From Armatimonadota bacterium (GTDB lineage: Bacteria; Armatimonadota; Fimbriimonadia; Fimbriimonadales; Fimbriimonadaceae), in the NCBI GenBank assembly GCA_022563855.1, contig JADFMN010000001.1, positions 186,001 to 250,000 on the forward strand: DNA of 64,000 nucleotides, given 5' to 3'. The notes below the pieces were generated by a model. That model ran no database searches, was not told the DNA's origin, and saw only the letters and a program-made list of their open reading frames with translations. Numbering within the stretch: the first letter of the stretch is position 1; every line of letters starts with the position of its first letter. Below, one piece after another: positions 1 to 64,000 of the stretch. The position numbers and the translations under genes are program-made.

Positions 1-1
1 T

Positions 2-1132
2 TCGGGCTTCGACGCCTGGATGGTGTTCGACCGCGAGACCGCGTTAGGAGGAGATCCCGTTCTTCCCCTGATCCTCGCCGGCGGGCTGACCTGGCAGAGC
101 GCGCTGATCATTACTCGAGACGGGCGTAAGATCGCGGTAGTCGGCAACTACGACGCCGATCCGATCAAGGCCTCAGGCGATTGGGACGAGGTCGTGCCGT
201 ATGTGCAGAGCATCCGCGAGCCGCTGCTGGAGGTCTTGGACCGAGTCTGCGGTCCGGAGCCGAAGATCGCGGTCAACTTCTCTACGAACGACGTGAAGGC
301 CGACGGGCTTTCTCACGGGATGTACCTTCTGCTTGTCGATTACTTGGCAGGTACTTCTTTCCAGGGATCTTTGGTCAGCGCCGAGAAGATCGTCATGTCT
401 TTGCGCGGACAGAAAACGCCCGCGGAGATCGAGCGACTCCAGCTTGCGATCAAGTGCGGCGACCTGGTGTTCGGTCTGATCGAGTCGTTTGCTTCGGTAG
501 GGGTTTCAGAGGTTGCAATATACGAACAGGCACAAGCGTACATCGACGACAAGGGCTGGGGTTACGGATGGGATCGCGCCGGCAACCCGATCGTCAACAG
601 CGGCCCCGACTCGATGGTCGGGCACGGCAAGCCTTCGCCGGACATCACGCTTCAGCCGGGGCACGTGTTCCACATCGACCTCGGCGTGATCGTGGACGGG
701 TATTCGAGCGACATCCAGCGGTGCTGGTTCGTCGGTGACTCAGTTCCAGATGATGTTGTGCAGGCGTGCGATGCCGTCAACCTGGCGATCACGACTGCTG
801 CAGATGTTTTGCGCCCTGGAGTCGAGGGATGGATGGTCGACGCCGCTGCGCGCAAGTCGATCGTCGAGAGCGGTTACGACGAGTACATGCACGCGCTCGG
901 CCACCAGGTCGGCCGCGTCGCGCACGACGGCGGCGCGATCCTCGGCCCGAAGTGGCAGCGGTACGGCGACACACCGATGATCCCGATCCAGAAGGACGAG
1001 GTGTACACGCTGGAGCTAGGCGTGATGCTCCCCGAACGCGGATACCTCGGGCTGGAAGAGATCGTCGTGGTCACCGACGACGGTTGCGAGTTCATGAGCG
1101 AACGACAGATCACGATCGATACGATAATCTGA
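2..1132 (+). CDS. M24 family Xaa-Pro peptidase (5' partial)
   Basis: Metallopeptidase of the creatinase/aminopeptidase P fold, expected to cleave Xaa-Pro bonds in the cytoplasm. The frame is open to the window edge. The residues before the first in-window ATG (position 20), reading SGFDAW, fit the usual N-terminal LDAWLVFD-type segment, so the true start probably lies upstream. The N-terminal creatinase domain is followed from about residue 140 by the pita-bread domain, with the metal ligands in order: HIDLG, SSDIQR, HALGHQVG, LELG and GLEEI. All five ligand motifs are intact, so it should be active. Family membership is secure; the substrate is unknown. Confidence 0.9.
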   Translation, partial: SGFDAWMVFDRETALGGDPVLPLILAGGLTWQSALIITRDGRKIAVVGNYDADPIKASGDWDEVVPYVQSIREPLLEVLDRVCGPEPKIAVNFSTNDVKADGLSHGMYLLLVDYLAGTSFQGSLVSAEKIVMSLRGQKTPAEIERLQLAIKCGDLVFGLIESFASVGVSEVAIYEQAQAYIDDKGWGYGWDRAGNPIVNSGPDSMVGHGKPSPDITLQPGHVFHIDLGVIVDGYSSDIQRCWFVGDSVPDDVVQACDAVNLAITTAADVLRPGVEGWMVDAAARKSIVESGYDEYMHALGHQVGRVAHDGGAILGPKWQRYGDTPMIPIQKDEVYTLELGVMLPERGYLGLEEIVVVTDDGCEFMSERQITIDTII

Positions 1133-1154
1133 GGGCTGTGTCGGGGACGAGAGC

Positions 1155-1181
1155 GCGGCTCGCGGGGACGCTCGCCCTCCC
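1155..1181. repeat. Interspersed 27-nt repeat, copy 1
   Basis: A 27-nt stretch that recurs at 57715-57741 with one mismatch (core GCTCGCCCTCCC). It lies between the peptidase gene and the VOC gene. Function unknown; it behaves like one of several dispersed intergenic repeats in this genome. Confidence 0.6.
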
Positions 1182-1210
1182 TGTCAGCACAAACGTTCCG
1201 ATACCTCCAG

Positions 1211-1216
1211 TAAAAT
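1211..1216 (+). promoter_or_regulatory. -10-like hexamer TAAAAT, leaderless start
   Basis: TAAAAT ends 6 nt before the ATG at 1223, with no Shine-Dalgarno in between. This spacing would place transcription initiation at or next to the start codon. Confidence 0.45.
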
Positions 1217-1222
1217 GGGCGG

Positions 1223-1543
1223 ATGAGGTTTCGGACTAGCGATTGCATCGCCATTGGGGTCAGCGACATGACAGCCGCTGAGAAGTTCTACGTCGATGTG
1301 CTCGGTTTTGAGGTCGGCGAAAGGTGGGACGAATACGTCGAGCTGAAGACCGGCGCGCTCAAGCTGTATTTGTGCGAAGACGACGCTCCGATCTGCTTCG
1401 AAGTCTTGGTCGACGGCGTCCCGGCTGCGACCGACTACTTGGTCGAACATGGATGCAAGAAAGATGACGAAGAGGGAGACGAGGTGTTCGTGACCGACCC
1501 GTACGGCCTTAGGTTCTGCGTGTCTCAGTCTAAGGAGGGCTAG
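1223..1543 (+). CDS. VOC-family (glyoxalase-like) protein
   Basis: Single vicinal-oxygen-chelate domain, 106 aa. It opens with the typical beta-alpha-beta pattern (AIGVSDM...AEKFYVDVLGFE) and ends with VTDPYGLRFCV, the usual C-terminal strand with its Asp-Pro-x-Gly turn. Such proteins include dioxygenases, glyoxalases and drug-binding proteins; nothing here fixes the substrate. The start is set by the TAAAAT hexamer 6 nt upstream. A decayed duplicate of the last ~20 codons lies about 130 nt downstream (1671-1748). Confidence 0.8.
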   Translation: MRFRTSDCIAIGVSDMTAAEKFYVDVLGFEVGERWDEYVELKTGALKLYLCEDDAPICFEVLVDGVPAATDYLVEHGCKKDDEEGDEVFVTDPYGLRFCVSQSKEG

Positions 1544-1670
1544 TCGGCCGACAATCGCTCTGAAATCTTACGGCAAGAGGCGCCACCGCTCTGGCTTCGT
1601 CCCTCAATTCGTGTCGTATGGAGGGTTCACATTCTGGGACTCGTACCCTCCACACTGCGAGTGCGGAGGG

Positions 1671-1748
1671 ATGAATGCCGACGAACAGGCGTTCGTCACG
1701 GACCCGTACGGCCTCAGATTCTGCGTCTCTCAGTCCAAGGATAGTTAG
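1671..1748 (+). pseudogene. Decayed duplicate of the VOC gene's 3' end
   Basis: Reads MNADEQAFVTDPYGLRFCVS then QSKDS and a stop. It nearly repeats the C-terminus of the VOC gene at 1223-1543 (DEVFVTDPYGLRFCV...). Codons match at the DNA level with synonymous changes. No coding similarity is evident upstream apart from a hairpin-like GGAGGGT/ACCCTCC pair at about 1619-1652. Its stop overlaps the stop of the convergent methyltransferase gene. Remnant of a local partial duplication. Confidence 0.65.
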
Positions 1749-2587
1749 CCCGTCGAGGTCGTTTCCTTCTCCTTCGCCTCATGCGAGCGAGGTTTGACGA
1801 CCGCATTCGTGACCGGCTCGGATGGTTGCTGCCCGCGGCGAAACGGAAAGACCTTGGGCGTCGATTTCTTGTACTCCCGGTATGTGTCGCCGTACTGATC
1901 GGTCAGGTCCTTCTCTTCGAACACGATCGCTACGAAAATGTACGCCGTCGTCAGGACTGAGAACAGCATGTGGCCTACCGTCATCGCGGGTGCGGCCCAG
2001 AAGGCGACGATGAATCCCAGCATGATCGGGTGGCGACAGAGTTTGTACAGCCCGGTCGTCACGAACGTCTCGCCGTCTCTCACCTTGTCCTGCAGGTTGT
2101 CCACTACCTGCCTGAGACCCAGCAGGTCGAAGTGGTTGATCATGAACGTCGAGAGTGCGACGATCCCGAACCCGAGGAAGAACACTGCATTTATGACCGT
2201 CGCAAGCGGGCCCGTCACCGTCCAGATTGGATTCGTCATCGGAACCCAATATACGAACAACAGGATCAGAACGCACGAACTGAGCAGTACGTAAGTACTG
2301 CGTTCAACCGCCTTCGGAACAACCTTCGTCCAAATCTTCTTGAATGACGGTCTGGCCATCACGGAGTGCTGCAGGGCGAACCCGCTCAAAAGAATCAAGT
2401 TCAGAATCCAGCCCATCACGCCCGATGCAACCGTCGAAGCGGCAACGTCGATCGTTCGCGGCACCCAGTTTGTTCCGCCAATTTCGATCGGCGTGATGTT
2501 GCCTACGAAGCAGATCGCGTAAAGTAGCGTCGCCAAGCAAACGACGTAGCAAAGAAACCCATATATGAGTGCAAGAACTCGTGCCAT
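1745..2587 (-). CDS. mddA: Methanethiol S-methyltransferase-like integral membrane methyltransferase
   Basis: 280-aa membrane protein with about five hydrophobic segments and the isoprenylcysteine methyltransferase/NnrU-type C-terminus (GLYKLCRHPIMLGF ... FEEKDLTDQYGDTYREYKK), where AdoMet binds. The block GFALQHSVMARPSFKKIW, then ERSTYVL and STFMINHFDLLGLRQV, is the pattern I associate with MddA, which methylates methanethiol to dimethyl sulfide. The family call is strong; the MddA assignment rests on those motifs and should be confirmed. It converges on the VOC remnant. Confidence 0.75.
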   Translation of the reverse strand: MARVLALIYGFLCYVVCLATLLYAICFVGNITPIEIGGTNWVPRTIDVAASTVASGVMGWILNLILLSGFALQHSVMARPSFKKIWTKVVPKAVERSTYVLLSSCVLILLFVYWVPMTNPIWTVTGPLATVINAVFFLGFGIVALSTFMINHFDLLGLRQVVDNLQDKVRDGETFVTTGLYKLCRHPIMLGFIVAFWAAPAMTVGHMLFSVLTTAYIFVAIVFEEKDLTDQYGDTYREYKKSTPKVFPFRRGQQPSEPVTNAVVKPRSHEAKEKETTSTG

Positions 2588-2773
2588 AGATTTTCAACTC
2601 AAGCAAACCAAGACTGATATACGCTGGCGAGCATAACACCGGAATCGACCTTGTAGACCGTGACTTCAGATTGTGCCACTTCGAGATGGACTAGGACGGG
2701 GAATCGGGTTCTTTTTTCTGGAGTGGCCTCAGTGCCGTCAAGCTGACACGAAAGCGCTGGTCTACGAAATCCT

Positions 2774-3994
2774 CTAGTTTCGTACGGTTAAAGGCGTCAC
2801 CGCTCTGGCAGCTTGTGTCGGCTCCGTCCAGACTCCGTCCTCTTTCAGCAGCGCGACAAGCTCTTCGACGCCGCGTTCTTGCGGGATTCCATGCTTGACC
2901 GGCTCGCGCTTTCGATACAGCGTGATCTTGCCCCCGGCAGCGCCGACGTATCCGTAATCTGCATCGGCCATCTCGCCTGGACCGTTCACGATGCAGCCCA
3001 TCACGGCGATATCCAAGCCGACAAGGTGCTTTGTGGCCTCTCTGACCTCACGCAACACAGTCGGAAGGTCGAACTTGGTCCTGCCGCACGACGGACAGGC
3101 GATGTATTCGACCTGCGTCTTTCTCAGGCCCAGAGCTTGCAGGATTTCATAGCACGCCGGCAGTTCGTTGATCGGATCTTCTGCCAGGCTGACGCGAATC
3201 GTGTCGCCGATCCCCTCCGACAGCAGCGTCGCAATGCCTGCTGTCGACTTGATGCGAGCGTACTGTCCGTCGCCGGCCTCGGTGACCCCCAAGTGCAGCG
3301 GGAAGTTCATCCCCTCTTCGTCCAGCCTCATCGCCAAAAGCCGATTCGCCTCGATCATGATCGGAACCCGGCTGGCCTTCGCGCTGATGTTCAGATTCCA
3401 GAATCCGTGTTCGACACAGAGTCGGACGTACTCGAGCGCGCTCTCGACCATTCCTTCCACCGTGTTGCCGAATGTCACGAGCATTCGTTCGCTCAACGAG
3501 CCGTGGTTGACGCCTATGCGCATTGCGCGATTGCGGGCCTTGCACGCCTCGACCACCGGCACGAAAGTTTCCTCGATAGCGCTCCGCTCTGCTTTGTGCT
3601 CTTCTTCGCTATAATCCTCCCTCCCTGTGTGCTTTCGGAATACGAACAGGCCCGGATTGACGCGAATCTCGTCGACGTGCTTGGTCGCTTCGAGGGCGAT
3701 CTTCGTGCCTTGATGATGAACGTCGGCCGTCAGCGGCACCTTGCGATAACCCTCGCTGACTTTCGCAACAATCTCTTCCAGACACTGCGCCTCTTGAAGA
3801 GTCGGGGTAGTGACCCGCACGATTTCGCTTCCCGCCTTGTGCAGCGCGATGATCTGCTCGACGGATGCGTCGATATCGCGCGTCTCTGCCGTGATCATGG
3901 ATTGCACGACCACGAGGTGGTCGGAGCCGATCTGGACTGAATCCACCGTGCAAGTTCGGGTCGCTCTTCGTTCGAATTTCGTCTTGAGACTCAT
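2774..3994 (-). CDS. ispG: 4-hydroxy-3-methylbut-2-enyl-diphosphate synthase
   Basis: IspG/GcpE converts MEcPP to HMBPP in the MEP isoprenoid pathway. 406 aa from the ATG at 3994 ([10 protein letters not shown]); an upstream in-frame ATG at 4087 would add 31 unconserved residues. N-terminal TIM barrel ([17 protein letters not shown]...), then the 4Fe-4S half with [19 protein letters not shown] and [15 protein letters not shown] near the C-terminus. The cluster cysteines are in place. Transcribed divergently from the first histidine kinase gene. The pathway role is firm from family knowledge. Confidence 0.95.
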
Positions 3995-4189
3995 GCCTCT
4001 CAACCGTATTCTACGGGCATTTCGCGATTCGGCTTGGGAAACGTACGTTGACTCCGTGTAAATCCGCATAATCCAACACCGGAACAATGTAGACTACGCG
4101 CTACACAACCGATTATAGCATATGATATAGGCGCTCCTTCGAGCGGCACTTGTATCCAGCGGCCACAGGTAGAGGTAGCGACTGAGTTC

Positions 4190-6142
4190 ATGAACACAAA
4201 TCTCGACCAACCTTCGTTCAGTTTTGAGGCGATCAGAGAGACCATTTTTCGGCAGTCCCGCACCGTTGTCATCGTTGCAGAGCCGTGGCCGCCGTACAGG
4301 GTTATCTACGTCCCGCCCAACGCCAGTGACGTGCTGAAATACAGTCACGGAGAGGTTTTCGGTCGAGGCCTGCCGGATTGTCCTTTTGGCGAGGCTGCCG
4401 ATCCCGCAACGGTCAGAGAGCTCATCGAAGAGACGCTGAGGAACGGGATTGCGACGGCTGAATACGAATACTTCAACGGTGAGGGCGAATCGCGGTGGCT
4501 AGCAATCGAGTCACACTTGGTAGAAGACGAAAACGGCAGAGCGCAGTACTTGGCGTTCGTCGCACACGATACGACTGAGCACGTCCTGATTCGTCAAGAG
4601 GCCCAGCGGGCACAGAGGCTGTACACGGAGGTTGTTGAGACGGCCGTCGAGGCGTTCGTCACAATCGACTCTCGCGGCAAGATCGCCTCGATCAACGCAG
4701 CCGCTCAAAAGATGTTCGGCTTCGATTCGGAGCAGCTAGTCGGAGAAGATGTCTCTATCCTCATGCCAGAGGAGGTTGGGCGAGATCATCAGAAATATCT
4801 TGAGCACGCTCAGCCTGGCGTCGAGTCCTACGTTATCGGCAAGAGCCGAGAAGTCGAAGGCAAGCGCAGCGACGGAACTGCTTTCCCGATCGAGATCACG
4901 ATTTCCGAGATTCAGGTCGACGGAGAAAGGATGTTCAACGGCATTTGCCGTGACATTACGAGGCGAAGGATGGCAGAACAAGCGCTTCGCGGGAAGACGA
5001 AGGAAGCCCAGCAGGCAAACGAGGCGAAGAGCAAGTTCTTATCGAGGATGAGCCACGAATTGCGAACCCCTCTGAACGCGATTCTGGGATTCGCACAAGT
5101 TCTCGAGATGAGCGATCTTGACGGGGAGGATCTCGAATCTGTGCGCCATATTTTGAAAGGCGGGCACCATCTCCTGGAACTGATCAACGACATTCTAGAT
5201 ATCTCGCGAATTGAGGCCGGGAAGCTAGCCGCAACGATCAAACCCGTCCAGTTAGTACAATGCATCAACGATTCATTGGAGTTGATCGCGCCGCTTGCGA
5301 ACGAACGTTTCCTTATCGTCACTCCACCTAAAGATCTGTCTGAAGATCTGTACGTGCTCGCCGATCGACAGCGGTTGGGGCAGGTTTTCCTCAACGTGCT
5401 GTCCAACGCGGTCAAATACAACAAACCGAATGGGAGCGTGACCATTACAGTTGACACTAGCAATGAATGCCTGGTCGCCGTGGTAATTCAGGACACCGGA
5501 ATAGGGATTCCCGAGTCCAAGCTTCAAGACCTTTTCGTTCCGTTTGAACGTCTCGGCGCCGAATCTACTCGAGTAGAAGGCAGTGGGCTGGGGCTGGCCC
5601 TGACGAACGGACTGATGGCAGAGATGTCAGGACACGTTGACATCAGTTCGACGGAGGGCGCAGGGACGACCGTGAGCCTTTTGCTGCCAAGGGCGATGCG
5701 GAGCGACGATGCCGCGCAGACGATCGACAACGGCGTCGCGCGCCAACCTTCGACATCCACGCCCCTCGACATTCTGCTCATCGAAGACAATATACCAAGC
5801 ATCAACTTGGTTGAGAGGGCGTTCGAAGCACAGCCGAATTGGACCCTCCGTTCAGCTCATACGGGGGCAGAAGGATTGGCCGCCGCCCGCGAGCGCACGC
5901 CTGATGTAATCCTGCTGGATGTGAACCTGCCGGACGTGACCGGACCAGAACTCATCAGATCGTTTCGGCTCGATCCGGAGCTTGAAGAAGTCCCAGTGAT
6001 CATTGTGAGCGCCGACGCCAGTCATGCGACCCAAGACACGTTCCTTTCGGCCGGCGCTCAGACGTACCTCAGCAAGCCGTTCGACATCCAAAGGCTGTTC
6101 GCACAGATTCGTGATTTGACGTTTTCTTCCAACAAGGTCTAG
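4190..6142 (+). CDS. Hybrid sensor histidine kinase (PAS-PAS-HisKA-HATPase-REC), soluble
   Basis: 650 aa without membrane segments. PAS-like sensor at about residues 30-130, a second PAS at 145-265 (AFVTIDSRGKIASINAAAQ...), HisKA with phospho-acceptor His289 in SHELRTPLNAILGF, HATPase_c at 390-505 (N-box FLNVLSNAVKYNK, DTGIGIP, GSGLGLAL), and a C-terminal receiver at 525-645 with Asp577 in LLDVNLPD. No effector domain follows the receiver and no partner regulator lies nearby, so the output is unknown. The downstream kinase shares the same core and may be a paralogue. Confidence 0.93.
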   Translation: MNTNLDQPSFSFEAIRETIFRQSRTVVIVAEPWPPYRVIYVPPNASDVLKYSHGEVFGRGLPDCPFGEAADPATVRELIEETLRNGIATAEYEYFNGEGESRWLAIESHLVEDENGRAQYLAFVAHDTTEHVLIRQEAQRAQRLYTEVVETAVEAFVTIDSRGKIASINAAAQKMFGFDSEQLVGEDVSILMPEEVGRDHQKYLEHAQPGVESYVIGKSREVEGKRSDGTAFPIEITISEIQVDGERMFNGICRDITRRRMAEQALRGKTKEAQQANEAKSKFLSRMSHELRTPLNAILGFAQVLEMSDLDGEDLESVRHILKGGHHLLELINDILDISRIEAGKLAATIKPVQLVQCINDSLELIAPLANERFLIVTPPKDLSEDLYVLADRQRLGQVFLNVLSNAVKYNKPNGSVTITVDTSNECLVAVVIQDTGIGIPESKLQDLFVPFERLGAESTRVEGSGLGLALTNGLMAEMSGHVDISSTEGAGTTVSLLLPRAMRSDDAAQTIDNGVARQPSTSTPLDILLIEDNIPSINLVERAFEAQPNWTLRSAHTGAEGLAAARERTPDVILLDVNLPDVTGPELIRSFRLDPELEEVPVIIVSADASHATQDTFLSAGAQTYLSKPFDIQRLFAQIRDLTFSSNKV

Positions 6143-6576
6143 CGAGTTTGTAGACTGCCGTGTAGAATCGCTCTTGGGCTCCATGATTCCGATCGATTGA
6201 GGCGGGTTTCACATAGTGCAATAGCATGAAGCACGGTGTGGCATCGGTCTCCGGTTTCCCCCAGAAGATGTACTTTCAGAGGCATTATGTAGTTAAATGT
6301 ACAGATTGATGCGTCAGGTTCTTTACAGGTCTAGATATCGCAGCCGAGCGAAGGGCCTTCCTTTGGGGCGTCTTTGCGTGTCGGACAGTTCCCCTCTTTC
6401 CTTCCTTTGGGTGGCTCGTACAGGGCCTTCAGATTCAAGCCGAGCGTTAACCGGAACAGTATATCTTGCTCTGAGCGCAGGCGAGAAATCCCAAGCGCGC
6501 GTATATCGAGACCAGCTATCTGACGTCGCCAATGCCGCTGACATTTTCAGGGTAGGTCTAGAGACTTCAGGTGTAG
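6143..6576. other. 434-nt gap between the two kinase genes
   Basis: No gene recognised. A 97-codon frame (6297-6590) overlaps the downstream kinase start and has no familiar motif or good ribosome binding site. The stretch may hold the promoter of the second kinase, but I see no convincing -35/-10 pair. Confidence 0.4.
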
Positions 6577-9500
6577 ATGCTCGTGACTAGCCAGCCCAAA
6601 TCCACTTTGAAACGGATCACAGGCCAAATCAAACGGCTCGTTGCTATAGTCGTCCTCGGGCTCGTACTACCGCTGGTCGTACTTGGCATCTTCGCGTACG
6701 ACGAGAGTTTGGAACACGATGCCCGCACTGCATCTCTGCTCCATTCGATGAACGCCAGCCATGAGGCCGAAGCTTTAGTTATTGAACTAAGTCTTGTTCA
6801 AGAGCGTGCAGACCGCCGACCACCAGAATCAGCGCTGGAGGAGCGCGACCTGGAGCGAGAGCGAGGTGCCTTGACTGAGAGGCTGCTGGCGGTCGGCCCA
6901 TCTGTCACCGAAGACACTTTTCTGGTCGATACGGATGAGTCTGCCGTGAGGCACCAGGCATTGCTTGAATCGTTGCTGCGCCAGTTCTCAGAGCTGGAGT
7001 TAGCAACCCAGGGCCGCCGTGGTGCGCACATTTCGGATGAACTGTTGGCGTCGCTCGGCCTGAGCTTGGACCGCCACCGATCGATGCTCTATGAGCACTC
7101 TCAGCTTGAGGCGCAGGAGGTTTCAGATAGCTGGAGAAGAACCGCCATGATAGCTGGCCCGATCGTGATAGGAGTGCTCGCGCTTGGTCTGCTGACGTAT
7201 TTGGCTTTGTTCCGCAATTTGCGGCGAGAGTTGAGACGCGACGACGAAGTCCGACAGGCCCTACCAACTCAGGAAGCTTGGTTCAGAGTGCTTTTTGACG
7301 AGTCACCGGTGGCCGTGTGCGTGTCAAGGGACGGTCTCATCCGTCACGCCAATCCGGCATATATGCGGCTATTTGGCTACGATGAGGATGAAGTCATTGT
7401 CGGGCAGTCGATCCAGGATCACATCGATCCGGAGTCGCGCGAGGATATCCAGCGACTCATGGACGAACTATCCGAAAAACGGGGAGTGTACCAAGCAATT
7501 GAGATCGTTGCACAACGGAATGACGGTTCAAAGGTCCAAATCGAGGTGACCTTGGGCACAGTCACGCTCCCTGATGGCCCCGCGTTCTTCGCGTTTTTCA
7601 CCGATCTCACGAAGCGCAAGCAGGCCGAGGCCGCACGGCGTGAAAGCGAACAACTGTTCACCCTGATGTTCGACAGTACGTCGGACATGCTCTTGCTCAT
7701 GAGCGTCCAAGCCGATGGCAGCCTTGTTTTCGACGTAATGAACAGGGCGTATGAGGACTACATACGGGAAACATATCCAGGTTCAGACGTTGACCCTATC
7801 GGCCGAGAGCGGAAAGAAGTATTGGCGTCTTGGGGCATACCTGAAGATGCCATCAAAGCAGGAAGCAAGATGTACGACGAAGTCGTTGCCGAGCGCACGG
7901 TGAAGCACTCTGAGATCACGGTGCCGCTGGCCGGAAGCGAGCGTTGCCTGGACGTGTCCGTCGAACCGATCTTGAACGCGGCTGGGGAATGTACGCACGT
8001 TCTCTGGAGCGGAAGAGATATAACGGAGCGCAAGCAACAGCAAGAGGAGCTACGACGCCTCAACGAGTCGCTGGAAGAAATGATCGAGGAACGCACAGCG
8101 GAACTTCGGCAGAGCGAAGCCCGGTTCCGTGCCATCAGCGAAGCTTCTCCGTTTAGCGTGCTCGTTACGGATTCAGAAGGAGCAATCGTTTACGCAAACG
8201 ACGCATATCACCGCTTGATGGGCGCTGCCTTCGAAGACATCAAGGGCTGGGGTTGGGCAGATTACATTCATTCCGACGACGTGGATGACCTGGTCTCTTC
8301 CTGGAAGAACTACCTCGAAGTCGGTGGCACGTTCGAGAACGACCACCGAATCGTTCGACCCGACGGAACTGTCGCTTGGCTGTACTGCGTCGCTGCTCCG
8401 CTCATCAACCAGAATGAGACCGACGGTCATGTCGTAATGTTGGAAGACATCACTGCACGCATCGAGGCGAGGGAAGAGCTTCTTCGGGCAAAGGAGGAAG
8501 CCGAAGAAGCAAACGCCGCCAAGGATCGTTTCCTTTCGCGCGTCAGCCACGAGTTGAGGACGCCCCTGAACGCAATTCTGGGGTTCGCCCAAGTTATGGC
8601 GACGGATCGCCTCTCTTCGGAACAAGAAAGTTCAGTGAAGCACATTCTCGAGGCTGGCGACCACCTGCTTTCGTTGATTGAGGAAGTACTCGATATCGCC
8701 AAGATCGAAACTGGCGAGATTGAAATAGATGTCCGAGAGGTCGATGCCCGAGTACAAGTTCTCGAGTGCGTTGAGCTGCTTTCGCCTCTGGCCAAAGCAA
8801 GGCAAGTAACCATAGCAGTCGCTGGCTCCTCGGACGCGGTAGTGCCGATCAAGGCCGATCCGAGGAGAATGACCCAGATTATCTTCAACGTCCTGTCGAA
8901 CGCCATCAAGTTCAACAAACTCAGAGGCTCGGTCACGATATCTTTTGAGCCGGCCGCTCGAAACAGGACTGCGGTTGTGATCAAGGACACCGGATTAGGC
9001 ATCAGCCAGGAGAAGCTTTACCGCGTATTCGAGCCGTTCGACCGGCTCGGCGCCGAAGAAACGGATGTGAAAGGGACCGGGATCGGCCTGACCGTATCGG
9101 CAAGTCTCGCAGAGGCCATGAATGCAACGATTGAAATTGCATCAACGGAAGGCGTCGGGACTTTCGTGACGATCACGTTTGAGGCTGCCGGCGAGATCGT
9201 GATCGACGACGATCTCCTGGCTATTGTCGAGCCACCTGCGAAGAGCGCCGGGCATGACCTCAAGATCCTTCTCGTCGAAGACAATCGGTCTAACTACCTG
9301 CTCATGAAGACGGTATTCAAGAGGAGAGGCTCTTGCGACCTGCGAATCGCCAACACTGCGGAAGAGGGTCTTCAGATGGCGAAGCAGTTCAAGCCCGATC
9401 TTTTCCTGCTCGACGTGAATCTTCCGGACTCGCTCGGAACGGAGCTGATCGAGAAGATCCTTGCCCAGAGGAGCCTCCGCAACACTCCCGTCGTGATAGT

Positions 9501-9642
9501 CAGCGCTGACGCAAACACTGCCACGGTTGCAGAGTTTAAGGACAAGGGAGCGTACGCCTACCTGACCAAGCCGATCGACATCACCAAACTGCTGCAGGTA
9601 GTGGACGAAATTGCTCTAGAGCGCATGGGGCGCACTAGTTGA
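6577..9642 (+). CDS. Membrane hybrid sensor histidine kinase (TM-sensor-TM-PAS x3-HisKA-HATPase-REC)
   Basis: 1021 aa. TM helix at about 22-45, a roughly 150-residue helical extracytoplasmic region, and a second TM at about 190-212. Then PAS domains at 230-350, 355-485 and 515-640, with a coiled coil (LNESLEEMIEERTAELRQSE) before the third. HisKA carries His658 in SHELRTPLNAILGF; HATPase_c contains FNVLSNAIKFNK, DTGLGIS and GTGIGLTV; the receiver has Asp946 in LLDVNLPD. The HisKA-HATPase-REC core closely resembles the preceding gene, suggesting duplication with swapped sensors. No effector domain or cognate regulator is adjacent. The start is the ATG at 6577; a GTG at 6583 is possible. Confidence 0.93.
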   Translation: MLVTSQPKSTLKRITGQIKRLVAIVVLGLVLPLVVLGIFAYDESLEHDARTASLLHSMNASHEAEALVIELSLVQERADRRPPESALEERDLERERGALTERLLAVGPSVTEDTFLVDTDESAVRHQALLESLLRQFSELELATQGRRGAHISDELLASLGLSLDRHRSMLYEHSQLEAQEVSDSWRRTAMIAGPIVIGVLALGLLTYLALFRNLRRELRRDDEVRQALPTQEAWFRVLFDESPVAVCVSRDGLIRHANPAYMRLFGYDEDEVIVGQSIQDHIDPESREDIQRLMDELSEKRGVYQAIEIVAQRNDGSKVQIEVTLGTVTLPDGPAFFAFFTDLTKRKQAEAARRESEQLFTLMFDSTSDMLLLMSVQADGSLVFDVMNRAYEDYIRETYPGSDVDPIGRERKEVLASWGIPEDAIKAGSKMYDEVVAERTVKHSEITVPLAGSERCLDVSVEPILNAAGECTHVLWSGRDITERKQQQEELRRLNESLEEMIEERTAELRQSEARFRAISEASPFSVLVTDSEGAIVYANDAYHRLMGAAFEDIKGWGWADYIHSDDVDDLVSSWKNYLEVGGTFENDHRIVRPDGTVAWLYCVAAPLINQNETDGHVVMLEDITARIEAREELLRAKEEAEEANAAKDRFLSRVSHELRTPLNAILGFAQVMATDRLSSEQESSVKHILEAGDHLLSLIEEVLDIAKIETGEIEIDVREVDARVQVLECVELLSPLAKARQVTIAVAGSSDAVVPIKADPRRMTQIIFNVLSNAIKFNKLRGSVTISFEPAARNRTAVVIKDTGLGISQEKLYRVFEPFDRLGAEETDVKGTGIGLTVSASLAEAMNATIEIASTEGVGTFVTITFEAAGEIVIDDDLLAIVEPPAKSAGHDLKILLVEDNRSNYLLMKTVFKRRGSCDLRIANTAEEGLQMAKQFKPDLFLLDVNLPDSLGTELIEKILAQRSLRNTPVVIVSADANTATVAEFKDKGAYAYLTKPIDITKLLQVVDEIALERMGRTS

Positions 9643-9754
9643 CGCCAAAGGGCGTATGAAATTGCGATCTTTGCACTAGGGCTCCTCAACTACGCCGAAA
9701 TGCGATCCGTAACAAGTAACAGTTGCGCTCGAAAGCGCGAGGAGATTTGAAGTC

Positions 9755-10138
9755 ATGCCTGAAAACACACCGTTTGCCTGGCACGAGATTCACACAACTG
9801 ACGCACAGAAGGCCAAGAAGTTCTATTCCGACTGCTTCCGCTGGGAAACCAGCGAGATGTCGATGGGCGAAGATGGCGTCTACACCATGTTCAACGTTCC
9901 CGGCGCCAAGCCGTTCGGCGGGATAGTCGAACTGCGAGGCGAGGCGTGGAAGGGGATTCCCGCGCACTGGGCAGTCTATGTCGACGTCGAGGACATTCGC
10001 GCGAAGGTGAAGGAGGTCGAAGCTTGTGGCGGAAAAATCGTTGTTCCTCCGTTTGAAGTTCCCAGTGTCGGTCTCACAGCGCTAGTGCATGACCCGCAGG
10101 GCGCTCCGTTCCACCTATTCCAAGGCGTCAAGTCGTAG
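9755..10138 (+). CDS. VOC-family protein
   Basis: 127-aa vicinal-oxygen-chelate protein of the glyoxalase/bleomycin-resistance type: WHEIHTTDAQKAKKFYSDCF at the N-terminus, HWAVYVDVEDI in the middle and VHDPQGAPFHLFQ at the end, the last being the normal metal-site strand. A GAGGAG Shine-Dalgarno at about 9740 supports the ATG at 9755. The MFS transporter gene follows 44 nt later, so co-transcription is possible. Substrate unknown. Confidence 0.85.
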   Translation: MPENTPFAWHEIHTTDAQKAKKFYSDCFRWETSEMSMGEDGVYTMFNVPGAKPFGGIVELRGEAWKGIPAHWAVYVDVEDIRAKVKEVEACGGKIVVPPFEVPSVGLTALVHDPQGAPFHLFQGVKS

Positions 10139-10182
10139 CATGCGGTTCGATCGGGTGCGTTCTGTCAGAATCAGCCTGATCG

Positions 10183-11436
10183 ATGCCCCTTTACTTGCCG
10201 TCCCTGCGCCACCGAGACTTCACCGTTTACACTGTCGGCCGGTTCGTAGGAAACGTCGGAGCGAGCGTCCAGCTCTGGACAGTCGCCTGGCACGTGTACC
10301 AAGTATCGGGGGAGAGCTCCCTGCACGTCGGACTGTTGGGCCTTGTCCGTGTCTTGCCGCTACTGCTGTTCTCTCTGGTCGGCGGTGTCGCGGCGGACCA
10401 CTTCGACCGGAAGAAACTCATGGTCGTCACGCGATGGGCGATGACAGGTATCGCCATCACGCTTGCTATCGTGACCGTGCTCGGCCTTGCAAGCCTTACG
10501 TGGATCTACTCTCTGGTCGCAATAATGTCCATCGCCCGCGCCTTCGATGGCCCGGCCAGGAACGCCCTAATGGTCAACTTGGTGCCAGAGCGCGACCTGC
10601 CGAACGCGCTCAGCGTGAACGGCATCGCTTGGCGGCTAAGCGGCGTAACCGGCCCGATCATTGCGGGCGTCATGATCGCCTACGGCTCTCTTCACTTGGC
10701 GTACGCCACGTCGGCGGTCGGAAACATCGTGCTGCTCGGGGCACTCTTCTTCGTCAAGCCGGTCAAGCAAGCGTATCCGGACCAGCCGATCACGTCGGTC
10801 AAGCATGTCTTCTCCCAGATCGGGGCAGGATTCCAGTTCTTCAAAAGTTCGCACATCGTTCGCAACACGATGATCATCGACTTTTGGGCGACGTTCTTTT
10901 CATCTGCCGACGCGCTCTTCCCCGCCTTCGCGGGGCCGGTGCTGCACCTGGGGCCGAACGGATACGGAATGTTGGCGGCGGCATCCGGCGGCGGTGCGCT
11001 CATCGCTGCAATCGTCCTCGCCTTTCGTCGGACGGTCAAACGCCAAGGGATAGTGGTCATCGGAATGATCGGCGTTTACGGAATGGCCACCGTTCTGTTC
11101 GGACTGAGCCAAAGCCTGTGGATGGCCATGCTGTTCCTGATGTGCACGGGAGCAGCGGACATGGTGAGTACTGTGCTGCGCCAGACGATTCGGCAGCTCG
11201 CAACGCCGGACAACATTCGCGGCCGAATGGCTGGAGTGGGGGTGCTGTTTCAGGTCGGCGGGCCGCAGCTTGGCGATGTCGAGGCGGGTGTATTCGCCAA
11301 GTTCTACGGGGATCGAGCGTCCGTTGTTATCGGAGGCTGCGCGTGCCTGATCGTCTCGGCGTGGTACTCCGCCAAGAGTCACCTGAAATCGTACATCCAT
11401 GTCAACAATGAGCCTATGGGTGAAGAAAAACAGTGA
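10183..11436 (+). CDS. MFS transporter (MFS_3/EntS-like)
   Basis: 417-aa major facilitator with about 12 hydrophobic segments. Family signs are the N-terminal RDFTVYTVGRFVGNVGASVQ, the loop 2-3 motif GGVAADHFDRKKLM and FDGPARNALMVNLVPERDLPNA, typical of the exporter group that includes EntS. It probably exports a small molecule; the substrate is not deducible. It ends 24 nt before msrA. Confidence 0.88.
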   Translation: MPLYLPSLRHRDFTVYTVGRFVGNVGASVQLWTVAWHVYQVSGESSLHVGLLGLVRVLPLLLFSLVGGVAADHFDRKKLMVVTRWAMTGIAITLAIVTVLGLASLTWIYSLVAIMSIARAFDGPARNALMVNLVPERDLPNALSVNGIAWRLSGVTGPIIAGVMIAYGSLHLAYATSAVGNIVLLGALFFVKPVKQAYPDQPITSVKHVFSQIGAGFQFFKSSHIVRNTMIIDFWATFFSSADALFPAFAGPVLHLGPNGYGMLAAASGGGALIAAIVLAFRRTVKRQGIVVIGMIGVYGMATVLFGLSQSLWMAMLFLMCTGAADMVSTVLRQTIRQLATPDNIRGRMAGVGVLFQVGGPQLGDVEAGVFAKFYGDRASVVIGGCACLIVSAWYSAKSHLKSYIHVNNEPMGEEKQ

Positions 11437-11444
11437 GTTGGTCG

Positions 11445-11450
11445 TATAAT
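11445..11450 (+). promoter_or_regulatory. -10 hexamer TATAAT before msrA
   Basis: Perfect TATAAT 10 nt upstream of the msrA ATG at 11461. No clear -35 is visible. The predicted leader would be only a few nucleotides. Confidence 0.45.
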
Positions 11451-11460
11451 CTATAGGAAG

Positions 11461-12114
11461 ATGAGTAATGCTCGTCCCTTCGGGTTGTTCGCAGTAGTCC
11501 TCGCAGTGGGAGGAGCTGCCGCATACAGCCAACAGGGTAAGAACATGGAACTCCACCTTGACGCAGCCGATCTACCTGGCGGAGTGACGCTTTACGGCTC
11601 TGACGCCGTGACGCCGCTCAGGGAGAATATGGAGATCGCCACGTTTGGCGGCGGATGATTCTGGAGCGTTGAAAACGCCTTCCGTCAGGTTGACGGAATC
11701 ACAGCGACAGCGGTCGGATTTGCCGGGGGTAGCGTTAAGAGCCCAACGTACAGGCAAGTATGCCTTTCGGACACTGGCCACGCCGAAGTGATACGCATTG
11801 AGTACGACCCGAAGAAAGTCAGCTACGAGCGACTTCTCGAGGTTTTCTGGGCGATTCACGATCCGACGCAGTTCAATAGACAGGGCGTCAACATTGGCAA
11901 CCAGTATCGCAGTGTGATATTCTTCCACACGGAAGAGCAGGCGCGAGCTGCGCGCAAGAGCTACGATGTCATCGCAAAAGAAAAGGGCCAAGCCTTAGCA
12001 ACGCAGATTCTAGAAGCCGTTCCCTTCTTCATGGCTGAGGATTACCATCAGCAGTACTACTCCCGTAAGGGGGTCCCTGCTTGCCCGATACCGCCAAAGT
12101 CTGGCGGCGGGTAA
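11461..12114 (+). CDS. msrA: Selenocysteine-containing peptide methionine sulfoxide reductase A (in-frame TGA, Sec66)
   Basis: Reduces methionine-S-sulfoxide. The frame is interrupted only by TGA at 11656-11658. Translation continues in the same frame to 12114 (217 aa), with MsrA sequence on both sides: MEIATFGGG-[TGA]-FWSVENAF, then GFAGGSVKSPTYRQVC, GHAEVIRIEYDP and MAEDYHQQYY. The TGA falls exactly where MsrA has its catalytic Cys (GCFW), which known seleno-MsrAs replace with Sec. A SECIS-like hairpin follows (11680-11698). The N-terminus looks like a signal or anchor peptide (FGLFAVVLAVGGAAAY). An internal ATG at 11629 preceded by AGGGAG could give a short cytosolic form. A pseudogene is the alternative, but no other lesion is present. 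Confidence 0.85.
11680..11698 (+). promoter_or_regulatory. Candidate bacterial SECIS in msrA
   Basis: Perfect 7-bp stem TTCCGTC/GACGGAA with 5-nt loop AGGTT, starting 21 nt after the TGA; the first loop base is 29 nt downstream of it. Bacterial SECIS elements place the apical loop about 16-37 nt after the UGA and carry a G at one of the first loop positions; E. coli fdhF has a GGU-containing loop. A 5-bp hairpin (11666-11678) lies just before it. Confidence 0.75.
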
Positions 12115-12150
12115 GTCGCCTTGGGGAACGAACGTAGCAAAGACCGTCAA

Positions 12151-12543
12151 CTAAGCCGCTTTTTGGCCTTCGACTCGTCCGATGATTGCGTTGCGCGCCC
12201 TGCCAGCGATCTCCATCACTTCGCCGACGAGCGCCGACGGCACATCTAGCTCTTCGAGCGTTGCCTGCAGGTGGCCAGCGACGGCATCACAGTGCTCGTC
12301 GCTCAGTCCCTTCATCTTGACCATATACGAATCGGCATCAGTGAGGTTTTGCCCTTCGGACTCGCTCGGTCCGCCGAACGCCATCGTCAAGAAGTCGCGC
12401 TGATTCTTCTTCAGTTCGCTCATATTCGCTCCTGCGAAGAACGGAGCCAACTTTGGGTCGTCCAAAACGCGAACGTAGAACAGCTCAACAGTCGCGTAAA
12501 TCGCCGCAGAGCCGCCCAGCCTGTCATACAGAGGAATTTCCAT
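12151..12543 (-). CDS. Group I truncated haemoglobin lacking the proximal His
   Basis: 130 aa, TrHbN-like: LYDRLGGSAAIYATVELFYVRVL, FLTMAFGG and the C-terminal GLSDEHCDAVAGHLQATLEEL. Aligned by eye to Synechocystis GlbN, the F8 proximal histidine (His70, in REAH) falls on Asp in TDADSYM, and distal His46 falls on Asn in KKNQRD. The globin fold signals are otherwise good, so the haem may be lost or differently ligated. Convergent with msrA (36-nt gap). A -10-like TAGCCT lies about 10 nt before the start. Confidence 0.85.
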   Translation of the reverse strand: MEIPLYDRLGGSAAIYATVELFYVRVLDDPKLAPFFAGANMSELKKNQRDFLTMAFGGPSESEGQNLTDADSYMVKMKGLSDEHCDAVAGHLQATLEELDVPSALVGEVMEIAGRARNAIIGRVEGQKAA

Positions 12544-12604
12544 GCGTTACCCCAGGCTAAACTGTATGTACAAATACTCGGCGCGGCGTATAACAATCAT
12601 TAGG

Positions 12605-14314
12605 TTATCGGACGTTGAAGTACTTCGCGGCGGGGTGGTGAACAATGATCGCGCTAGTGGACTGCTCGGGGTTCAGCATGAACTCTTCGCTGAGCTCGAT
12701 CCCGATATCCAGAGGCTGCAATAGCTCAAGCAGCTGGGTCTGGTCCTCTAGGTTCGGGCAGGCCGGATAGCCGAACGAGTACCGAGAGCCGTGGTACTTG
12801 GCGCTGAACAGCAGGCGCATCTCCTCCGGCTCCTGGTCGTCGATCCCCATCTCGGCTCTGATGATCTTGTGCCAGTACTCCGCGAGCGCCTCGGCGGTCT
12901 CGACGCCCATGCCGTGGGTGTAAAGGTACTCCTGATAGTCGCCGCTCTTGAACTGGCTCCGCTCGTACTCGCTGATCGCGCCGCCGATCGTGACGATGTG
13001 GAATCCCACGACGTCCATCTCGCCCGACTCGGTGCTGCGAAAGAAATCGCTGAGGCACTGGCGCTTCATAGCGCGCTGCCTTGGGAAGTTGAAACGGCAC
13101 CGCTCCGTCTTCTTGTCTTCTCGGTAGACGATCAAGTCGTTCCCTTCGCTCTGACACCAGAAGTAGCCCCATTTGACCGCCGGGTGCATGTGCGGCGCTA
13201 GCTCCCGCTGCTTCCTCTGGAAGATCGGCCCCGCCTCATCGTTCAGCCAATCTGTGAAATCAGGGTTGCTCATGCCTTTCGGCTTCTTGTACTGCCATTG
13301 GCCACGGAACAGCGCGATCGGGTTGATGTACTTGTATATCTCGAAAACGTCGAACTTGGTCTGTTTCTTCGCGCCGTAGAACGGGAGGTCTGGCACGTTT
13401 TCGGCTGGTTCGACGTCGCTCTTCGTACCGTCAAAGACGTAGAGAGCCGGATCGAGCACATCGACGCGGTGCGAGGAGACGCGCCGCTGCGTGGCCTCTT
13501 TGTGGTCTCTTTCGGAGTGCGCGGACGCGTCCGCGCTTTCCACAGCGGTCTCTTCCTGCTCTTGCTCCGAGCTGCCCAACTCCCCCATGAGCCGCAGGCC
13601 CTCGAACGCATCTTTCGCGTAGAACACATGGCCGTCATAGATCTCGCGAAGATCTTGCTCTACGTACGAGCGTGTCAACGCTGCGCCACCTAGGATCACA
13701 GGGATCGAAGACACGCCGCGCCGGTTCATCTCGATGAGGTTGTCGCGCATCACGAGCGTACTCTTGACGAGCAGCCCGCTCAGGCCGATGACCGCGCACT
13801 TGCTCTCTTCGGTCTTCTCCAGGATCGAATTGATCGGCTGTTTGATCCCGATGTTGACGACGCGGTAGCCGTTGTTGCTCAGGATGATGTCGACGAGGTT
13901 CTTGCCGATGTCGTGCACGTCGCCCTGAACGGTCGCGAGCAGGATCGATCCCTTCTCGCTCCCCTCCTCCTTCTCCATGTGCGGCTCGAGGTGCGCGACC
14001 GACGCCTTCATCACCTCCGCGCTCTGCAAGACGAAAGGCAGCTGCATCTTCCCCGCCCCGAACAGCTCGCCGACCGTCTTCATCCCGTCGAGCAGGATGT
14101 CGTTGACGATCTCAAGCGGCTTGTACACCTTCATCGCTTGGTCGAGGTGGTCGTCGAGCCCTTTCTTGATCCCATCGACGATGTGCTTCTTCAGCACGTC
14201 TTCGACCCCCAGGCCCTCGAACGCGTCGGCGGACGTATCGACCGCCTTCACGTTCTCAAACCGCTTCATCAGCTCGATCAGCGGATCGTATGTGACTTCT
14301 CGCTCTTCGCTCAT
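12605..14314 (-). CDS. metH: Methionine synthase, cobalamin-binding and AdoMet-activation half (split MetH)
   Basis: Carries the C-terminal modules of cobalamin-dependent methionine synthase: cap helices (residues about 5-90), the B12 domain with the DVHDIGKN base-off histidine motif and GLSGLLVKS (about 110-240), a charged linker, and the activation domain ending in SFGYPACPNLEDQ (about 300-565). The homocysteine and folate modules are encoded 7 kb away on the other strand (21363-23312). Start chosen at 14314 (MSEEREV); an ATG at 14353 with a TATGGT hexamer 8 nt before it is an alternative. Divergent from the gamma-glutamyltransferase gene. Confidence 0.92.
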   Translation of the reverse strand: MSEEREVTYDPLIELMKRFENVKAVDTSADAFEGLGVEDVLKKHIVDGIKKGLDDHLDQAMKVYKPLEIVNDILLDGMKTVGELFGAGKMQLPFVLQSAEVMKASVAHLEPHMEKEEGSEKGSILLATVQGDVHDIGKNLVDIILSNNGYRVVNIGIKQPINSILEKTEESKCAVIGLSGLLVKSTLVMRDNLIEMNRRGVSSIPVILGGAALTRSYVEQDLREIYDGHVFYAKDAFEGLRLMGELGSSEQEQEETAVESADASAHSERDHKEATQRRVSSHRVDVLDPALYVFDGTKSDVEPAENVPDLPFYGAKKQTKFDVFEIYKYINPIALFRGQWQYKKPKGMSNPDFTDWLNDEAGPIFQRKQRELAPHMHPAVKWGYFWCQSEGNDLIVYREDKKTERCRFNFPRQRAMKRQCLSDFFRSTESGEMDVVGFHIVTIGGAISEYERSQFKSGDYQEYLYTHGMGVETAEALAEYWHKIIRAEMGIDDQEPEEMRLLFSAKYHGSRYSFGYPACPNLEDQTQLLELLQPLDIGIELSEEFMLNPEQSTSAIIVHHPAAKYFNVR

Positions 14315-14391
14315 TCCGTTCGGCACCAAGTTTACTTGTCGGTCAACTAACATCGTTAGGCACCATAAAGTGGCATTTAGTCTCGGTATGC

Positions 14392-16092
14392 TTGTGCCTA
14401 GTGACCAACTTCGGCTCATATCCCTACTCTTCTCAACGAATGCCTGTGTTCGCCCGCAACGTCGTGGCGACCTCTCAGCCGTTGGCGGCCTCAGTGGGGC
14501 TGGAGACGCTCAGGCGTGGGGGGAACGCGATGGACGCGGCGCTGGCGACGGCGATCTGCCTGACGGTGGTCGAGCCGACCTCGAACGGCATCGGCTCGGA
14601 CGCGTTCGCCTTGATTTGGTCTGGCGGCGAGTTGCAAGGACTGAACGCGAGCGGCAAGTCGCCTGCGAACTGGGACGTCTCGAGGTTCGACGGCATGGAG
14701 CAAGTTCCCTTGCGAGGATGGGATGCGGTGACGGTGCCGGGCGCGGTCGATGCGTGGGTGCAGTGCTCGCGGCGGTTCGGGCGCATGCCGTTCAGCGAGC
14801 TTTTCGACGGTGCGCTGCGCTACGCCGAAGACGGATTCCACGTCTCCCCCGTCATAGGGCTTGTGTGGGCGCGTGCGGCGGAGGCGTTCAAGGGGTTCCC
14901 CGCTTTCTATGACACTTTTATGCCGGGGGACAAGGCGCCCGAGATCGGGAGCATCATGTTTCTTCCCGACCACGCCGAGACGCTTCGCTTGATCGCAGAG
15001 AGCGAGGGCGAAGCGTTCTATCGTGGTGAGATCGCTGAGAAGATCGTCAAGGACGCCGAGGCCAACGGCGCGGCTATGTCGCTGGACGACCTCGCGCAGC
15101 ACGAGTCGGAGTGGGTCGAGCCGATCTCCATCGGCTTTCACGGCGTCGATCTGAATGAGATCCCGCCGAACGGCCAGGGCCTCGCTGCACTGATCGCGCT
15201 GGGCGTCTTGCGCCACACTCCGGTTCTCGACTTCCCCATCGACTCCGCGGACTCGGTCCACCATCAGATCGAAGCGATGAAGATCGCGTTCGCGGAGGTC
15301 TTCGCGCATCTCAGCGACCCAGCAACCATGCGCGCCTCGGTCGATGAGCTGCTTGATGACACGTATCTCAAAAAGCAAGCCGACTCGATCGACCCGAAGA
15401 GCGCAGGTAAGGCACGCTCGATGCTCGCAGCCGCGCCGAGTACCGTCTATCTGTGCACCGCGGACGACGAGGGCATGATGGTTTCGTTCATCCAGTCGAA
15501 CTACTACGGCTTTGGATCCGGCGTGGTCGTCCCCGGCACGGGGATCGCGCTGCAGAACAGGGGCTGCGGTTTCACTCTCGAAAAAGACCACCCCAACGAG
15601 GCCGCCCCCGGCAAGCGCCCGTTCCACACGATCATCCCCGGCTTTGTAACTTCGGAGCGCGGGCTCTCAGCCCGCATCCAGGACCACGGACTCTCAGTCC
15701 GTGAGCCCGCTCCTATGGAAAGCGCGGTCCTTCAATCCGCTCAGGATGACAACCCCGCGCACTCCCAAAATGCGCTGATGGCGTTCGGGGTGATGGGAGG
15801 TCACATGCAGGCGCAGGGGCACGTGCAGACGGTTCTGCGAACCTTCGGCCACGGCCAAAACCCGCAAGCCGCATCTGATGCCCCACGCTGGCAGGTTTCT
15901 GAGGACGGCGAGGTCCTACTCGAAGAGGGTTTCGATACGAGTGTCGCCGACAATCTCGCGGCTCGCGAACACAAGGTTAAAACCAACATGGCTCCCGGCC
16001 ACTTCGGCGGCGGTCAGTACATCTTGAAGCTCGAAGACGGCTACTGCGCCGCGAGCGACCACCGCAAGGACGGCTGTGCCCTAGGATTCTGA
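14392..16092 (+). CDS. Gamma-glutamyltransferase family protein with a repeat insertion
   Basis: 566 aa, N-terminal-nucleophile hydrolase family: VVATSQPLAASVGLETLRRG, GGNAMDAALATAICLTVVEP, SNYYGFGSGVVVPGTGI, RPFHTIIPGF and FGVMGGHMQAQGHVQ. The classical Thr autoprocessing site corresponds to PSTVYLCTAD, where Thr is present; activity is plausible. The start is ambiguous: TTG at 14392 or GTG at 14401. Homology begins at SYPYSSQRMPVFARN, so the ATG at 14440 is too late. About 38 residues between IPGF and LMAFGVMGG are encoded by palindromic repeat DNA (15652-15765) and look foreign to the family. Confidence 0.88.
   Translation: MCLVTNFGSYPYSSQRMPVFARNVVATSQPLAASVGLETLRRGGNAMDAALATAICLTVVEPTSNGIGSDAFALIWSGGELQGLNASGKSPANWDVSRFDGMEQVPLRGWDAVTVPGAVDAWVQCSRRFGRMPFSELFDGALRYAEDGFHVSPVIGLVWARAAEAFKGFPAFYDTFMPGDKAPEIGSIMFLPDHAETLRLIAESEGEAFYRGEIAEKIVKDAEANGAAMSLDDLAQHESEWVEPISIGFHGVDLNEIPPNGQGLAALIALGVLRHTPVLDFPIDSADSVHHQIEAMKIAFAEVFAHLSDPATMRASVDELLDDTYLKKQADSIDPKSAGKARSMLAAAPSTVYLCTADDEGMMVSFIQSNYYGFGSGVVVPGTGIALQNRGCGFTLEKDHPNEAAPGKRPFHTIIPGFVTSERGLSARIQDHGLSVREPAPMESAVLQSAQDDNPAHSQNALMAFGVMGGHMQAQGHVQTVLRTFGHGQNPQAASDAPRWQVSEDGEVLLEEGFDTSVADNLAAREHKVKTNMAPGHFGGGQYILKLEDGYCAASDHRKDGCALGF
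15652..15765. repeat. Palindromic repeat inserted in the gamma-glutamyltransferase frame
   Basis: Two tandem perfect hairpins, both with loop CTC: a 7-bp stem at 15659-15675 (GCGGGCT) and an 8-bp stem at 15685-15703 (CACGGACT). They are followed by a CTTCAATCCGCTCAGGATGAC segment, similar to sequence at about 39826-39861. The insertion keeps the frame and falls between two conserved family motifs. Confidence 0.7.
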
Positions 16093-16098
16093 TACAAT
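16093..16098 (+). promoter_or_regulatory. -10-like hexamer TACAAT, leaderless start
   Basis: TACAAT ends 6 nt before the ATG at 16105 and overlaps the stop region of the gamma-glutamyltransferase gene. Confidence 0.4.
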
Positions 16099-16104
16099 AA
16101 GAGA

Positions 16105-18027
16105 ATGCTCTTGGCGCTCGCCGTCACTCTGCTGCTAGGGAACCAGGGGAACGTGTCCGATGAGAGCGTGACTTTTCACGGTCATGCCAAACGTGTGTCC
16201 GTGCTCCTGGCTGAGCTAGGAGAACAGATCGGTCAAGAGCTCCTTGCCGACAAGCGCGCCGGTGACCTCGTGCTATTCCTTGCAGTTAAGGACGTCAAGG
16301 CGGAAGATCTCTTAGTGCAGATCGCTTGGGCGACCTACTCCGACTGGGTCGAAAACGACGACGGCTCGCAGACGCTCACTTACTCAGAGCAGAAAGTAGA
16401 GCGGCGAAGCGACGAATTAGCCAGCGAATTGCGCACGAGAGTAGAAGCGTGGAGCGAGGCAGCGTACAAGGGACAGCCTGAAGAGTTCACAGCCGATGAG
16501 GCAATAGAGCTTGCGTTCTGGCTACAAAGCCTTTCGCACCGAGAGCGCATGACAGCAAAACAGTCTAGCGTTGGCGCTGCCGCAAGATTCCCGGCACACA
16601 GGCTTCTCAAGAGGTTGCTTCCTCTGATCGACTACGCCAAAGTCGTACTTACTGGAGAACAGACGTTCAGCACATTCCCCGATCTCTGGTCGTTACAACT
16701 CCCTGAATCCGCTGCTGCACCGCTGGACGACTATAAGAGGGAGATCGCCATGCTGGCGACAGCCCTGGAGCCGTACGGACTTTCGGTCATGGGGCTTCCC
16801 TTAGACTCTCGAGAAAACAGAGTAGTCACGTTTGACTCACCTGAGCGCGTCGATTTGAGAGTCAGTGAGCAGCGTGTTGCGATCAGCATCTATGGACCAC
16901 TTGGCACAGGATCTATTGACATCGGATATCTCTCCTCACATGGAGAGAACTCGGCAACGAGGAATCCTTACGAATCCGATTGGATGCGCCGCCTGCCTGT
17001 CGGTCTAAGGATAGAGTTCAGCAGCGCGACTCAGGCCCTCGTCAAGATGCGCAGGAAACTCGCAATAAACCAGGAGCAGACCGATCGACAGATGGTGCTG
17101 CGTCCAATCAAAAGGGATCCGCTTAGCTTTGTCGCTAGCGACGCGCTCGGCGCAATAGGCAAGGTTCTAGCTCGCAACGTCGTGGCGGTCCTTATGGACG
17201 AACAGCGCTTGTTGTGGGCACCGTCGACTTCTGGCAATTCTGTTGCGATCGGATGGTTGCTCGAAGGGCTCAACCAGCACCAGTCGCATTTTGATGACGA
17301 TTGGATCACGTTCAGAATGCCTAATCCACGGACCGACCGAAAGAGACAGATGGATCGCGCCGAGCTAGGCCTTGCGCTGAGGAACACTGTGAGAGACGGT
17401 CGCTTCATGATCGACGATCTCCTTGCCTTCTGGCCCGCTGACAGTGATTCTGCGCACTTCGAGGCCTACTATCAAGGAGTCGCGATGCTTATGCCTCCGA
17501 CCACCGAACGGGTTCTTCACAACAGCATAGACTTCCTCAGCTTTTTGGCCAGTTTGACACCCGGTGAACTACGGGCGACGACCGGTTCAGGCTTGACCGT
17601 GTCGCAGCTCTCACCCGCAGCAAGAGCGGCATTCCGAAAGCTCCAATTCCTCAATGGTGTGCCGTATCTAGAGGTTCTCGGAATGTTCTACACTGGCGTC
17701 CCAGATAGCGCTCTTCTTAAAATTACGTTCGAGCGCGCAGAGCCGCATGCCATATTGGAGGCCTTACCGGAGGAAACTGGAAAAGGCTGGTATTACAATT
17801 TCTTCAGTGCGAAGACACTGTCCTACGATCGACGTTACCTCTTTCGCAACAACGTCGGGTTTACGCTTGTTCTAGAAACGAATGCTGGGAGTGCTTACAG
17901 AGTATTCGGGTTCGGAGAGAACGGTTTTGGCTTAACGCCGACGCACTACGACGACCTACCAGATCACTTGCAACAGTGGTTTAAGGAGAGCAGCGAAGTT
18001 CAGCGAAAGAAACGCGGCGGGAGGTAG
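16105..18027 (+). CDS. Hypothetical protein, STN-like N-terminus
   Basis: 640 aa, not recognised overall. A short hydrophobic start (MLLALAVTLLLG) suggests export. Residues about 20-95 (VTFHGHAKRVSVLLAELGEQ ... VKDVKAEDLLVQIAW) resemble the secretin/TonB short N-terminal (STN) fold, which is weak evidence for an envelope role. The remainder lacks familiar motifs or repeats. The start is supported by the TACAAT hexamer 6 nt upstream. It converges on the AhpD-like gene with a 28-nt gap. Confidence 0.7.
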   Translation: MLLALAVTLLLGNQGNVSDESVTFHGHAKRVSVLLAELGEQIGQELLADKRAGDLVLFLAVKDVKAEDLLVQIAWATYSDWVENDDGSQTLTYSEQKVERRSDELASELRTRVEAWSEAAYKGQPEEFTADEAIELAFWLQSLSHRERMTAKQSSVGAAARFPAHRLLKRLLPLIDYAKVVLTGEQTFSTFPDLWSLQLPESAAAPLDDYKREIAMLATALEPYGLSVMGLPLDSRENRVVTFDSPERVDLRVSEQRVAISIYGPLGTGSIDIGYLSSHGENSATRNPYESDWMRRLPVGLRIEFSSATQALVKMRRKLAINQEQTDRQMVLRPIKRDPLSFVASDALGAIGKVLARNVVAVLMDEQRLLWAPSTSGNSVAIGWLLEGLNQHQSHFDDDWITFRMPNPRTDRKRQMDRAELGLALRNTVRDGRFMIDDLLAFWPADSDSAHFEAYYQGVAMLMPPTTERVLHNSIDFLSFLASLTPGELRATTGSGLTVSQLSPAARAAFRKLQFLNGVPYLEVLGMFYTGVPDSALLKITFERAEPHAILEALPEETGKGWYYNFFSAKTLSYDRRYLFRNNVGFTLVLETNAGSAYRVFGFGENGFGLTPTHYDDLPDHLQQWFKESSEVQRKKRGGR

Positions 18028-18055
18028 CTTGCTCATTCTCGCGCACAACCGCGCT

Positions 18056-18586
18056 CTACGCTTCCAGCTCAACGCCTAGCCCGTCGGCTACGCGGTTGAC
18101 GAACGCGAAATACGCAACGATACACGTGAGGTCGTGGATCGCGCGGTCATTCAGGCCTTCATCGCGCAACGCGTCAACATCACCCTGCGACATCTCTGCG
18201 GGAGTGCGCGTGAGTTTCGTGGCGTAATCCAGGATCGCTCGGTCGACGGATTCAAGCTCCATCGCGCGATAGTCGCCGATTAACCCGCCGACGAACGCCT
18301 CGACCTCCGACCCCGGCCGGCCTTCCCCTCCCAGAGCAGCGCGGAGACCCCGCGCGTGGTGTTCGACTCAGTAGTGACACCCGTTCAGCCCTGAAACGAC
18401 CACGGCGATCATCTCTCTTTGCACGCGCGACAGCGGCCCAGGCTTGTGCATCAACTCGAGGTACAGGTCGTAGTGAAGCCTCATAACCTCGGGATGCACG
18501 CAGTGGATCTGGAGGATGTTGTCCTTGTCGGGCACCCTCTGTTCGGGCGCGATCTCGCTCTCGGGGACGTACTCTATGAATGCCAT
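18056..18586 (-). CDS. AhpD-like peroxidase-related selenoprotein (CxxU, in-frame TGA, Sec73)
   Basis: 176 aa of the carboxymuconolactone decarboxylase/AhpD family (peroxidase-related enzyme type), interrupted only by TGA at 18370-18368. Before it: MAFIEYVPE, LSRVQREMIAVVVSGLNGCHY. After it, in frame: VEHHARGLRAAL, then DRAILDYATKLTRTPAEMS and CIVAYFAFVNRVADGLGVEL. The family motif is NGCHYCxxHH, so TGA replaces the resolving Cys of CxxC, giving CHYU. AhpD-like selenoproteins of this type are known. A SECIS-like hairpin follows (18339-18355). A GAGGAG Shine-Dalgarno precedes the ATG at 18586. It likely reduces peroxides with a thiol/selenol pair. Confidence 0.87.
18339..18355 (-). promoter_or_regulatory. 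Candidate bacterial SECIS in the AhpD-like gene
   Basis: Perfect 6-bp stem GCGCGG/CCGCGC with loop GGTCT on the coding (minus) strand. The first loop base is 19 nt after the TGA. The loop GGUCU shares GGU with the msrA element and GGUCU with the E. coli fdhF loop. Confidence 0.75.
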
Positions 18587-18676
18587 GAAGCTCCTCGACT
18601 AAGCAGACCTTACCCGCTCGCAATCCAGTCCCAGCATCTACGCCGCAAGTCCCATATCCATGCTCTGCTGATTCGC

Positions 18677-18682
18677 TAAAAT
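18677..18682 (+). promoter_or_regulatory. -10-like hexamer TAAAAT
   Basis: TAAAAT 9 nt before the ATG at 18692; no Shine-Dalgarno is visible. Confidence 0.4.
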
Positions 18683-18691
18683 CAAGCCGAA

Positions 18692-19390
18692 ATGCAAATC
18701 AAGAACCCGTTGCGGCACGGCCTGTGCGTTGCGATGGCAGCGGGGCTTCTATTCGGTCTGGCCACCTGCGCCCTTTCCCACAAGCGCGACCTCGTGTGGA
18801 GCTACGAATGGTGGGTGGCCTACGAGGGCGAACGTGAGCTGGAGTTCTGGTTCACCGACTTTGGCGGCGGCAAGTCGGACGTTTGGCTCGAATTCGAGTA
18901 CGGCGTCGACGGTCACTATATGGTCGCTCCGTACCTGCTGATGGAGCGCGATGGCAGCGATCTGAGGGTCGTCGGCTGGAAGTTCGAACAGCGGTACTCG
19001 TTCGGCGAGTTCGCTTTCGACCGTGTCCTCCCCGGCCTATACTTCGAGGTCAAGAAGGAGGGCGGAGAAGCGTACGAACTGGAGGCTAAGCTCATTACGA
19101 CTGTGGCGTTCAGCTCTGGCTACAACTGGACGACCAACATCATCGCAGAGGGCAAGGCGGACGGAAAGAACGCCGTCGAGTGGGAGTACTCAACCGGCGT
19201 CAGCTTCAGGGAGGGTCGCAAATTGAGCTACGGAATCGAAGCGTTTGGAAACATCACAAAACAGAGGCACTTCGTCGGTCCAACTATCGGATTGCAGTTA
19301 GACCGTGGCCAGAAGGTCCTCGTCGGGTACGGGGTCTCGACAAAGGGCGCTCCCGGTCGGCTCAGGCTCATTTTTGAGTGGGAGTTTTAG
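18692..19390 (+). CDS. Secreted or outer-membrane beta-rich hypothetical protein
   Basis: 232 aa. Signal peptide at about residues 1-29 (positive start, then GLCVAMAAGLLFGLATCALS). The mature part alternates polar and hydrophobic residues in many short strands with aromatic girdles (WSYEWWVAYEGE, RLRLIFEWEF) and ends in Phe, as outer-membrane barrels do. No family recognised. A strong hairpin follows the stop. Confidence 0.72.
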   Translation: MQIKNPLRHGLCVAMAAGLLFGLATCALSHKRDLVWSYEWWVAYEGERELEFWFTDFGGGKSDVWLEFEYGVDGHYMVAPYLLMERDGSDLRVVGWKFEQRYSFGEFAFDRVLPGLYFEVKKEGGEAYELEAKLITTVAFSSGYNWTTNIIAEGKADGKNAVEWEYSTGVSFREGRKLSYGIEAFGNITKQRHFVGPTIGLQLDRGQKVLVGYGVSTKGAPGRLRLIFEWEF

Positions 19391-19404
19391 GCTAGGACGC
19401 GACG

Positions 19405-19431
19405 AACGCCGTGCGGAGTCCGCACGGCGTT
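19405..19431 (+). terminator. Strong hairpin terminator
   Basis: Perfect 12-bp stem AACGCCGTGCGG/CCGCACGGCGTT with loop AGT, 15 nt after the stop of the barrel-like protein. The following sequence is GGTTCTATT rather than a pure T-run. Confidence 0.65.
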
Positions 19432-19540
19432 GGTTCTATTGGTGCGCAACAAACCCACCTTCCTAACGCTTCATGCTTCGCCAGGGCTAAACTGCACTCT
19501 TTCGGCTAGATACAACGTCTGTTCAGGCAGGAGACGAACA

Positions 19541-20083
19541 ATGGAATTTCTGTCTGAACTATGGATGCCGATCCTCCTCTCCGCGGCCTTCGTCTGGATC
19601 GCCAGCTCGGTCATGCACATGGTATTGCCACATCACAAATCTGACTATGTCGGACTTCCTGACGAGGAGCGCGTAACAAGTGCGCTCGAGGGAGTAGCAC
19701 CGGGCCAATACATGTTTCCGTTCACCACGATGGCCGAGATGAAATCGCCCGAACACCAAGCCAAGATGGAAAAGGGTCCGAACGGGATCCTCACGATCTG
19801 GCCTGTTGCCACGAACATGGGGCGAAACCTGGGTTTGATGTTGCTGCTTTATGTTGTCATCGGCGTTTTCATCGCCTACGTCGGATCGAATTCAAGTCTG
19901 GATGGCGCACCGTACCTGTCGGTGTTTCGCGTTTGCGGAGCGATCGCGTTCATGGCCCATGGCCTCGGCTGGATTCCCCACATGATTTGGTTCGGGACCA
20001 AAGGGTTCTGGGCGTACACGTTCGACAGCGTCGTCTACGCGCTCCTCACGGCCGGCGTTTTCGGCTGGCTCTGGCCGTCGTAA
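19541..20083 (+). CDS. Hypothetical inner-membrane protein
   Basis: 180 aa, not assigned to a function. One TM near the N-terminus (MPILLSAAFVWIASSVMHMVL), a soluble stretch (HHKSDYVGLPDEERVTSAL ... GPNGILTIWP), then three TMs (GLMLLLYVVIGVFIAYV, FRVCGAIAFMAHGLGWI, FDSVVYALLTAGVFGWLW). The layout resembles uncharacterised membrane proteins of many Gram-negatives. Start at 19541, with AGGAG 8-12 nt upstream; a longer in-frame start at 19430 would overlap the terminator hairpin. Confidence 0.78.
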   Translation: MEFLSELWMPILLSAAFVWIASSVMHMVLPHHKSDYVGLPDEERVTSALEGVAPGQYMFPFTTMAEMKSPEHQAKMEKGPNGILTIWPVATNMGRNLGLMLLLYVVIGVFIAYVGSNSSLDGAPYLSVFRVCGAIAFMAHGLGWIPHMIWFGTKGFWAYTFDSVVYALLTAGVFGWLWPS

Positions 20084-20118
20084 AGTGGTTGCCTGACAAC
20101 GCAGGCTCAATCCCACTG

Positions 20119-20124
20119 TACAAT
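20119..20124 (+). promoter_or_regulatory. -10-like hexamer TACAAT, leaderless start
   Basis: TACAAT ends 6 nt before the thrC ATG at 20131. Confidence 0.42.
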
Positions 20125-20130
20125 GGCGAC

Positions 20131-21264
20131 ATGAAAATTGGCCTGTCCTGCTACCTGTGCGGCAAGCAGTACGACCGAAGCGTCCTTCAAACTCTCTGCA
20201 CGGACTGCAAGCGGCCTTTGCGCGTCGATTACGATCTTGATCCTTCCACGATGTCGAAGGAGGCGTTGAAAGATCGAGAGCCGTCCATGTGGCGGTACAG
20301 GGAGGTCTTGCCTCCGTGCGAGGTCGTCAGTCTCGGAGAGGGGATGACGCCGCTGTGGCACACGCCTTCGCTTGGGCTCAATGTTTGGGTGAAAGACGAG
20401 GGCGTCAACCCCACTGCTTCTTTCAAAGCCCGGGGGATAAGCGTCGCGGTGAGCATGGCGAAGCACCTGGGTGCGACCGAACTGGCTGCGCCGAGCGCGG
20501 GCAATGCGGGCGGCGCGCTTGCGGCGTACTGCGCGAAGGCCGGACTGAAGGCGCACGTCTACATGCCGAAGGACACGCCCCTCGCTTGCATCATCGAGGC
20601 GCAGATGCACGGCGCGGACGTGCAGCTGATCGACGGGCTGATCAACGATTGCGGTCGCATGATCGCCGAAGTGAAGGAGGAGCGCGGATGGTTCGACGTC
20701 AGCACCCTCAAAGAGCCGTACCGGATCGAAGGCAAGAAAACGATGGGTTACGAAATCGCAGAGCAGATGTCGTGGTCTCTGCCAGACGCAATCATCTATC
20801 CTACCGGCGGCGGAACGGGGCTGATCGGAATGTGGAAGGCGTTCGACGAGATGGAGCGCATGGAGTGGATCGGATCAAAGCGCCCGAAGATGATCTCCGT
20901 TCAGGCGACCGGCTGCTGTCCGATCGTGACTGCCTTTGAGAAGGGAGAACGGTTTGCGGAACTGCACGAAAACGCCCACACGGTGGCGAGCGGATTGCGC
21001 GTGCCAGCGGCGGTCGGCGACTTCATCATGCTCGACCTGATTCGCGCTTCCGGCGGGACGGCGATCGCGGTCACCGACGAAGAGATGATCTCGTGCGCAC
21101 GCGAGATCGCTGCTAAGACCGGCGTCTTCGCCTGCCCGGAAGGCGGCGCTACGCTTGCGGCCTACCGCCGACTGATCGACAACGGCTTCCTCAAGGAGTC
21201 AGACCAGACCGTGCTGTTCAATACCGGCAGCGGCGTGAAGTACCTCGAAGCGTTAGGCCAATAG
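20131..21264 (+). CDS. thrC: Threonine synthase
   Basis: 377-aa PLP enzyme converting O-phosphohomoserine to threonine. It begins with a zinc-ribbon-like pair of CxxC motifs (CYLCGKQYD ... CTDCKRPL), then LGEGMTPLWHT, the PLP lysine in NPTASFKARG, the phosphate-binding SAGNAGGAL and the C-terminal TGSGVKYLEALG. Start set at 20131 (MKIGLSC) because upstream in-frame codons overlap the previous gene in another frame and lack homology, and TACAAT lies 6 nt before it. Cytoplasmic, threonine biosynthesis. Confidence 0.92.
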   Translation: MKIGLSCYLCGKQYDRSVLQTLCTDCKRPLRVDYDLDPSTMSKEALKDREPSMWRYREVLPPCEVVSLGEGMTPLWHTPSLGLNVWVKDEGVNPTASFKARGISVAVSMAKHLGATELAAPSAGNAGGALAAYCAKAGLKAHVYMPKDTPLACIIEAQMHGADVQLIDGLINDCGRMIAEVKEERGWFDVSTLKEPYRIEGKKTMGYEIAEQMSWSLPDAIIYPTGGGTGLIGMWKAFDEMERMEWIGSKRPKMISVQATGCCPIVTAFEKGERFAELHENAHTVASGLRVPAAVGDFIMLDLIRASGGTAIAVTDEEMISCAREIAAKTGVFACPEGGATLAAYRRLIDNGFLKESDQTVLFNTGSGVKYLEALGQ

Positions 21265-21349
21265 CGACCGAACACCGTTGGATCAGTCGAAATTGCGTCC
21301 GGTTGGCTCACAGTGGCAGTTTGAACCTAGAATCCCACCCAAACTGTCT

Positions 21350-21355
21350 CATAAT
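21350..21355 (+). promoter_or_regulatory. -10-like hexamer CATAAT
   Basis: CATAAT 7 nt before the ATG at 21363; no Shine-Dalgarno is visible. Confidence 0.38.
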
Positions 21356-21362
21356 CTAAGTC

Positions 21363-23312
21363 ATGAAGTTTGAAAGTCCCCTGCTCGATGCCCTTGCCGA
21401 GCGCGTCTTGGTCTGGGACGGGGCCAGCGGCACGCAGTTGCAAATCGCGGCGCAGGACGACGCGGACTTTACTCTCGACCCTTCAGCCGACTATCCGACA
21501 AAGATCAAAGATGCCGCGCAACGGCTCGACGGCAAGCCGCTCGATGGGTGCAACGACATTTTGAACATCACGCGACCCGAGGTTGTTCAAGCGTTGCACG
21601 AGTCCTACCTCGCGGTCGGGTGCGACATCGTCGAAACGAACAGTTTCGGCACGACCTCGATCGTTCTCGACGATTATGAGATTCCTGAGCTGGTCTACGA
21701 TATCAGCCTAGCGTCGGCACAGATAGCGCGGCGCGCCACGGACAAGTTCTCAACGAGCGACAGGCCGCGCTTTGCAGTCGGGGCGGTCGGCCCCGGAACG
21801 AAGCTCATCAGCCTCGGCCAGGCGACGTGGGACGAGCTGGAGTCGACGTACTGCGATGCGATGACCGGCTTGATCGACGGCGGAGTCGACGCTCTGCTCC
21901 TCGAAACCCTACAAGACCTTCTGATGGCAAAGGCGAGCATCGTGGGCGCAGAGCGTGCGATGGCCGAGACGGGAAAGCGGCTTCCGCTGTTCGTGCAGAT
22001 CACGATTGAACAGACAGGCACGATGCTCGTCGGAAGCGAGATCGGAGCGGCGCTCAACATGGTCGAGTGCTTCCCCGGCGTCGTCGCTGTCGGCATAAAC
22101 TGCGCGACCGGCCCGAAGGAGATGGCGTCGCACGTGCGGTTCCTCGGCAAAAACTCTACACGTCCCATCTCCGTGCAGCCGAACGCGGGGCTCCCTTTGA
22201 TGGAGGGCGGAAGAGCTGTCTACAAGCTCACGCCAGAGGAGCTTGCGCAGCACCACGAGCTGTTCGTGAAGGAGGACGGTGTCGCAATGGCGGGCGGCTG
22301 TTGCGGAACGACGCCAGAGCACATGAAGTTGGTCGTCGAAGCGGTCGGCGGACGACCGCACACGAGCAACGCGCATTGGATGAAGTGCCGCGACCTCTTC
22401 CCCGGCTTCGACTTCTCAATGAAGACTCAAGAGCAGATGAGCGCGCTGAAGCTCGTAGGTTGTTCGTCGCTCTACCAGTTCGTCCCTTACGACCAGGAGC
22501 CCTCGTTCCTCATCATTGGCGAAAGGACGAACGCGAACGGCAGCAGGAAGTTCAAGAAACTGCTCGCTAACGATAACTGGGACGCGATGGTCGACCTCGC
22601 GCGCGAGCTTGAAGGCGAAGGTTCGCACGTCATCGACGTCTGCACCGCCTACGTTGGCCGCGACGAAGAGCGCGACATGCGGATTCTTCTCAGCCTCTAC
22701 AACAAGCAGGTGACCGTGCCGATCATGATCGACTCGACCGAGGCGAACGTGATCGAGGTATCGCTGCAGTACCTCGCGGGCAAGCCGATCATCAACTCGA
22801 TCAACTTCGAGGACGGCGGCGAGCGTCTGCACACGGTGCTCGGCTTCGCTCAGAAGTACGCCGCAGCGGTCGTCGCCTTAACGATAGACGAGGACGGAAT
22901 GGCGAAAACCTGCGCTCGTAAAATCGAGGTCGCGGATCGACTGATCGAGCAGACCCGCGCTTACGGACTCCCCGATCACGACGTGTTCTTCGACTGCCTC
23001 ACCTTCACGCTCGGCTCGGGCGACGAAGAGTTCCGGACCGCCGCGATCGAGACCATCAAGGCGATCAAGGAGATCAAGAGGAAGTACCCGCTGGCGAACA
23101 CGACGCTCGGGGTCAGCAACATCTCGTTCGGCCTCAATCCCGCCACCAGGATCGTGCTGAACTCCGTTTTCCTGCACTACGCTCTCAAGGCCGGACTCAG
23201 CAGCGGGATCGTCCACGGAAGCAAGATACTGCCAGAGAACAAGATCGACCCCGAGGTTTGGAAGATTACGGAAGACCTGGTGTTCGACCGGCGCGAGTAC
23301 GCCAGCGCCTGA
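21363..23312 (+). CDS. metH: Methionine synthase, homocysteine- and folate-binding half (split MetH)
   Basis: 649 aa. The homocysteine S-methyltransferase domain (residues about 10-325) begins VWDGASGTQLQ and holds the zinc Cys ligands in GINCATGP and GGCCGTTPEHM. The pterin-binding domain (about 380-640) includes IIGERTNANGSRKFKKLL and PIMIDSTEANVIE. It stops where the cobalamin modules normally follow; those are in the separate gene at 12605-14314. The two products should assemble to methylate homocysteine from methyltetrahydrofolate. Confidence 0.93.
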   Translation: MKFESPLLDALAERVLVWDGASGTQLQIAAQDDADFTLDPSADYPTKIKDAAQRLDGKPLDGCNDILNITRPEVVQALHESYLAVGCDIVETNSFGTTSIVLDDYEIPELVYDISLASAQIARRATDKFSTSDRPRFAVGAVGPGTKLISLGQATWDELESTYCDAMTGLIDGGVDALLLETLQDLLMAKASIVGAERAMAETGKRLPLFVQITIEQTGTMLVGSEIGAALNMVECFPGVVAVGINCATGPKEMASHVRFLGKNSTRPISVQPNAGLPLMEGGRAVYKLTPEELAQHHELFVKEDGVAMAGGCCGTTPEHMKLVVEAVGGRPHTSNAHWMKCRDLFPGFDFSMKTQEQMSALKLVGCSSLYQFVPYDQEPSFLIIGERTNANGSRKFKKLLANDNWDAMVDLARELEGEGSHVIDVCTAYVGRDEERDMRILLSLYNKQVTVPIMIDSTEANVIEVSLQYLAGKPIINSINFEDGGERLHTVLGFAQKYAAAVVALTIDEDGMAKTCARKIEVADRLIEQTRAYGLPDHDVFFDCLTFTLGSGDEEFRTAAIETIKAIKEIKRKYPLANTTLGVSNISFGLNPATRIVLNSVFLHYALKAGLSSGIVHGSKILPENKIDPEVWKITEDLVFDRREYASA

Positions 23313-23337
23313 ACCGCGACCAAGGCGCGGTTCGGGG

Positions 23338-23343
23338 TAACGT
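23338..23343 (+). promoter_or_regulatory. -10-like hexamer TAACGT
   Basis: TAACGT (TAnnnT) ends 6 nt before the ATG at 23350. Just upstream, an 8-bp hairpin (GAACCGCG/CGCGGTTC, 23311-23333) overlaps the metH stop codon. Confidence 0.33.
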
Positions 23344-23349
23344 CCCTGC

Positions 23350-25860
23350 ATGAGTATGAGACGCCTTGCTCTCTTTGCTGTATTCGCGCTCGCCCTTGCC
23401 TCGCTCGCCAGGGCGGACGGGATCGACGACGCGATCAACAAGTACGCCTATATCAAGCCAGCGCCGAACATCGAGAAGCTGGTCACGGCGGCGGCGCACC
23501 TGAACGTCAGCCTGACCAACCTCAGCCCGGACGGCAAGCACTTCTTGATCGCGACCAGGCCGAGCTTGCAAAGGATCGCCGACATGGCCAAGCCGTACTA
23601 CAACCTCGGTGGCCTGCAGGTGGATCGCAAAGCGACGAGAAGCCGCAACATGACCGCGCGCGGCAACATGAGCCTGTCGATCCTGGACTGGGAGAGCGGT
23701 GAGAAGTGGGCGATCCAGATTCCGGAGGGCGCGACGACCAGCGGCGAGCGGTGGTCGCCGGACGGCTCGCAACTAGCGTTCTTTGCGAACTTTGACAGGG
23801 CTAGCTACTTGTACGTTGCGGAGGTCAAGAGTGGCAAAGTAAGACGACTGAATCGCAGGCCGCTCCTGGCGACTTACGTCACTTCTCCGAGGTGGACGGA
23901 CAGCGGCAACGCCTTGGTCGCGGTTTTTCGGCCGGATCGTATGGACGGCGAGCCGAACGGCCTCGCGAGGAACGACGTGCCGCTCGTGCGCGTGACCGAC
24001 CCGAAGAGCAACAGGCTCCGCACCTACGCCACGCTGCTCGATTCGCCGCACCAGATGGACCTCTATGAGTACTTCACTACCGGCGTCGTCTGCATCGTCG
24101 ATATGCGCGCTCGGCTCCACGAAGTCGGCGACGCGAAGATCGTGCGCTCCATCGACCCTTCGCCTGTTGGACGGTACGTGCGCGTCACGACGGTCGTCGA
24201 ACCGTTTTCGCACATCGTCCCCCACTCGAACTTCGGAACGGTCGACGAGCTTTGGGACGAGGACGGCGAAGTGCTGCACGAGTTCTCCAAGCGACCCTTG
24301 CGTGAAGGCGCAGGCGGCGGTGGCGGGCGCGGCCCGGGCGGACGGTTTGGTCAAGGTGGCGGGCGGGGCGGGGCTGGCATGCGAAGCTTCTCTTGGCGTC
24401 CGGACGGCGCCGGGCTCTCCTATCTCCACAAAGAGGAGAAGGACGAGGACGACCCGGACAAGAAGCTCAAGGATCGGGTCATGCTCTGGAAGGCACCGTA
24501 CGGCGACGACGACAAGGAGGTCGTCTATGAATCGGAGGACAGCATCGGCAGCGTCCAGTATTCGGCTGACGCCAGCACCCTGTTCATCACGCAGACGAAA
24601 GACGGAGCGAGCGTTACAACCGCAATCACTGGAGACGATCAGACAGTCGTTCGCACTTTCAAGAGCGCGGACTTTTACAAGAACCCCGGTAGCCTGATGA
24701 CGACGCCCGGTCCTTTCGGTCGCAGCGTCGTGCGCATCCACGACGGCAACGTGTTCCTCAGAGGAACGCAGTACAACAAAGACCCGCAGGCCAACGCACC
24801 GCGCCCGTTCATCGATGCAGTGAGCATGAGCGACGGCGAAAGCACGCGCGTCTGGCAGTCGGCAGAGGACGTCTACGAAACCCTCCAGGCCGTGCTCGGA
24901 GAGGGCGTCGGCCAGATTGTGGTGCAGAGGCAGTCGAAGACGACCCTGCCCGATTCTCACCTCATCAACACCTCGACCGGTGACTCAAAGAAGCTGACGA
25001 AGAACAAGGAGTACCGACCTGAGATGACCGAGTTGAAGGTCGAGCGGTTCCAGGTCACGCGACCGGACGGTTTCAAGTTCTGGGTCAAGGCCACGATGCC
25101 CGAATGGTGGTCGGGCAACAAACTCCCTGCGTTCTTCTGGTTCTATCCGAGCGAGTTCACAGACCAGAAGAGCTACGACGAGCGCGGTCGCACGTACAAC
25201 AAGAACAGCTATCCCCGATACAGCGCGTCGAGCAAACAGTTCTTCACGCAGGTCGGTTACGCCGTCATCGAGCCGGACTGCCCGATCGTCGGCGCGGACG
25301 GACGGTGGAACGACAATTTCCTCCACGACCTTCGCACCAACCTCAGCACGGTGATCGACGAGTGCGAGCGGCGCGGGATGATCGACCGGGACCAGCTCGC
25401 GATCGGCGGGCACAGCTACGGCGCTTTCGGCACGGCCAACGCGATGGTGCAGACGCCGTTCTTCAAAGCCGGAATCGCGGGCGACGGCAACTACAACCGT
25501 ACGCTGACGCCGATGGCGTTCCAGAGGGAGCGAAGGCTGCTGTACGAAGCGCGCGAGGTGTACACGACGATGTCGCCCCTGCTTTACGCAAACCAGCTCA
25601 CGGGCGCGCTGCTGATGTACCACGGAATGGAGGACCAGAACGTCGGCACCAACCCGACCCACGCGGAGCGCATGTACCACATGCTCGAGAGCAACGGCAA
25701 GACCGCCGCGCTCTACATGTATCCGCACGAGGGCCACGGACCGCGCGCCGAGGAGACGCTGCTCGACATGTGGGCGCGCTGGATCGCGTGGCTGGACAAG
25801 TACGTGACGCCCGAAGAAGAAGAGGCGGATGAGGAGGATGACGACGGCGATGGGGAGTAG
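23350..25860 (+). CDS. S9-family serine peptidase (prolyl oligopeptidase/glutamyl endopeptidase-like), secreted
   Basis: 836 aa. Signal peptide at about 1-22 (RRLALFAVFALALASLARA). The beta-propeller-like N-terminal region spans to about 560; the C-terminal alpha/beta hydrolase has nucleophile Ser689 in GGHSYGAFG, Asp in GMEDQNVGTNP and His in HEGHGPR. A Gly/Arg-rich low-complexity insert (about 318-345) interrupts the propeller, and the tail is acidic. The sequence pattern (WFYPSEF, TMSPLLYANQLTGALLMYHG) fits the S9D-type group. Likely periplasmic or secreted peptide degradation. Confidence 0.9.
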   Translation: MSMRRLALFAVFALALASLARADGIDDAINKYAYIKPAPNIEKLVTAAAHLNVSLTNLSPDGKHFLIATRPSLQRIADMAKPYYNLGGLQVDRKATRSRNMTARGNMSLSILDWESGEKWAIQIPEGATTSGERWSPDGSQLAFFANFDRASYLYVAEVKSGKVRRLNRRPLLATYVTSPRWTDSGNALVAVFRPDRMDGEPNGLARNDVPLVRVTDPKSNRLRTYATLLDSPHQMDLYEYFTTGVVCIVDMRARLHEVGDAKIVRSIDPSPVGRYVRVTTVVEPFSHIVPHSNFGTVDELWDEDGEVLHEFSKRPLREGAGGGGGRGPGGRFGQGGGRGGAGMRSFSWRPDGAGLSYLHKEEKDEDDPDKKLKDRVMLWKAPYGDDDKEVVYESEDSIGSVQYSADASTLFITQTKDGASVTTAITGDDQTVVRTFKSADFYKNPGSLMTTPGPFGRSVVRIHDGNVFLRGTQYNKDPQANAPRPFIDAVSMSDGESTRVWQSAEDVYETLQAVLGEGVGQIVVQRQSKTTLPDSHLINTSTGDSKKLTKNKEYRPEMTELKVERFQVTRPDGFKFWVKATMPEWWSGNKLPAFFWFYPSEFTDQKSYDERGRTYNKNSYPRYSASSKQFFTQVGYAVIEPDCPIVGADGRWNDNFLHDLRTNLSTVIDECERRGMIDRDQLAIGGHSYGAFGTANAMVQTPFFKAGIAGDGNYNRTLTPMAFQRERRLLYEAREVYTTMSPLLYANQLTGALLMYHGMEDQNVGTNPTHAERMYHMLESNGKTAALYMYPHEGHGPRAEETLLDMWARWIAWLDKYVTPEEEEADEEDDDGDGE

Positions 25861-25950
25861 TTGGCAGTTGGCAGTTGGCTGAGAGAGGGACTAATGTCAA
25901 GGTGCGAATCCGAACCACTCCGAACAAACCCGAACAAACCCGAACTCCCA
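25861..25950. repeat. Short tandem repeats after the S9 peptidase gene
   Basis: TTGGCAGTTGGCAGTTGGC directly follows the stop codon and shares its core with the inverted repeats at 57447 and 57777. From about 25910 there is a 10-nt tandem (CCGAACAAAC-type, about 3.5 units). Confidence 0.5.
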
Positions 25951-25969
25951 AACCCTCAATCTCTTGATC

Positions 25970-26350
25970 ATGAAAATGTTGCTGTCCGCTCTTCTACTGG
26001 CGTCAATCACGCTCTCGGGGTGCGGCGGCGGCGGATTCATCCTGTTCAACCCGTTCGAGGGCTTCTGGACTGGCACTTGGGACGGTGACGTCGCCGACGG
26101 CCCAGTGTTCTTCGAGATCGATGTCTTAGGTGAACTGAACGGCTCGATGCACAGCAACTTCTCTGGCGAAGACGGCCCCTTGACAGGCCTGGTCCTCGAA
26201 AACGGAGACGCGACGCTCACCGTCTCGTTCCCCAGCGAAAACCCTGCGTTCGGAACAGGGACGTTCGTGTTGGGCGGCAACGGGACGACACTATCGGGCA
26301 CGATCGACTTCGACGGTGACAACATAACGTTCGACATGACCAAGGGGTAG
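25970..26350 (+). CDS. Small lipoprotein, hypothetical
   Basis: 126 aa from the ATG at 25970 (two codons earlier, ATG 25964, is also possible). Lipoprotein signal peptide MLLSALLLASITLSGC with a lipobox ending LSGC, then a glycine run and a beta-rich domain (GFWTGTWDGDVADGPVFFEID ... GTIDFDGDNITFDM). No named family. Predicted membrane-anchored on the periplasmic side. Confidence 0.75.
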   Translation: MKMLLSALLLASITLSGCGGGGFILFNPFEGFWTGTWDGDVADGPVFFEIDVLGELNGSMHSNFSGEDGPLTGLVLENGDATLTVSFPSENPAFGTGTFVLGGNGTTLSGTIDFDGDNITFDMTKG

Positions 26351-26386
26351 TGCTCGAAACAGCAATGCGGGATTCAGCGTATGCGA

Positions 26387-26392
26387 TAGACT
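26387..26392 (+). promoter_or_regulatory. -10-like hexamer TAGACT
   Basis: TAGACT 9 nt before the ATG at 26402; the same hexamer precedes pepC. Confidence 0.35.
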
Positions 26393-26401
26393 AACCGTCT
26401 G

Positions 26402-27124
26402 ATGCTTACTGCCGCACTTCTCGCCGCGACCGTCATGGATCAACAGAACCAGATCCGCATCCCCGAGACCGGCGTGCTGGTCTTCTCGAAAACCGCAGGC
26501 TTCCGGCACGGCTCGATCGAGGCTGGCAAGGAGATGTTCAAGAAGCTCGCGCTCGAGCACGCATGGATGGTCTGGTACAGCGAGGACGCCGCGGAGTTCA
26601 CGCCCGAGAAGCTCGGCAAGTACCAGGTGATCGTGTTCCTCAACACGACCGGCGACATCTTGGACGAAAGCCAGCAGAAGGCAATGGAGGCGTGGTACGG
26701 CCCTGGGCGCGGGTTCGTCGGCATCCATGCCGCGGCGGACACGGAGTACGACTGGGAGTGGTACGGCAAGCTGGTCGGCGCGTATTTCAAGGGCCACCCG
26801 GCGCAGCAGGAGGCGGACGTGATCCTCGAGGACCGGGAGCACCCAGCGACGAAGCACCTGCCGGCGGTTTGGCACCGCAAGGACGAGTGGTACGACTACC
26901 GCGTCAACCCGCGTACGAACGTGCGGGTGCTTGCCAGGGTCGACACATCGACGTACGAAGGCCATTCGATGGGCGACGACCACCCGATCACCTGGTGCCA
27001 AGAGTACAAATCCGGCGGCCGCTCTTTCTACACGGGGCTAGGCCACACGGACGAGTCGTACACCGAACAGGCGTTCGTCGAAATGATCGGCCAAGCTGTC
27101 AATTGGGCAAGCAAGAGACAATAG
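26402..27124 (+). CDS. ThuA-domain protein
   Basis: 240 aa. ThuA-like fold related to class I glutamine amidotransferases: VLVFSKTAGFRHGSIEAG, YQVIVFLNTTGDIL, GRGFVGIHAAADTEYDWEWY, DDHPITWCQEY and RSFYTGLGHTDESYTE. Family members occur with sugar-catabolic and heme- or PQQ-dependent enzymes and their reaction is poorly defined. The N-terminus MLTAALLAATVM could be a short signal peptide. Confidence 0.88.
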   Translation: MLTAALLAATVMDQQNQIRIPETGVLVFSKTAGFRHGSIEAGKEMFKKLALEHAWMVWYSEDAAEFTPEKLGKYQVIVFLNTTGDILDESQQKAMEAWYGPGRGFVGIHAAADTEYDWEWYGKLVGAYFKGHPAQQEADVILEDREHPATKHLPAVWHRKDEWYDYRVNPRTNVRVLARVDTSTYEGHSMGDDHPITWCQEYKSGGRSFYTGLGHTDESYTEQAFVEMIGQAVNWASKRQ

Positions 27125-27220
27125 CGCGGATCATCAAATTGTAATGGGATTGTCATTGTTTTTTCTCGACCACTTGAGGATAATGGCAATGGCTCCAAAC
27201 GGGGCACGAGGATAAATCGA

Positions 27221-27985
27221 ATGACAAACTCACGGTCCACGCTTGGCGCTCTCGCTCTGGCAGCGGCTCTAGGCCTCACTGTTTCTCCCGCGACCGCTCA
27301 GGAAGCACAGTTCAGCTTCGACTCGCCGTTCTTCAACCAGTACAACTGGCGAGGGATCAACGTCGTCAACGGCGCAGTCTGGCAACCATCGCTCGACGTT
27401 GCGTACGGTGCGTTGAGCTTTAACTTTTGGGGAAACTACGAACTGACCGGCGTGAGCGCCTACCCGGGAGAGGGTCGCTTCACCGAGTTGGATTCGACAC
27501 TGACCTACAGCGGCGCCTCTGGCGGCGCAGACTGGAGCTTGGGCTATATCCACTACCAGTTCCCCAGCGTCGGAGCTGCTGCGACCTCCGAAGTGTTCGC
27601 GACCTACAGCAGGCCGATGGGCGAGTGGGCCACGACGCTCGCGATCTACTTCGACGTCGACCAAGCCGATGGCGTATACCTGAACCTCGCGTTCGACCAG
27701 GATCTCGGCGTCATCACGTCTGGCGGATTATCCAATGAAGTCAGCTTCTCGTGGGGCACTGCGATAGGCTACGGCGACAAAAAACACAACCTGTTCTACT
27801 ACGGAAACAGCGAAGCCAACTTTGCGGACTTCTCAGTCTATGGAGCCTTCACGACGTCCGTCTCTGACAGCACAGACCTTTACCTGACGCTCCTATTCTC
27901 GACTTTGGTGGACAAGGACATGCTTGCCGGAGCGCCCAATCGCTCCAACTTCGTGTTCGGCCTGGGCTTCAGCACCGGATTCTAG
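27221..27985 (+). CDS. Putative outer-membrane/porin-like protein
   Basis: 254 aa. Signal peptide at about 1-26 (LGALALAAALGLTVSPATA, cleavage near ATAQ). The mature part resembles TorF-type putative porins: FFNQYNWRGINVVNGAVWQPSLDVAYGAL, alternating strands throughout, and a C-terminal aromatic (FSTGF). A GAGGA ribosome binding site lies 7 nt before the start. A repeat-rich, gene-free stretch follows. Confidence 0.75.
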   Translation: MTNSRSTLGALALAAALGLTVSPATAQEAQFSFDSPFFNQYNWRGINVVNGAVWQPSLDVAYGALSFNFWGNYELTGVSAYPGEGRFTELDSTLTYSGASGGADWSLGYIHYQFPSVGAAATSEVFATYSRPMGEWATTLAIYFDVDQADGVYLNLAFDQDLGVITSGGLSNEVSFSWGTAIGYGDKKHNLFYYGNSEANFADFSVYGAFTTSVSDSTDLYLTLLFSTLVDKDMLAGAPNRSNFVFGLGFSTGF

Positions 27986-28399
27986 AACTTCTGGCTCCCT
28001 CCTTAATCCTCCCCCAAAGGGAGAGGAGATTGACACAGCGTGTGCCACGGTCAGGCCCGATAGGGTTTGTCCGTGCGGGTGTGCATGGCCCCCTCCTCAA
28101 TCCTCCCCCGAGGCTCCGTGGGAGGAAGCTAATTCTGCTCGAACCCCCTCCTTAATCCTCCCCCAAGGGAGAGGAGATTGACGGCGTGTGGCACGGTCAT
28201 GCCCGATAGGGTCTGTCCGTAAATACGCACTTGGCGGTGAAAGAGACCGGTGCGATTGGCCGCGAGGTCGAATCGAATACAGTGGAAAGGACTGTATCTG
28301 TTTGAACCCCTCACCCTGACCTCTGTTCACTGCGGACTCGCCACCAGAGACTCCTTAGGAGAACAGTCTCACGGGGGAGAGGGGACTGGCAGGACGCCT
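27986..28399. repeat. Repeat-rich intergenic region
   Basis: 414 nt without a credible gene. Two copies of a ~75-nt unit (27997-28074 and 28147-28221) each begin CCCTCCTTAATCCTCCCCC and end in an imperfect hairpin (CACGG...GCCCGATAGGG...CCG). A partial third copy of the CT-rich half lies at about 28090-28130. The hairpin half recurs at about 57521-57560. Confidence 0.7.
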
Positions 28400-29317
28400 C
28401 TAGAAGTCGTCGCACCAGCGGTAGGCGTCGATCAGTTTGCGCTCGCCCATTTTTCCGCCTTGGCTCTTGCCATGCTCCATGCCGACGACGCCGGTGAAAC
28501 CTTTGCCGTGGATGTGCTTGAATACGTTGCGGTAGTTGATCTCGCCGGTGAGCGGCTCCTTGCGACCGGGGTTGTCGCCGACTTGGAAGTAGGCGATCTC
28601 CGACCACGCTGCGTCGATGTTCGGAATCAGGTTCCCCTCTTGGACCTGCTGGTGGAAGAGGTCGTCGAGGATCTTGCAAGACGGGCTGTTGACCGCGCGG
28701 CAGATCGCGAACGCCTGCGACATCTTGGTCAGGAAAAGGTTCGGGTGCATGGCAAAGTTGAGCGGCTCGAGAACCATGACCAGCCCGTGCGGCTCGAAGA
28801 TCTCCGTCGCGCGCCGCAGGACGTCGATGATCGTAGCCGTCTGGTAGTCGAAGTCGCGGTTGAGCTGAACAGTGCCCGGGACGACGGTCATCCACTTCGC
28901 GCCGACGCGCTTGGCGACCTCGACCGACTCGTGGCAGTCAGCCACGAACTTGTCGATGTGCTGCCTATCGCCGGTGGTCAAAGTCGGGTCGCCCCAGCCG
29001 ATGGAGTTCGCGACGAACACGCCCATCGTGATTCCAAGATCGTCCATCGCCTTGCCGAGACGCTCCTGGTCTGCGACGGACTTGCCCTTCATGCCGTTGT
29101 CCTCCCAGGCGTGGAACCCCTCGTCGGCCGCGAACTTCAACTGGTCGACGAGGTCGTTGCCAGCGTGAGCCGACAACTGCCCGAAGCTAGGCGCGTACTT
29201 CAGTTTGAACTTCGATTGATTCGGCATATCCGTAGCTCCGATCCCGCCGAACGCGAGCGTCGCACCACCCACTGCGCCGACTTTCAGCGCGTCTCGACGA
29301 CTCAGCTTGCGATCCAC
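28400..29317 (-). CDS. TIM-barrel sugar isomerase-like protein with Tat signal
   Basis: 305 aa. Twin-arginine-type leader (SRRDALKVGAVGGATLAFGG), then a xylose-isomerase-like TIM barrel. The end of the barrel, VVGMEHGKSQGGKMGERKLI, and LEPLNFAMHPNLFL resemble hydroxypyruvate isomerase/AP-endonuclease-2-type proteins. Probably a secreted sugar or hydroxy-acid isomerase/epimerase; substrate unknown. It follows the Gfo/Idh/MocA gene by 13 nt, so the two are likely co-transcribed. Confidence 0.83.
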   Translation of the reverse strand: MDRKLSRRDALKVGAVGGATLAFGGIGATDMPNQSKFKLKYAPSFGQLSAHAGNDLVDQLKFAADEGFHAWEDNGMKGKSVADQERLGKAMDDLGITMGVFVANSIGWGDPTLTTGDRQHIDKFVADCHESVEVAKRVGAKWMTVVPGTVQLNRDFDYQTATIIDVLRRATEIFEPHGLVMVLEPLNFAMHPNLFLTKMSQAFAICRAVNSPSCKILDDLFHQQVQEGNLIPNIDAAWSEIAYFQVGDNPGRKEPLTGEINYRNVFKHIHGKGFTGVVGMEHGKSQGGKMGERKLIDAYRWCDDF

Positions 29318-29330
29318 TCAGTTTGCCTTT

Positions 29331-30575
29331 CTAGCTGAGCGCCGTCTTGCCCGGCACGGCAACTTCTGGAATCGCGAGGTCCATGTTCCAGTCGATATCC
29401 TCCGGCATGAGGACCTCGTCCGAGGAGAACGCCTGATCCCAGGAGATCTCCTGGCCAGTGTAGGCGGACATACGGCCCATGATCGCCGTGAGCGTGCTCT
29501 CTGCAACGCGAACGCCCTCGTTGAGCAGGTTGCCTGATCGGATGCTCTCATGCAGGTTTCGGTGCTCCAGTACGTAGGAGTTCGGCCGCTCGCCCTCAAA
29601 CCGCCAGCGGTTCTCGCCGTTGATGTACTTGTTTCCGTTGGTGACGCCCTTGGTGCCAACGATGTGTTCGGCGACCTTTGAGACGCAACCGTCGATCTGC
29701 CGGCACGAACTCATCATGATCGAGCCGTCTTCATACGTGTACTCCGTGGAGAAGTGATCGAAGACGTGCCCGTATGCCGGGTCAGTTCTGACCTCCCTGC
29801 CGGCGAGCGACGTGCACTTGACGGGGTGGCCGCCGTGCGCCCAGTTGCAGACGTCGATGTTGTGGATGTGCTGCTCGCAGATGTGATCGCCCGAAAGCCA
29901 GGTGAAGTACAGCCAGTTTCGCATCTGCCACTCGAGGTCGGACCACTCGTCTTTGCGCGGGTGCATCCAAAGCCCGCCCTGATTCCAGTACGCATAGCTT
30001 GCTACAACGTCGCCGATTTGGCCCGAGCGGATGCGGTCCATGCACTCGTTGTAGGCGTTGTCGTGGCGGCGCTGCGTGCCAGCGACGATCGCGAGGCCTT
30101 TGCCTTTGGCGCGGACCGAAGCTCGGATGACCTTGCGAATGCCAGGCCCGTCAACGGCGACGGGCTTCTCCATAAAGATGTGCTTCCCCGCTTCTACCGC
30201 GGCCACGACGTGAGCCGGACGGAAACCTGGCGGGGTCGCAATGATCACTACGTCGATGTCCGTGTCCAGCACGTGCTTGTACGCATCGAAACCGATGAAC
30301 GTTCGGTCGTCGGTGACCTGGAACTTCTCTTTGGCGCCCGCTGCCAGATTGCGCTTAGAGCTGGCCATCCGATCGGGGAAAACGTCCGCCATCGCCCAGA
30401 TGACGACTTCGTCAGTCGCCTCGATCGCATTGGTCGCTGCGCCGGTTCCGCGACCGCCGCAACCGATGAGCCCGATCTTGATCTGGTCCGGTCTGACCCC
30501 GTGCGCGAGGACGTTCTTGCTGCTGAGCGCTGCGGCTGCCGCCGCCGAGCCCACTATGAAATTGCGGCGACTCAT
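29331..30575 (-). CDS. Gfo/Idh/MocA-family oxidoreductase with Tat signal
   Basis: 414 aa. Tat leader MSRRNFIVGSAAAAAALSS, NAD(P)-binding KIGLIGCGGRGTGAA, the family motif MEKPVAVDGPGIRKV, and a C-terminal domain with GDHICEQHIHNIDVCNW carrying catalytic-site His residues. Start at 30575, because AGGAG lies 9 nt upstream; the ATG at 30584 is too close to it. Exported sugar dehydrogenase-like protein, expected to work with the adjacent TIM-barrel protein. Confidence 0.88.
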   Translation of the reverse strand: MSRRNFIVGSAAAAAALSSKNVLAHGVRPDQIKIGLIGCGGRGTGAATNAIEATDEVVIWAMADVFPDRMASSKRNLAAGAKEKFQVTDDRTFIGFDAYKHVLDTDIDVVIIATPPGFRPAHVVAAVEAGKHIFMEKPVAVDGPGIRKVIRASVRAKGKGLAIVAGTQRRHDNAYNECMDRIRSGQIGDVVASYAYWNQGGLWMHPRKDEWSDLEWQMRNWLYFTWLSGDHICEQHIHNIDVCNWAHGGHPVKCTSLAGREVRTDPAYGHVFDHFSTEYTYEDGSIMMSSCRQIDGCVSKVAEHIVGTKGVTNGNKYINGENRWRFEGERPNSYVLEHRNLHESIRSGNLLNEGVRVAESTLTAIMGRMSAYTGQEISWDQAFSSDEVLMPEDIDWNMDLAIPEVAVPGKTALS

Positions 30576-30597
30576 CTGTGCCATTCTCCTATTGTTG

Positions 30598-31365
30598 CTA
30601 ATTTGGGCCTTCGCATACAACCCTAAAGCCAACATGTTCGCCATCTGAGAGCCACCACTCGCTTTTTGGTATCTGCGCGTCGCGCTCTTGCCAGCTCTTG
30701 TTGTACGGTGCTCGCCAGTCAAAACTGACGTCCGGCGCCTTACTTTGGAACGATCCTCCCTTGATGACCGGCTCCTTTTCGGTGTCCACCCACTCCGCTG
30801 CATTTCCAAGTGTATCGTGCAGACCCCAGACGTTCGGCGACTTGGATGCGACCGGATGTGCGACGTCCTCACCGTTGTTCCAGAACCAGGCGTACTCTTC
30901 CAGCTGCTTAGGCACTGATGCTGAGCCCGCGCGTGCTGCGTACTCCCACTCCTGCTCTGTCGGCAAGCGGTAAACCTTGCCGGTCTTTTCTGAAAGCCAT
31001 TTACAGAAGACTACTGCTGCTCTGTGCGTTGCGCCGAGAGCTGCGTAGCCTTGGTGCCCGTAGCCACGATCAGGCGCACCGTACGGCCTGCTCGGCCTCA
31101 GCTCTGCATCGACGTCTGCCGCCCGCTCCTCGTCGGTCAAGTCCATGCGAAACGCCCACACGTCGTACATATCCCAAGTGACTTCGGTCTCGCCGATCCA
31201 AAAAGCCTTGATCTGCTCTGTCTTGCCGTTGCGCTTCGACTCGCCGGAAGGTATGCCGACCATCCTAAATCTGACCACCGTGCCAGGAATCTGCTCGATG
31301 AACGATTCCGGTCGGGAGTCTTGCGCGATAATAAAACTGGCTGCCAAAACGGTACTTAGGATCAT
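30598..31365 (-). CDS. Formylglycine-generating-enzyme-like (SUMF1-domain) protein
   Basis: 255 aa. Short signal peptide (MILSTVLAASFIIAQ), then an FGE-sulfatase domain: PFWIGETEVT-like segment (AFWIGETEVTWDMY), AVVFCKWLSEKTGKVYRLPTEQEWEYAARAG, GLHDTLGNAAEWV and a C-terminal GFRVVCEG. Many such domains are not true FGEs; the active-site Cys pair of FGE is not evident. GAGG lies about 6 nt before the start. Its start codon overlaps the divergent apbE start. Confidence 0.8.
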   Translation of the reverse strand: MILSTVLAASFIIAQDSRPESFIEQIPGTVVRFRMVGIPSGESKRNGKTEQIKAFWIGETEVTWDMYDVWAFRMDLTDEERAADVDAELRPSRPYGAPDRGYGHQGYAALGATHRAAVVFCKWLSEKTGKVYRLPTEQEWEYAARAGSASVPKQLEEYAWFWNNGEDVAHPVASKSPNVWGLHDTLGNAAEWVDTEKEPVIKGGSFQSKAPDVSFDWRAPYNKSWQERDAQIPKSEWWLSDGEHVGFRVVCEGPN

Positions 31366-32266
31366 GGAACCTCACCGAGTCGCATCGATGCAAGACCCAT
31401 CTGCGACTGGCCTATTCTCTTACAGCCAGTTGCACATGGGCGTACGGGTCAACCTGCGGCTCTATGCTCCTGATCAGGGTACCGCAGAGCACGCCGCGAT
31501 AGCGGCTTACACCCGATACGCCGAGCTAGAACAGGTATTTAGCGACTACCGCGCAGATAGCGAACTGATGCTGCTTTGCAAACGAGCAGGGAGTGGCCCA
31601 GTTACGGTTTCTCGCGAGCTTTTCGATGTGTTGGCGCGTGCTCAAGAGCTTGCCGAGAAGTCTGATGGCGCTTTTGACGTGACGGCTTCGCCGATCATCC
31701 GCCTGTGGCGCGAGGCGCGGCGAAGCAAGGCGATGCCAGCGACAGCCGATCTGGCGAGCGCTCTGCGTCTTGTCGGCTGGCAGAAGATGAAGCTTAACGC
31801 CCGCGGTCAATTCGTTGATTTGGCCTTGCCAGGGATGTTCCTCGATCTCGGCGGAATCGCGAAAGGTTATGCGAACGACGACGCGCTGGCCGTACTGCGA
31901 TCGAACGGAGTCGAAAGGGCGATGATCCAGGCTGGCGGCGACATCGGCGTGTCGATCTCTCCACCTAACACGCTTGGCTGGACAGTTCGCGTCGCTGGCC
32001 GATCGGATGCGCTATATCTGTCAAACGCATCGATTGCGACGTCCGGCGACACTGAGCAGTTCCTTGAGATCGACGGAGTTCGGTATTCGCACGTCGTCGA
32101 TCCACGAACCGGTCTCGGAGTGACCAATCGAATTCAAGCGACTGTTATCGCGGCTAAGGGCATAGATTCGGATCCGCTCGCCACGATGCTGACCGTCATG
32201 GGCGAGGACGGTCGGAGGCTGGCTTCTGATCACGCCGCGACCGTCTTGCTCTCGACCAAGTTGTAA
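31364..32266 (+). CDS. apbE: FAD:protein FMN transferase
   Basis: 300 aa. ApbE covalently attaches FMN to Thr residues of periplasmic flavoproteins. Signs: MGVRVNLRLYAPD, the FDVTASPIIRLWREARR segment, the FLDLGGIAKGYANDDAL flavin site, IQAGGDIGVS, SNASIATSGDTEQ and HVVDPRTG. The start could be 31364 or the ATG at 31388 (MQDPSATG). The 31364 ATG overlaps the divergent gene's start codon, leaving no intergenic promoter. A clear lipoprotein signal is absent, which is unusual for ApbE. Confidence 0.87.
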   Translation: MEPHRVASMQDPSATGLFSYSQLHMGVRVNLRLYAPDQGTAEHAAIAAYTRYAELEQVFSDYRADSELMLLCKRAGSGPVTVSRELFDVLARAQELAEKSDGAFDVTASPIIRLWREARRSKAMPATADLASALRLVGWQKMKLNARGQFVDLALPGMFLDLGGIAKGYANDDALAVLRSNGVERAMIQAGGDIGVSISPPNTLGWTVRVAGRSDALYLSNASIATSGDTEQFLEIDGVRYSHVVDPRTGLGVTNRIQATVIAAKGIDSDPLATMLTVMGEDGRRLASDHAATVLLSTKL

Positions 32267-32337
32267 GTCCCCGCTTCTTCGTTGAAACGGGGACTAGGTG
32301 TAGTCTGGGGCACAGTCGTTCGCCATGCAATTGGACG

Positions 32338-33846
32338 TTAATGGTTATTCGGAATGTAGTCCATCAGCGGCGTTAGATTGATCTTGAACGCGCCAGGCTT
32401 GAGTGCGACAACTTCGATGTCCACGAAGTTGAGCGACCCGCCGGACGAATAAACCCTTCCGTTGCACAAGGCCTTGAGGATTCCCGGAGTTGCGACGTCG
32501 ATCTGGATCGCAACGCTCATCTCGGTGCCGATCACCTTCACCTTCACCCTGCCCTTCTGACCGATCATCAGCGTGCGTTCGGCGAGTTCGATCTGCAGTA
32601 TAATTGCGGCGAAGCTGGCGATCGCCATGATCTCGCCATCACGCTGCAGCTCCACTGTGTGCCGACCAGGCACGAGGTTCGCCGGAAGCACCACGGTCAC
32701 CGCCGACGGAGAGCTCGCAAGCACTGCGACGGTGTCACCGTCGAGCGTCAAGTTCGTCCCGAGCGGGAAGTAACCGGCGATCTCCATCGTCTGGCCGATT
32801 TGCCCGAACTGCGGAGTCATGATACGCTCGCCTTGCGATGGCGTGGGATCGGTCTGCGACGCGGTGTCACCAGCCTCGTCAAACTCGGTGTTCCGGTCTG
32901 CAGTCTCTGCGTCGAGCCCGTCGACTACGCCCGAGCCGTTTGTGTGCTGGGTCGTGCCGGTGTTCCAGATCGCTCTCCTGATTTCTGTGCCAGCGATCGT
33001 CAGCAGTATCGTATCGACGTCTTCAGGTGCGATGAACCAGAACCGTCCGTATTCGTCCGTCGTGATCTCTTCGCCGTCAGTGATTTCGATGACCACGCCT
33101 GATGCAACTGCACCGTTCGCGTCGAGAACTGTCCCGGTGACCGGCTGTCCCGGTACGACCGTACCGCTGACGAACAGTTGGTATTCGTTCGGGAGCATGG
33201 CGTTCTTCGAAGAGCTGATATGCTTGTGGTTTCGCAGCCACCACTGGTAGTGCGCGCCGCACTCGAACTTCAGAGGCTTTTTGCACTTGCTGTGGTCGTT
33301 GTCGTCGCTGTTCTTCGGCTCAGCGTGCTTGTGGTTCTCGAGCCACCAGAGGTAATGCTGTCCGCACTCGAACTTGTCGGGCTTAGGGCATTTGCTGTGA
33401 TCGTTGACCGGGATCAGCTTGCCGTTTTCGTACTTCCAAAATCGCGGGTCGTAAGTCGGGGTGTCCTTGCCCTTCGGAGGAGCCTTCTTCATGGGCTCGT
33501 CCTTCTTTTTCTTATTGTCGGCCTTTTCCTTCTTCTTGAGGTCGATCAGCTTCTTCCTTTCTGCTTTGGCCTTGTCGCGGCACTCTTTGCAGTGGTAGTA
33601 AGTGATGACTACGTTAGTGACGGCGAGCCGCGCTGGGGCCGTCGAGCTGATGTACCAGGAGGATTTCTTGCCGTTGACGCCCTGTGACTTGAGCTGGCCT
33701 CCGCCTCCCGGGGTGCTGGTCGAGAAAACTTCGTGCCCGACGACGCCGTGTTCTGCCTGCGCATTGGTGGGTGGGACTTGTGCGGTCGCGACCGTTGTCG
33801 TCATGAGAAGCGACGCAGCAGCCAAGATGTTGATGAGGTTTTTCAT
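32338..33846 (-). CDS. Secreted protein with duplicated Cys/His motif and carboxypeptidase-regulatory/IPT-like domains
   Basis: 502 aa. Signal peptide NLINILAAASLLMTTTVATAQ. A YYHCKECRDK motif precedes a Lys-rich stretch (about 75-110). Two near-identical ~30-residue units follow, each DHSKCxKPxKFECGxHYxWWLxNHKH. A carboxypeptidase-regulatory-like beta domain (GTVLDANGAVASGVVIEITDGEE) and an IPT/TIG-like segment (MTPQFGQIGQTMEIAGYFPLG) follow. The Cys/His units look metal-binding; no family recognised. Start 33846, with GGAG upstream. Confidence 0.72.
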   Translation of the reverse strand: MKNLINILAAASLLMTTTVATAQVPPTNAQAEHGVVGHEVFSTSTPGGGGQLKSQGVNGKKSSWYISSTAPARLAVTNVVITYYHCKECRDKAKAERKKLIDLKKKEKADNKKKKDEPMKKAPPKGKDTPTYDPRFWKYENGKLIPVNDHSKCPKPDKFECGQHYLWWLENHKHAEPKNSDDNDHSKCKKPLKFECGAHYQWWLRNHKHISSSKNAMLPNEYQLFVSGTVVPGQPVTGTVLDANGAVASGVVIEITDGEEITTDEYGRFWFIAPEDVDTILLTIAGTEIRRAIWNTGTTQHTNGSGVVDGLDAETADRNTEFDEAGDTASQTDPTPSQGERIMTPQFGQIGQTMEIAGYFPLGTNLTLDGDTVAVLASSPSAVTVVLPANLVPGRHTVELQRDGEIMAIASFAAIILQIELAERTLMIGQKGRVKVKVIGTEMSVAIQIDVATPGILKALCNGRVYSSGGSLNFVDIEVVALKPGAFKINLTPLMDYIPNNH

Positions 33847-33996
33847 CGTCTTTCTCCAATCCTCATCCGCGTTCTCTGCGGATAGGTGTGAGAAGCCTCG
33901 CGGCCCGTGAATGTTCCATATGGCCGTCACAAGTCCCAGTTCTCAGTTGCGCGTATACTCAGGAGCGGCGGGCAAGGCGCCGAGGAGAAGACCACC

Positions 33997-34407
33997 CTGA
34001 CAACTAACACATTTCTTGTTGCACTTCTGTTGGTAGCCAGCGTGATCGGCTGCAAGCCGAAAGTGCCACCGATCTCAGACGAACAGGTCGTCGGCAGTTG
34101 GGTGCATTCTGTTGAGCTGTCACCCAACGATGCCATGTCGGCAGGCGTCCGTGAGGAGATCGATGAAATCGGCCAGATGGCACTGGAATTGAAGTCTGAT
34201 CACACGTTCACTCTGGCCGTCGCGGGCGGCACCAGCAGTGGGACGTGGAAGGCAGTTGGTTCTCAGGCGGTGCTGACGTTCACGGACGTTGTCGGGCTCG
34301 TCCTCGGTGACGGAGAGACGCTGCGGCTCATCCTGGCCGAAGGCGGATTGGAAACAGAACCGTCAGAGACCGGTGCGACATGGCTGTTTGCGAAGCGGCC
34401 GAAGTAG
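33997..34407 (+). CDS. Small lipoprotein, possible CTG start
   Basis: 136 aa if started at CTG 33997, which follows GAGGAG by 9 nt and gives a clean lipoprotein leader (TTNTFLVALLLVASVIGC). The in-frame ATG at 33907 lies upstream of a -10-like TATACT (33954-33959), so a transcript from there could not use it. The domain (GSWVHSVELSPNDAM ... DHTFTLAVAGGTSSGTWKAVG) resembles small lipocalin-like or DUF-type lipoproteins with strand-rich GTW motifs. A decayed copy of its middle lies at 35683-35832. Confidence 0.65.
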   Translation: MTTNTFLVALLLVASVIGCKPKVPPISDEQVVGSWVHSVELSPNDAMSAGVREEIDEIGQMALELKSDHTFTLAVAGGTSSGTWKAVGSQAVLTFTDVVGLVLGDGETLRLILAEGGLETEPSETGATWLFAKRPK

Positions 34408-34611
34408 GTGCGCGGCGACGGCCGTGATGTCCGAGACAGCTATAGAGCAAGTTTCTTCTGAGTTAGTTACTCAACAGACATTAGGAAACGCCTGTAATAG
34501 ACCGAGAGCGGCCATCTCGAGCTGATGCTGGCCAAGTACGGAGTGTTGCGTTTAGGCACGTACATTTACTGGGAATAGCCAGCATTGGCTACGGCACGCC
34601 CTCCCGTTTGC

Positions 34612-34640
34612 TTGCCGAAACGTCAGAAGGCGCGTATACT
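34612..34640 (+). promoter_or_regulatory. Sigma-70-type promoter
   Basis: TTGCCG, 17-nt spacer, TATACT. It predicts a leader of about 36 nt for the gene starting at 34683. The GCGCGTATACT core is shared with the region before the lipoprotein gene at 33997. Confidence 0.6.
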
Positions 34641-34682
34641 CTCTGCTCGCTGTCGGCGACGCCGGCATCGTTGAGGGACATT

Positions 34683-35600
34683 ATGAGAGTTCTTGCTCTT
34701 GCGTCGGCGCTACTGCTGTTAAGCCTGCTGCTTGCTAAGGCTTCAGAGCATCAGAAGCTTCCGAAGCTGGAGGACATTAGAATAATGGGTATTGGCCTCG
34801 GCATGTCGTCGGGCAGAGTTGTCGCTACGCTCGGGCAACCGGATTGGAAGTACAGCGACCGGCCAAACGACAGCATAGCGGGCTCAAAAGATGCGACCGC
34901 AGCTTGGGCAATCGGCAACAATATCCTCTACATTTTCTTCAAAGATGGGCAAGTCTCGAAGATTTACGCTTCAGGAGATGCTCCGACAAGGGACAACAAC
35001 GTCGCGTCAGTCGCAGACAACCCTTCGACGCTCGATGATTATGGCCCGTACAAGGTCGCCGACTGGGACTACAAGGGACAGTCTGAAAGGCGTTACTACC
35101 TTTCCAATCGCCTGAAATACCGCTTGGGCCCCGACTTGTCTGAACATGGAATCTGGTCAGTCACTGTCAGCTACGAAGACCTGCGCAAGCAGGACAAGGT
35201 AGAGGACGAGGAACGAGAAAAGCGTGCTGAAGCCGAGGCGAAAGAAAGAAAGAAGCGCGAGGAGGAGGAAGTGGCTCGTTCACTGCCAGCCTATAAGTTG
35301 GTCATCTTGGGAAAAGCGGTCAGAGATACAACTAACGGGCTCGGCGAAATCATTTCGTCCCATGCGACGGGAATAATTAAGAATGAACGAAGTGAAATAG
35401 TTGACGTCAGGGTCTGGTTCATACAGTATCTCGACGGAGAATTCGCAAACGCCAAAGATGAACTATTGAAGGGCATCTATCCAGGAGACTCCCGGATTTT
35501 CGAAATAACAATCGAATGGTCGGCTGGAACTAACGGCGAGGTCACAAACGCCATCAAGCTTTCTGTTGTAAATCCCGATGGCGCTGAAAAGCACAAGTGA
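34683..35600 (+). CDS. Exported hypothetical protein with charged coiled coil
   Basis: 305 aa. Signal peptide MRVLALASALLLLSLLLAKA. Residues about 30-110 (GIGLGMSSGRVVATLGQPDW ... YIFFKDGQVSKIYASG) look like a BamE/SmpA-type fold, where G-x-P-x-W and a hydrophobic strand pair are typical. A charged helix (KVEDEEREKRAEAEAKERKK) leads to a beta-rich C-terminal domain similar to FxLYD-like modules (IIKNERSEIVDVRVWFIQY). GAGGGA precedes the ATG, and a promoter lies at 34612. Function unknown. Confidence 0.72.
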   Translation: MRVLALASALLLLSLLLAKASEHQKLPKLEDIRIMGIGLGMSSGRVVATLGQPDWKYSDRPNDSIAGSKDATAAWAIGNNILYIFFKDGQVSKIYASGDAPTRDNNVASVADNPSTLDDYGPYKVADWDYKGQSERRYYLSNRLKYRLGPDLSEHGIWSVTVSYEDLRKQDKVEDEEREKRAEAEAKERKKREEEEVARSLPAYKLVILGKAVRDTTNGLGEIISSHATGIIKNERSEIVDVRVWFIQYLDGEFANAKDELLKGIYPGDSRIFEITIEWSAGTNGEVTNAIKLSVVNPDGAEKHK

Positions 35601-35682
35601 CAACCACCACGAGCCAGGCTGAGACAGTCCGAGAGCACGCAACCGGTCAAAGCCGTTGTCTTCTTTCCCAAATCTCCTGCAT

Positions 35683-35832
35683 GCCATCTGGCAAGATGAG
35701 CGGCAGATATATCAGGTGGTGCTGACGTTCAAGAACGTCGGCGGCCCTTTCCCGGGCGACGGAGAGACGCTACGGCTCAATCTTGCTGAAGTAGCGCGCC
35801 TTCGCGTGACATTCGCATGGACGCCAGGGTAG
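35683..35832 (+). pseudogene. Decayed copy of the small lipoprotein gene
   Basis: Reads AIWQDERQIYQVVLTFKNVG then GPFPGDGETLRLNLAEVA. It matches QAVLTFTDVVGLVLGDGETL and RLILAE of the lipoprotein at 33997-34407; DNA identity is highest around GGCGACGGAGAGACGCT. No start codon or leader remains. A second case of a local partial duplication. Confidence 0.6.
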
Positions 35833-35867
35833 CCAATTCCATAATCGGCACCAGTTAATGAAAAGAG

Positions 35868-35943
<76 letters not shown>

Positions 35944-35965
35944 ACGCTTCATTTTATTATTGCCG

Positions 35966-35971
35966 TATTCT
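35966..35971 (+). promoter_or_regulatory. -10-like hexamer TATTCT
   Basis: TATTCT 8 nt before the ATG at 35980; no Shine-Dalgarno. Confidence 0.35.
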
Positions 35972-35979
35972 CGGTCAGA

Positions 35980-36558
35980 ATGCAATCAGTGCCCGCGCCT
36001 CTCTCTCGACGGCGGTATCTTGGAACTGTGGTTCTTGACGTACGCGTCTACAGGGACGAAGACCGCGACGCTGTGATCGGCGTGGTGCACCAGGTCTACG
36101 ACGAGTTCGGCTTCGGCTGGGAGCCGGACGGCTACAACAAGGACGTCTTCGATGTCCCGTGCCACTACGGCAGAGACTCGTTCTGGGTTGGCGAAATCGA
36201 TGGCGGGGTCGTCGGCTGCGGCGCGCTGCTGACGTTCGAGGCGATTCCGGGCAAAGCCGGCACGATCGTCGAACACAGCGGAACGCAGCAGATCGCAGGC
36301 TGCGACAGCGAGTTGATGAGGCTGTTCGTGCTTTCGTCGGCAAGAAGGCTGGGACTCGGATCTGCGCTTGCGCAGAAGATCGTCGATGAGGCCACGGCTG
36401 CCGGGTGCCGCAGCATGCAGATATGGAGCGACAAGGTGTTGCACGACGCACACAAGCTGTACAAGCGCATGGGTGGGGTCATCGTCGGAGAAAGGCTCTG
36501 TCCTCCGCCGGACGAAACGCCCGAGTGGGGGATGGTCCTCGATCTCGCATCCGTTTAA
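35980..36558 (+). CDS. GNAT-family N-acetyltransferase
   Basis: 192 aa. GNAT fold: VRVYRDEDRDAVIGVVHQVY, FWVGEIDGGVVGCGAL, then the acetyl-CoA pyrophosphate loop in LFVLSSARRLGLGSALAQKIVDEA and the C-terminal QIWSDKVLHDAHKLYKRMGG. The acceptor substrate is unknown. Its stop overlaps by a few bases the stop of the convergent ABC ATPase gene. Confidence 0.87.
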   Translation: MQSVPAPLSRRRYLGTVVLDVRVYRDEDRDAVIGVVHQVYDEFGFGWEPDGYNKDVFDVPCHYGRDSFWVGEIDGGVVGCGALLTFEAIPGKAGTIVEHSGTQQIAGCDSELMRLFVLSSARRLGLGSALAQKIVDEATAAGCRSMQIWSDKVLHDAHKLYKRMGGVIVGERLCPPPDETPEWGMVLDLASV

Positions 36559-37289
36559 GACGCGCCGAACGTCTCAGCGTGGGACTTGTCGACCAGCTCG
36601 CGAATAGCACTGTTCTGTGAACGGTCGAACTCGGCCGCAGAACCGTCGAAGACGAGCTCTCCCTTCTCAAGAAACGCGATCCTATCTGCCAGTCTCATAA
36701 CGGAAGTCACGTCGTGGCTGACGACGATGCTGGTGACTCCGATGCGGTCGCGCGTCTCGACGATGAGCTGGTCGATGGAGTAAGCGGTCACAGGGTCAAG
36801 GCCCGATGTCGGCTCGTCGTAGAGCAGCAGCTTGGGCTCCATCGCGAGCGCCCTTGCAAGCCCCACGCGCTTTCTCATCCCGCCGCTCAGCTCGCTTGGC
36901 ATCATCATCTCTGCGCCCGAGAGGCCGACTTCGGCAAGTCGCTCCTCGACGAACGCTGTCTTCTCGGCTGCAGATAGTTTGCGAAGACGCTGAACGCCGA
37001 AGAGAACGTTGTCGCGCACGTTGAGAAAGTCGAACAGCGCGGCGTATTGGAAGACGAAACCGGTTTTGCGCCGCGCTTCCTCTGGCTGTGATATTACGTC
37101 AATACCGTCGATCGTGATCGCTCCGTCAGTTGGCTTGATCAGGCCGGCGATGCACTTGAGCAACGTCGTCTTCCCTCCGCCGCTGCTGCCCATGACCGCG
37201 ATAATCTCGCCGGGAGCGACCTGAAAACTGACATCGGTTAGAACGGGATCGGAGTAGTACGCATGGCTGACGTCCTCGACTTTCAGCAT
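36555..37289 (-). CDS. ABC transporter ATP-binding protein, MlaF-like
   Basis: 244 aa. Walker A GSSGGGKTT, Q-loop FVFQYAALFDFLNVRDNV, signature LSGGMRKRVGLARAL, Walker B LLLYDEPTSGLDP and the switch VVSHD. The Q-loop segment and the M-R-K-R signature follow MlaF/Ttg2A (phospholipid trafficking). No MlaE permease or MlaD gene is adjacent. Last gene of a run starting with ridA; 4 nt after the acyl-ACP-reductase-like gene. Confidence 0.85.
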   Translation of the reverse strand: MLKVEDVSHAYYSDPVLTDVSFQVAPGEIIAVMGSSGGGKTTLLKCIAGLIKPTDGAITIDGIDVISQPEEARRKTGFVFQYAALFDFLNVRDNVLFGVQRLRKLSAAEKTAFVEERLAEVGLSGAEMMMPSELSGGMRKRVGLARALAMEPKLLLYDEPTSGLDPVTAYSIDQLIVETRDRIGVTSIVVSHDVTSVMRLADRIAFLEKGELVFDGSAAEFDRSQNSAIRELVDKSHAETFGAS

Positions 37290-37293
37290 CGCT

Positions 37294-38358
37294 CTACGCC
37301 GTTACGAGAGACTTGCGAGCTTCCCTGACCCGCTCAATCTTGTCAGCGGACACGGCCCTTTCGAACGACCGGAATCCGGAGAGCTTGAAGCCGTGCTTGC
37401 TGGCCAAGCGATCCATCTCTGAAACCTGATCAACGGTCACGTCTTTGCCGATCGTGAAGCTCTCCGCACGATTCTCGAGTGCGAGAAGCATCGTTTCAGA
37501 CATGCAGGCATAAGCGCAGCCAGGCGGAAATCCGAAGTCGAATCCGAAATCAATGCGCCCAGGCACCTGAACGACTCCGCCCTCGATCACCAAGACGTCC
37601 TTACGTTCGCGTGCAACTCGGACGGAGACGTCGCGGGGCCTCGAAACGTCGCAGATGACGCTTCCTGATTTGAGGTGCTCTGGAAAGATGATCGCTGTGT
37701 CGGCAGACGTCACTGTGACGACGACGTCCGCTTCGCGCAACTTTGTCACATCGGTGGTCGCCGTAGCGCCCGGTATCTCCCGCGCCAGCTCTTCGGTGCG
37801 CTGCTCATCTCGACCGACTACAAGGGATCGCGCGAACTTTGGCGCCATCAGCCTAGCGCAGGTCTTGCCGATTGAACCGGTCGCGCCTACGACGGCCAGC
37901 GTCGCCTTCGACACCTCGATGCCGATCGCCTCAGCCGCGTCCATCGCACCCTGGATCGCTGTGCCGACCGTATAGCTGTTCCCTGTCGTTACGGCCAAAG
38001 TCGTCCGTCGATCGACTGTGGCGCCTCCGTCTCCGACGACAGCGGTGAACGCTCCGAGACCAATGATCTTGCACCCTTCATCTTCCGCGATCTTCGTACA
38101 ACCCTCAAGCTTGTCGTAGACGGCTTCAAGCGACATCTTGTCGATCATCATTCGGGGGGTCAAGGGCAGGCCTACGAAAATCCCTTCCGTAGTCGCACCA
38201 GTCGCGGAGACAACTCCGGAAATATCGCTCACCTTGAACGGCTCCTTCTTTGCAAGCATCTTCTCGATGACGGAATCTGGTAGGAGCTTGGCGATCGGGT
38301 ATCGCCGGGCAGCGTCTCGCGCGTTGATCGGGTGAAGGATGAAAGCGAATCGGGTCAA
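37294..38358 (-). CDS. Long-chain acyl-ACP reductase-like dehydrogenase (AAR family)
   Basis: 354 aa. The Rossmann motif VVGATGSIGKTCARL follows TTGNSYTVGTAIQ. FVGLPLTPRMM in the N-terminal half and the FDFGFPPGCAYACMSETMLLAL block further on recall cyanobacterial acyl-ACP reductase, which makes fatty aldehydes from acyl-ACP. In cyanobacteria the active-site Cys follows the Rossmann domain; here the Cys candidates are in PGCAYACMSE. Automated annotation may call it shikimate/quinate dehydrogenase-like. It sits 3 nt after the preceding gene in the same operon. Confidence 0.75.
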   Translation of the reverse strand: MTRFAFILHPINARDAARRYPIAKLLPDSVIEKMLAKKEPFKVSDISGVVSATGATTEGIFVGLPLTPRMMIDKMSLEAVYDKLEGCTKIAEDEGCKIIGLGAFTAVVGDGGATVDRRTTLAVTTGNSYTVGTAIQGAMDAAEAIGIEVSKATLAVVGATGSIGKTCARLMAPKFARSLVVGRDEQRTEELAREIPGATATTDVTKLREADVVVTVTSADTAIIFPEHLKSGSVICDVSRPRDVSVRVARERKDVLVIEGGVVQVPGRIDFGFDFGFPPGCAYACMSETMLLALENRAESFTIGKDVTVDQVSEMDRLASKHGFKLSGFRSFERAVSADKIERVREARKSLVTA

Positions 38359-38361
38359 GCG

Positions 38362-39306
38362 TTACTTCTCCAGCTCGGGCTCAGGCATTTTACCGGACTG
38401 ATCCGGCACGCCCTGCAGTTCTATTACGTTCGGCATCCAGCTCAGGCTCCGAAGCTGGGACAAATAGTCGTCTTCCGTCATTTCTTCGGGCATCTTGCCC
38501 GCCAGAGTGATGATGACCGCCTCCATGACGTTGGTTGCAAACGCCTCTCCTCCCATGTCCGGCGTGGTCGTGATCGCCCTCTTCGCGCCAGTGGATTTGA
38601 GCCAGTCGAGGTCGGCCTTTCTCAAGGTTTGAGTGATGATGGTCTTGCCGACAAGGTCGTCCGGAGCGTAGCGGCGGATGTAGTGCCAGTCGCCGCAGAT
38701 GACCGTCGCCCAGTCGAACCATTTCTTGTGCTTCGGTGTGCGCTCATCCTGCTTCTTTCCGGTCGGATAGAACCACTTGAACGGGAGTTTCGTAATGATC
38801 GGAAGGAGCAGATTGGCGACTCTCTTGACGCTTGCGTACGTCCTCAACGGAATGGGGAGCCCGATGCCGAACAGCAGGTCGCCGTACACGACGTGCCTGC
38901 ACCGTTTGTCCAGCGCCTGTGCCATGCCGTAGCGATCGACAGCGCTGACCAGCAATACGCGCTCTACCGGCCAGTCGATCACTTCCGTCAGGATGTTGAT
39001 CGCCTCTCGCTCGAGCGTGTGCTTCAGCCCGCTGCCATCGACGACGGGGGTGTGTTTGACGTTCTTTATCAGGTTCTTGATCTGGCGGAACGTGTACCGC
39101 TTATCGCCGACGACCACATAGATGTCTGCGCCGCCGACGCCGAGCGCATCCACCTTGCCGTCGAGCTCTTCGAATTTGCTCTGGAACGCCTTCAGATCTC
39201 CGTCCGTGCCAACGCGCTCGATGATGAACTCCTGCCCAAGGATCGTCGTCGCGTGCTTCTTGTCGCGCTTCGATGAGCCGAGACTTACTGAAACCACTCT
39301 CTTCAT
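38362..39306 (-). CDS. Conserved protein often labelled 'quinate 5-dehydrogenase'
   Basis: 314 aa. Opens VVSVSLGSSKRDKKHATTIL and has FIIERVGTDGDLKAF, DGKVDALGVGGADIYVVVG, TPVVDGSGLKHTLER and TTTPDMGGEAFATNVMEA. I recognise this as a conserved family that databases often label quinate 5-dehydrogenase, without biochemical support known to me. Its start overlaps the ridA stop by 1 nt (TAATG), suggesting translational coupling, and the AAR-like gene follows by 3 nt. Function unknown; context hints at fatty-acyl metabolism. Confidence 0.7.
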   Translation of the reverse strand: MKRVVSVSLGSSKRDKKHATTILGQEFIIERVGTDGDLKAFQSKFEELDGKVDALGVGGADIYVVVGDKRYTFRQIKNLIKNVKHTPVVDGSGLKHTLEREAINILTEVIDWPVERVLLVSAVDRYGMAQALDKRCRHVVYGDLLFGIGLPIPLRTYASVKRVANLLLPIITKLPFKWFYPTGKKQDERTPKHKKWFDWATVICGDWHYIRRYAPDDLVGKTIITQTLRKADLDWLKSTGAKRAITTTPDMGGEAFATNVMEAVIITLAGKMPEEMTEDDYLSQLRSLSWMPNVIELQGVPDQSGKMPEPELEK

Positions 39307-39686
39307 TAGTAGACTGCGATCGCTTCGATCTCGATGTCAACATCTTTTGGCAAGCCGGCAGTCGCATACGTCGCCCTGGCCGGCGGATCGTCGGGAAACC
39401 GTGCGCCGTAGATTTCATTGACGGCTGCGAAGTGATCCATTGAGCTGAGGAGGATTGTCGTCTTCACGACGTTTCCAAACGACAGCCCCGCCGAAGTCAG
39501 CACCGCCTCCAGATTCTTCATCACCTGCTCCGTCTGCTCTTCGATCGTGCCCTCGACCAGCGTTCCGTCGGGGAGCAGGGGAATCTGGCCGGAAAGGAAC
39601 ATGAACCGCCCCTCGGCTTTCACGGCCTGGCTGTAAGGCCCTATCGCGCTGGGCGCCTGGTCGGTCGAATGGACTTCTCGTCGCAT
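39306..39686 (-). CDS. ridA: RidA-family enamine/imine deaminase
   Basis: 126 aa. RidA hydrolyses reactive 2-aminoacrylate-type enamines. Signs: APSAIGPYSQAV, FLSGQIPLLPDG, QVMKNLEAVL, and the C-terminal PARATYATAGLPKDVDIEIEAIA containing the catalytic Arg. First gene of a four-gene operon running to the MlaF-like ATPase. Confidence 0.93.
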   Translation of the reverse strand: MRREVHSTDQAPSAIGPYSQAVKAEGRFMFLSGQIPLLPDGTLVEGTIEEQTEQVMKNLEAVLTSAGLSFGNVVKTTILLSSMDHFAAVNEIYGARFPDDPPARATYATAGLPKDVDIEIEAIAVY

Positions 39687-39789
39687 GGCTGGGAGGTTAC
39701 CGTAGGCCAGCTACGGAGACGGATAGGTCGTATAAGACCTTTAGGACGTATTCGCCCGCTAGACCTTCTCCATGTCGTCTGAAAGTTTG

Positions 39790-39880
39790 GGGTATGCACC
39801 GTCCCCTTAACCGCGCTCCTTTCCTTCGACTCTGCTCAGGACAGGCTCGCTCAGGATGACGGTTGAGGGGACTGATCCTA
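39790..39880. repeat. Inverted-repeat-flanked intergenic element
   Basis: Arms CCGTCCCCTTAACCG and CGGTTGAGGGGACTG flank a ~45-nt centre containing GCTCAGGACAGGCTCGCTCAG and ending GGATGAC, similar to the tail of the insertion in the gamma-glutamyltransferase gene. The 281-nt gap between ridA and the flagellar terminator holds no gene. Confidence 0.55.
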
Positions 39881-39900
39881 GACCCTTGACTCTCGCACCA

Positions 39901-39943
39901 TAAGAAAAACGGACGGCCCCGATCCGAAGATCAGGACCGCCCG
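39901..39943 (-). terminator. Rho-independent terminator of the flagellar hook operon
   Basis: On the minus strand: a 15-bp stem (39910-39924 with 39929-39943; three pairs are G-U, favouring this orientation) closed by a UUCG tetraloop and followed by GTTTTTCTTA. It lies 25 nt after flgE. Confidence 0.9.
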
Positions 39944-39967
39944 CGCGAGGGTTGGGTTAGTTGGCTA

Positions 39968-41230
39968 CTAACGTTTCATGTTGATGAGGTCTTGCATCAT
40001 CTCATCGACCGTGGTGACGACCTTGGTGTTGGCCTGGAAGCCACGCTGCGTGATGATGAGGTCGGTGAACTCGTTGCCGATGTCGACGTTCGACTGCTCC
40101 AGGAATCCGGAGTTGATCGAACCGCGGCCACCGGACCTTGGTGCGCCGACTACCGGTATGCCCGAGTTGTCGGTGTTGCGCCAAAGGTTGTTGCCGAGGC
40201 GCTCGAGGCCGTTGGCGTTCGGGAAGATCGCCGTGCTGATGAGACCGAGGGTCCGCGTCAGGCCGTTGGTGTACAGTCCGATGATCGTTCCGTCTGGAGC
40301 GACGGAGAACGATGAAAGCGAGCCAGGCGTGAAACCGTTCTGGCTGCTTGAATTCACCTGCATTTCAGCAGCAAGCTGCGACATACTTTCAAAGATCAGA
40401 TCGACGTTGAACGGGGGAATGCCCGAACTCGCTGGCGGCGTCACCGTAAGCACTCCCGGCGATCCGGTTGCCAGCGTACCATCCGTTATGTCGAAAACCA
40501 GCGTTCCACCGCCGGTCATCAACGTACCGTTGCTTCCTGCAACCGTCCAGTCCCACTCGTTCGGATTGCCGCTGGCGGCCTCTGTCAGAGTGAGCGTCAA
40601 TTGGTGCTCGTTACCCAACGGATCGATGATGTTCACGATGGAAAGGGTCGTGAACGGTGCTCCCGGGTCCGTGAAGGCTCGCGAGTCCAGGTTGCCTGCC
40701 CACGTTACTTCCGTCGTGACCTGAACCGCCGTTCGAGCGCCGATGGGCACGTTCAGATATGAAGTCGGGCCGATCGGCGCATTGGTGTTGATCACTCCCG
40801 TCGCCGGGTCTGCCGTCCAACCGAGCATTCTCTCACCAGTTGCTCGATGGACAAGGTCGCCGGCGGCATCCAGATCGAACGCTCCGTCACGCGTGTATCC
40901 GATTCGGGTGCTGTTCGAAACTTGGAAGTATCCGTTTCCTTGAATGGCGAAGTCGGTCGGCCGATTGGTGGCTTGCAACGAGCCCTGCTCGTTGTTCACG
41001 TCCGTGCCTGCGACCAACACACCCAGTCCGAACTGAATCGGGTTCGTACCACCCAAGGTGGACGACGGGCGAGAGGCGCCTCTGATTGTCTGTGCGATCA
41101 TGTCTTGGAACGTGATGCGGGAACTCTTGAACGCTGTCGTGTTGACGTTGGCCAAGTTGTTGCCGATGACGTTCATGCGCGTCTGTTGCGCTTTGATGCT
41201 GGCGACCCCAGCTAGCATTGCTTGAAGCAT
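39968..41230 (-). CDS. flgE: Flagellar hook protein
   Basis: 420 aa. Builds the hook outside the cell after export by the flagellar type III system. N-terminal QQTRMNVIGNNLANVNTTAFKSSR, FAIQGNGYFQVSN, and the C-terminal SNVDIGNEFTDLIITQRGFQANTKVV are the standard flagellar rod/hook motifs. AGGAAG lies 6-7 nt before the ATG at 41230. Last gene of fliK-flgD-orf-flgE; a strong terminator follows. Confidence 0.95.
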   Translation of the reverse strand: MLQAMLAGVASIKAQQTRMNVIGNNLANVNTTAFKSSRITFQDMIAQTIRGASRPSSTLGGTNPIQFGLGVLVAGTDVNNEQGSLQATNRPTDFAIQGNGYFQVSNSTRIGYTRDGAFDLDAAGDLVHRATGERMLGWTADPATGVINTNAPIGPTSYLNVPIGARTAVQVTTEVTWAGNLDSRAFTDPGAPFTTLSIVNIIDPLGNEHQLTLTLTEAASGNPNEWDWTVAGSNGTLMTGGGTLVFDITDGTLATGSPGVLTVTPPASSGIPPFNVDLIFESMSQLAAEMQVNSSSQNGFTPGSLSSFSVAPDGTIIGLYTNGLTRTLGLISTAIFPNANGLERLGNNLWRNTDNSGIPVVGAPRSGGRGSINSGFLEQSNVDIGNEFTDLIITQRGFQANTKVVTTVDEMMQDLINMKR

Positions 41231-41381
41231 TTTTTTCTTCCTGTATATTCCTTTCTCTTTTCTGTCGAGGAAGAAGGCTTGCGAGAACCTTGTCGAGATT
41301 CGCGCCTAGCTCCTGAGCCATCGGCACAGGTCCACTATTTCGCCTTCCTCCGTAGGTTTAGTCAGTCTTTCGTACTCCGAT

Positions 41382-41753
41382 CTACACGATCACGGCAGAG
41401 TCGATGTTGGTGAACACGTTCTCCTTGAGGCGTGCCTTGTCGACGGCGGTGATGACCGTTCGATTCTTGACGCTCACGATGAGCGCGATGTCGTCAACCA
41501 TCACCAGCGCTTCCTTGGCGCCCTTTTTCGCAGCGCGATCCACGCCATCCAAGACGCGCTCCCAAGCGTCTGCGTCGAGCTTGATCTCGCGGCTCTCAAG
41601 CCGCGTCTGCGCGTGGGCGCTGACCTTCAGCCGATCCGCCAGGATCGACTGAAAGTCTGCGCCCTGATCTGGGATCTGAGCCGCTTGCGTCCGCGTTTGC
41701 GTCCGCGTTTGGATCAGTTCCTGAATCTTCGTGTTCTGAATCGGAGCACTCAT
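41382..41753 (-). CDS. Flagellar operon protein (TIGR02530-type)
   Basis: 123 aa. The C-terminal 80 residues (VSAHAQTRLESREI ... AAKKGAKEALVMVDDIALIV, NRTVITAVDKARLKENVFTN, IDSAV) match the small conserved protein found between flgD and flgE in many flagellar operons. Its role is not settled. Four nt separate it from flgD. Confidence 0.85.
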   Translation of the reverse strand: MSAPIQNTKIQELIQTRTQTRTQAAQIPDQGADFQSILADRLKVSAHAQTRLESREIKLDADAWERVLDGVDRAAKKGAKEALVMVDDIALIVSVKNRTVITAVDKARLKENVFTNIDSAVIV

Positions 41754-41757
41754 TGTC

Positions 41758-42177
41758 TTACTCTCGTATCGATTGGATCGCCGTCATGTTGACTTCGACG
41801 ATCCCGCCGTTTGCCTCTCTGAGACCGAGGATTCTCTCGCCGTTCCTAACGGTGAGCTGCACTACGGTCCCGGTTACGATTGGGGATTCGCCGAGGTTCA
41901 GCCCCGTAAAGGGCCGAACTGCTGTCACCGTCTTCCCTATCAGGCTTGCGCCTTGCAGGGTGTCCATAGAATCGTTCAACCTGTCCATTCCTTGAACCTG
42001 ACCAAGTTGAGCTATTTGACCGAAGAAGTCTCCATCGCTCATCGGCTCAAGCGGATTCTGATTCAGCAGTTGAACGGTCAGCAGACGCATGAACATAGTC
42101 ATGTCCATCTCCGGCTTTTCTGGTACCGGCCGATCGCCGTAGTACACGGCTCCGTCAATAGGTGTTACTGGAAACAT
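41758..42177 (-). CDS. flgD: Flagellar hook assembly/capping protein
   Basis: 139 aa, close to the short FlgD form. It carries MFMRLLTVQLLNQNPLEPMS and the FGQIAQLGQVQGMDRLNDSM helix, and ends in a small beta domain. FlgD caps the growing hook and is needed for FlgE polymerisation. AGGAG lies 7 nt before the start; fliK ends 9 nt upstream. Confidence 0.9.
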   Translation of the reverse strand: MFPVTPIDGAVYYGDRPVPEKPEMDMTMFMRLLTVQLLNQNPLEPMSDGDFFGQIAQLGQVQGMDRLNDSMDTLQGASLIGKTVTAVRPFTGLNLGESPIVTGTVVQLTVRNGERILGLREANGGIVEVNMTAIQSIRE

Positions 42178-42186
42178 TATCTTCTC

Positions 42187-44115
42187 CTAGACCGTGTAGT
42201 CCACGACCTCCGTTGTTGGCGCGAACCACGGTGTGTGCGCAGCTACGACCACTGGGACATCTTGGCGAGACGCCTGTGATACGTTTGCGAAGCGCTCGAA
42301 CTCCTGTCGCATGTCGTGGTTCCGGTCGGCGCGTTGGTCGCTCGTCTGCGGCTCGCCGTCGGCCTCCTGGCCTACGTTGAACGAGTCCAGCGAGAGCCCT
42401 TTGCTCTCGACGCTCTGCACCAGGTCGCCGCGATGGGCGACAAGTGCGTCTCGTACGGCATCATTGCTCGCGCGGATGTCCGCTTCTACTCTCTGTCCGA
42501 ACGACCTAACTGAGACCGTAATCGATCCCAGATCTTCCGGCTGTAGCCGGATAACCACTCGGCCGCGTCCTTGCGAAGCCGCGATCTCTTGGATGTGGTC
42601 AATGATCGAGTCGTGCACAGATGAGACAATCTGCTGCGCGGCCAGACGAAGCGCTGACGCATCGATAGTGCGCCGTGCGCCCTCCGAGACGTTTGAAGCC
42701 AGCGGTACACCTGGGTCGCTCGCATGGATTGCAGCAGCCTCGAAGTCCGGCAGCGTGCCTTTAGCAACTCCGCTTCTGTAACCGATCAATGTCGGCCTGG
42801 CCGCCGTGAGCGGCTGCGCTGAACTTGCCGAAGGAACGTGATTGCTGACCAACGGAACCGGACCGTTGTTGAGCCGCGGCCTGCGGCCCACCAAGCTGTC
42901 CGGAGTGATCAGAGTGCCTGTGGCATTCGCCTCAGGAGTCGGATGCGACACAGTTGTCGGAACCGCATTAGAGGACTTTGGCCTTGCCGAGTGCTGAGTG
43001 ACCGGCTTGCCGTCCTCCGCATTGAGCGTCGGTCGTGCAGAGTGCGAAGCGACTACGTTGTATCGCCCAGCTCCGCGCACTGGTCTGATCGGCGCTTGCA
43101 GAGTCGGCTTCGACTCAGTCAGCGATCCGGCATTGAGCGTTGGTACGGGAGCCTGCGCAGTGATTGACTCACGCAGTGCAGTCGGCGACAAGCCCTTGCT
43201 CAAGATGCTCACCATCGTCTCGAGGTTGACCGGCGGCAACACCGCCTGAACTTCGATCTTGTGAGCGCCAAGCTCCGGAGCGATCTTGATCGGAACGCCC
43301 AACAGGTCCTGGGGGACACCCGGCCTGGGCGCCTCGATGAAGAACCTCTCCGGTATACCGCTAGGCTTTGTCGGCATGTGCATGCCGAACGCCGGCGGAA
43401 AGACGGCGCCTTCGCGAATACCGTTGTCACCCGCTTTCACCTGTATCCCAGGCATAGGCTGCGGGGGCGCAGCCAGCAACGGTCGTAGCATTGGATTGAA
43501 GCTCACGACTGGCGTCGGAAGCTCTTGGCTTCTGATAATCCCCGTTCGGCCGCCGTTGTCGACGTCGAGAATCCTTGCGTCGGGCGCGATTCTGCCGATC
43601 TCAAACGCCTGGGTTACCGGCCTGTTGTCTGTGCGTAGAAACGCGTCGATTAGTCGTTTGACCGAGGCCGGAACAGGCACAGCGTCGATCTTCTCGACGA
43701 TTGCTTGCTGAAGAACCGTGAGGTTCCGAGTGCTCAACGTTGCGGGAACGTCAACGCCGATCGCGGCCAAGAGGTCCTTGAATTTCGGCTTCCCGTTCTC
43801 AACGTGCAGGTCGAGTTCCAAGAGCACGTTGCCAAGGCCGAAGCCGGGTCGAATTTTCTTATTCAGCGCGAGGTCGCGGAAGTTCGGATCGAACGGCAGT
43901 ACTGCTTCGAGAAGGTCCAGCGCTTGCTGTAGAGGCTTCGGCTCTATCTGGCTCGCTTCCTTCCTGTCCGCCCGGATGTCGGACGGTGCTCCGCGTGTTG
44001 GCGGACTACCTGTCTTTCGAACTTCCTTTCCAAAGTTTCGCTCAGGGGGTTTGATGCCTCTGGGCTCTACTTCTTGACCGACGCGCACATTGTGCGTCAG
44101 TGAAAGTATGTCCAT
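42187..44115 (-). CDS. fliK: Flagellar hook-length control protein
   Basis: 642 aa. Long, low-complexity, Pro/Thr/Val-rich N-terminal and middle regions, as expected for the molecular ruler. The C-terminal Flg_hook domain contains GRGRVVIRLQPEDLGSITVS and a following helix. Start at 44115 (MDILSLTHN): GGAGG lies 9 nt upstream. First gene of the hook operon. Its identity rests on the C-terminal domain and position. Confidence 0.87.
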   Translation of the reverse strand: MDILSLTHNVRVGQEVEPRGIKPPERNFGKEVRKTGSPPTRGAPSDIRADRKEASQIEPKPLQQALDLLEAVLPFDPNFRDLALNKKIRPGFGLGNVLLELDLHVENGKPKFKDLLAAIGVDVPATLSTRNLTVLQQAIVEKIDAVPVPASVKRLIDAFLRTDNRPVTQAFEIGRIAPDARILDVDNGGRTGIIRSQELPTPVVSFNPMLRPLLAAPPQPMPGIQVKAGDNGIREGAVFPPAFGMHMPTKPSGIPERFFIEAPRPGVPQDLLGVPIKIAPELGAHKIEVQAVLPPVNLETMVSILSKGLSPTALRESITAQAPVPTLNAGSLTESKPTLQAPIRPVRGAGRYNVVASHSARPTLNAEDGKPVTQHSARPKSSNAVPTTVSHPTPEANATGTLITPDSLVGRRPRLNNGPVPLVSNHVPSASSAQPLTAARPTLIGYRSGVAKGTLPDFEAAAIHASDPGVPLASNVSEGARRTIDASALRLAAQQIVSSVHDSIIDHIQEIAASQGRGRVVIRLQPEDLGSITVSVRSFGQRVEADIRASNDAVRDALVAHRGDLVQSVESKGLSLDSFNVGQEADGEPQTSDQRADRNHDMRQEFERFANVSQASRQDVPVVVAAHTPWFAPTTEVVDYTV

Positions 44116-44316
44116 TGTTTCAGCCTCCAAATTAAGGCTCAAAGATATCTTCGGTAGGCCAACCCAGCAAATTTAGGAGGGGAGCCTGCGTTTCCTGCGG
44201 TTGAGTCCGCGATTCTGTCATACTTGAGCCGTAGGCACCGGCCAAGGTTCGCCGCGAGGCAGAGAGCAACCTAGACTTTAGCCCCCTCGTTCACGATCCC
44301 GGCGCCGAAAAAAACT

Positions 44317-47300
44317 ATGCCTGGCAAGAACGACGAACAATCCACTCCGGCTTTAGGAAAAGGCAAAGCACGGAGTTCAAAGGCTTCCCCGCCCTCCAGT
44401 GAGGAGCCGCAGCCAACGAAGTCCACAAAGCGCAAGAAGCCGTCGCTGTTGTCCGAAGGGGGACCACTGGGCGTTCTTTTCCGTCGATCACGCAAGCAAG
44501 ACGACGCTGGCGACGATTCTGTGTCAGCGGACGATGCAACGCCAAAGGAACAGGCAAAGACACCCTCTCGCGCAAAAGCACGAAAGGCGACGCGCAAAAA
44601 GACAACCGCCAAAAAACCAACCGTCCGCAAGAAGACCAGTAGGGGCAAAAAGCTGACGCGCGAAGAACAAATTCTGGCAAACATCTCCTGGCGACCGGCC
44701 TCGGCAGAACCTGAGTCAAAAGAAGAGCCCGCATCGAAAGAGTCTGCCCGGGCACCCTCTAAGAAGAGGACGCCAAGCACCGAGGGCAAGACCCAGCTCG
44801 CCGCGCTTATAGAAGGCGAGAAACCAACTAAGCCGAAGAGCACGCGACAAGTCTCAGACGAAAAGAAGCCATCGACGCCGCGCAAGACCACTGCTCGCGC
44901 AAAGTCCGTTCCAGACAAGCAGATGCGTCCGAAGCGCGAGCCGGTACCGACGCCCGAGGATGCAGCGCAAGTAGTGCTTCACCGCGGACGGCCCGTGATC
45001 GTCTTTAAGAAGCAGATTATTCCGCCGATCAGCTTCTACGCCGCCGCCGACTCGGACGAGAAGTTTAAGACCGTGCTCGAGCAGATTCAGCTTGCCTCCG
45101 AAGGCGGCGTCCATCTGTTTTCAATCCTCGTCAAGTTCCAGGTCGATTCGACTGGCGTCAAGAAGGCTGTCGACGAGATCGTCAAGCGCAGCAAGGCGAT
45201 TCTCAAGGTCGATCCGGACGCGAAGATCGTGCCCCGGTGCATGTTCGTCGCACCTGACGACTGGCGCGAGGCTTACAAGAACGCTCGCTACGGCAAGCAG
45301 ACCGAGCCCAGCATCTGCGACGACGAGTATTGGGGCGCTGCCGGCAAATACCTGACTCAGTTCGTGCGAAAGCTCCAAAAGAGCGCCGTGGCCAAGAGCA
45401 TCCTTGGACTGCACATCGACCGCGACCAGTGGTATCACTCAGATTCATCGGCGTACGACAACTCCCCTGCCGCGAACAAGGAGTTCCAGATCTGGCTGCG
45501 GCACCGCTACAGCGACGACGTCGTGTCGTTGCGCGCCGCCTGGTACGACGGTTCTATCGAGTTCAGCTCTGCTGCGGTGCCGGAACACACCGAGGCGAGA
45601 GCCGGCGAGGAGTTTGTTCGGACTGGGCGCAAGGCTAGGCGCTGGGTCGACTATCACCTTTTTCTGAGCGACATCACTTTTGATCGCATCGCCGAACTCG
45701 CGCATATTATAAAGCTGGCCAGCGACGGCAGATTCATGGTGGGCGTCAGCTACGGCTACACGTTTGAATGGTCTCACCCGGCGAGCGGGCATCTCTCCTT
45801 GGGGAAGCTGCTCCGGTGCCGGGAGATCGACTACGTTGCGGGACCGCCCAGCTATCGCGGAAGAAGCCCGTCCGGTTCTGCGGCGTTTCCTGGGCCGATC
45901 GACAGCTTTGCGCTGAACGGAAAGCTGTTTATGAGCGAGCAGGACTTCAAGACTCCGATCAGCGGCCAGCAAGAGCCTGACGACTCCAACCCAGTCATGA
46001 AGACTCCTCAGGCGCTGGAGAGCGTGCATTGGAGAGGCGCTGGAGCCGCGCTCGCGCACGATGCAGGCGTCTGCTGGATGGACAGCTGGGGCGGCGGTTG
46101 GCTCAACTCCGCTGCGATCTGGGACCGCGCCGGTCGTGTTCGCCAGGAGATGATTCAGCGGATTGTGGTCCCGAACACCCCCCCGGACGTCGCGGTCTTC
46201 GTAGACGAGCGATCACTCGCGTACCTCGTCGACGAGAAGGCGTTCGAGGTTCTCGTGCAAGACGTCCGCGAACAGATATTGCGCAGCGGAATGAGCGTCG
46301 GATTCTATCTGCTCAGCGATCTCGCGCATCGCGAGAACTTTCCCGACGCGAAGCTCTACGTCTTCCTCAACGCCTGGGACATGCGGCCTGAAGTCCGCAC
46401 AGCGATCAAGACCCGCTTGCAAAGGGATGGAAAGGTTTTATTCTGGCTGTACTGCGCGGGGCTGTTTGAGGCAGGTCGAGAGTCTCTGGAGAGGCTCAGA
46501 GAGGTTACCGGCATCGCTATCAAGCCCCAGCCGTTTCACTCCAAGTCGGGGACGACGCTGGTCAATATGCGCGATCCGCTCTGCTCCGCGCTTCCCGCCG
46601 AACGTGTCGCCGACGGCGGGGAGTTAGAGCCGAGCTACTATGCTATTCCCGAAGAAGGAACGGTCCTTGGCGAATACACTCAGACCGGCCTTGCGAGCTA
46701 TCTGATCAAGGAGGCAGACGCGGACGGAAAGCCCGAACTCGCTTGGACGTCTGTGTTTCTCGGAGAGCCGGTCGTTTCTCCCGGATTCTTCCGGGCGCTC
46801 GGCGAACTTGCGCACGTGCACATTTGGAACTTTGACGACGACGTGCTGCACGTTCGTCCACCGTTCCTGACTGTTCACTGCAAGGGCGCAGGAGATCGGA
46901 CGATCTTCTTGCCGCAAGGCTGGGCGGCGTACAACGTCTTAGGCAAAGATTGGGAAGAGCTTGATTCAAACAGTTTGAGGTTTTCCGCCATGGACGGCAG
47001 TACGCACGTCTTCCTCGTCGGCGTCAAGGCCGATCTAGAGGCGATGCTACAGGTCAATCCGAAAGACGTTCTGACTGTAGATTCGATCGAGCGAGGAGAC
47101 GACGACGGCGCGGATCGGCACCACGCTCAGTTCGACGTACAGATAATGAAGCTGGACGAGTGGGTGGAAGCCAGTTGGACTGACGACATGGCGGACGATC
47201 TTTTGATAAAACCCTCGATGCTCGAAGTGGATGATGAGGAGCCCCAAACGGAACTCCACCGAGGCAGACGTCGAAAGCGCGACAGAAGAAGAAGGCCGAG

Positions 47301-47397
47301 GGAAACCGTTCCGTTCACAGATCGGCGCGAAGGTGCTGATCGCGACAGCGATCCGGCTGACGTAGGCGTCAACGTCATGTTCCGAAAGCGGGAGTAA
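44317..47397 (+). CDS. Glycoside-hydrolase-A-like (GH42-type) protein with long basic tails
   Basis: 1026 aa, no signal peptide. Residues 1-225 are a Lys/Arg/Ser/Thr/Pro-rich disordered region with many KKT/RKK runs. Residues about 230-720 resemble a beta-galactosidase-like TIM barrel plus trimerisation-type domain (ISFYAAADSDEKFKTVLEQI, LGLHIDRDQWYHSD, AFKTPQALESVHWRGAGAAL-like block, FVDERSLAYLV). The C-terminus ends with an Arg-rich, acidic/basic tail. By eye, the acid/base Glu of the usual GEWF-type motif corresponds to Gln in DQWY, so it may be inactive or a binding protein. Overlapping context with era (4-nt gap) suggests co-transcription. Confidence 0.65.
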   Translation: MPGKNDEQSTPALGKGKARSSKASPPSSEEPQPTKSTKRKKPSLLSEGGPLGVLFRRSRKQDDAGDDSVSADDATPKEQAKTPSRAKARKATRKKTTAKKPTVRKKTSRGKKLTREEQILANISWRPASAEPESKEEPASKESARAPSKKRTPSTEGKTQLAALIEGEKPTKPKSTRQVSDEKKPSTPRKTTARAKSVPDKQMRPKREPVPTPEDAAQVVLHRGRPVIVFKKQIIPPISFYAAADSDEKFKTVLEQIQLASEGGVHLFSILVKFQVDSTGVKKAVDEIVKRSKAILKVDPDAKIVPRCMFVAPDDWREAYKNARYGKQTEPSICDDEYWGAAGKYLTQFVRKLQKSAVAKSILGLHIDRDQWYHSDSSAYDNSPAANKEFQIWLRHRYSDDVVSLRAAWYDGSIEFSSAAVPEHTEARAGEEFVRTGRKARRWVDYHLFLSDITFDRIAELAHIIKLASDGRFMVGVSYGYTFEWSHPASGHLSLGKLLRCREIDYVAGPPSYRGRSPSGSAAFPGPIDSFALNGKLFMSEQDFKTPISGQQEPDDSNPVMKTPQALESVHWRGAGAALAHDAGVCWMDSWGGGWLNSAAIWDRAGRVRQEMIQRIVVPNTPPDVAVFVDERSLAYLVDEKAFEVLVQDVREQILRSGMSVGFYLLSDLAHRENFPDAKLYVFLNAWDMRPEVRTAIKTRLQRDGKVLFWLYCAGLFEAGRESLERLREVTGIAIKPQPFHSKSGTTLVNMRDPLCSALPAERVADGGELEPSYYAIPEEGTVLGEYTQTGLASYLIKEADADGKPELAWTSVFLGEPVVSPGFFRALGELAHVHIWNFDDDVLHVRPPFLTVHCKGAGDRTIFLPQGWAAYNVLGKDWEELDSNSLRFSAMDGSTHVFLVGVKADLEAMLQVNPKDVLTVDSIERGDDDGADRHHAQFDVQIMKLDEWVEASWTDDMADDLLIKPSMLEVDDEEPQTELHRGRRRKRDRRRRPRETVPFTDRREGADRDSDPADVGVNVMFRKRE

Positions 47398-47401
47398 TCG
47401 G

Positions 47402-48301
47402 GTGGGTCACAGGTCAGGAACGGTGGCGGTCGTCGGCAGGCCGAACGTCGGCAAGAGCACCATCATCAACGCGCTGGTCGGCCAGAAGGTCTCTATCATC
47501 TCCGATAAGCCGCAGACAACGCGCAACAGGCTGCTCGGCATTGCAACCGATCCGGATTGGCAGATCGTATTCGTCGATACGCCCGGCATACACAAACCGA
47601 AGCATCGACTCGGTCGGGCGCTCAACGACGTCGCCAAACAGTCGATGTCCGGCGTCGATGCGCTCTTGATGGTCGTTGATATCAGTCGTGCTCCCGGTCC
47701 GGGGGACAGGATGATCGCCGATTGGACGTTGCAATCAGATGGCGAAATCGGAATCACGCCTCGCCGAATCCTCTGTCTGAACAAAATGGACCTCCTCAAG
47801 GCGAAAGACGTGGAGGCCCGATACGAATCGTATCAGGCGATGTTCCAGCCGGACGAGATTATGATGACGAGCTGCACGCGCGTTCAGAACCTTGATCTGC
47901 TGACCGGGCTGCTCGTAGCTTCGCTGCCTGAAGGCGAGCCGCTGTACGACGATGACTCCGTTACGGATCAGAGCGTCCAATTCTTGGCGGCCGAGATGGT
48001 TCGCGAGAAGCTCCTTCACGCCACGCGCGAAGAGCTGCCGCACGCTATTTCAACTTACGTCGAGAGTTGGGAGGAGGAAGACGGATTGGTGGACATCTCG
48101 GTCGTCATCCTCGTGGAGCGAGATAGCCAGAAGGCGATCGTGATCGGCAAGAAAGGCCAGATGCTCAAGAAGGTCGGATCGCTTGCGCGTATAGAGATCG
48201 AGGAGATGATCGACTGCAAGGTTTTCCTATCGCTCTTCGTGAAGGTGCGGACCGATTGGCGGCAGAACCCGCGGATCCTGAAAGAGCTTGGCTATCTTTA
48301 G
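47402..48301 (+). CDS. era: GTPase Era
   Basis: 299 aa, GTG start. The N-terminal GTPase has G1 GRPNVGKST, G2 KPQTTRNRLLGI, G3 DTPGIHKPKHRLG and G4 NKMD. The C-terminal KH domain binds 16S rRNA 3' end (QKAIVIGKKGQMLKKVGSLARIEIEEM ... FVKVRTDWRQNPRILKELGY). Required for 30S maturation. It sits 4 nt after the GH-like gene, an unusual partner. Confidence 0.95.
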   Translation: MGHRSGTVAVVGRPNVGKSTIINALVGQKVSIISDKPQTTRNRLLGIATDPDWQIVFVDTPGIHKPKHRLGRALNDVAKQSMSGVDALLMVVDISRAPGPGDRMIADWTLQSDGEIGITPRRILCLNKMDLLKAKDVEARYESYQAMFQPDEIMMTSCTRVQNLDLLTGLLVASLPEGEPLYDDDSVTDQSVQFLAAEMVREKLLHATREELPHAISTYVESWEEEDGLVDISVVILVERDSQKAIVIGKKGQMLKKVGSLARIEIEEMIDCKVFLSLFVKVRTDWRQNPRILKELGYL

Positions 48302-48419
48302 GGCGTCGCCCACTTTGTTGACGACTACTTCGTTGTCGCCTGGTCGTCGTCTGCCTACGGCGTCGTCTTAAGCACTACAACCCGGCGACGACTTAGCGGC
48401 CACCAGGCGTCGCCTGAAT

Positions 48420-49406
48420 CTATCTTTGAACGTCGAACCAGGCCTCCACCATGCGATGATCCGAGTACTTCGTCTTCTTGACCTTGGCGAGCTTTGGTCT
48501 CAGCTCGCCCGACGCCCAGATCCTGTCTATACGCACGACCGGCGCTGAGTTGAGCATCGTCGCGTACCAGCCCCTTCCAGCAGCCGACCAGGCGTCTTGC
48601 AGCCCTGCATGCTCAAGTAGGGCCGTCACGTTTCGGACGGGAACGACGTTGAAGTCCCCTCCTAATATGAGCGGTCGTTCGGAGCGGACTTTATCCACTG
48701 CCGTCCATATTTCAGCAAGCTCGGCCCTATGCCGCCTGCGGTCCTCGGCATACGCCCGCCAGCAGTTCGGGTTCCAGTAATCCATCCTCAGCACAGGTGG
48801 AACCATGCGCAGGCTCACGATGTCGAGTTGCAGATCGTCGCCGCGCGAAAACCGCACCATCGTGAAGTTCTGTTCTTGCAGCACGACCGTTAGGTCTCCC
48901 CGTGCGATCACCGATGCATCGATTCCGGAAACGACGCTGTAACCGTCGGGCAAGTCCGCCACCAAGTCCTGAAGCTCATCGGGGCCCGGGCTCTCCTGCA
49001 GCAGCACGATGTCGGCGCCGGTGTCTACTGCCTCACGCACTGCTTCCAGCATTCCGCCGGCACAGTTGAGCGTGACGACGTGAAGCTCGGTACTCGGTAC
49101 AGAATGCGGGACGATCGCGCGCCATTCGTCACCGTAGGCCAAGAGGAACGCGACCCACGGCACGACCGGGATCAGGGCGATCTTCCGCCAGGTTGAGGGG
49201 CGCCGCAAGAGAGGAACTATCAGCCAGATGACCGCTGTGACGCCAGGAGGCCATACAGTCCATGCTGCCAGAGCGTCCGGTTGAAAACCGTAAACAGCGA
49301 TCGCGATGAGCGCGACCAGGAACGATATCAGCGGCCAAACGACGACCCAATCTAACTTTTGGCCTTTGTCCTCGCGCTTGGTTCGCAGCCACATGACTTT
49401 CCGCAT
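48420..49406 (-). CDS. Endonuclease/exonuclease/phosphatase-family protein with membrane anchor
   Basis: 328 aa. Three N-terminal TMs (residues about 18-100) precede an EEP domain with all core motifs: LNCAGG, LLQESPG, GGDFNVVP, RIDRIWAS and SDHRMVEAWF. The catalytic domain probably faces the periplasm, as in secreted EEP phosphatases/nucleases. Substrate unknown. Its start (49406, or ATG 49394) overlaps the 3' end of the FeoB-associated gene in another frame. Confidence 0.85.
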   Translation of the reverse strand: MRKVMWLRTKREDKGQKLDWVVVWPLISFLVALIAIAVYGFQPDALAAWTVWPPGVTAVIWLIVPLLRRPSTWRKIALIPVVPWVAFLLAYGDEWRAIVPHSVPSTELHVVTLNCAGGMLEAVREAVDTGADIVLLQESPGPDELQDLVADLPDGYSVVSGIDASVIARGDLTVVLQEQNFTMVRFSRGDDLQLDIVSLRMVPPVLRMDYWNPNCWRAYAEDRRRHRAELAEIWTAVDKVRSERPLILGGDFNVVPVRNVTALLEHAGLQDAWSAAGRGWYATMLNSAPVVRIDRIWASGELRPKLAKVKKTKYSDHRMVEAWFDVQR

Positions 49407-49516
49407 CCGTCGTCACCGTCGCCTTTCGAGCCAAACTGCTTGGCGAGCAACCTGAACACGTAGTATCCGGCCCCCAGAACGGCCACGGCTACTACAGCTA
49501 TCTCTACGCCGGACAT
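49352..49516 (-). CDS. FeoB-associated Cys-rich membrane protein
   Basis: 54 aa. One TM (VEIAVVAVAVLGAGYYVFRLL) followed by a Cys cluster (DDGCGKSCGCEPS). Small proteins of this kind are commonly encoded directly after feoB in ferrous-iron operons. Its ATG overlaps the feoB stop by 1 nt (TGATG), implying translational coupling; its 3' end overlaps the EEP gene by 55 nt. Confidence 0.8.
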   Translation of the reverse strand: MSGVEIAVVAVAVLGAGYYVFRLLAKQFGSKGDGDDGCGKSCGCEPSARTKAKS

Positions 49517-51681
49517 CAGCCGAACACCTTGCCCAGTTGGTGAATCGCGACGGACAGGAGGTACGCAAGCACTGTCATGTAGATGAACGACGCGACAGGC
49601 CACTTCCAACTGTTCGTCTCCCTCTTGATCGTCGCAAGCGTAGCCGCGCACTGACAGCAGAGGGCGAAGAACACCATGAATCCCACGGCAGTCCACGGCG
49701 TCAACAGCTGCCTGCCGTCCGGCCACGTCGCACCGCTGATCGCCGCGCGCAGGTCTCCCGATTCTGCGTCGATGTCACCTCCCAGGCTGAAGATGATCCC
49801 TAGCGCGGGGATCACGACTTCCCTGGCCGGAAACGCTGCGAGTATCGCCGTAGTCAGTCGCCAATCAAACCCCGCCGGCGCAAAAACCGGCTCGATACTG
49901 CGCCCGAAGCGACCGAGATACGAATCTCGGTTCTGTCTATGTGCCACGTAGTTGTCCCGGGTGATGCTGGAATCCTCGGCCAAACGCAGCGCATCGTAGT
50001 CAACGCTGTACTGGGCCATCTTATCCGCTGGCCGCGGAAAGTACAGCAGCGCCCAAATCAAGACGGACATGGCAAAGATGATCGTCCCAGCCGTCTGAAG
50101 AAAAACCCTGGCGCGGGAGTACAGCGTGAGCCAAACATTGCGCCACACCGGCATCTGATAGCGCGGCAGCTCCATCAAGAACGGAGGCCTCTTCCCTTTC
50201 AGGATCTTGCGGTTCAGAAAGAGGACTACTGGCACGGCGACGATGACGCCGACGAAGTGCATGCCGAACAACGCCATGCCTGCCCAAGCTGCGCCGAACT
50301 GTGGCTCGATGAAGGCGCCGATGATCAGCACGTACACCGGTAGACGGGCGCTACAGCTCATCAGAGGAGCGACCATGATCGTCGCAATGCGGCTCTTCTC
50401 ATCCGGCATGACCCTGGCGGCCATGATCCCCGGAATGGCACACGCAAAGCTGGAGAGCAGCGGAATGAAGGCGCGGCCGTTGAGTCCCGTCCAGCCCAGA
50501 AGACGATCCATCAGAAACGCAGCGCGGGCCAAGTATCCGCTGCCCTCGAGCACAGCGATGAAGAAGAACAGGATGCAAATCTGAGGAAGGAAGATGAGAA
50601 CAGAGCCGATGCCCCTGATAACCCCGTCCGTCACAAGCGATTGAACGGTCGGCATCGATGCCAGCAACGGATCTATGACAGTAATCAGGTAGGCGATTCC
50701 GCTGTCGATCCAACCCATCAGCGGCGCGGCAACGGTGTATATCGACTGGAAGACCAAGAACATCACCGCAGTGAAGATGACGAGTCCAAACACTCGGTGA
50801 GTCAGTATCGAGTCGATTTTGGCCGATGTCGTCACGCGCTCATCGGCTTCTACGTCGATCGCCTTTCTGGCGACCGATGCGCTCCAGGCATACCGCGCCT
50901 GGGCGTCAATGGTCTTCCCTTGGGCTTGCTTTCCCAGCACCGACCGCTGTTGCTCTGCCAGCACGGCAGCCAATTTCGGGCTCGCCTCGATGGTCTCGTC
51001 AAGCCAGCTTTGTGTGGCCAGGAGGGCTCCGCGCAGCTCTGACTCAACAGCATCGCGGCCCTCGGCTTCGAAGGCGTCTGCCAGAGCACGTACACCTCGG
51101 TTGACCACCTCTGGATATCCGATCGCTATAGCCGGAGCTTGGGCGGCGCTCAGGCTCTCGTCTATTGCGAGCTTCAGCTCTTCGAGTCCGCCGCCCTTGT
51201 GCGCTAAGACTTGGACAACGGGAACGCCCAGCAGTTCGGCGAGTTTCGGAACGTCGACGGAGCGCGAATCTCTCGCCAGAACGTCGACCATCGTCAGTGC
51301 GACGACGAGTGGGATCCGTAGTTCGGCCAGCTGGCTGAAGAAGAATAGGTTCCGCTCCAGATTGGCGGCATCGATGACACACACCAGCAAGTCCGGCTTT
51401 GTGCCGTCGTAACCGGACTGAATGACTGCAGCTGCGACGTCCTCGTCCATCGAGAGCGGCGTCAAGCTGTAGAGCCCCGGTACATCGACGCAAGTCGCCT
51501 TCGTGCCGTCGAACTCGACCGTTCCCGTGACCTTCTCGACAGTCACGCCGGGGTAGTTGGCGATTCTCTGATTTGATCCCGTAAGGAGGTTGAAGAGGCT
51601 AGACTTGCCAGCGTTCGGATTGCCGACAAGCGCGATCAGCGGGTGTCTTTCAGCAACCGATTTTTCGCTTAGAGTCAACAC
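49516..51681 (-). CDS. feoB: Ferrous iron transport protein B
   Basis: 721 aa. N-terminal G domain: G1 GNPNAGKSSLFN, G2/G3 region NYPGVTVEKVTG and DVPGLYSL, with helical GDI domain to about 270. The membrane part has about 9-10 TMs with the Gate motifs (SCARLPVYVLIIGAF, LSSFACAIPGIMAARVM). Fe(II) uptake across the inner membrane. The gene abuts feoA without a gap and overlaps the Cys-rich gene. Confidence 0.95.
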   Translation of the reverse strand: MLTLSEKSVAERHPLIALVGNPNAGKSSLFNLLTGSNQRIANYPGVTVEKVTGTVEFDGTKATCVDVPGLYSLTPLSMDEDVAAAVIQSGYDGTKPDLLVCVIDAANLERNLFFFSQLAELRIPLVVALTMVDVLARDSRSVDVPKLAELLGVPVVQVLAHKGGGLEELKLAIDESLSAAQAPAIAIGYPEVVNRGVRALADAFEAEGRDAVESELRGALLATQSWLDETIEASPKLAAVLAEQQRSVLGKQAQGKTIDAQARYAWSASVARKAIDVEADERVTTSAKIDSILTHRVFGLVIFTAVMFLVFQSIYTVAAPLMGWIDSGIAYLITVIDPLLASMPTVQSLVTDGVIRGIGSVLIFLPQICILFFFIAVLEGSGYLARAAFLMDRLLGWTGLNGRAFIPLLSSFACAIPGIMAARVMPDEKSRIATIMVAPLMSCSARLPVYVLIIGAFIEPQFGAAWAGMALFGMHFVGVIVAVPVVLFLNRKILKGKRPPFLMELPRYQMPVWRNVWLTLYSRARVFLQTAGTIIFAMSVLIWALLYFPRPADKMAQYSVDYDALRLAEDSSITRDNYVAHRQNRDSYLGRFGRSIEPVFAPAGFDWRLTTAILAAFPAREVVIPALGIIFSLGGDIDAESGDLRAAISGATWPDGRQLLTPWTAVGFMVFFALCCQCAATLATIKRETNSWKWPVASFIYMTVLAYLLSVAIHQLGKVFG

Positions 51682-51921
51682 TTACTCAACCGGTTCGATT
51701 CGCAATCCATCGCTCTCGCTCCGGCGCAAACAGAGCTGATGCCCTCTCAAGCGAATCTCGACAGGATCGCCGAGCGGAGCGACTTTTGTCACGACGAACT
51801 CGGTGCCCGGAGTCAAACCCATTTCCAGAAGCCGAAACGAGTGCGCGGTCGATTCTGCGACAGAGTGAACGCGCGCCTTCATGCCCTGGCGAAGTTCTTT
51901 GAAACCGAAGGCTGAACTCAT
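51682..51921 (-). CDS. feoA: Ferrous iron transport protein A
   Basis: 79-aa SH3-like protein (AHSFRLLEMGLTPGTEFVVTK, APLGDPVEIRLRGHQLCLRR), a partner of FeoB. First gene of feoA-feoB-Cys-rich operon. A palindrome upstream (51936-51953) may be a metalloregulator site. Confidence 0.93.
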   Translation of the reverse strand: MSSAFGFKELRQGMKARVHSVAESTAHSFRLLEMGLTPGTEFVVTKVAPLGDPVEIRLRGHQLCLRRSESDGLRIEPVE

Positions 51922-51935
51922 TAGTGGTGCCTCAA

Positions 51936-51953
51936 AGTAAGTTTAATCTTACT
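51936..51953. promoter_or_regulatory. Candidate operator palindrome before feoA
   Basis: AGTAAG-6 nt-CTTACT, perfect arms, about 15 nt before the feoA start. On the minus strand a TTGCGA/TAAGAT pair (18-nt spacer) would put the -10 over the palindrome, consistent with repression by a Fur- or DtxR/MntR-type regulator. The regulator is not identified. Confidence 0.45.
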
Positions 51954-52019
51954 CTAAAAAGTGTATTAGTCGCAACTAAACCTCTGTCGGCTGTGAGGCG
52001 ACTGGGTCTATCCGCCGCA

Positions 52020-52781
52020 CTAGCCCGCTTTCTTGGAAAGCCGGAACAGCTTGTCGTCAGGTTTAGCGTTGATATTCACCTTGACGACTTCGTCTGTGAC
52101 CAGTTGATGGACCCGCCCTTGGAGAGCTGTATCCTCCGACATTCGGTACCGAACAAGCGTGTAGTCCGGCGCGATCCACAGTTCGTACAGCCCGGTTGGC
52201 GGCCCGGCTGGCCGTGCCCGCCATTTGCCCGAGACCACCCAGTGTTTCAGCTCGCCTCCCTCCATTACGGGCTTGATTCCAGTGACCTGCCGCAACTGCC
52301 TTTTCAGGTGGTCAAGGTGCGTTTTCTCACCGACGACGATGTCCATCGCCACAGACATCGCAAGGGACTTGGAGGCCGCGTTGTAGATCTCCGCGAACGA
52401 AAGAACGTACGGTTCGCCGGTTGTCGAACTTCGGCCAGCAACGGGTTCGACAAATAGAGTCTTGTCCTCTTGCCCCTTAATCCCACGTCGCGGTGCAGTG
52501 AACGCAAAGTGCTTTCCATTGCTGATCAGCAGCAGCGTCTTGCGGCTACCGGTCAAGAAGTTCTGAACGACGTAAATCTTCTTGGCAGAGCGTTCGTACT
52601 GAATGTCGATCCTAACCTCGACTTTGCTGTTGACCAACGACGTCGACTGCTCAACAACGCCTTTGAGGGTCTTGGCTGCGGAGTACTTGGCCATCATTCG
52701 CGAAATCGTTTCAGCTCCGCTCTGCGTTGCGTGAGCCGGGCTCGTTGCCATTACGACCGTTAAAGTGGCGATTGCCAACAT
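52020..52781 (-). CDS. LolA-like/DUF2092-type periplasmic protein
   Basis: 253 aa. Signal peptide at about 1-18 (IATLTVVMATSPAHA). An open beta-barrel-like pattern (ETISRMMAKYSAAKTLKGVVEQS, KIYVVQNFLTGSRKTLLLISNGK, LWIAPDYTLVRYRM) fits the LolA/LolB/DUF2092 superfamily that binds lipids or lipoproteins. Six nt after the adenosyltransferase gene; third gene of the wecG operon. Confidence 0.72.
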   Translation of the reverse strand: MLAIATLTVVMATSPAHATQSGAETISRMMAKYSAAKTLKGVVEQSTSLVNSKVEVRIDIQYERSAKKIYVVQNFLTGSRKTLLLISNGKHFAFTAPRRGIKGQEDKTLFVEPVAGRSSTTGEPYVLSFAEIYNAASKSLAMSVAMDIVVGEKTHLDHLKRQLRQVTGIKPVMEGGELKHWVVSGKWRARPAGPPTGLYELWIAPDYTLVRYRMSEDTALQGRVHQLVTDEVVKVNINAKPDDKLFRLSKKAG

Positions 52782-52787
52782 TCTCTT

Positions 52788-53321
52788 CTAGTTCCTCTTC
52801 CAGATTATATCAGGTTGCCCTGCCTCGTGGTTCGCGAACCTGGCGGCCATGAACAGCCAATCCGATAAGCGGTTCACAAACGATAGAACGGCCGAGTCAA
52901 CCTGAGAGTTCGTCGAATATCGAACGATGGACCGTTCTGCTCGCCTACAGACCGTTCTGGCAACGTGCAGATCCGCTGCCAGTCTGCAACCACCCGGCAG
53001 GATAAAGTTCTTAAGCGGCTGCATTTTGGCATCGTGTTCGTCCATCCACCGCTCCATGTCGGCAGTGAGATCGGCGAGCTTCGGGAGGGATTCGCCCGAG
53101 CCCGTCGAAATCTCAGATCCAAGCTCGAAGAGCGCAGGCTGCAGCTTTTGCAGCCACGTGTGGACTGCCGAACCCTCGGAGTCGACGATGGCTGACCCGA
53201 TGCTAGCGTTCAGCTCGTCAACCTCGCCCAACAACTCACAGATCGGATCAGATTTGTTCACCCTCGCGCCACCCGGGAGACCTGTCTGTCCGCCATCGCC
53301 AGTCTTGGTGTAGATCTTCAT
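52788..53321 (-). CDS. Cob(I)alamin adenosyltransferase, PduO type
   Basis: 177 aa. TKTGDGGQTGLPGGARVNKSD (ATP site), GEVDELNASIG, FILPGG, ARTVCRRAERSIV and the C-terminal VNRLSDWLFMAARF are the PduO-type signatures. Makes adenosylcobalamin. Start at 53321, overlapping the previous stop by 4 nt (ATGA). Co-operonic with wecG-like and LolA-like genes, a mixed operon. Confidence 0.92.
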   Translation of the reverse strand: MKIYTKTGDGGQTGLPGGARVNKSDPICELLGEVDELNASIGSAIVDSEGSAVHTWLQKLQPALFELGSEISTGSGESLPKLADLTADMERWMDEHDAKMQPLKNFILPGGCRLAADLHVARTVCRRAERSIVRYSTNSQVDSAVLSFVNRLSDWLFMAARFANHEAGQPDIIWKRN

Positions 53322-54082
53322 CGCCCGTACCTCAAGACAAGGCGGACGAAGCGGGGCAACAGGGCGACCTTCCTCACCTTGCCAGGGTTCTGCAGGAGTC
53401 GCCACACCCACTCGAGCTTCAGCCTTCTGACCAGGCGAGGCGCCCGTCGAACCTTTCCGCTAAAAACGTCGAGCGACCCGCCAACGCCCATCGAGACTTT
53501 CGCACGAATGATATCAGCTGTTCGAGAGATGAACATCTCCTGCCTCGGTATGCCCATTGCGACCAGCAAGACGTCCGGTTTGAGCGGCGCGATCTCCGCC
53601 GCGACCAGCTCGTCATCCTCGACCGGAAAATAGCCGTGCCGCGTACCGACGATCTGGATGCCCGGATGCTGCAGCCTCAGTCGCTCTGCGGCCCTGTCGG
53701 CTATCCCGGGCTGCGCTCCAAGGAGGAACACTCTGTACCCCTTTAGCGACGCCAGCCGACATATTTGAAACGCTAGGTCCACGCCGCTTACCCGTGAAAT
53801 TCGCTGGCCTGTCAGCTTGCGCACCGCCCAAACAACGCCTGCGCTATCGGCGGTGACAAGGTCGGCGGATTTGTAAAGCTGTAGCAGGGCGTCGTTGCTC
53901 TGCGCCAGGACAAAACCCGACGAATCAGCCGTGACGATCGCATGCGTGGACTCGGTTCTCAGGAAGTCGTCAACGCGCCGGACAGTCGCTTCCAGGTCGA
54001 GCGTGCTGACCTTTACGCCCAAAACGTCTGCCGTTGGCAGCTCGGCTTGCTCAGCTACGATTGAAGTCGGCGTCACGTCCAT
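53318..54082 (-). CDS. WecG/TagA/CpsF-family glycosyltransferase
   Basis: 254 aa. GT26 family: ADVLGVKVSTLDLEATV, THAIVTADSSGFVLAQ, DLVTADSAGVVWAVRK, FLLGAQPGIADRAAERL, GIPRQEMFIS and VGGSLDVFSGKVRRAP. Transfers a sugar (for example N-acetylmannosaminuronate) to lipid-linked intermediates of surface polysaccharide. The conserved C-terminal LEWVWRLLQNP is present. First gene of its operon, divergent from dsbD. Confidence 0.9.
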   Translation of the reverse strand: MDVTPTSIVAEQAELPTADVLGVKVSTLDLEATVRRVDDFLRTESTHAIVTADSSGFVLAQSNDALLQLYKSADLVTADSAGVVWAVRKLTGQRISRVSGVDLAFQICRLASLKGYRVFLLGAQPGIADRAAERLRLQHPGIQIVGTRHGYFPVEDDELVAAEIAPLKPDVLLVAMGIPRQEMFISRTADIIRAKVSMGVGGSLDVFSGKVRRAPRLVRRLKLEWVWRLLQNPGKVRKVALLPRFVRLVLRYGR

Positions 54083-54266
54083 TCAATTGTACCGCTGTGG
54101 GTTAGACGCCTGAACTCTATAATAGTAGCGTAGAATAGATAGCAGGGCCGCTTGAGTGCAATCTAAGCGTCCCACGCCGTTGTACTCGGGTTGGCGTTTT
54201 GCCTGGAACCAAGACCGATGAACTGAAGTTGTTAAGCAGTAGCCCCAAAAAGCCACAAACACCGCT

Positions 54267-56606
54267 ATGAAGAGAATCGTCATTGTCCTCCTCGCCGCCT
54301 TCGCCGCAGCGTACGCTTTCGGCCAGGACATCCCTGAGCCTAAGATCGAACTGCTTATTCCTGACCCTTCGGTCAACGCAGCAGGTGAAGTTGCCGGTAC
54401 GGTGAGGATTACGTTCGCGCCTGGGTATCACGGTTACCAGAACCCCCCGACAGACGCGATGACGCTGCCAGTGGAGATCAAGCAGGTCGACGGCACGCCG
54501 ATCAAGTTTATCTCGTACCCAACCGGCGCGATGAAGATGTTCGCCGGCGACTTGCACGCGATGTACGTGGGACAGACTGATTTTCCAGTCGTATTCGACG
54601 CGTCGGGAATGGCTGGCGACGTCACGTTCAAAGTCGACGTTTTCTATCAGCAGTGCGATGAGCTGAACTGCTTCATGCCGACGACGGTTCCGCTTGCACT
54701 TACCGTAGCTCTGAAACCGTTTCTGCCAGTCTTCGGTCAGCTCGGAACAAGGTCGGCTGAACCGCCGGAGCCTGTGGAGCGAGATGTCGTTGCGGATCCA
54801 CCGCCACACCCGAAGGCCACGATCACGTTCCTTTCCGATTCCGTCCTCGCCGGGAGCGAGTTCCCAGCTACGGTGACCCTCACTTTTGACCAGGAAACGG
54901 TCAGGTTCACAATCGACCAGTTCGTAATCGACTTGCTTGCCTCAGGCAGCTCACTCGGCGGGACGACCGATGCTCTCAAAACGGGCTCACTCGGCAATTC
55001 TATGGAGATTATCGGAACGGACGGCACCGATTTGGTGAGCGTTGAGTACCCAGAAGGCGAGATCTCATTTGCCTCTGAAATCTATATACAAGAGCATTCC
55101 TCGGTCATTGAGATTCCGGTTGTATTGCGCGCCATGTCCTCCGAGGGCGTTCAGCAAGTCAGCCTCGAAGTGCGGTACCAGTTAACCGGCGAAAACACGC
55201 AGTATCCGCCACAGTCCTTCCTGGTCACGGCGTCGATCGATGTTGTGGAGGCAGTCGATGTAGAAGCGCCCGCTGCTACAGGCGCGGACAGCAGCTCGAG
55301 CTCTTGGCTGGAGAGTGCGCTCTCCAACGCGTTGGAGTCTGAGAACTGGGCGCTCATCATCCCAATCTCTCTTCTGGTTGGACTCGCCCTCTGCCTCACG
55401 CCGTGCGTCTTTCCGATGATTCCGATAACGGTTTCGTTCTTTTCCAATCAAGGGCCTACCGGCGCCGGAAAGGGTAAGAGCCTGATGCTCGGCGGGTTGT
55501 ACGCGTTCGGAATCGCTGCGACTTATGGCGCCGTCGGAGGGATTTCGGCCGCTGCGGGAGGAGCCGTCGGAGACTTGTTCAAGCTCCCATGGTTCGTTCT
55601 GTTGCTCGCCGCAATCCTCATCGCGCTCGCCCTCTCCATGTTCGACGTTTACGAGATTCGTCTTCCTAACTTCATCCAGAAGAACTTGAAGGGACGCAGC
55701 GGCCCTGTCGGCGCGATCATCATGGGGCTGCTCATGGGTTTCGCTGCCGCTCCATGCGCAGGGGCGCTCGTCGGCGCTGTCGCCGTCAAGGTTGCTGACG
55801 TCGGCTCCGTCCCACTCGGAATCGGGATGTTCGCCACCATTGGGATAGGAATGGGGCTGCCCTTTATCGCTCTTGCAACTGCATCGACCGGGGCGAAGGC
55901 TTTTCCCAAGTCCGGCGGGTGGCTGAAGACCGTCAAAGCGGTCTTGGGGTTCGTCGTGCTCTACTTCGCGTTCGGCTATGTGTTCCAGGGCATCGGCTTC
56001 CGAAGCGACGAGCTGAGAACGCAGATCGGATGGATGGTCATCTACGGTGGATTCGCCGGGTACCTTCTCTTTTTCGACAAGTCTGATCCGACACGGTCGG
56101 TCGGAATCATCAAGGGCGTCACGGCGGTCGCGCTAGGGTTGTTGGGCGGGCTCGCGCTCTCGCAGTACAGAGACATCGCTCTGAAACAGAGCCTGGAGGG
56201 AGTATTCGCGAGCAATCCTGGTGAGCACGTTTCCGTGACTCCAGCCGGTGAAATCAACTGGGTGACTTTCAACGAAGAGAACTTTGAGGACGCGATGGCG
56301 TCAGGACTCCCAATCATGATCGACGGAACAGCTGACTGGTGCCCGGCGTGCCACGAGATCGAGAAACGCGTGTTCAAATCGCCCGCAGGGCTTGCCGCGC
56401 TCTCTCGCGTTTACGTGATGAAGATCGACTGGAGCACCGGCGTAGACAAGAAGTACGAGAAGATGACGAAAGAGCGTTTCAAGATCGTCGGCCTGCCGCA
56501 CATCGTCTTCATGAAGCCGGGTGGCGTTGATGAGTTCGCAGTCCAGAACATTCGATCCGCAGACGAGCTAAAGGAGTACCTCGCCCGCGCTGGAGCAAAG
56601 TCTTGA
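54267..56606 (+). CDS. dsbD: Thiol:disulfide interchange protein DsbD-like
   Basis: 779 aa. Signal peptide at about 1-20 (RIVIVLLAAFAAAYAFGQ). N-terminal periplasmic beta domain with a FYQQCDELNCFMP Cys pair, a second beta region, and an eight-TM core with CLTPCVFPMIPI and AAAPCAGALVGA as the membrane Cys pair. The C-terminal thioredoxin domain has WCPACHEIE. It moves electrons from the cytoplasm to periplasmic thiols. Overlaps kdsA by 4 nt. Confidence 0.9.
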   Translation: MKRIVIVLLAAFAAAYAFGQDIPEPKIELLIPDPSVNAAGEVAGTVRITFAPGYHGYQNPPTDAMTLPVEIKQVDGTPIKFISYPTGAMKMFAGDLHAMYVGQTDFPVVFDASGMAGDVTFKVDVFYQQCDELNCFMPTTVPLALTVALKPFLPVFGQLGTRSAEPPEPVERDVVADPPPHPKATITFLSDSVLAGSEFPATVTLTFDQETVRFTIDQFVIDLLASGSSLGGTTDALKTGSLGNSMEIIGTDGTDLVSVEYPEGEISFASEIYIQEHSSVIEIPVVLRAMSSEGVQQVSLEVRYQLTGENTQYPPQSFLVTASIDVVEAVDVEAPAATGADSSSSSWLESALSNALESENWALIIPISLLVGLALCLTPCVFPMIPITVSFFSNQGPTGAGKGKSLMLGGLYAFGIAATYGAVGGISAAAGGAVGDLFKLPWFVLLLAAILIALALSMFDVYEIRLPNFIQKNLKGRSGPVGAIIMGLLMGFAAAPCAGALVGAVAVKVADVGSVPLGIGMFATIGIGMGLPFIALATASTGAKAFPKSGGWLKTVKAVLGFVVLYFAFGYVFQGIGFRSDELRTQIGWMVIYGGFAGYLLFFDKSDPTRSVGIIKGVTAVALGLLGGLALSQYRDIALKQSLEGVFASNPGEHVSVTPAGEINWVTFNEENFEDAMASGLPIMIDGTADWCPACHEIEKRVFKSPAGLAALSRVYVMKIDWSTGVDKKYEKMTKERFKIVGLPHIVFMKPGGVDEFAVQNIRSADELKEYLARAGAKS

Positions 56607-57427
56607 ACAAGGTCACAATCAAGGATTTTGAGATCGGCGGCGACACGCTGACCGTCATCGCCGGACCGTGTCTTGCGGAGTCCAAGTCGTTGTGCCTTGA
56701 GACGGCGGAGGAGCTTAAGGGCATCTGTTCACGGCTCGGATTCAACTACGTTTTCAAGGCCTCGTTCGACAAGGCGAACCGGACGGCGTACGACTCGCCG
56801 CGTGGTTCTGGTCTGGCGGATGGGCTGTCGATACTGCAGGAGGTCAGCGAGGAGCTTGGCGTACCTGTGACGACGGACATCCATCTGCCGGAACACGCGG
56901 AGCCGGCTGCAACCGTTGCCGACATGCTTCAGATTCCTGCTTTCTTGTGTCGCCAGACCGATCTGCTCGCTGCAGCGGCCGCAACTGGCCGTCCGGTCAA
57001 CGTAAAGAAAGGACAGTTCCTATCGCCCCACGACGCCCGGAACCTGGTCGAGAAGCTAGAGTCGTTCGGCGCAGCGGGGATCATGCTGACGGAGCGCGGC
57101 ACGACCTTCGGCTACAACAACCTCATCGTCGACATGCCCGGCCTGGAGATCATGCGCTCGCACGGGTGGCCGGTGTGCTTCGACGCGACGCACAGCGCGC
57201 AGAGACCGGGCGCCTACGGCTCGGTGACCGGCGGCGTGCGGGACTCAATACCGGCAATGGTGCGAGCAGCTGTCGCGGTCGGAATCGATGCGCTGTTCAT
57301 CGAGGTGCATCCTAATCCGGACCAAGCGCTGAGCGACGCTGCGACGCAGTGGCCGCTGGATTCGGTCGAGGCTTTGTTGACGGACGCCGCGCGGATCAGG
57401 GCTGCAGTCTCGAAGCATTCGGTCTAG
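56603..57427 (+). CDS. kdsA: 3-deoxy-8-phosphooctulonate synthase
   Basis: 274 aa, TTG start overlapping the dsbD stop. Condenses PEP with arabinose-5-phosphate to Kdo-8-P for lipopolysaccharide. Signs: VIAGPCLAESKSLCLETAE, FKASFDKANRTAYDSPRGSG, FLCRQTDLL, GTTFGYNNLIVDMPG and ATHSAQRPGAYGSVTGG. Metal-type residues include the early Cys. Evidence of a diderm, LPS-bearing envelope. Confidence 0.95.
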   Translation: MNKVTIKDFEIGGDTLTVIAGPCLAESKSLCLETAEELKGICSRLGFNYVFKASFDKANRTAYDSPRGSGLADGLSILQEVSEELGVPVTTDIHLPEHAEPAATVADMLQIPAFLCRQTDLLAAAAATGRPVNVKKGQFLSPHDARNLVEKLESFGAAGIMLTERGTTFGYNNLIVDMPGLEIMRSHGWPVCFDATHSAQRPGAYGSVTGGVRDSIPAMVRAAVAVGIDALFIEVHPNPDQALSDAATQWPLDSVEALLTDAARIRAAVSKHSV

Positions 57428-57787
57428 GAGCGGTTGGAAGTTGTCAGTTAGCAGTTGGCAGTTTGCGGAGGAAGGGTAGAGGGTCTAGGGTCTACGGGAC
57501 GAATGGGGACGACCGAAATGTGTGCCGCGGTCAGACCCGCAGGGCTTGTCCGTGCAATCTAGAGCGCGCAGACTCTCAACCTCGATACGGATAGGCCCCC
57601 TCCTAACCTCCCCCGGCCACGGAAGTACTCGGCAAGGGACAGGCTGCAGGCCGGGGGAGGGATTCGAGCGACGCCTTCCAAAAAAACGAACGACAAGTTA
57701 CGACAGTCCCCGATGCGGCTCGCGAGGACGCTCGCCCTCCCGGTTCATGGTTCGGAGTCCCAGCTGACAACTGCTGACTGCCAACTG
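57428..57787. repeat. Repeat-rich intergenic region bounded by 16-nt inverted repeats
   Basis: 360 nt without a gene. Outer inverted repeats GTTAGCAGTTGGCAGT at 57447-57462 and its complement at 57777-57792. Inside: a copy of the hairpin repeat seen near 28050 (about 57521-57560), a perfect 12-bp inverted repeat CCTCCCCCGGCC (57607-57618 with 57649-57660), and copy 2 of the 27-nt repeat (57715-57741). Confidence 0.7.
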
Positions 57788-58693
57788 CTAACCGCCCACT
57801 GAGAACTGCTTCCGCATCCACTCCCGGTTGCGCTCGACCATTGACGCGTGCCACTCGTGGCCACAGTCGACTTCGACCAGCTTTTTCTCGCCTGGCAGCG
57901 CTTCGAAGACCGACATCACCTCGTACGACTTTACCGCAGGATCGCGCAACCCGCGCGCGACGAGGGTCGGCACGTCGCAAACGGTCGCAAGGTTGACGGT
58001 GTCGAAATAAGACATCGTTCGCATCGCCTTTCGCCGGTGCTCGTCGGATTGGGCCATCCAGTCAGAGACCTCCTTCAACGGGTAGCGACGAATGTCTTTG
58101 TTGAAGACGTGCGGGCGCGCCGCCCCGAACGGCATGTCCGCGACAACGCACCGAACGGCAGGATGCATGGCGCCGAGCCAGATCGCCAATCCTCCGCCCT
58201 GAGAAAAACCGTTTGCGGAAACGCCTGACCCGAACACCTCCTCTTGCGCCAGAAGGACTTTGACCGCGATGAACGAGTCTTGGAACAGACGCCGGAAAAC
58301 CCAAGTTTCCGGATCGGCGATCCCGTCTGCGAAATAACCGTGCTCTGGCTTGTACTCCTGCTCGTAGAACGCCGACTCTCCGTGATGGTTGAACGATAGG
58401 CTGCAGAAACCGCTCCGCGTACCGTACTGGTTCGGCTGCATCGACGAGCGGCCGTACGGGGTCAGCCACAGGAATCCGTTTGAACCTTCGCCGCTCTCTG
58501 GATAAGCGAACCAGCCTTGCAGCAAGTCACCCTTCACTCCGGGGAACTCGATGAGGTCGATCGTCAGGCCAAGCTGCTTGACGGTCTGTTGTCGTGTGCG
58601 CTGAAAGTCGGTCGGGGCGTCATCCGCCTCATCGACCGTGCCCCGCCAGAACGATGAAAAGTCGTCCGGCAGATACGGTGCCTGCAGGGTCAT
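57788..58693 (-). CDS. Acetylxylan esterase/cephalosporin-C deacetylase-like
   Basis: 301 aa. AXE1-family alpha/beta hydrolase: WLTPYGRSSMQPNQYGTRSG, nucleophile Ser in GFSQGGGLAIWLG, Asp in RGLRDPAVK and His in CGHEWH. Deacetylates sugars or related esters. No signal peptide. Its last codons and stop lie within the inverted repeat at 57777. ATGA overlap with the upstream NIL-domain gene. Confidence 0.87.
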   Translation of the reverse strand: MTLQAPYLPDDFSSFWRGTVDEADDAPTDFQRTRQQTVKQLGLTIDLIEFPGVKGDLLQGWFAYPESGEGSNGFLWLTPYGRSSMQPNQYGTRSGFCSLSFNHHGESAFYEQEYKPEHGYFADGIADPETWVFRRLFQDSFIAVKVLLAQEEVFGSGVSANGFSQGGGLAIWLGAMHPAVRCVVADMPFGAARPHVFNKDIRRYPLKEVSDWMAQSDEHRRKAMRTMSYFDTVNLATVCDVPTLVARGLRDPAVKSYEVMSVFEALPGEKKLVEVDCGHEWHASMVERNREWMRKQFSVGG

Positions 58694-58929
58694 GAGCCGA
58701 CGGAGCGCTGCTCAGCATCGACGTGCAAACCGGTGGTCATCAGCCAGGCAGTCGCCCGTTGGATCTCTTCGACCGGGCCATCAAGCCTGACAAGGGCCCA
58801 ACCGTACTCAGCGTCGATGTTCGCCTTGATGATCGAAACCTTCAGATCGAACTCCTTGCAAAGCCGCCACACCCACGGCTCTGCGACCTGCGTTCCACGC
58901 GCTGTGAGATTTACGTCTACGATTGCCAT
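58690..58929 (-). CDS. NIL-domain protein
   Basis: 79 aa: VDVNLTARGTQVAEPWVWRL, FDLKVSIIKANIDAEYGWAL, VRLDGPVEEIQRATAWLMTT. Ferredoxin-like NIL domain, as at the C-terminus of methionine ABC ATPases and in small standalone proteins; ligand-sensing is possible. Translationally coupled (4-nt overlap) to the esterase gene. Confidence 0.8.
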   Translation of the reverse strand: MAIVDVNLTARGTQVAEPWVWRLCKEFDLKVSIIKANIDAEYGWALVRLDGPVEEIQRATAWLMTTGLHVDAEQRSVGS

Positions 58930-59022
58930 TTAGTTGATCCAGTTCGTCGAAGTTTAGGCCCGCCCCGGCCATGGATCAGTGTACCGTGCAGCAACCTTCC
59001 TGTCAGGCCGCGTTTCGGGACG

Positions 59023-59028
59023 TATAAT
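59023..59028 (+). promoter_or_regulatory. -10 hexamer TATAAT before leuA
   Basis: TATAAT 33 nt before the leuA TTG start, followed by the GAGGAGG ribosome binding site at 59043-59049. -35 is weak (TGTCAG, 16-nt spacer). Confidence 0.45.
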
Positions 59029-59061
59029 GAAGTTAGATTCTTGAGGAGGTTCACAGGACAA

Positions 59062-60219
59062 TTGGCACAGCGCGTTGACGTTTTCGATACGACCCTGAGA
59101 GACGGCGAGCAGAGCCCCGGCGTGCGGCTCGACATGGAGCAGAAGCTCGAGATCGGGCGCATGCTGCAGGATCTCGGCGTCAACATCATCGAGGCCGGGT
59201 TTCCGATCAGCTCTCCCGGCGACTTCGAGAGCGTGAACATGCTTTCGAAGGAGCTGCGCGACGTGACGGTGTGCGGCCTCACGCGCGCCGTGCCGAAGGA
59301 CATCGAGTCCGCCGCGGAGGCGTTGAAGCCAGCCGCCAGACCGCGCATCCACACCGGTCTAGGGGTCAGCAACTCGCACCTCGACCACAAGCTGAAGATG
59401 TCGAAGGAGAAGGCGCTGGAGATAGGCGTTGCGGCGGTCAAGCTGGCGCGGGGTTTCACCGACGACGTCGAATACTTCATGGAGGACTCCGGTCGCGGCT
59501 ACCTCGACCACCCCGACTATCTGTATGAGGTCGCCGAGGCTATCATCGACGCGGGCGCGACGGTCGTCAACATGCCGGACACGACCGGCTATATGTTCCC
59601 CACCGAGTACCGCGACTTCTTCAAGAACATGATCGAGAACGTGCCGAACAGCGACAAGGCCGTGTTCTCGTGCCACTGCCACAACGACCTCGGAATGGCG
59701 ACGGCGAACACGCTGGCCGGTGTCGTGGGCGGCGCACGGCAGGTCGAGGTCACGATCAACGGGATCGGCGAGCGCGCTGGCAACACTGCGCTCGAAGAGG
59801 TCGTGATGGCACTGCAGATTCGCGATGACTTTTTTGACCTTGAAACGACGGTTGACTCGACGAAGCTGCTGGCGGCCTCGCAGATGGTTGCGAAGCACAC
59901 GGGGATGATCGTTCAGCGGAACAAGGCCGTCGTGGGCGCGAACGCTTACGCGCACAGCTCGGGGATACACCAGGACGGGGTCTTGAAGGAACGTTCGACT
60001 TATGAGATCATCGATCCGCAGCTAGTCGGTGCGGCGAAGAGCGAGATTATCCTGACCGCGCGCTCCGGCCGCCATGGCTTGCGGCATCGGCTGGGCGAGT
60101 TGGGTTTCAACTTCCCCGAGGCCCGGTTCGAGGAGATCTACGAGAAATTCCTCGAGGTCGCAGACACGAAGAGCGAAATAGGGGATGGCGATTTGAGGGA
60201 GTTGGTCGAGACGGCGTAG
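59062..60219 (+). CDS. leuA: 2-isopropylmalate synthase, lacking the C-terminal regulatory domain
   Basis: 385 aa from TTG 59062; GAGGAGG lies 12 nt upstream. Catalytic barrel: VFDTTLRDGEQSPGVRLDME, SNSHLDHKLKMSKEKALE, FSCHCHNDLGMATANTLAG, INGIGERAGNTALEEVVMAL and SSGIHQDGVLKERSTYEI. It continues through the linker subdomains (GRHGLRHRLGELGF ... ) and stops before the ~120-residue leucine-binding domain of typical LeuA. It may be feedback-insensitive or act on another 2-oxoacid. Confidence 0.88.
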   Translation: MAQRVDVFDTTLRDGEQSPGVRLDMEQKLEIGRMLQDLGVNIIEAGFPISSPGDFESVNMLSKELRDVTVCGLTRAVPKDIESAAEALKPAARPRIHTGLGVSNSHLDHKLKMSKEKALEIGVAAVKLARGFTDDVEYFMEDSGRGYLDHPDYLYEVAEAIIDAGATVVNMPDTTGYMFPTEYRDFFKNMIENVPNSDKAVFSCHCHNDLGMATANTLAGVVGGARQVEVTINGIGERAGNTALEEVVMALQIRDDFFDLETTVDSTKLLAASQMVAKHTGMIVQRNKAVVGANAYAHSSGIHQDGVLKERSTYEIIDPQLVGAAKSEIILTARSGRHGLRHRLGELGFNFPEARFEEIYEKFLEVADTKSEIGDGDLRELVETA

Positions 60220-60233
60220 CTACTTGTTCTGGA

Positions 60234-60746
60234 ATGAGTGATCTGCCCCCTGAATCAGAATCAGGAACGGAGACCGAGCACTCTAGCGTCGATATCGCGG
60301 ATCCAGAACAAACTGTTAAAGCACCACCCATATCGCGCGAGCATCTTCGCCTGGCCAAGCAGTCGAAGAAGATGCGTCTCAGGTTCGTAATCTACGCAGG
60401 TTTTATATGGGCACCGTATGCCGTATCGTTGTTCTTGCCGGTAATCGAAGGTAGCGAAATGACCGGCTGGTTTGCACTAAGTAGCGGCTGGATGAGCCCG
60501 CTGGTCGTCCCCTGGTCCGCAAACTGGGTGCTACTATGGGGATGGTTTGCGTTGCGGAAGCGTAAGTATTCTCGCGCTAAGAATCTTGGTTATTTGGCCA
60601 CTGCACTCGCGTTGACGACCATCGCGTTGTTCGCAAAAGGACAGGACGAACTGGGAAGCGGCTACACCCTTTGGCTAATCAGCTGCGTGGCACTTACAGC
60701 TATTGCAAGTTTCGAGTGCATGCGGGAGAGTAACGAATGGGCCTAG
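60234..60746 (+). CDS. Hypothetical membrane protein
   Basis: 170 aa. An acidic N-terminus (about 1-45), then three or four TMs (VIYAGFIWAPYAVSLFL, WMSPLVVPWSANWVLLWGWF, NLGYLATALALTTIALFA, YTLWLISCVALTAIASF). No family recognised. Fourteen nt after leuA, so possibly co-transcribed. Confidence 0.65.
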   Translation: MSDLPPESESGTETEHSSVDIADPEQTVKAPPISREHLRLAKQSKKMRLRFVIYAGFIWAPYAVSLFLPVIEGSEMTGWFALSSGWMSPLVVPWSANWVLLWGWFALRKRKYSRAKNLGYLATALALTTIALFAKGQDELGSGYTLWLISCVALTAIASFECMRESNEWA

Positions 60747-60863
60747 AATTGCGGACAGGCTATCGGGCGAACAAGCGTTAGGAACTCCAGCCAAGAGTAT
60801 GTTGGCTGTCCCAATATCGCACATAAACTGAATCAGATGCTATCACATCCGCCCGCTTTCCAT

Positions 60864-60918
60864 GCCTCAGGACGGGCAGGTGAGAGACGGTCGCACAGCA
60901 CAGGCTACGTCCTGAGGC
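60864..60918. repeat. REP-like hairpin 1
   Basis: Perfect 11-bp arms GCCTCAGGACG/CGTCCTGAGGC around a 33-nt centre, 15 nt beyond the 3' end of the transposase gene. Confidence 0.8.
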
Positions 60919-60933
60919 TTAAGCGCAAGACCT

Positions 60934-61491
60934 TCAATCCGGTTTGACGACACTCTCTGCCACAGCCTCAAACGGCAGTCCCTTCTCCGCGCTCCATAAC
61001 CCCTGCTCGAACAGTCGTGCGCTTGACCAGCGATACTCTTCGGGCCGGACAACATACTCGGCTTTGACCGGGTTTTGGTGAATGTAATCGAGCTTCTGTT
61101 CCAACATGTTGTCACCGACGATCTCCACGCTGCGGAACGACCGCTGCCAAAACGTGTTGCTGTTCAGGCCGTGTTGAGCGTCAAACTCCGCCAGATCCTC
61201 GGACGTCAAGAGGCGTGATATTGAACGACCAGCATTTGGCTTAAGCCGCTGCATAAACTTCCGAATATCCATTGTTTTAGAAAGGTGAATGACAAGGTGG
61301 ACGTGGTGCGACATGACGACATATGCGTGGAGCCTTGCTTCAGCCAGCCTGCTCTCCCGTGCGATTATCCGCACCATTTCGTCACGGGGCTCGTCGCGCC
61401 TGAACGCATGCACCAAGTCGAGCACGGTGGCTGTCACAAACATCATAGTCCCAGGCTTGTCGGAATTTCGGTAGTGCCTGTATCGCACCAT
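60934..61491 (-). CDS. REP-associated tyrosine transposase (RAYT, Y1_Tnp)
   Basis: 185 aa. HUH-type: the metal motif in VVMSHHVHLVIHLSK and the catalytic Tyr in KLDYIHQNPVKAEYV, plus FWQRSFRSVEIV. This single-domain form is the RAYT type that mobilises REP elements. It is flanked by three REP-like hairpins (60864, 61513, 61682) with identical arms, the expected arrangement. A frameshifted duplicate of its 5' end lies upstream. Confidence 0.9.
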   Translation of the reverse strand: MVRYRHYRNSDKPGTMMFVTATVLDLVHAFRRDEPRDEMVRIIARESRLAEARLHAYVVMSHHVHLVIHLSKTMDIRKFMQRLKPNAGRSISRLLTSEDLAEFDAQHGLNSNTFWQRSFRSVEIVGDNMLEQKLDYIHQNPVKAEYVVRPEEYRWSSARLFEQGLWSAEKGLPFEAVAESVVKPD

Positions 61492-61512
61492 CGCACGAGT
61501 CTAGCCCGGATA

Positions 61513-61568
61513 GCCTCAGGACGTGACCTTTCTGCAACTGCTCACGTGCGGCTGGCCCGTCCTAAGGC
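61513..61568. repeat. REP-like hairpin 2
   Basis: Arms GCCTCAGGACG/CGTCCTAAGGC (one mismatch) upstream of the transposase gene; about 90% identical to hairpin 3. Confidence 0.8.
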
Positions 61569-61572
61569 ATGA

Positions 61573-61661
61573 AAACGCATGCACAAAGTCGTGAACGGTA
61601 CACGTCACAAACATCATCGCCCTGGCTTGTCTGAATTTCGGCAGTGCCTGTATCGCGCCAT
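61573..61661 (-). pseudogene. Frameshifted duplicate of the transposase 5' end
   Basis: Reads MARYRHCRNSDKPG before a 1-nt deletion; the intact gene has MVRYRHYRNSDKPG. Similarity continues through FVHAF-coding sequence. Together with REP hairpins 2 and 3 it shows a tandem duplication of about 170 nt (about 61395-61570 and 61565-61740). Confidence 0.75.
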
Positions 61662-61681
61662 CGCTCGAGTCTAGCCGGATA

Positions 61682-61737
61682 GCCTCAGGACGTGGCCTTT
61701 CTGCAAGTGGTCACGTGCGGCTAACCCGTCCTGAGGC
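61682..61737. repeat. REP-like hairpin 3
   Basis: Perfect 11-bp arms GCCTCAGGACG/CGTCCTGAGGC, same centre as hairpin 2. Confidence 0.8.
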
Positions 61738-61844
61738 ATGAAGCGCCATAATCGCACAGTGGCCGACAGACCGGGACAGATCAACCCTTTGAAGAACGGT
61801 GGCACCCTGGCCTGGAGCGACCTTGCACACTCATCTGCCGATCG

Positions 61845-62117
61845 CTACTCCCGTATTCGGTCCTCGACCTTCGGAGCAGGCGGAGGCAACTGATCGTGCT
61901 TCTCCAGGATCAGCTCGTTCTGCCGGTCCTGCATATCGTTCATCTGGCGCTGCAGCGCGTCGAGACGGGATAGGACTTCGTTGCTCTCCGGTGGCTCGCT
62001 GTTCTTATGGATCAGCTCCGCCATCTTTCGCTGGTGGGCGGTGAGGACAGCGACGATCGGAAGCACGACGACGAGGCCGAAGCCGATGAGTACGCCAATA
62101 ATGGCTACGACGTCCAC
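61845..62117 (-). CDS. Small membrane protein, paralogue of its neighbour
   Basis: 90 aa. One TM (VVAIIGVLIGFGLVVVLPIVAVL), then AHQRKMAELIHKN and a coiled coil (LSRLDALQRQMNDMQDRQNEL). The neighbour at 62119 has the same plan and the motif KHQRKMAEIIHRN. A PspB-like role is conceivable, but no family is assigned. One nt separates the two genes. Confidence 0.75.
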   Translation of the reverse strand: MDVVAIIGVLIGFGLVVVLPIVAVLTAHQRKMAELIHKNSEPPESNEVLSRLDALQRQMNDMQDRQNELILEKHDQLPPPAPKVEDRIRE

Positions 62118-62118
62118 G

Positions 62119-62364
62119 CTAGCTTTCGATCCTCCGTTGGACCTCGGTTGTGTCGTCGAGCCGAACGATCATGTCCGTCTGGCGGTCACGCAACTCCTGG
62201 ACCTCACGTTCCAGCCTCGCAATCCGCGAACGGGCCTCCTCGTCCGGCCCGGCGTTCCTGTGAATGATCTCTGCCATCTTGCGCTGGTGTTTCGTCAGTA
62301 TGGCTACTACGGGAATCAGCACGAACAGCCCCGTGATGAGCACCATTAGAATTTCATCTGGCAT
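62119..62364 (-). CDS. Small membrane protein, paralogue of its neighbour
   Basis: 81 aa. One TM (LMVLITGLFVLIPVVAIL), TKHQRKMAEIIHRN, then a coiled coil (IARLEREVQELRDRQTDMIV). Same architecture as the downstream gene. Likely a tandem duplication; topology suggests a short periplasmic end and a cytoplasmic coiled coil. Confidence 0.78.
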   Translation of the reverse strand: MPDEILMVLITGLFVLIPVVAILTKHQRKMAEIIHRNAGPDEEARSRIARLEREVQELRDRQTDMIVRLDDTTEVQRRIES

Positions 62365-62439
62365 CTGAATCCTCTATCGCGCGGGAGCCTGACTCGTTGC
62401 GGTTTCCCGAAACTACGGATCCAAATTCTTCGGCGAAAA

Positions 62440-63801
62440 TCATGCCAGGCTGCCCATCGGATCCCACGGCTCGAGTTCTACCGGGTCTTGGTCGAGCACG
62501 GCGACGACGTCGGGGCTCAGGTACTTCTTGCTCACCACGACCTCGAAGCTGTACTCGTCGAACCACGGGTCGGACATCTGGAAGTACCCTTTGTCGCCAG
62601 GTTTGTCGCTCCACGAGTTCTCGACGCGCCACTTGCGCGGGCTCCCCGCGTCGTCCAGGTCGACGCCCGTGAAGACCATCGCGTGGTTCATCATCGAGTG
62701 GCCGTACTGCAGCCGCTCAGCCTTGCCGAGATCGATATCCTCTCCGTAGACAAGATCGAACGAGTAGAGGTCTGTGTCCATGACGCCGAGGTCCCGGTGG
62801 AGGTACTTTCCAACGTCGCAGCCGAACCAGACCGGCTCCCCGTCCTTGATCTGCTCGATCGTCGCTCGTTTCATCGTTTCGAGGTCGATGTTGACGTACG
62901 CGATGGGGTCTCCACCGACGACGTTGCCAAGGAACTTAACGGTGTACAGGCGCTTGAAGTCGTGCCCCGGTCGCGGGTCGTTGATCAGGCAGACGAGGTC
63001 GTCCAGATCGGCCTTGATGTAATCGTCGTAGAACTTCTGCGGCGTGATTTCCCCCGCCCGTTTGAACGCTTTGTCTTTATCGCGCCACTGCCACTCGAAC
63101 GACGTCGGCGGCACGCCAAGGTGCACGCAGAGCATTTTGTAGACCTGTGCCATCTGCCTCATCTTCGTGTCTCGAAGCTCTTGCTGTGTCGCTCCATTCT
63201 CGCTGGCGGTGCGGAGTTTGAAGGCAAATTCCCGCAACCGCCCGGTGACTTGGCCGTTCATGGGCCGAGTGGCTGAACTGCTGTCCGTCTCTGGCATCGC
63301 AGACTGCGGCACGACGCCGTACTTCTTGATGAGGTTGACGAACATGTGCCACTGGCCGCCGTCTTGGATCGGATCCGAGAGGAGGTGGTCCAAAAGCCTG
63401 CTACCGACCGGCTCATCCAGGGTCGCGAGGATGTTCTCCAAGAAGTAGTTCGACTTCTCTAGCTTGTCGTAAAAGCACAGGTACGACTGGCTGAGCTCGA
63501 ACGAATCGGAGAGGTTCATCTCCTTGATTGCCGTCACGCGGAAGGTGTTGAGCGCGGCGAAAAGCCAGCATCGGCCCGACTGCTTTTGGTGAGTTATGGC
63601 GTTCTCTTCCAGGTGATCGCTAAAGCTGTGATCGATCCTCGCCGCCACTTCGTGATTGACGGCAACCTTGGTCAGCGGGGACTGTGCTACCGCGTTCATC
63701 GCCTGCAGATTGGCGCTGTCGCCGGTGAACGCCGCCTGAAACTGATCAAGCGCTTCAGGTGTGAGTTCGGGCTTGGTGGACGTATCGAGGATCGTGCTCA
63801 T
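62440..63801 (-). CDS. pepC: C1-family aminopeptidase (bleomycin hydrolase/PepC)
   Basis: 453 aa from ATG 63801 (GTG 63807 is also in frame). Papain-fold active site in order: Cys78 in QSGRCWLFAALN, His in MMNHAMVFTGVD and Asn in WRVENSWSD, with DGGQWHMFVNLIKKYGVVP typical of the PepC/BLH group. A cytoplasmic aminopeptidase. The BLH-type C-terminal tail ends at PVELEPWDPMGSLA. A TAGACT hexamer 6 nt upstream supports the 63801 start. Confidence 0.92.
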   Translation of the reverse strand: MSTILDTSTKPELTPEALDQFQAAFTGDSANLQAMNAVAQSPLTKVAVNHEVAARIDHSFSDHLEENAITHQKQSGRCWLFAALNTFRVTAIKEMNLSDSFELSQSYLCFYDKLEKSNYFLENILATLDEPVGSRLLDHLLSDPIQDGGQWHMFVNLIKKYGVVPQSAMPETDSSSATRPMNGQVTGRLREFAFKLRTASENGATQQELRDTKMRQMAQVYKMLCVHLGVPPTSFEWQWRDKDKAFKRAGEITPQKFYDDYIKADLDDLVCLINDPRPGHDFKRLYTVKFLGNVVGGDPIAYVNIDLETMKRATIEQIKDGEPVWFGCDVGKYLHRDLGVMDTDLYSFDLVYGEDIDLGKAERLQYGHSMMNHAMVFTGVDLDDAGSPRKWRVENSWSDKPGDKGYFQMSDPWFDEYSFEVVVSKKYLSPDVVAVLDQDPVELEPWDPMGSLA

Positions 63802-63807
63802 GGGCAC

Positions 63808-63813
63808 AGTCTA
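63808..63813 (-). promoter_or_regulatory. -10-like hexamer TAGACT, leaderless pepC start
   Basis: TAGACT on the minus strand ends 6 nt before the pepC ATG at 63801 and overlaps the stop of the gene upstream. Confidence 0.38.
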
Positions 63814-64000
63814 CTCGGGCTTATCAAGCAGTGCCGAGGACTCGCCTGGCGAACTGAACTCAAAAACCGGCCCATTCCAGCTGGCTAGGCGCAGGTCATG
63901 CATCTTTCCGCCGGTGTATCGCCAGATGACCGTATGGAAAAACCTTCTCGCGATCCTGTTGTTGTCGGGGACCGGTACCTGCCACTTTCCGTGAAACGCG
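63811..64000 (-). CDS. Partial 3' end of an unidentified gene
   Basis: An open minus-strand frame runs from the window edge to a TAG at 63811-63813: FHGKWQVPVPDNNRIARRFF, HTVIWRYTGGKMHDLRLASW, NGPVFEF and a short polar tail. Composition looks coding and its stop abuts pepC, but no family is recognised. Confidence 0.45.
   Translation of the reverse strand, partial: AFHGKWQVPVPDNNRIARRFFHTVIWRYTGGKMHDLRLASWNGPVFEFSSPGESSALLDKPE

Follow-up and report, generated by a model that had tools for sequence, protein, structure and literature searches.

The GGT gene and its insert

The window, that is, the whole stretch of 64,000 nucleotides analysed here, corresponds to C1:186001-250000 in a draft genome that comprises 3.18 Mb and 22 contigs, and contains a gamma-glutamyltransferase (GGT) gene that carries two adjoining short repeats in frame. 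The relevant features are as follows.

14392-16092, plus strand: GGT open reading frame, 566 amino acids, start codon uncertain
15652-15759, plus strand: net insert of 36 codons (residues 421-456), delimited by alignment with 62 distinct homologous genes
15654-15713, plus strand: module A, with hairpin 1 (15659-15675), hairpin 2 (15685-15703) and an outer stem (15654-15658/15709-15713), identified from inverted repeats, the RNA fold and genome matches
15717-15765, plus strand: module B, with arms (15717-15727 and 15755-15765) around the core TCCTTCAATCCGCTCAGGATGAC (15728-15750), identified from an inverted repeat that is 82% complementary and from genome matches
39826-39861, plus strand: intergenic B-type element that shares only the GCTCAGGATGAC part, with the exact match at 39849-39860

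The open reading frame belongs to the GGT family, as indicated by the match to the Pfam profile PF01019 (467.5 bits against a cut-off of 27), and its best relative of solved structure is 2nlz_A (E 8e-141), the Bacillus halodurans 'cephalosporin acylase', also a GGT family member. The processing threonine T351, with which the small subunit starts, is invariant across 20 aligned sequences, and the small subunit of the E. coli enzyme aligns structurally from its residue 391 with residue 351 of the window protein. The insert is located between the FHTIIPGF and FGVMGG motifs. A sequence-only reading had described it as a palindromic repeat of about 38 residues placed in frame between these motifs; the placement and the palindromic character stand, whereas the net gain relative to homologues amounts to 36 residues and the DNA consists of two repeats joined together rather than a single one. 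The repeat-derived DNA appears to reach approximately position 15765, past the end of the net insert.

The two tandem hairpins with CTC loops noticed in that reading, GCGGGCT-CTC-AGCCCGC with a perfect 7-bp stem (hairpin 1) and CACGGACT-CTC-AGTCCGTG with a perfect 8-bp stem (hairpin 2), and the TCAGGATGAC tail at 15741-15750 are real: the inverted repeats are recovered and none of 200 shuffled sequences equals the fold, either for 15640-15780 folded as DNA (z -3.72) or for 15652-15766 folded as RNA (z -5.56). In the RNA fold, an outer stem formed by GGAGC and GCTCC closes both hairpins of module A into one unit, which is followed by a second unit that coincides with module B (z -3.98 when folded alone, equalled by 1 of 200 shuffles). 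Two of the six frames are open over the whole length of 15652-15766. The codon-usage score of the insert is 0.01 per codon, compared to 0.26 before and 0.21 after it, as would be anticipated for DNA without a history as coding sequence.

None of the 62 distinct GGT family genes that reach the site carries the insert. These include the 55 distinct genes of a first alignment of 58 rows (three genes were entered twice), which comprises distant GGT subfamilies and a paralogue from the same genome (L041) and thus does not consist of orthologues only, and seven of eight further same-family genes, the eighth (L164) being a fragment that stops short of the site. The occurrence of the same loop in orthologues had been named beforehand as the observation that would speak against an insertion. 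In its place, turns such as FAT-RNGQPLLAFGVMGG are present in the ten orthologues of the same family that extend across the site (52-64% identity), and the loop is absent from the natural orthologue of G012, which is 63.5% identical; downstream of the insert, the protein remains well conserved in the alignment. No empty site was found in the one genome of the same genus, which is about 68% complete and in which the GGT relative is a distant one.

The AlphaFold2 model of the protein, built from 20 aligned sequences, has a mean pLDDT of 87.9 and a pTM of 0.90. Residues 432-457 have pLDDT below 50 and are located between two strands (417-421 and 460-468). In this model, a check that the sequence-only reading had proposed, the insert forms a loop of low confidence, the rest of the GGT fold being predicted with confidence. 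Comparison with VIA-align 2 shows that the model resembles 2nlz_A over the whole length (Z 55.7, rmsd 1.4 over 509 residues, 47% identity), followed by the E. coli GGT 2e0w (Z 47.8). At the insert site, 2nlz has a short turn: the match stops at query residue 421 (chain residue 428) and resumes at 462 (chain residue 433). In the simplest structural reading, the insert probably extends the tip of a small-subunit beta-hairpin as a floppy loop and leaves the GGT core intact.

Two repeat families and their composite arrangement

A search of the genome with the 141-nt stretch around the insert, in which 40 of 97 first-look candidates were scored, yielded 60 listed matches that fall mainly into two sets, one matching the hairpin pair (A) and the other one the tail (B). 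Both parts of the insert are interspersed repeats of the same genome. The pattern of the first hairpin, GGAGCGCGGACTCTTAGTCCGCA, has 41 matches at no more than 3 mismatches and the reversed control none; these matches count hairpins, not elements, and at least one of them (C9:132133) is the second hairpin of a neighbour. Of the 41 matches, 30 are succeeded by a second hairpin with at least 5 bp, which occurs in 21 different sequences, 20 of which contain GGACTCTYAGTCC in the middle. The matches start with GGAG in 38 cases and with GTAG in none, a result that leans on the search pattern, which itself began with GGAG. With the same dependence on the pattern, module A shows neither the GTAG tag nor the degenerate form of it that REPs of the GTAG superfamily carry at one end. 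Among 101 genomes including the genome analysed here, matches to module A were detected in three, namely this genome and, with one match each, G013 and G078 (the reversed control gave one or two matches in 3 of the 101), and none in the single genome of the same genus, about 68% complete. Module A is a lineage-specific hairpin-pair family that is almost confined to this genome.

The pattern of the B core, TCCTTCGATCCGCTCAGGATGAC, has 60 matches in the genome at no more than 3 mismatches, again with none for the reversed control. The core in the GGT insert differs in one of 23 bases from a sequence that has 31 exact genome copies. The spread of module B is patchy but wide: it occurs in 14 of the 101 genomes, and another member of the phylum has as many as 30 matches. 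In variants from relatives, read by eye, the two sides of the outer stem vary in concert (TTCT/AGAA, TGCT/AGCA, CCCT/AGGG). The sequence GACG, which is the CGTC tag on the other strand, is present in 49 of the 60 matches, the pattern having fixed GAC and left the last tag base free; the GGT copy reads GACA, that is, TGTC, which along with CCTC is an allowed form of the tag. According to Di Nocera et al. (2013, PMC3733652), REPs of the CGTC superfamily have a stem of 8-9 bp and a loop of 4-5; module B resembles them in the tag of most copies and differs in the outer stem, which as read from the sequences comprises only 5 bp in the common form of the core (ATCCT pairing with AGGAT). In one locus (L070, C8:97798-98552), B cores form two tandem arrays, of which one consists of three cores spaced 53 nt apart on the minus strand and the other one of four cores spaced 45 nt apart on the plus strand.

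The intergenic element around position 39826, with which the insert had been said to share sequence, contains an exact GCTCAGGATGAC at 39849, the other one being at 15739 in the insert. The likeness holds for module B but not for the hairpin pair of module A, and no further GGACTCTYAGTCC hairpin pair is present in the window. In the genome as a whole, 7 of the 41 A matches are located within 150 nt of a B core. Besides the GGT insert, in which the distance is 52 nt, one A copy is followed by B downstream in the same orientation at a similar distance (48 nt, in C9), and C8:55910 reads as another arrangement of A followed by B. Other sequences recur beside A copies as well, one starting with TAACCTCCCCCGGCC and ending with GGGGAGGGATTC and another reading CAAGGTCGCCCAGGAGGACGACCCTCCA (flanks of L060, L061, L068, L069, L051, L053 and L076). 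The intergenic regions give the impression of a mosaic in which several families of short repeats are combined.

Coding context and candidate mobilisers of the repeats

Both A and B are short palindromes with many interspersed, mostly non-coding copies, as is typical of REPs in general. The coding context of all copies was assessed with a codon-usage score that requires one frame with a coding signal on both flanks and no stop in between; the score was trained on 113 long open reading frames from the same stretches and the window, probably including GGT, and is blind to insertions that are flanked by further repeats. With 180-nt flanks, one of the 41 A and one of the 60 B matches pass, both representing the GGT insert, compared to 580-602 of 1000 random positions in the window. 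With 90-nt flanks and a threshold of 0, C1:532819 and C4:230774 pass as well; at a threshold of 0.05, C4:230774 still passes and the B copy in GGT fails because its left flank is module A. The open reading frame at C4:230774 has no Pfam match.

Six-frame translation over the 101 matches yields 43 distinct open reading frames of at least 120 codons, all of which were scanned against Pfam, and only three contain a family above the cut-off, namely GGT and two M14 peptidases in which the repeat is at one end of the frame. In one of the latter (L067, C7:133900-140000, frame 1321-3150 on the plus strand), a zinc carboxypeptidase, the C-terminal tail is partly module A, from codon 573 of 610, and the repeat may supply a new C-terminus. 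In the other one (L138), the B core, at codon 8 of the frame, probably precedes the true start. A CehA/McbA family metallohydrolase identified with NCBIfam (L132, C10:1-7000, frame 1344-3482 on the minus strand) contains a B core within its last 31 codons. For the other 39 frames, no family is matched at E 0.001, and they have the appearance of shadow frames. The codon-usage score leads to the same picture, apart from the weak hits obtained with 90-nt flanks. The possibility that the repeats are unusually free of stops was rejected: the mean number of open frames per copy is 3.63 for A and 3.47 for B out of 6, compared to 3.97 and 4.05, respectively, in random window stretches of like size.

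Rickettsia palindromic elements (RPEs) are interspersed palindromes that lie in frame within protein-coding genes and encode an added segment of the protein. The GGT insert is similar to these elements in this respect, and unlike RPEs, which are found in many genes of one genome, the repeats described here are internal to a single gene (GGT) among the 101 matches, so that a Rickettsia-like wave of in-frame insertions was rejected.

The resemblance to REP/RAYT systems consists in paired hairpins with a short 5' tag and in the presence of genes for REP-associated tyrosine transposases. The genome encodes nine Y1_Tnp (RAYT-type) domains. One of the respective genes is located in the window (60934-61491, minus strand, 185 codons, 94.5 bits for NF047646 against a cut-off of 80), and both genes scanned against NCBIfam, including this one, score above the cut-off for REP_Tyr_transpos (NF047646). 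Unlike in REP/RAYT systems, no A or B motif is located in the approximately 1300 nt on either side of any of the nine Y1_Tnp matches, and the possibility that A is the REP of a local RAYT was rejected on this ground. A 9-bp hairpin with a GTAG tag (L084, C5:110417-110443, minus strand) is located 29 nt downstream of the Y1_Tnp gene C5:110556, as in a classic REP-RAYT pair; considered as a classic REP, this hairpin was rejected as well, given that it is single-copy in the genome when 3 or fewer mismatches are allowed. For the CGTC superfamily, no dedicated transposase is reported by Di Nocera et al. (2013, PMC3733652).

Origin and significance of the GGT insert

It is highly probable that the insert originates from a composite REP-like insertion of A and B into the GGT gene, a rare event that was in frame by chance and is tolerated in a beta-turn. 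Under this scenario, the lineage-specific hairpin pair A followed by the CGTC-tagged B would have entered the gene; the net length would be a multiple of three by chance, and the landing frame would happen to lack a stop. The insertion would then encode about 36 additional residues that are probably disordered and form a loop where, at the tip of a small-subunit beta-hairpin, homologues have a tight turn. Selection would remove most insertions into genes, whereas this one would be tolerated because the turn can take it, the enzyme presumably being still expressed and active. The suggestion of the sequence-only reading that an interspersed repeat has been tolerated inside an enzyme is supported in this form, considering that both parts are genome repeats, that none of the 62 homologues has the loop and that the model retains the fold.

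Alternatively, the insertion could have damaged the enzyme, leaving a pseudogene too young to have acquired stops. This alternative, which appears unlikely, would fit with the presence of 36 extra residues only about 8 residues before the conserved FGVMGG motif and with a second GGT family gene in the genome (C10:66931, 33% identical) that could stand in. The open reading frame, however, extends over 566 codons without a stop or frameshift, T351 and the other invariant positions are retained, and the model places the insert at a turn of a predicted intact fold.

It is still less probable that the loop is an old, selected feature of a GGT subfamily and that the likeness to the repeats is incidental or later. 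The frame is intact, the downstream part of the protein is well conserved, and the first hairpin differs from the commonest form of A by compensated stem changes, so that this copy need not be brand new; nevertheless, a loop that is found in none of the 62 homologues, has no host codon bias and contains a B core one base off a sequence with 31 exact copies speaks against such a history. Misplacement of a repeat inside the gene during assembly, conceivable in a draft genome of 22 contigs with many near-identical short repeats, is very improbable given that, within a contig of 539 kb, the gene and its reading frame carry on from one side of the insert to the other, that the sequence of the GGT copy recurs in none of the other first-hairpin matches listed, and that reads usually span repeats of this size (about 115 nt).

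Insertion of a composite repeat thus being the preferred reading, its place among known systems can be specified. As described in PMC3733652, GTAG and CGTC REPs are short, mostly intergenic palindromes that often form dimers or groups; some are located wholly inside open reading frames, where groups of them encode 20-30 and up to 82 residues, some of these frames being the only modified coding sequence in the species, and some intragenic REPs are equated with the RPEs of Rickettsia. Module A differs from the GTAG REPs in its GGAG tag, and the sections consulted mention neither a GGT host nor such a composite of A and B. A literature search that reached a minority of the subscription journals found no report of the insert or of repeat A. 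In-frame insertion of such repeats has precedents in Rickettsia and in several other bacteria; the GGT case is set apart by the repeat family A, of which no description was found, by the composite of A and B, and by the GGT host.

A bolder and rather improbable extension is that A is young, perhaps still moving, and travels with B, and that the new disordered loop alters some property of the enzyme, such as maturation, partner binding or, via the hairpins in the mRNA, expression, and is now kept by selection. If so, a REP-type element would have supplied new protein sequence in a lineage for which no such report was found.

Altogether, the GGT gene represents a clean single-gene case of interspersed palindromic DNA becoming protein sequence, and the fold model suggests why this site would tolerate the insert. 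The lineage-specific hairpin-pair family, with 41 matches here and at most one in each of 100 relatives, could help to find the enzyme that mobilises it.

Follow-up and report, generated by a model that had tools for sequence, protein, structure and literature searches.

The AhpD-like gene and its neighbours

The window (the whole 64,000-nucleotide stretch of DNA that was analysed) carries an AhpD-like gene at 18056..18586 on the minus strand. Read from 18586 to 18056, this gene is a frame of 176 codons that runs from ATG to a TAG stop and contains one in-frame TGA, codon 73 (18368..18370, minus strand), at the second position of a CxxC motif. With the TGA read as selenocysteine (Sec, U), the translation is MAFIEYVPES...SGLNGCHY[U]VEHHARGL...NRVADGLGVELEA (176 residues including Sec73). 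The coordinates, minus-strand orientation, NGCHY-TGA-VEHHARGL motif and continuing frame given in a preliminary description of this DNA all proved exact on re-reading. A putative Shine-Dalgarno-like sequence, GAGGAG (18591..18596, minus strand), was read directly 4 nt 5' of the ATG, and a promoter and terminator consensus scan gave no match. The gene stands alone on the minus strand with plus-strand genes on both flanks, so the neighbourhood names no partner for its product.

When U is replaced by Cys, the protein matches the TIGR01926 'peroxidase-related enzyme' model at 118.7 bits (cut-off 81.8), the AhpD core domain model TIGR00778 at 45.3 bits (cut-off 27.8) and the Pfam CMD model at 47 bits (cut-off 23). 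All 36 alignment members that were scanned likewise match TIGR01926 at E <= 0.001. The protein falls outside AhpD sensu stricto (TIGR00777: 21 bits against a cut-off of 191.95). It shares a homologous C-terminal half and the CxxU motif with the alkylhydroperoxidase-related (seleno)protein AhpD_rel_CFYUT (NF041238), but is not a member of that family: only positions 215-336 of the 357-aa model are matched, at 52 bits against a cut-off of 175.

An AlphaFold2 model built from 36 sequences has a mean pLDDT of 94.2 and is all-helical, with an AhpD-like all-alpha fold. The best Foldseek matches of this model in the PDB are 6k40 (D. radiodurans), 3c1l, 2pfx, 2prr and 2oyo, with query-normalised TM-scores of about 0.78-0.88 (0.80-0.88 for the first four). 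These five proteins share the fold, length and Glu-CxxC-His active site of the window protein at 26-34% identity (in the fold search), but have Cys where the window protein has Sec. The proton-relay residues are present as Glu58, Cys70, Sec73 and His77, in the pattern Glu-(x11)-Cys-x-x-Cys/Sec-x3-His; the Glu, Cys and His columns are invariant in 38/38 homologues, and column 73 is either Cys or Sec. The relay of M. tuberculosis AhpD, Glu118-Cys130-x-x-Cys133-x3-His137 (PMC3141380), has the same spacing, which places Sec73 at the equivalent of Cys133. The overall similarity to this enzyme is weak (1gu9: E 0.07, TMq 0.43): it is a distant relative of the window protein and not an orthologue.

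The second, independent TGA at a redox-active Cys codon of which the preliminary description spoke is also real, and is presumably that of the MsrA gene at 11629-12111 on the plus strand. This gene matches TIGR00401 at 188 bits (cut-off 108) and has its TGA at 11656-11658, in the catalytic Cys codon (GGG-U-FW). Sec-containing MsrA is a known family. Downstream of the TGA come a small G-loop hairpin, GCGTT-GAA-AACGC, and then a second hairpin; the loop of the first begins just 13 nt from the TGA, nearer than the usual 16-37 nt. Among relatives, one MsrA gene (L061) has TGC at this position, most others lack any in-frame stop and a few carry a single TGA, so that the Sec form of MsrA is sporadic there, unlike that of the AhpD-like gene. 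Elsewhere in the window, a methionine-synthase-like (MetH) sequence seems, by eye, to be split between a homocysteine/pterin-type part at 21363-23309 (plus strand) and a B12-binding-type part at 12605-14419 (minus strand).

Conservation of the TGA codon

Searches of relatives, of the phylum and of public genomes yielded 38 homologues, the window's own included, for the comparison that had been proposed as a check. In 22 of them the aligned part contains a single TGA, and its column is the same in all; the other 16 have TGT or TGC there. The 21 further homologues with a single TGA in the identical column put its placement beyond chance. Of the TGA homologues, 21 belong to the window's phylum (from 20 genomes, the window's own among them) and one is an acidobacterial record; the Cys homologues, collected by a pattern search with a bias towards the query, comprise 15 from Pseudomonadota and one archaeal record. 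Within the window's phylum every copy found is of the Sec form (21/21 TGA, 0 Cys). The distribution is patchy in the phylum, with a homologue detectable at E <= 0.001 in only 7 of the 61 genomes searched (the window's own included).

The clean continuation of the frame past the TGA is upheld by the substitution pattern, as coding-type constraint persists downstream. Relative to the closest relative (G031, 63% identical), dN/dS is 0.20/0.99 before the TGA and 0.35/1.53 (about 0.23) after it; purifying selection acts on the stretch that follows the TGA. A maximum-likelihood tree separates the Sec and Cys forms with two changes, a number made unsure by long branches. One genome (G050) carries two different TIGR01926 genes, L023 and L028. 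Each has its TGA in the shared column, and in the tree the branch of L028 is long and placed close to the Cys forms.

Candidate selenocysteine insertion signal, and the Sec machinery

Downstream of the TGA, and within the coding region, lies a candidate bacterial SECIS hairpin, GCGCGG-GGUCU-CCGCGC (18339..18355, minus strand). The preliminary description had reported a GCGCGG/CCGCGC hairpin with loop GGUCU, and its account is accurate: the element reads from 18355 to 18339 and its first loop base is 19 nt after the TGA. Published bSECIS rules call for a loop of 3-9 nt, a stem of 4-16 bp, an MFE <= -7.5, a G in the first two loop positions and a distance of 16-37 nt from the UGA (PMC13188914). 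The window hairpin agrees with all of these rules: it has a 5-nt loop with GG at loop positions 1-2, a 6-bp stem, 18 nt between TGA and loop, and an energy of -10.7 kcal/mol. The 51-nt segment taken alone folds no better than its dinucleotide shuffles (z +1.29), so the evidence for a SECIS element comes from comparison across the family rather than from the single sequence. A search of Rfam for SECIS returned no match, the one chance hit (CRISPR-DR) being far below its gathering score.

For the family comparison, each peptide was recoded synonymously 300 times, and the best G-loop hairpin close to the native TGA was measured against those of the recoded versions. By this measure the window hairpin is marginal (fraction 0.087), and the Sec genes as a group have a mean z of -1.82 and a median fraction of 0.02. 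Hairpins at least as stable as -4.8 kcal/mol are found in 21/22 Sec genes, with L052 being the one Sec homologue without a clear hairpin by the criteria used; the -7.5 rule is reached by some, not all, Sec homologues on simple hairpin energy. The Cys genes (n=16) have a mean z of +0.17 and none better than -4.6, their hairpins being weaker or absent. A single register across all Sec homologues is impossible, as the hairpin registers differ slightly, and covariation was assessed in a set of 13 sequences (L025 and L026 off register). In the one-register group, 94.5% of cells are paired and compensatory changes occur at two pairs; none of the slid versions of the hairpin in this group is comparable.

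The preliminary description had named absence of the Sec machinery as an outcome that would count against a selenoprotein; SelA, SelB, tRNA-Sec and SelD are all present. The window's own genome (3.18 Mb in 22 contigs, 96% complete) encodes a tRNA-Sec (74.2 bits) with anticodon TCA (UCA), SelB (345 bits), SelA (513 bits) and SelD (359 bits). The SelD gene (L017; G000 contig C4, 338766-339668, minus strand) has one in-frame TGA of its own, as is seen in many Sec-decoding bacteria. SelA is above the cut-off in 18 of the 20 phylum genomes with a TGA homologue; the other two are 78% and 64% complete.

Reading of the TGA and role of the protein

The TGA might be a nonsense mutation in a pseudogene, or a TGC/TGT misread through a sequencing or assembly error. 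Either would take a single-base change, and the rarity of the gene among the genomes searched indicates that it is dispensable in the lineage; yet a single TGA stands in the same column of 21 other genes from independent genomes, and purifying selection persists after it. Together, the conserved TGA and the downstream selection exclude nonsense mutation and sequencing error, and we rejected this explanation, to which we give almost no weight; the assembly error that the preliminary description had named as a way in which its claim could fail is disposed of by the same independent genomes. Equally improbable is a reassigned code in which UGA means Trp, Gly or Cys throughout the genome, in place of site-specific Sec insertion. 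A frame that reads through the TGA is all that such a code needs, but TGA ends genes in the usual way within the window (ORF 14392-16089, for example, has a TGA at 16090 with another gene directly after it), and a scan of the 64 kb found only three TGAs flanked on each side by coding-like sequence. The two convincing candidates sit at redox Cys positions of the AhpD-like and MsrA proteins, and the genome has the complete SelA/B/C/D set. With the Sec machinery present and TGA in use as a normal stop, reassignment was rejected as well.

It is also very unlikely, if by a shade less so, that the TGA is a real stop giving a 72-residue product and a separate fragment from a downstream start. This is the outcome to be expected from standard gene callers, and Sec-insertion readthrough is often partial. 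Such a stop would, however, split the active site Cys70-x-x-U73-x3-His77 in every TGA homologue, and the downstream part stays conserved and in frame with its spacing fixed.

The gene thus reads as a functional AhpD-like selenoprotein of the TIGR01926 'peroxidase-related' subfamily, an interpretation from sequence that we hold at a probability of about 0.96, with Sec itself probably inserted at codon 73. The hairpin, lying 18 nt downstream in the mRNA, would recruit SelB, which would deliver Sec-tRNA(Sec) to the UGA; the predicted product would be an all-helical protein of 176 residues whose active site is Glu58-Cys70-x-x-Sec73-x3-His77. If the protein works as AhpD does, position 73 would be one of the two redox residues that the Glu/His relay serves, and the selenolate there, deprotonated via this relay, may attack peroxide. 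Sec73 would then form a selenenylsulfide with Cys70, which a cellular thiol system would reduce again. Alternatively, Sec73 could act in an adaptor as its redox selenol. Peroxidase activity as the main role is likely and not more than that, because the fold also serves other roles: the structure matches include the related fold of the debrominase Bmp8 (6ohi) and of sestrins, and Bmp8 shows that other chemistries exist on an AhpD-like scaffold. It is improbable, on the other hand, that the exclusive use of Sec among the copies found in this phylum reflects a chemistry beyond the reach of Cys, such as a reductive dehalogenation like that of Bmp8, instead of ordinary peroxide reduction.

That AhpD-like CxxU selenoproteins were already known, as the preliminary description stated, is confirmed by the literature. 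They were reported in Sargasso Sea data in 2005 (27 sequences; PMC1088965) and in GOS data as two groups, of 299 and 70 sequences (PMC2398784), and a 2026 review lists an 'AhpD-like protein, TIGR01926, CxxU' (PMC13188914). Compared by model, motif and SECIS placement, the window gene shows no categorical difference from these published proteins: it matches the same model, has CxxU with Sec second and carries a SECIS candidate directly downstream, and agrees with the AhpD-like TIGR01926/CxxU family in every feature tested. The family having been known since 2005, the window gene is one more sequence; it enlarges the set of AhpD-like selenoproteins and leaves ideas on them unchanged. Recognising it mends a gene model that standard annotation would cut short at residue 72. 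It also puts on record that Sec decoding is active in this lineage and that the AhpD-like family there consistently contains Sec.
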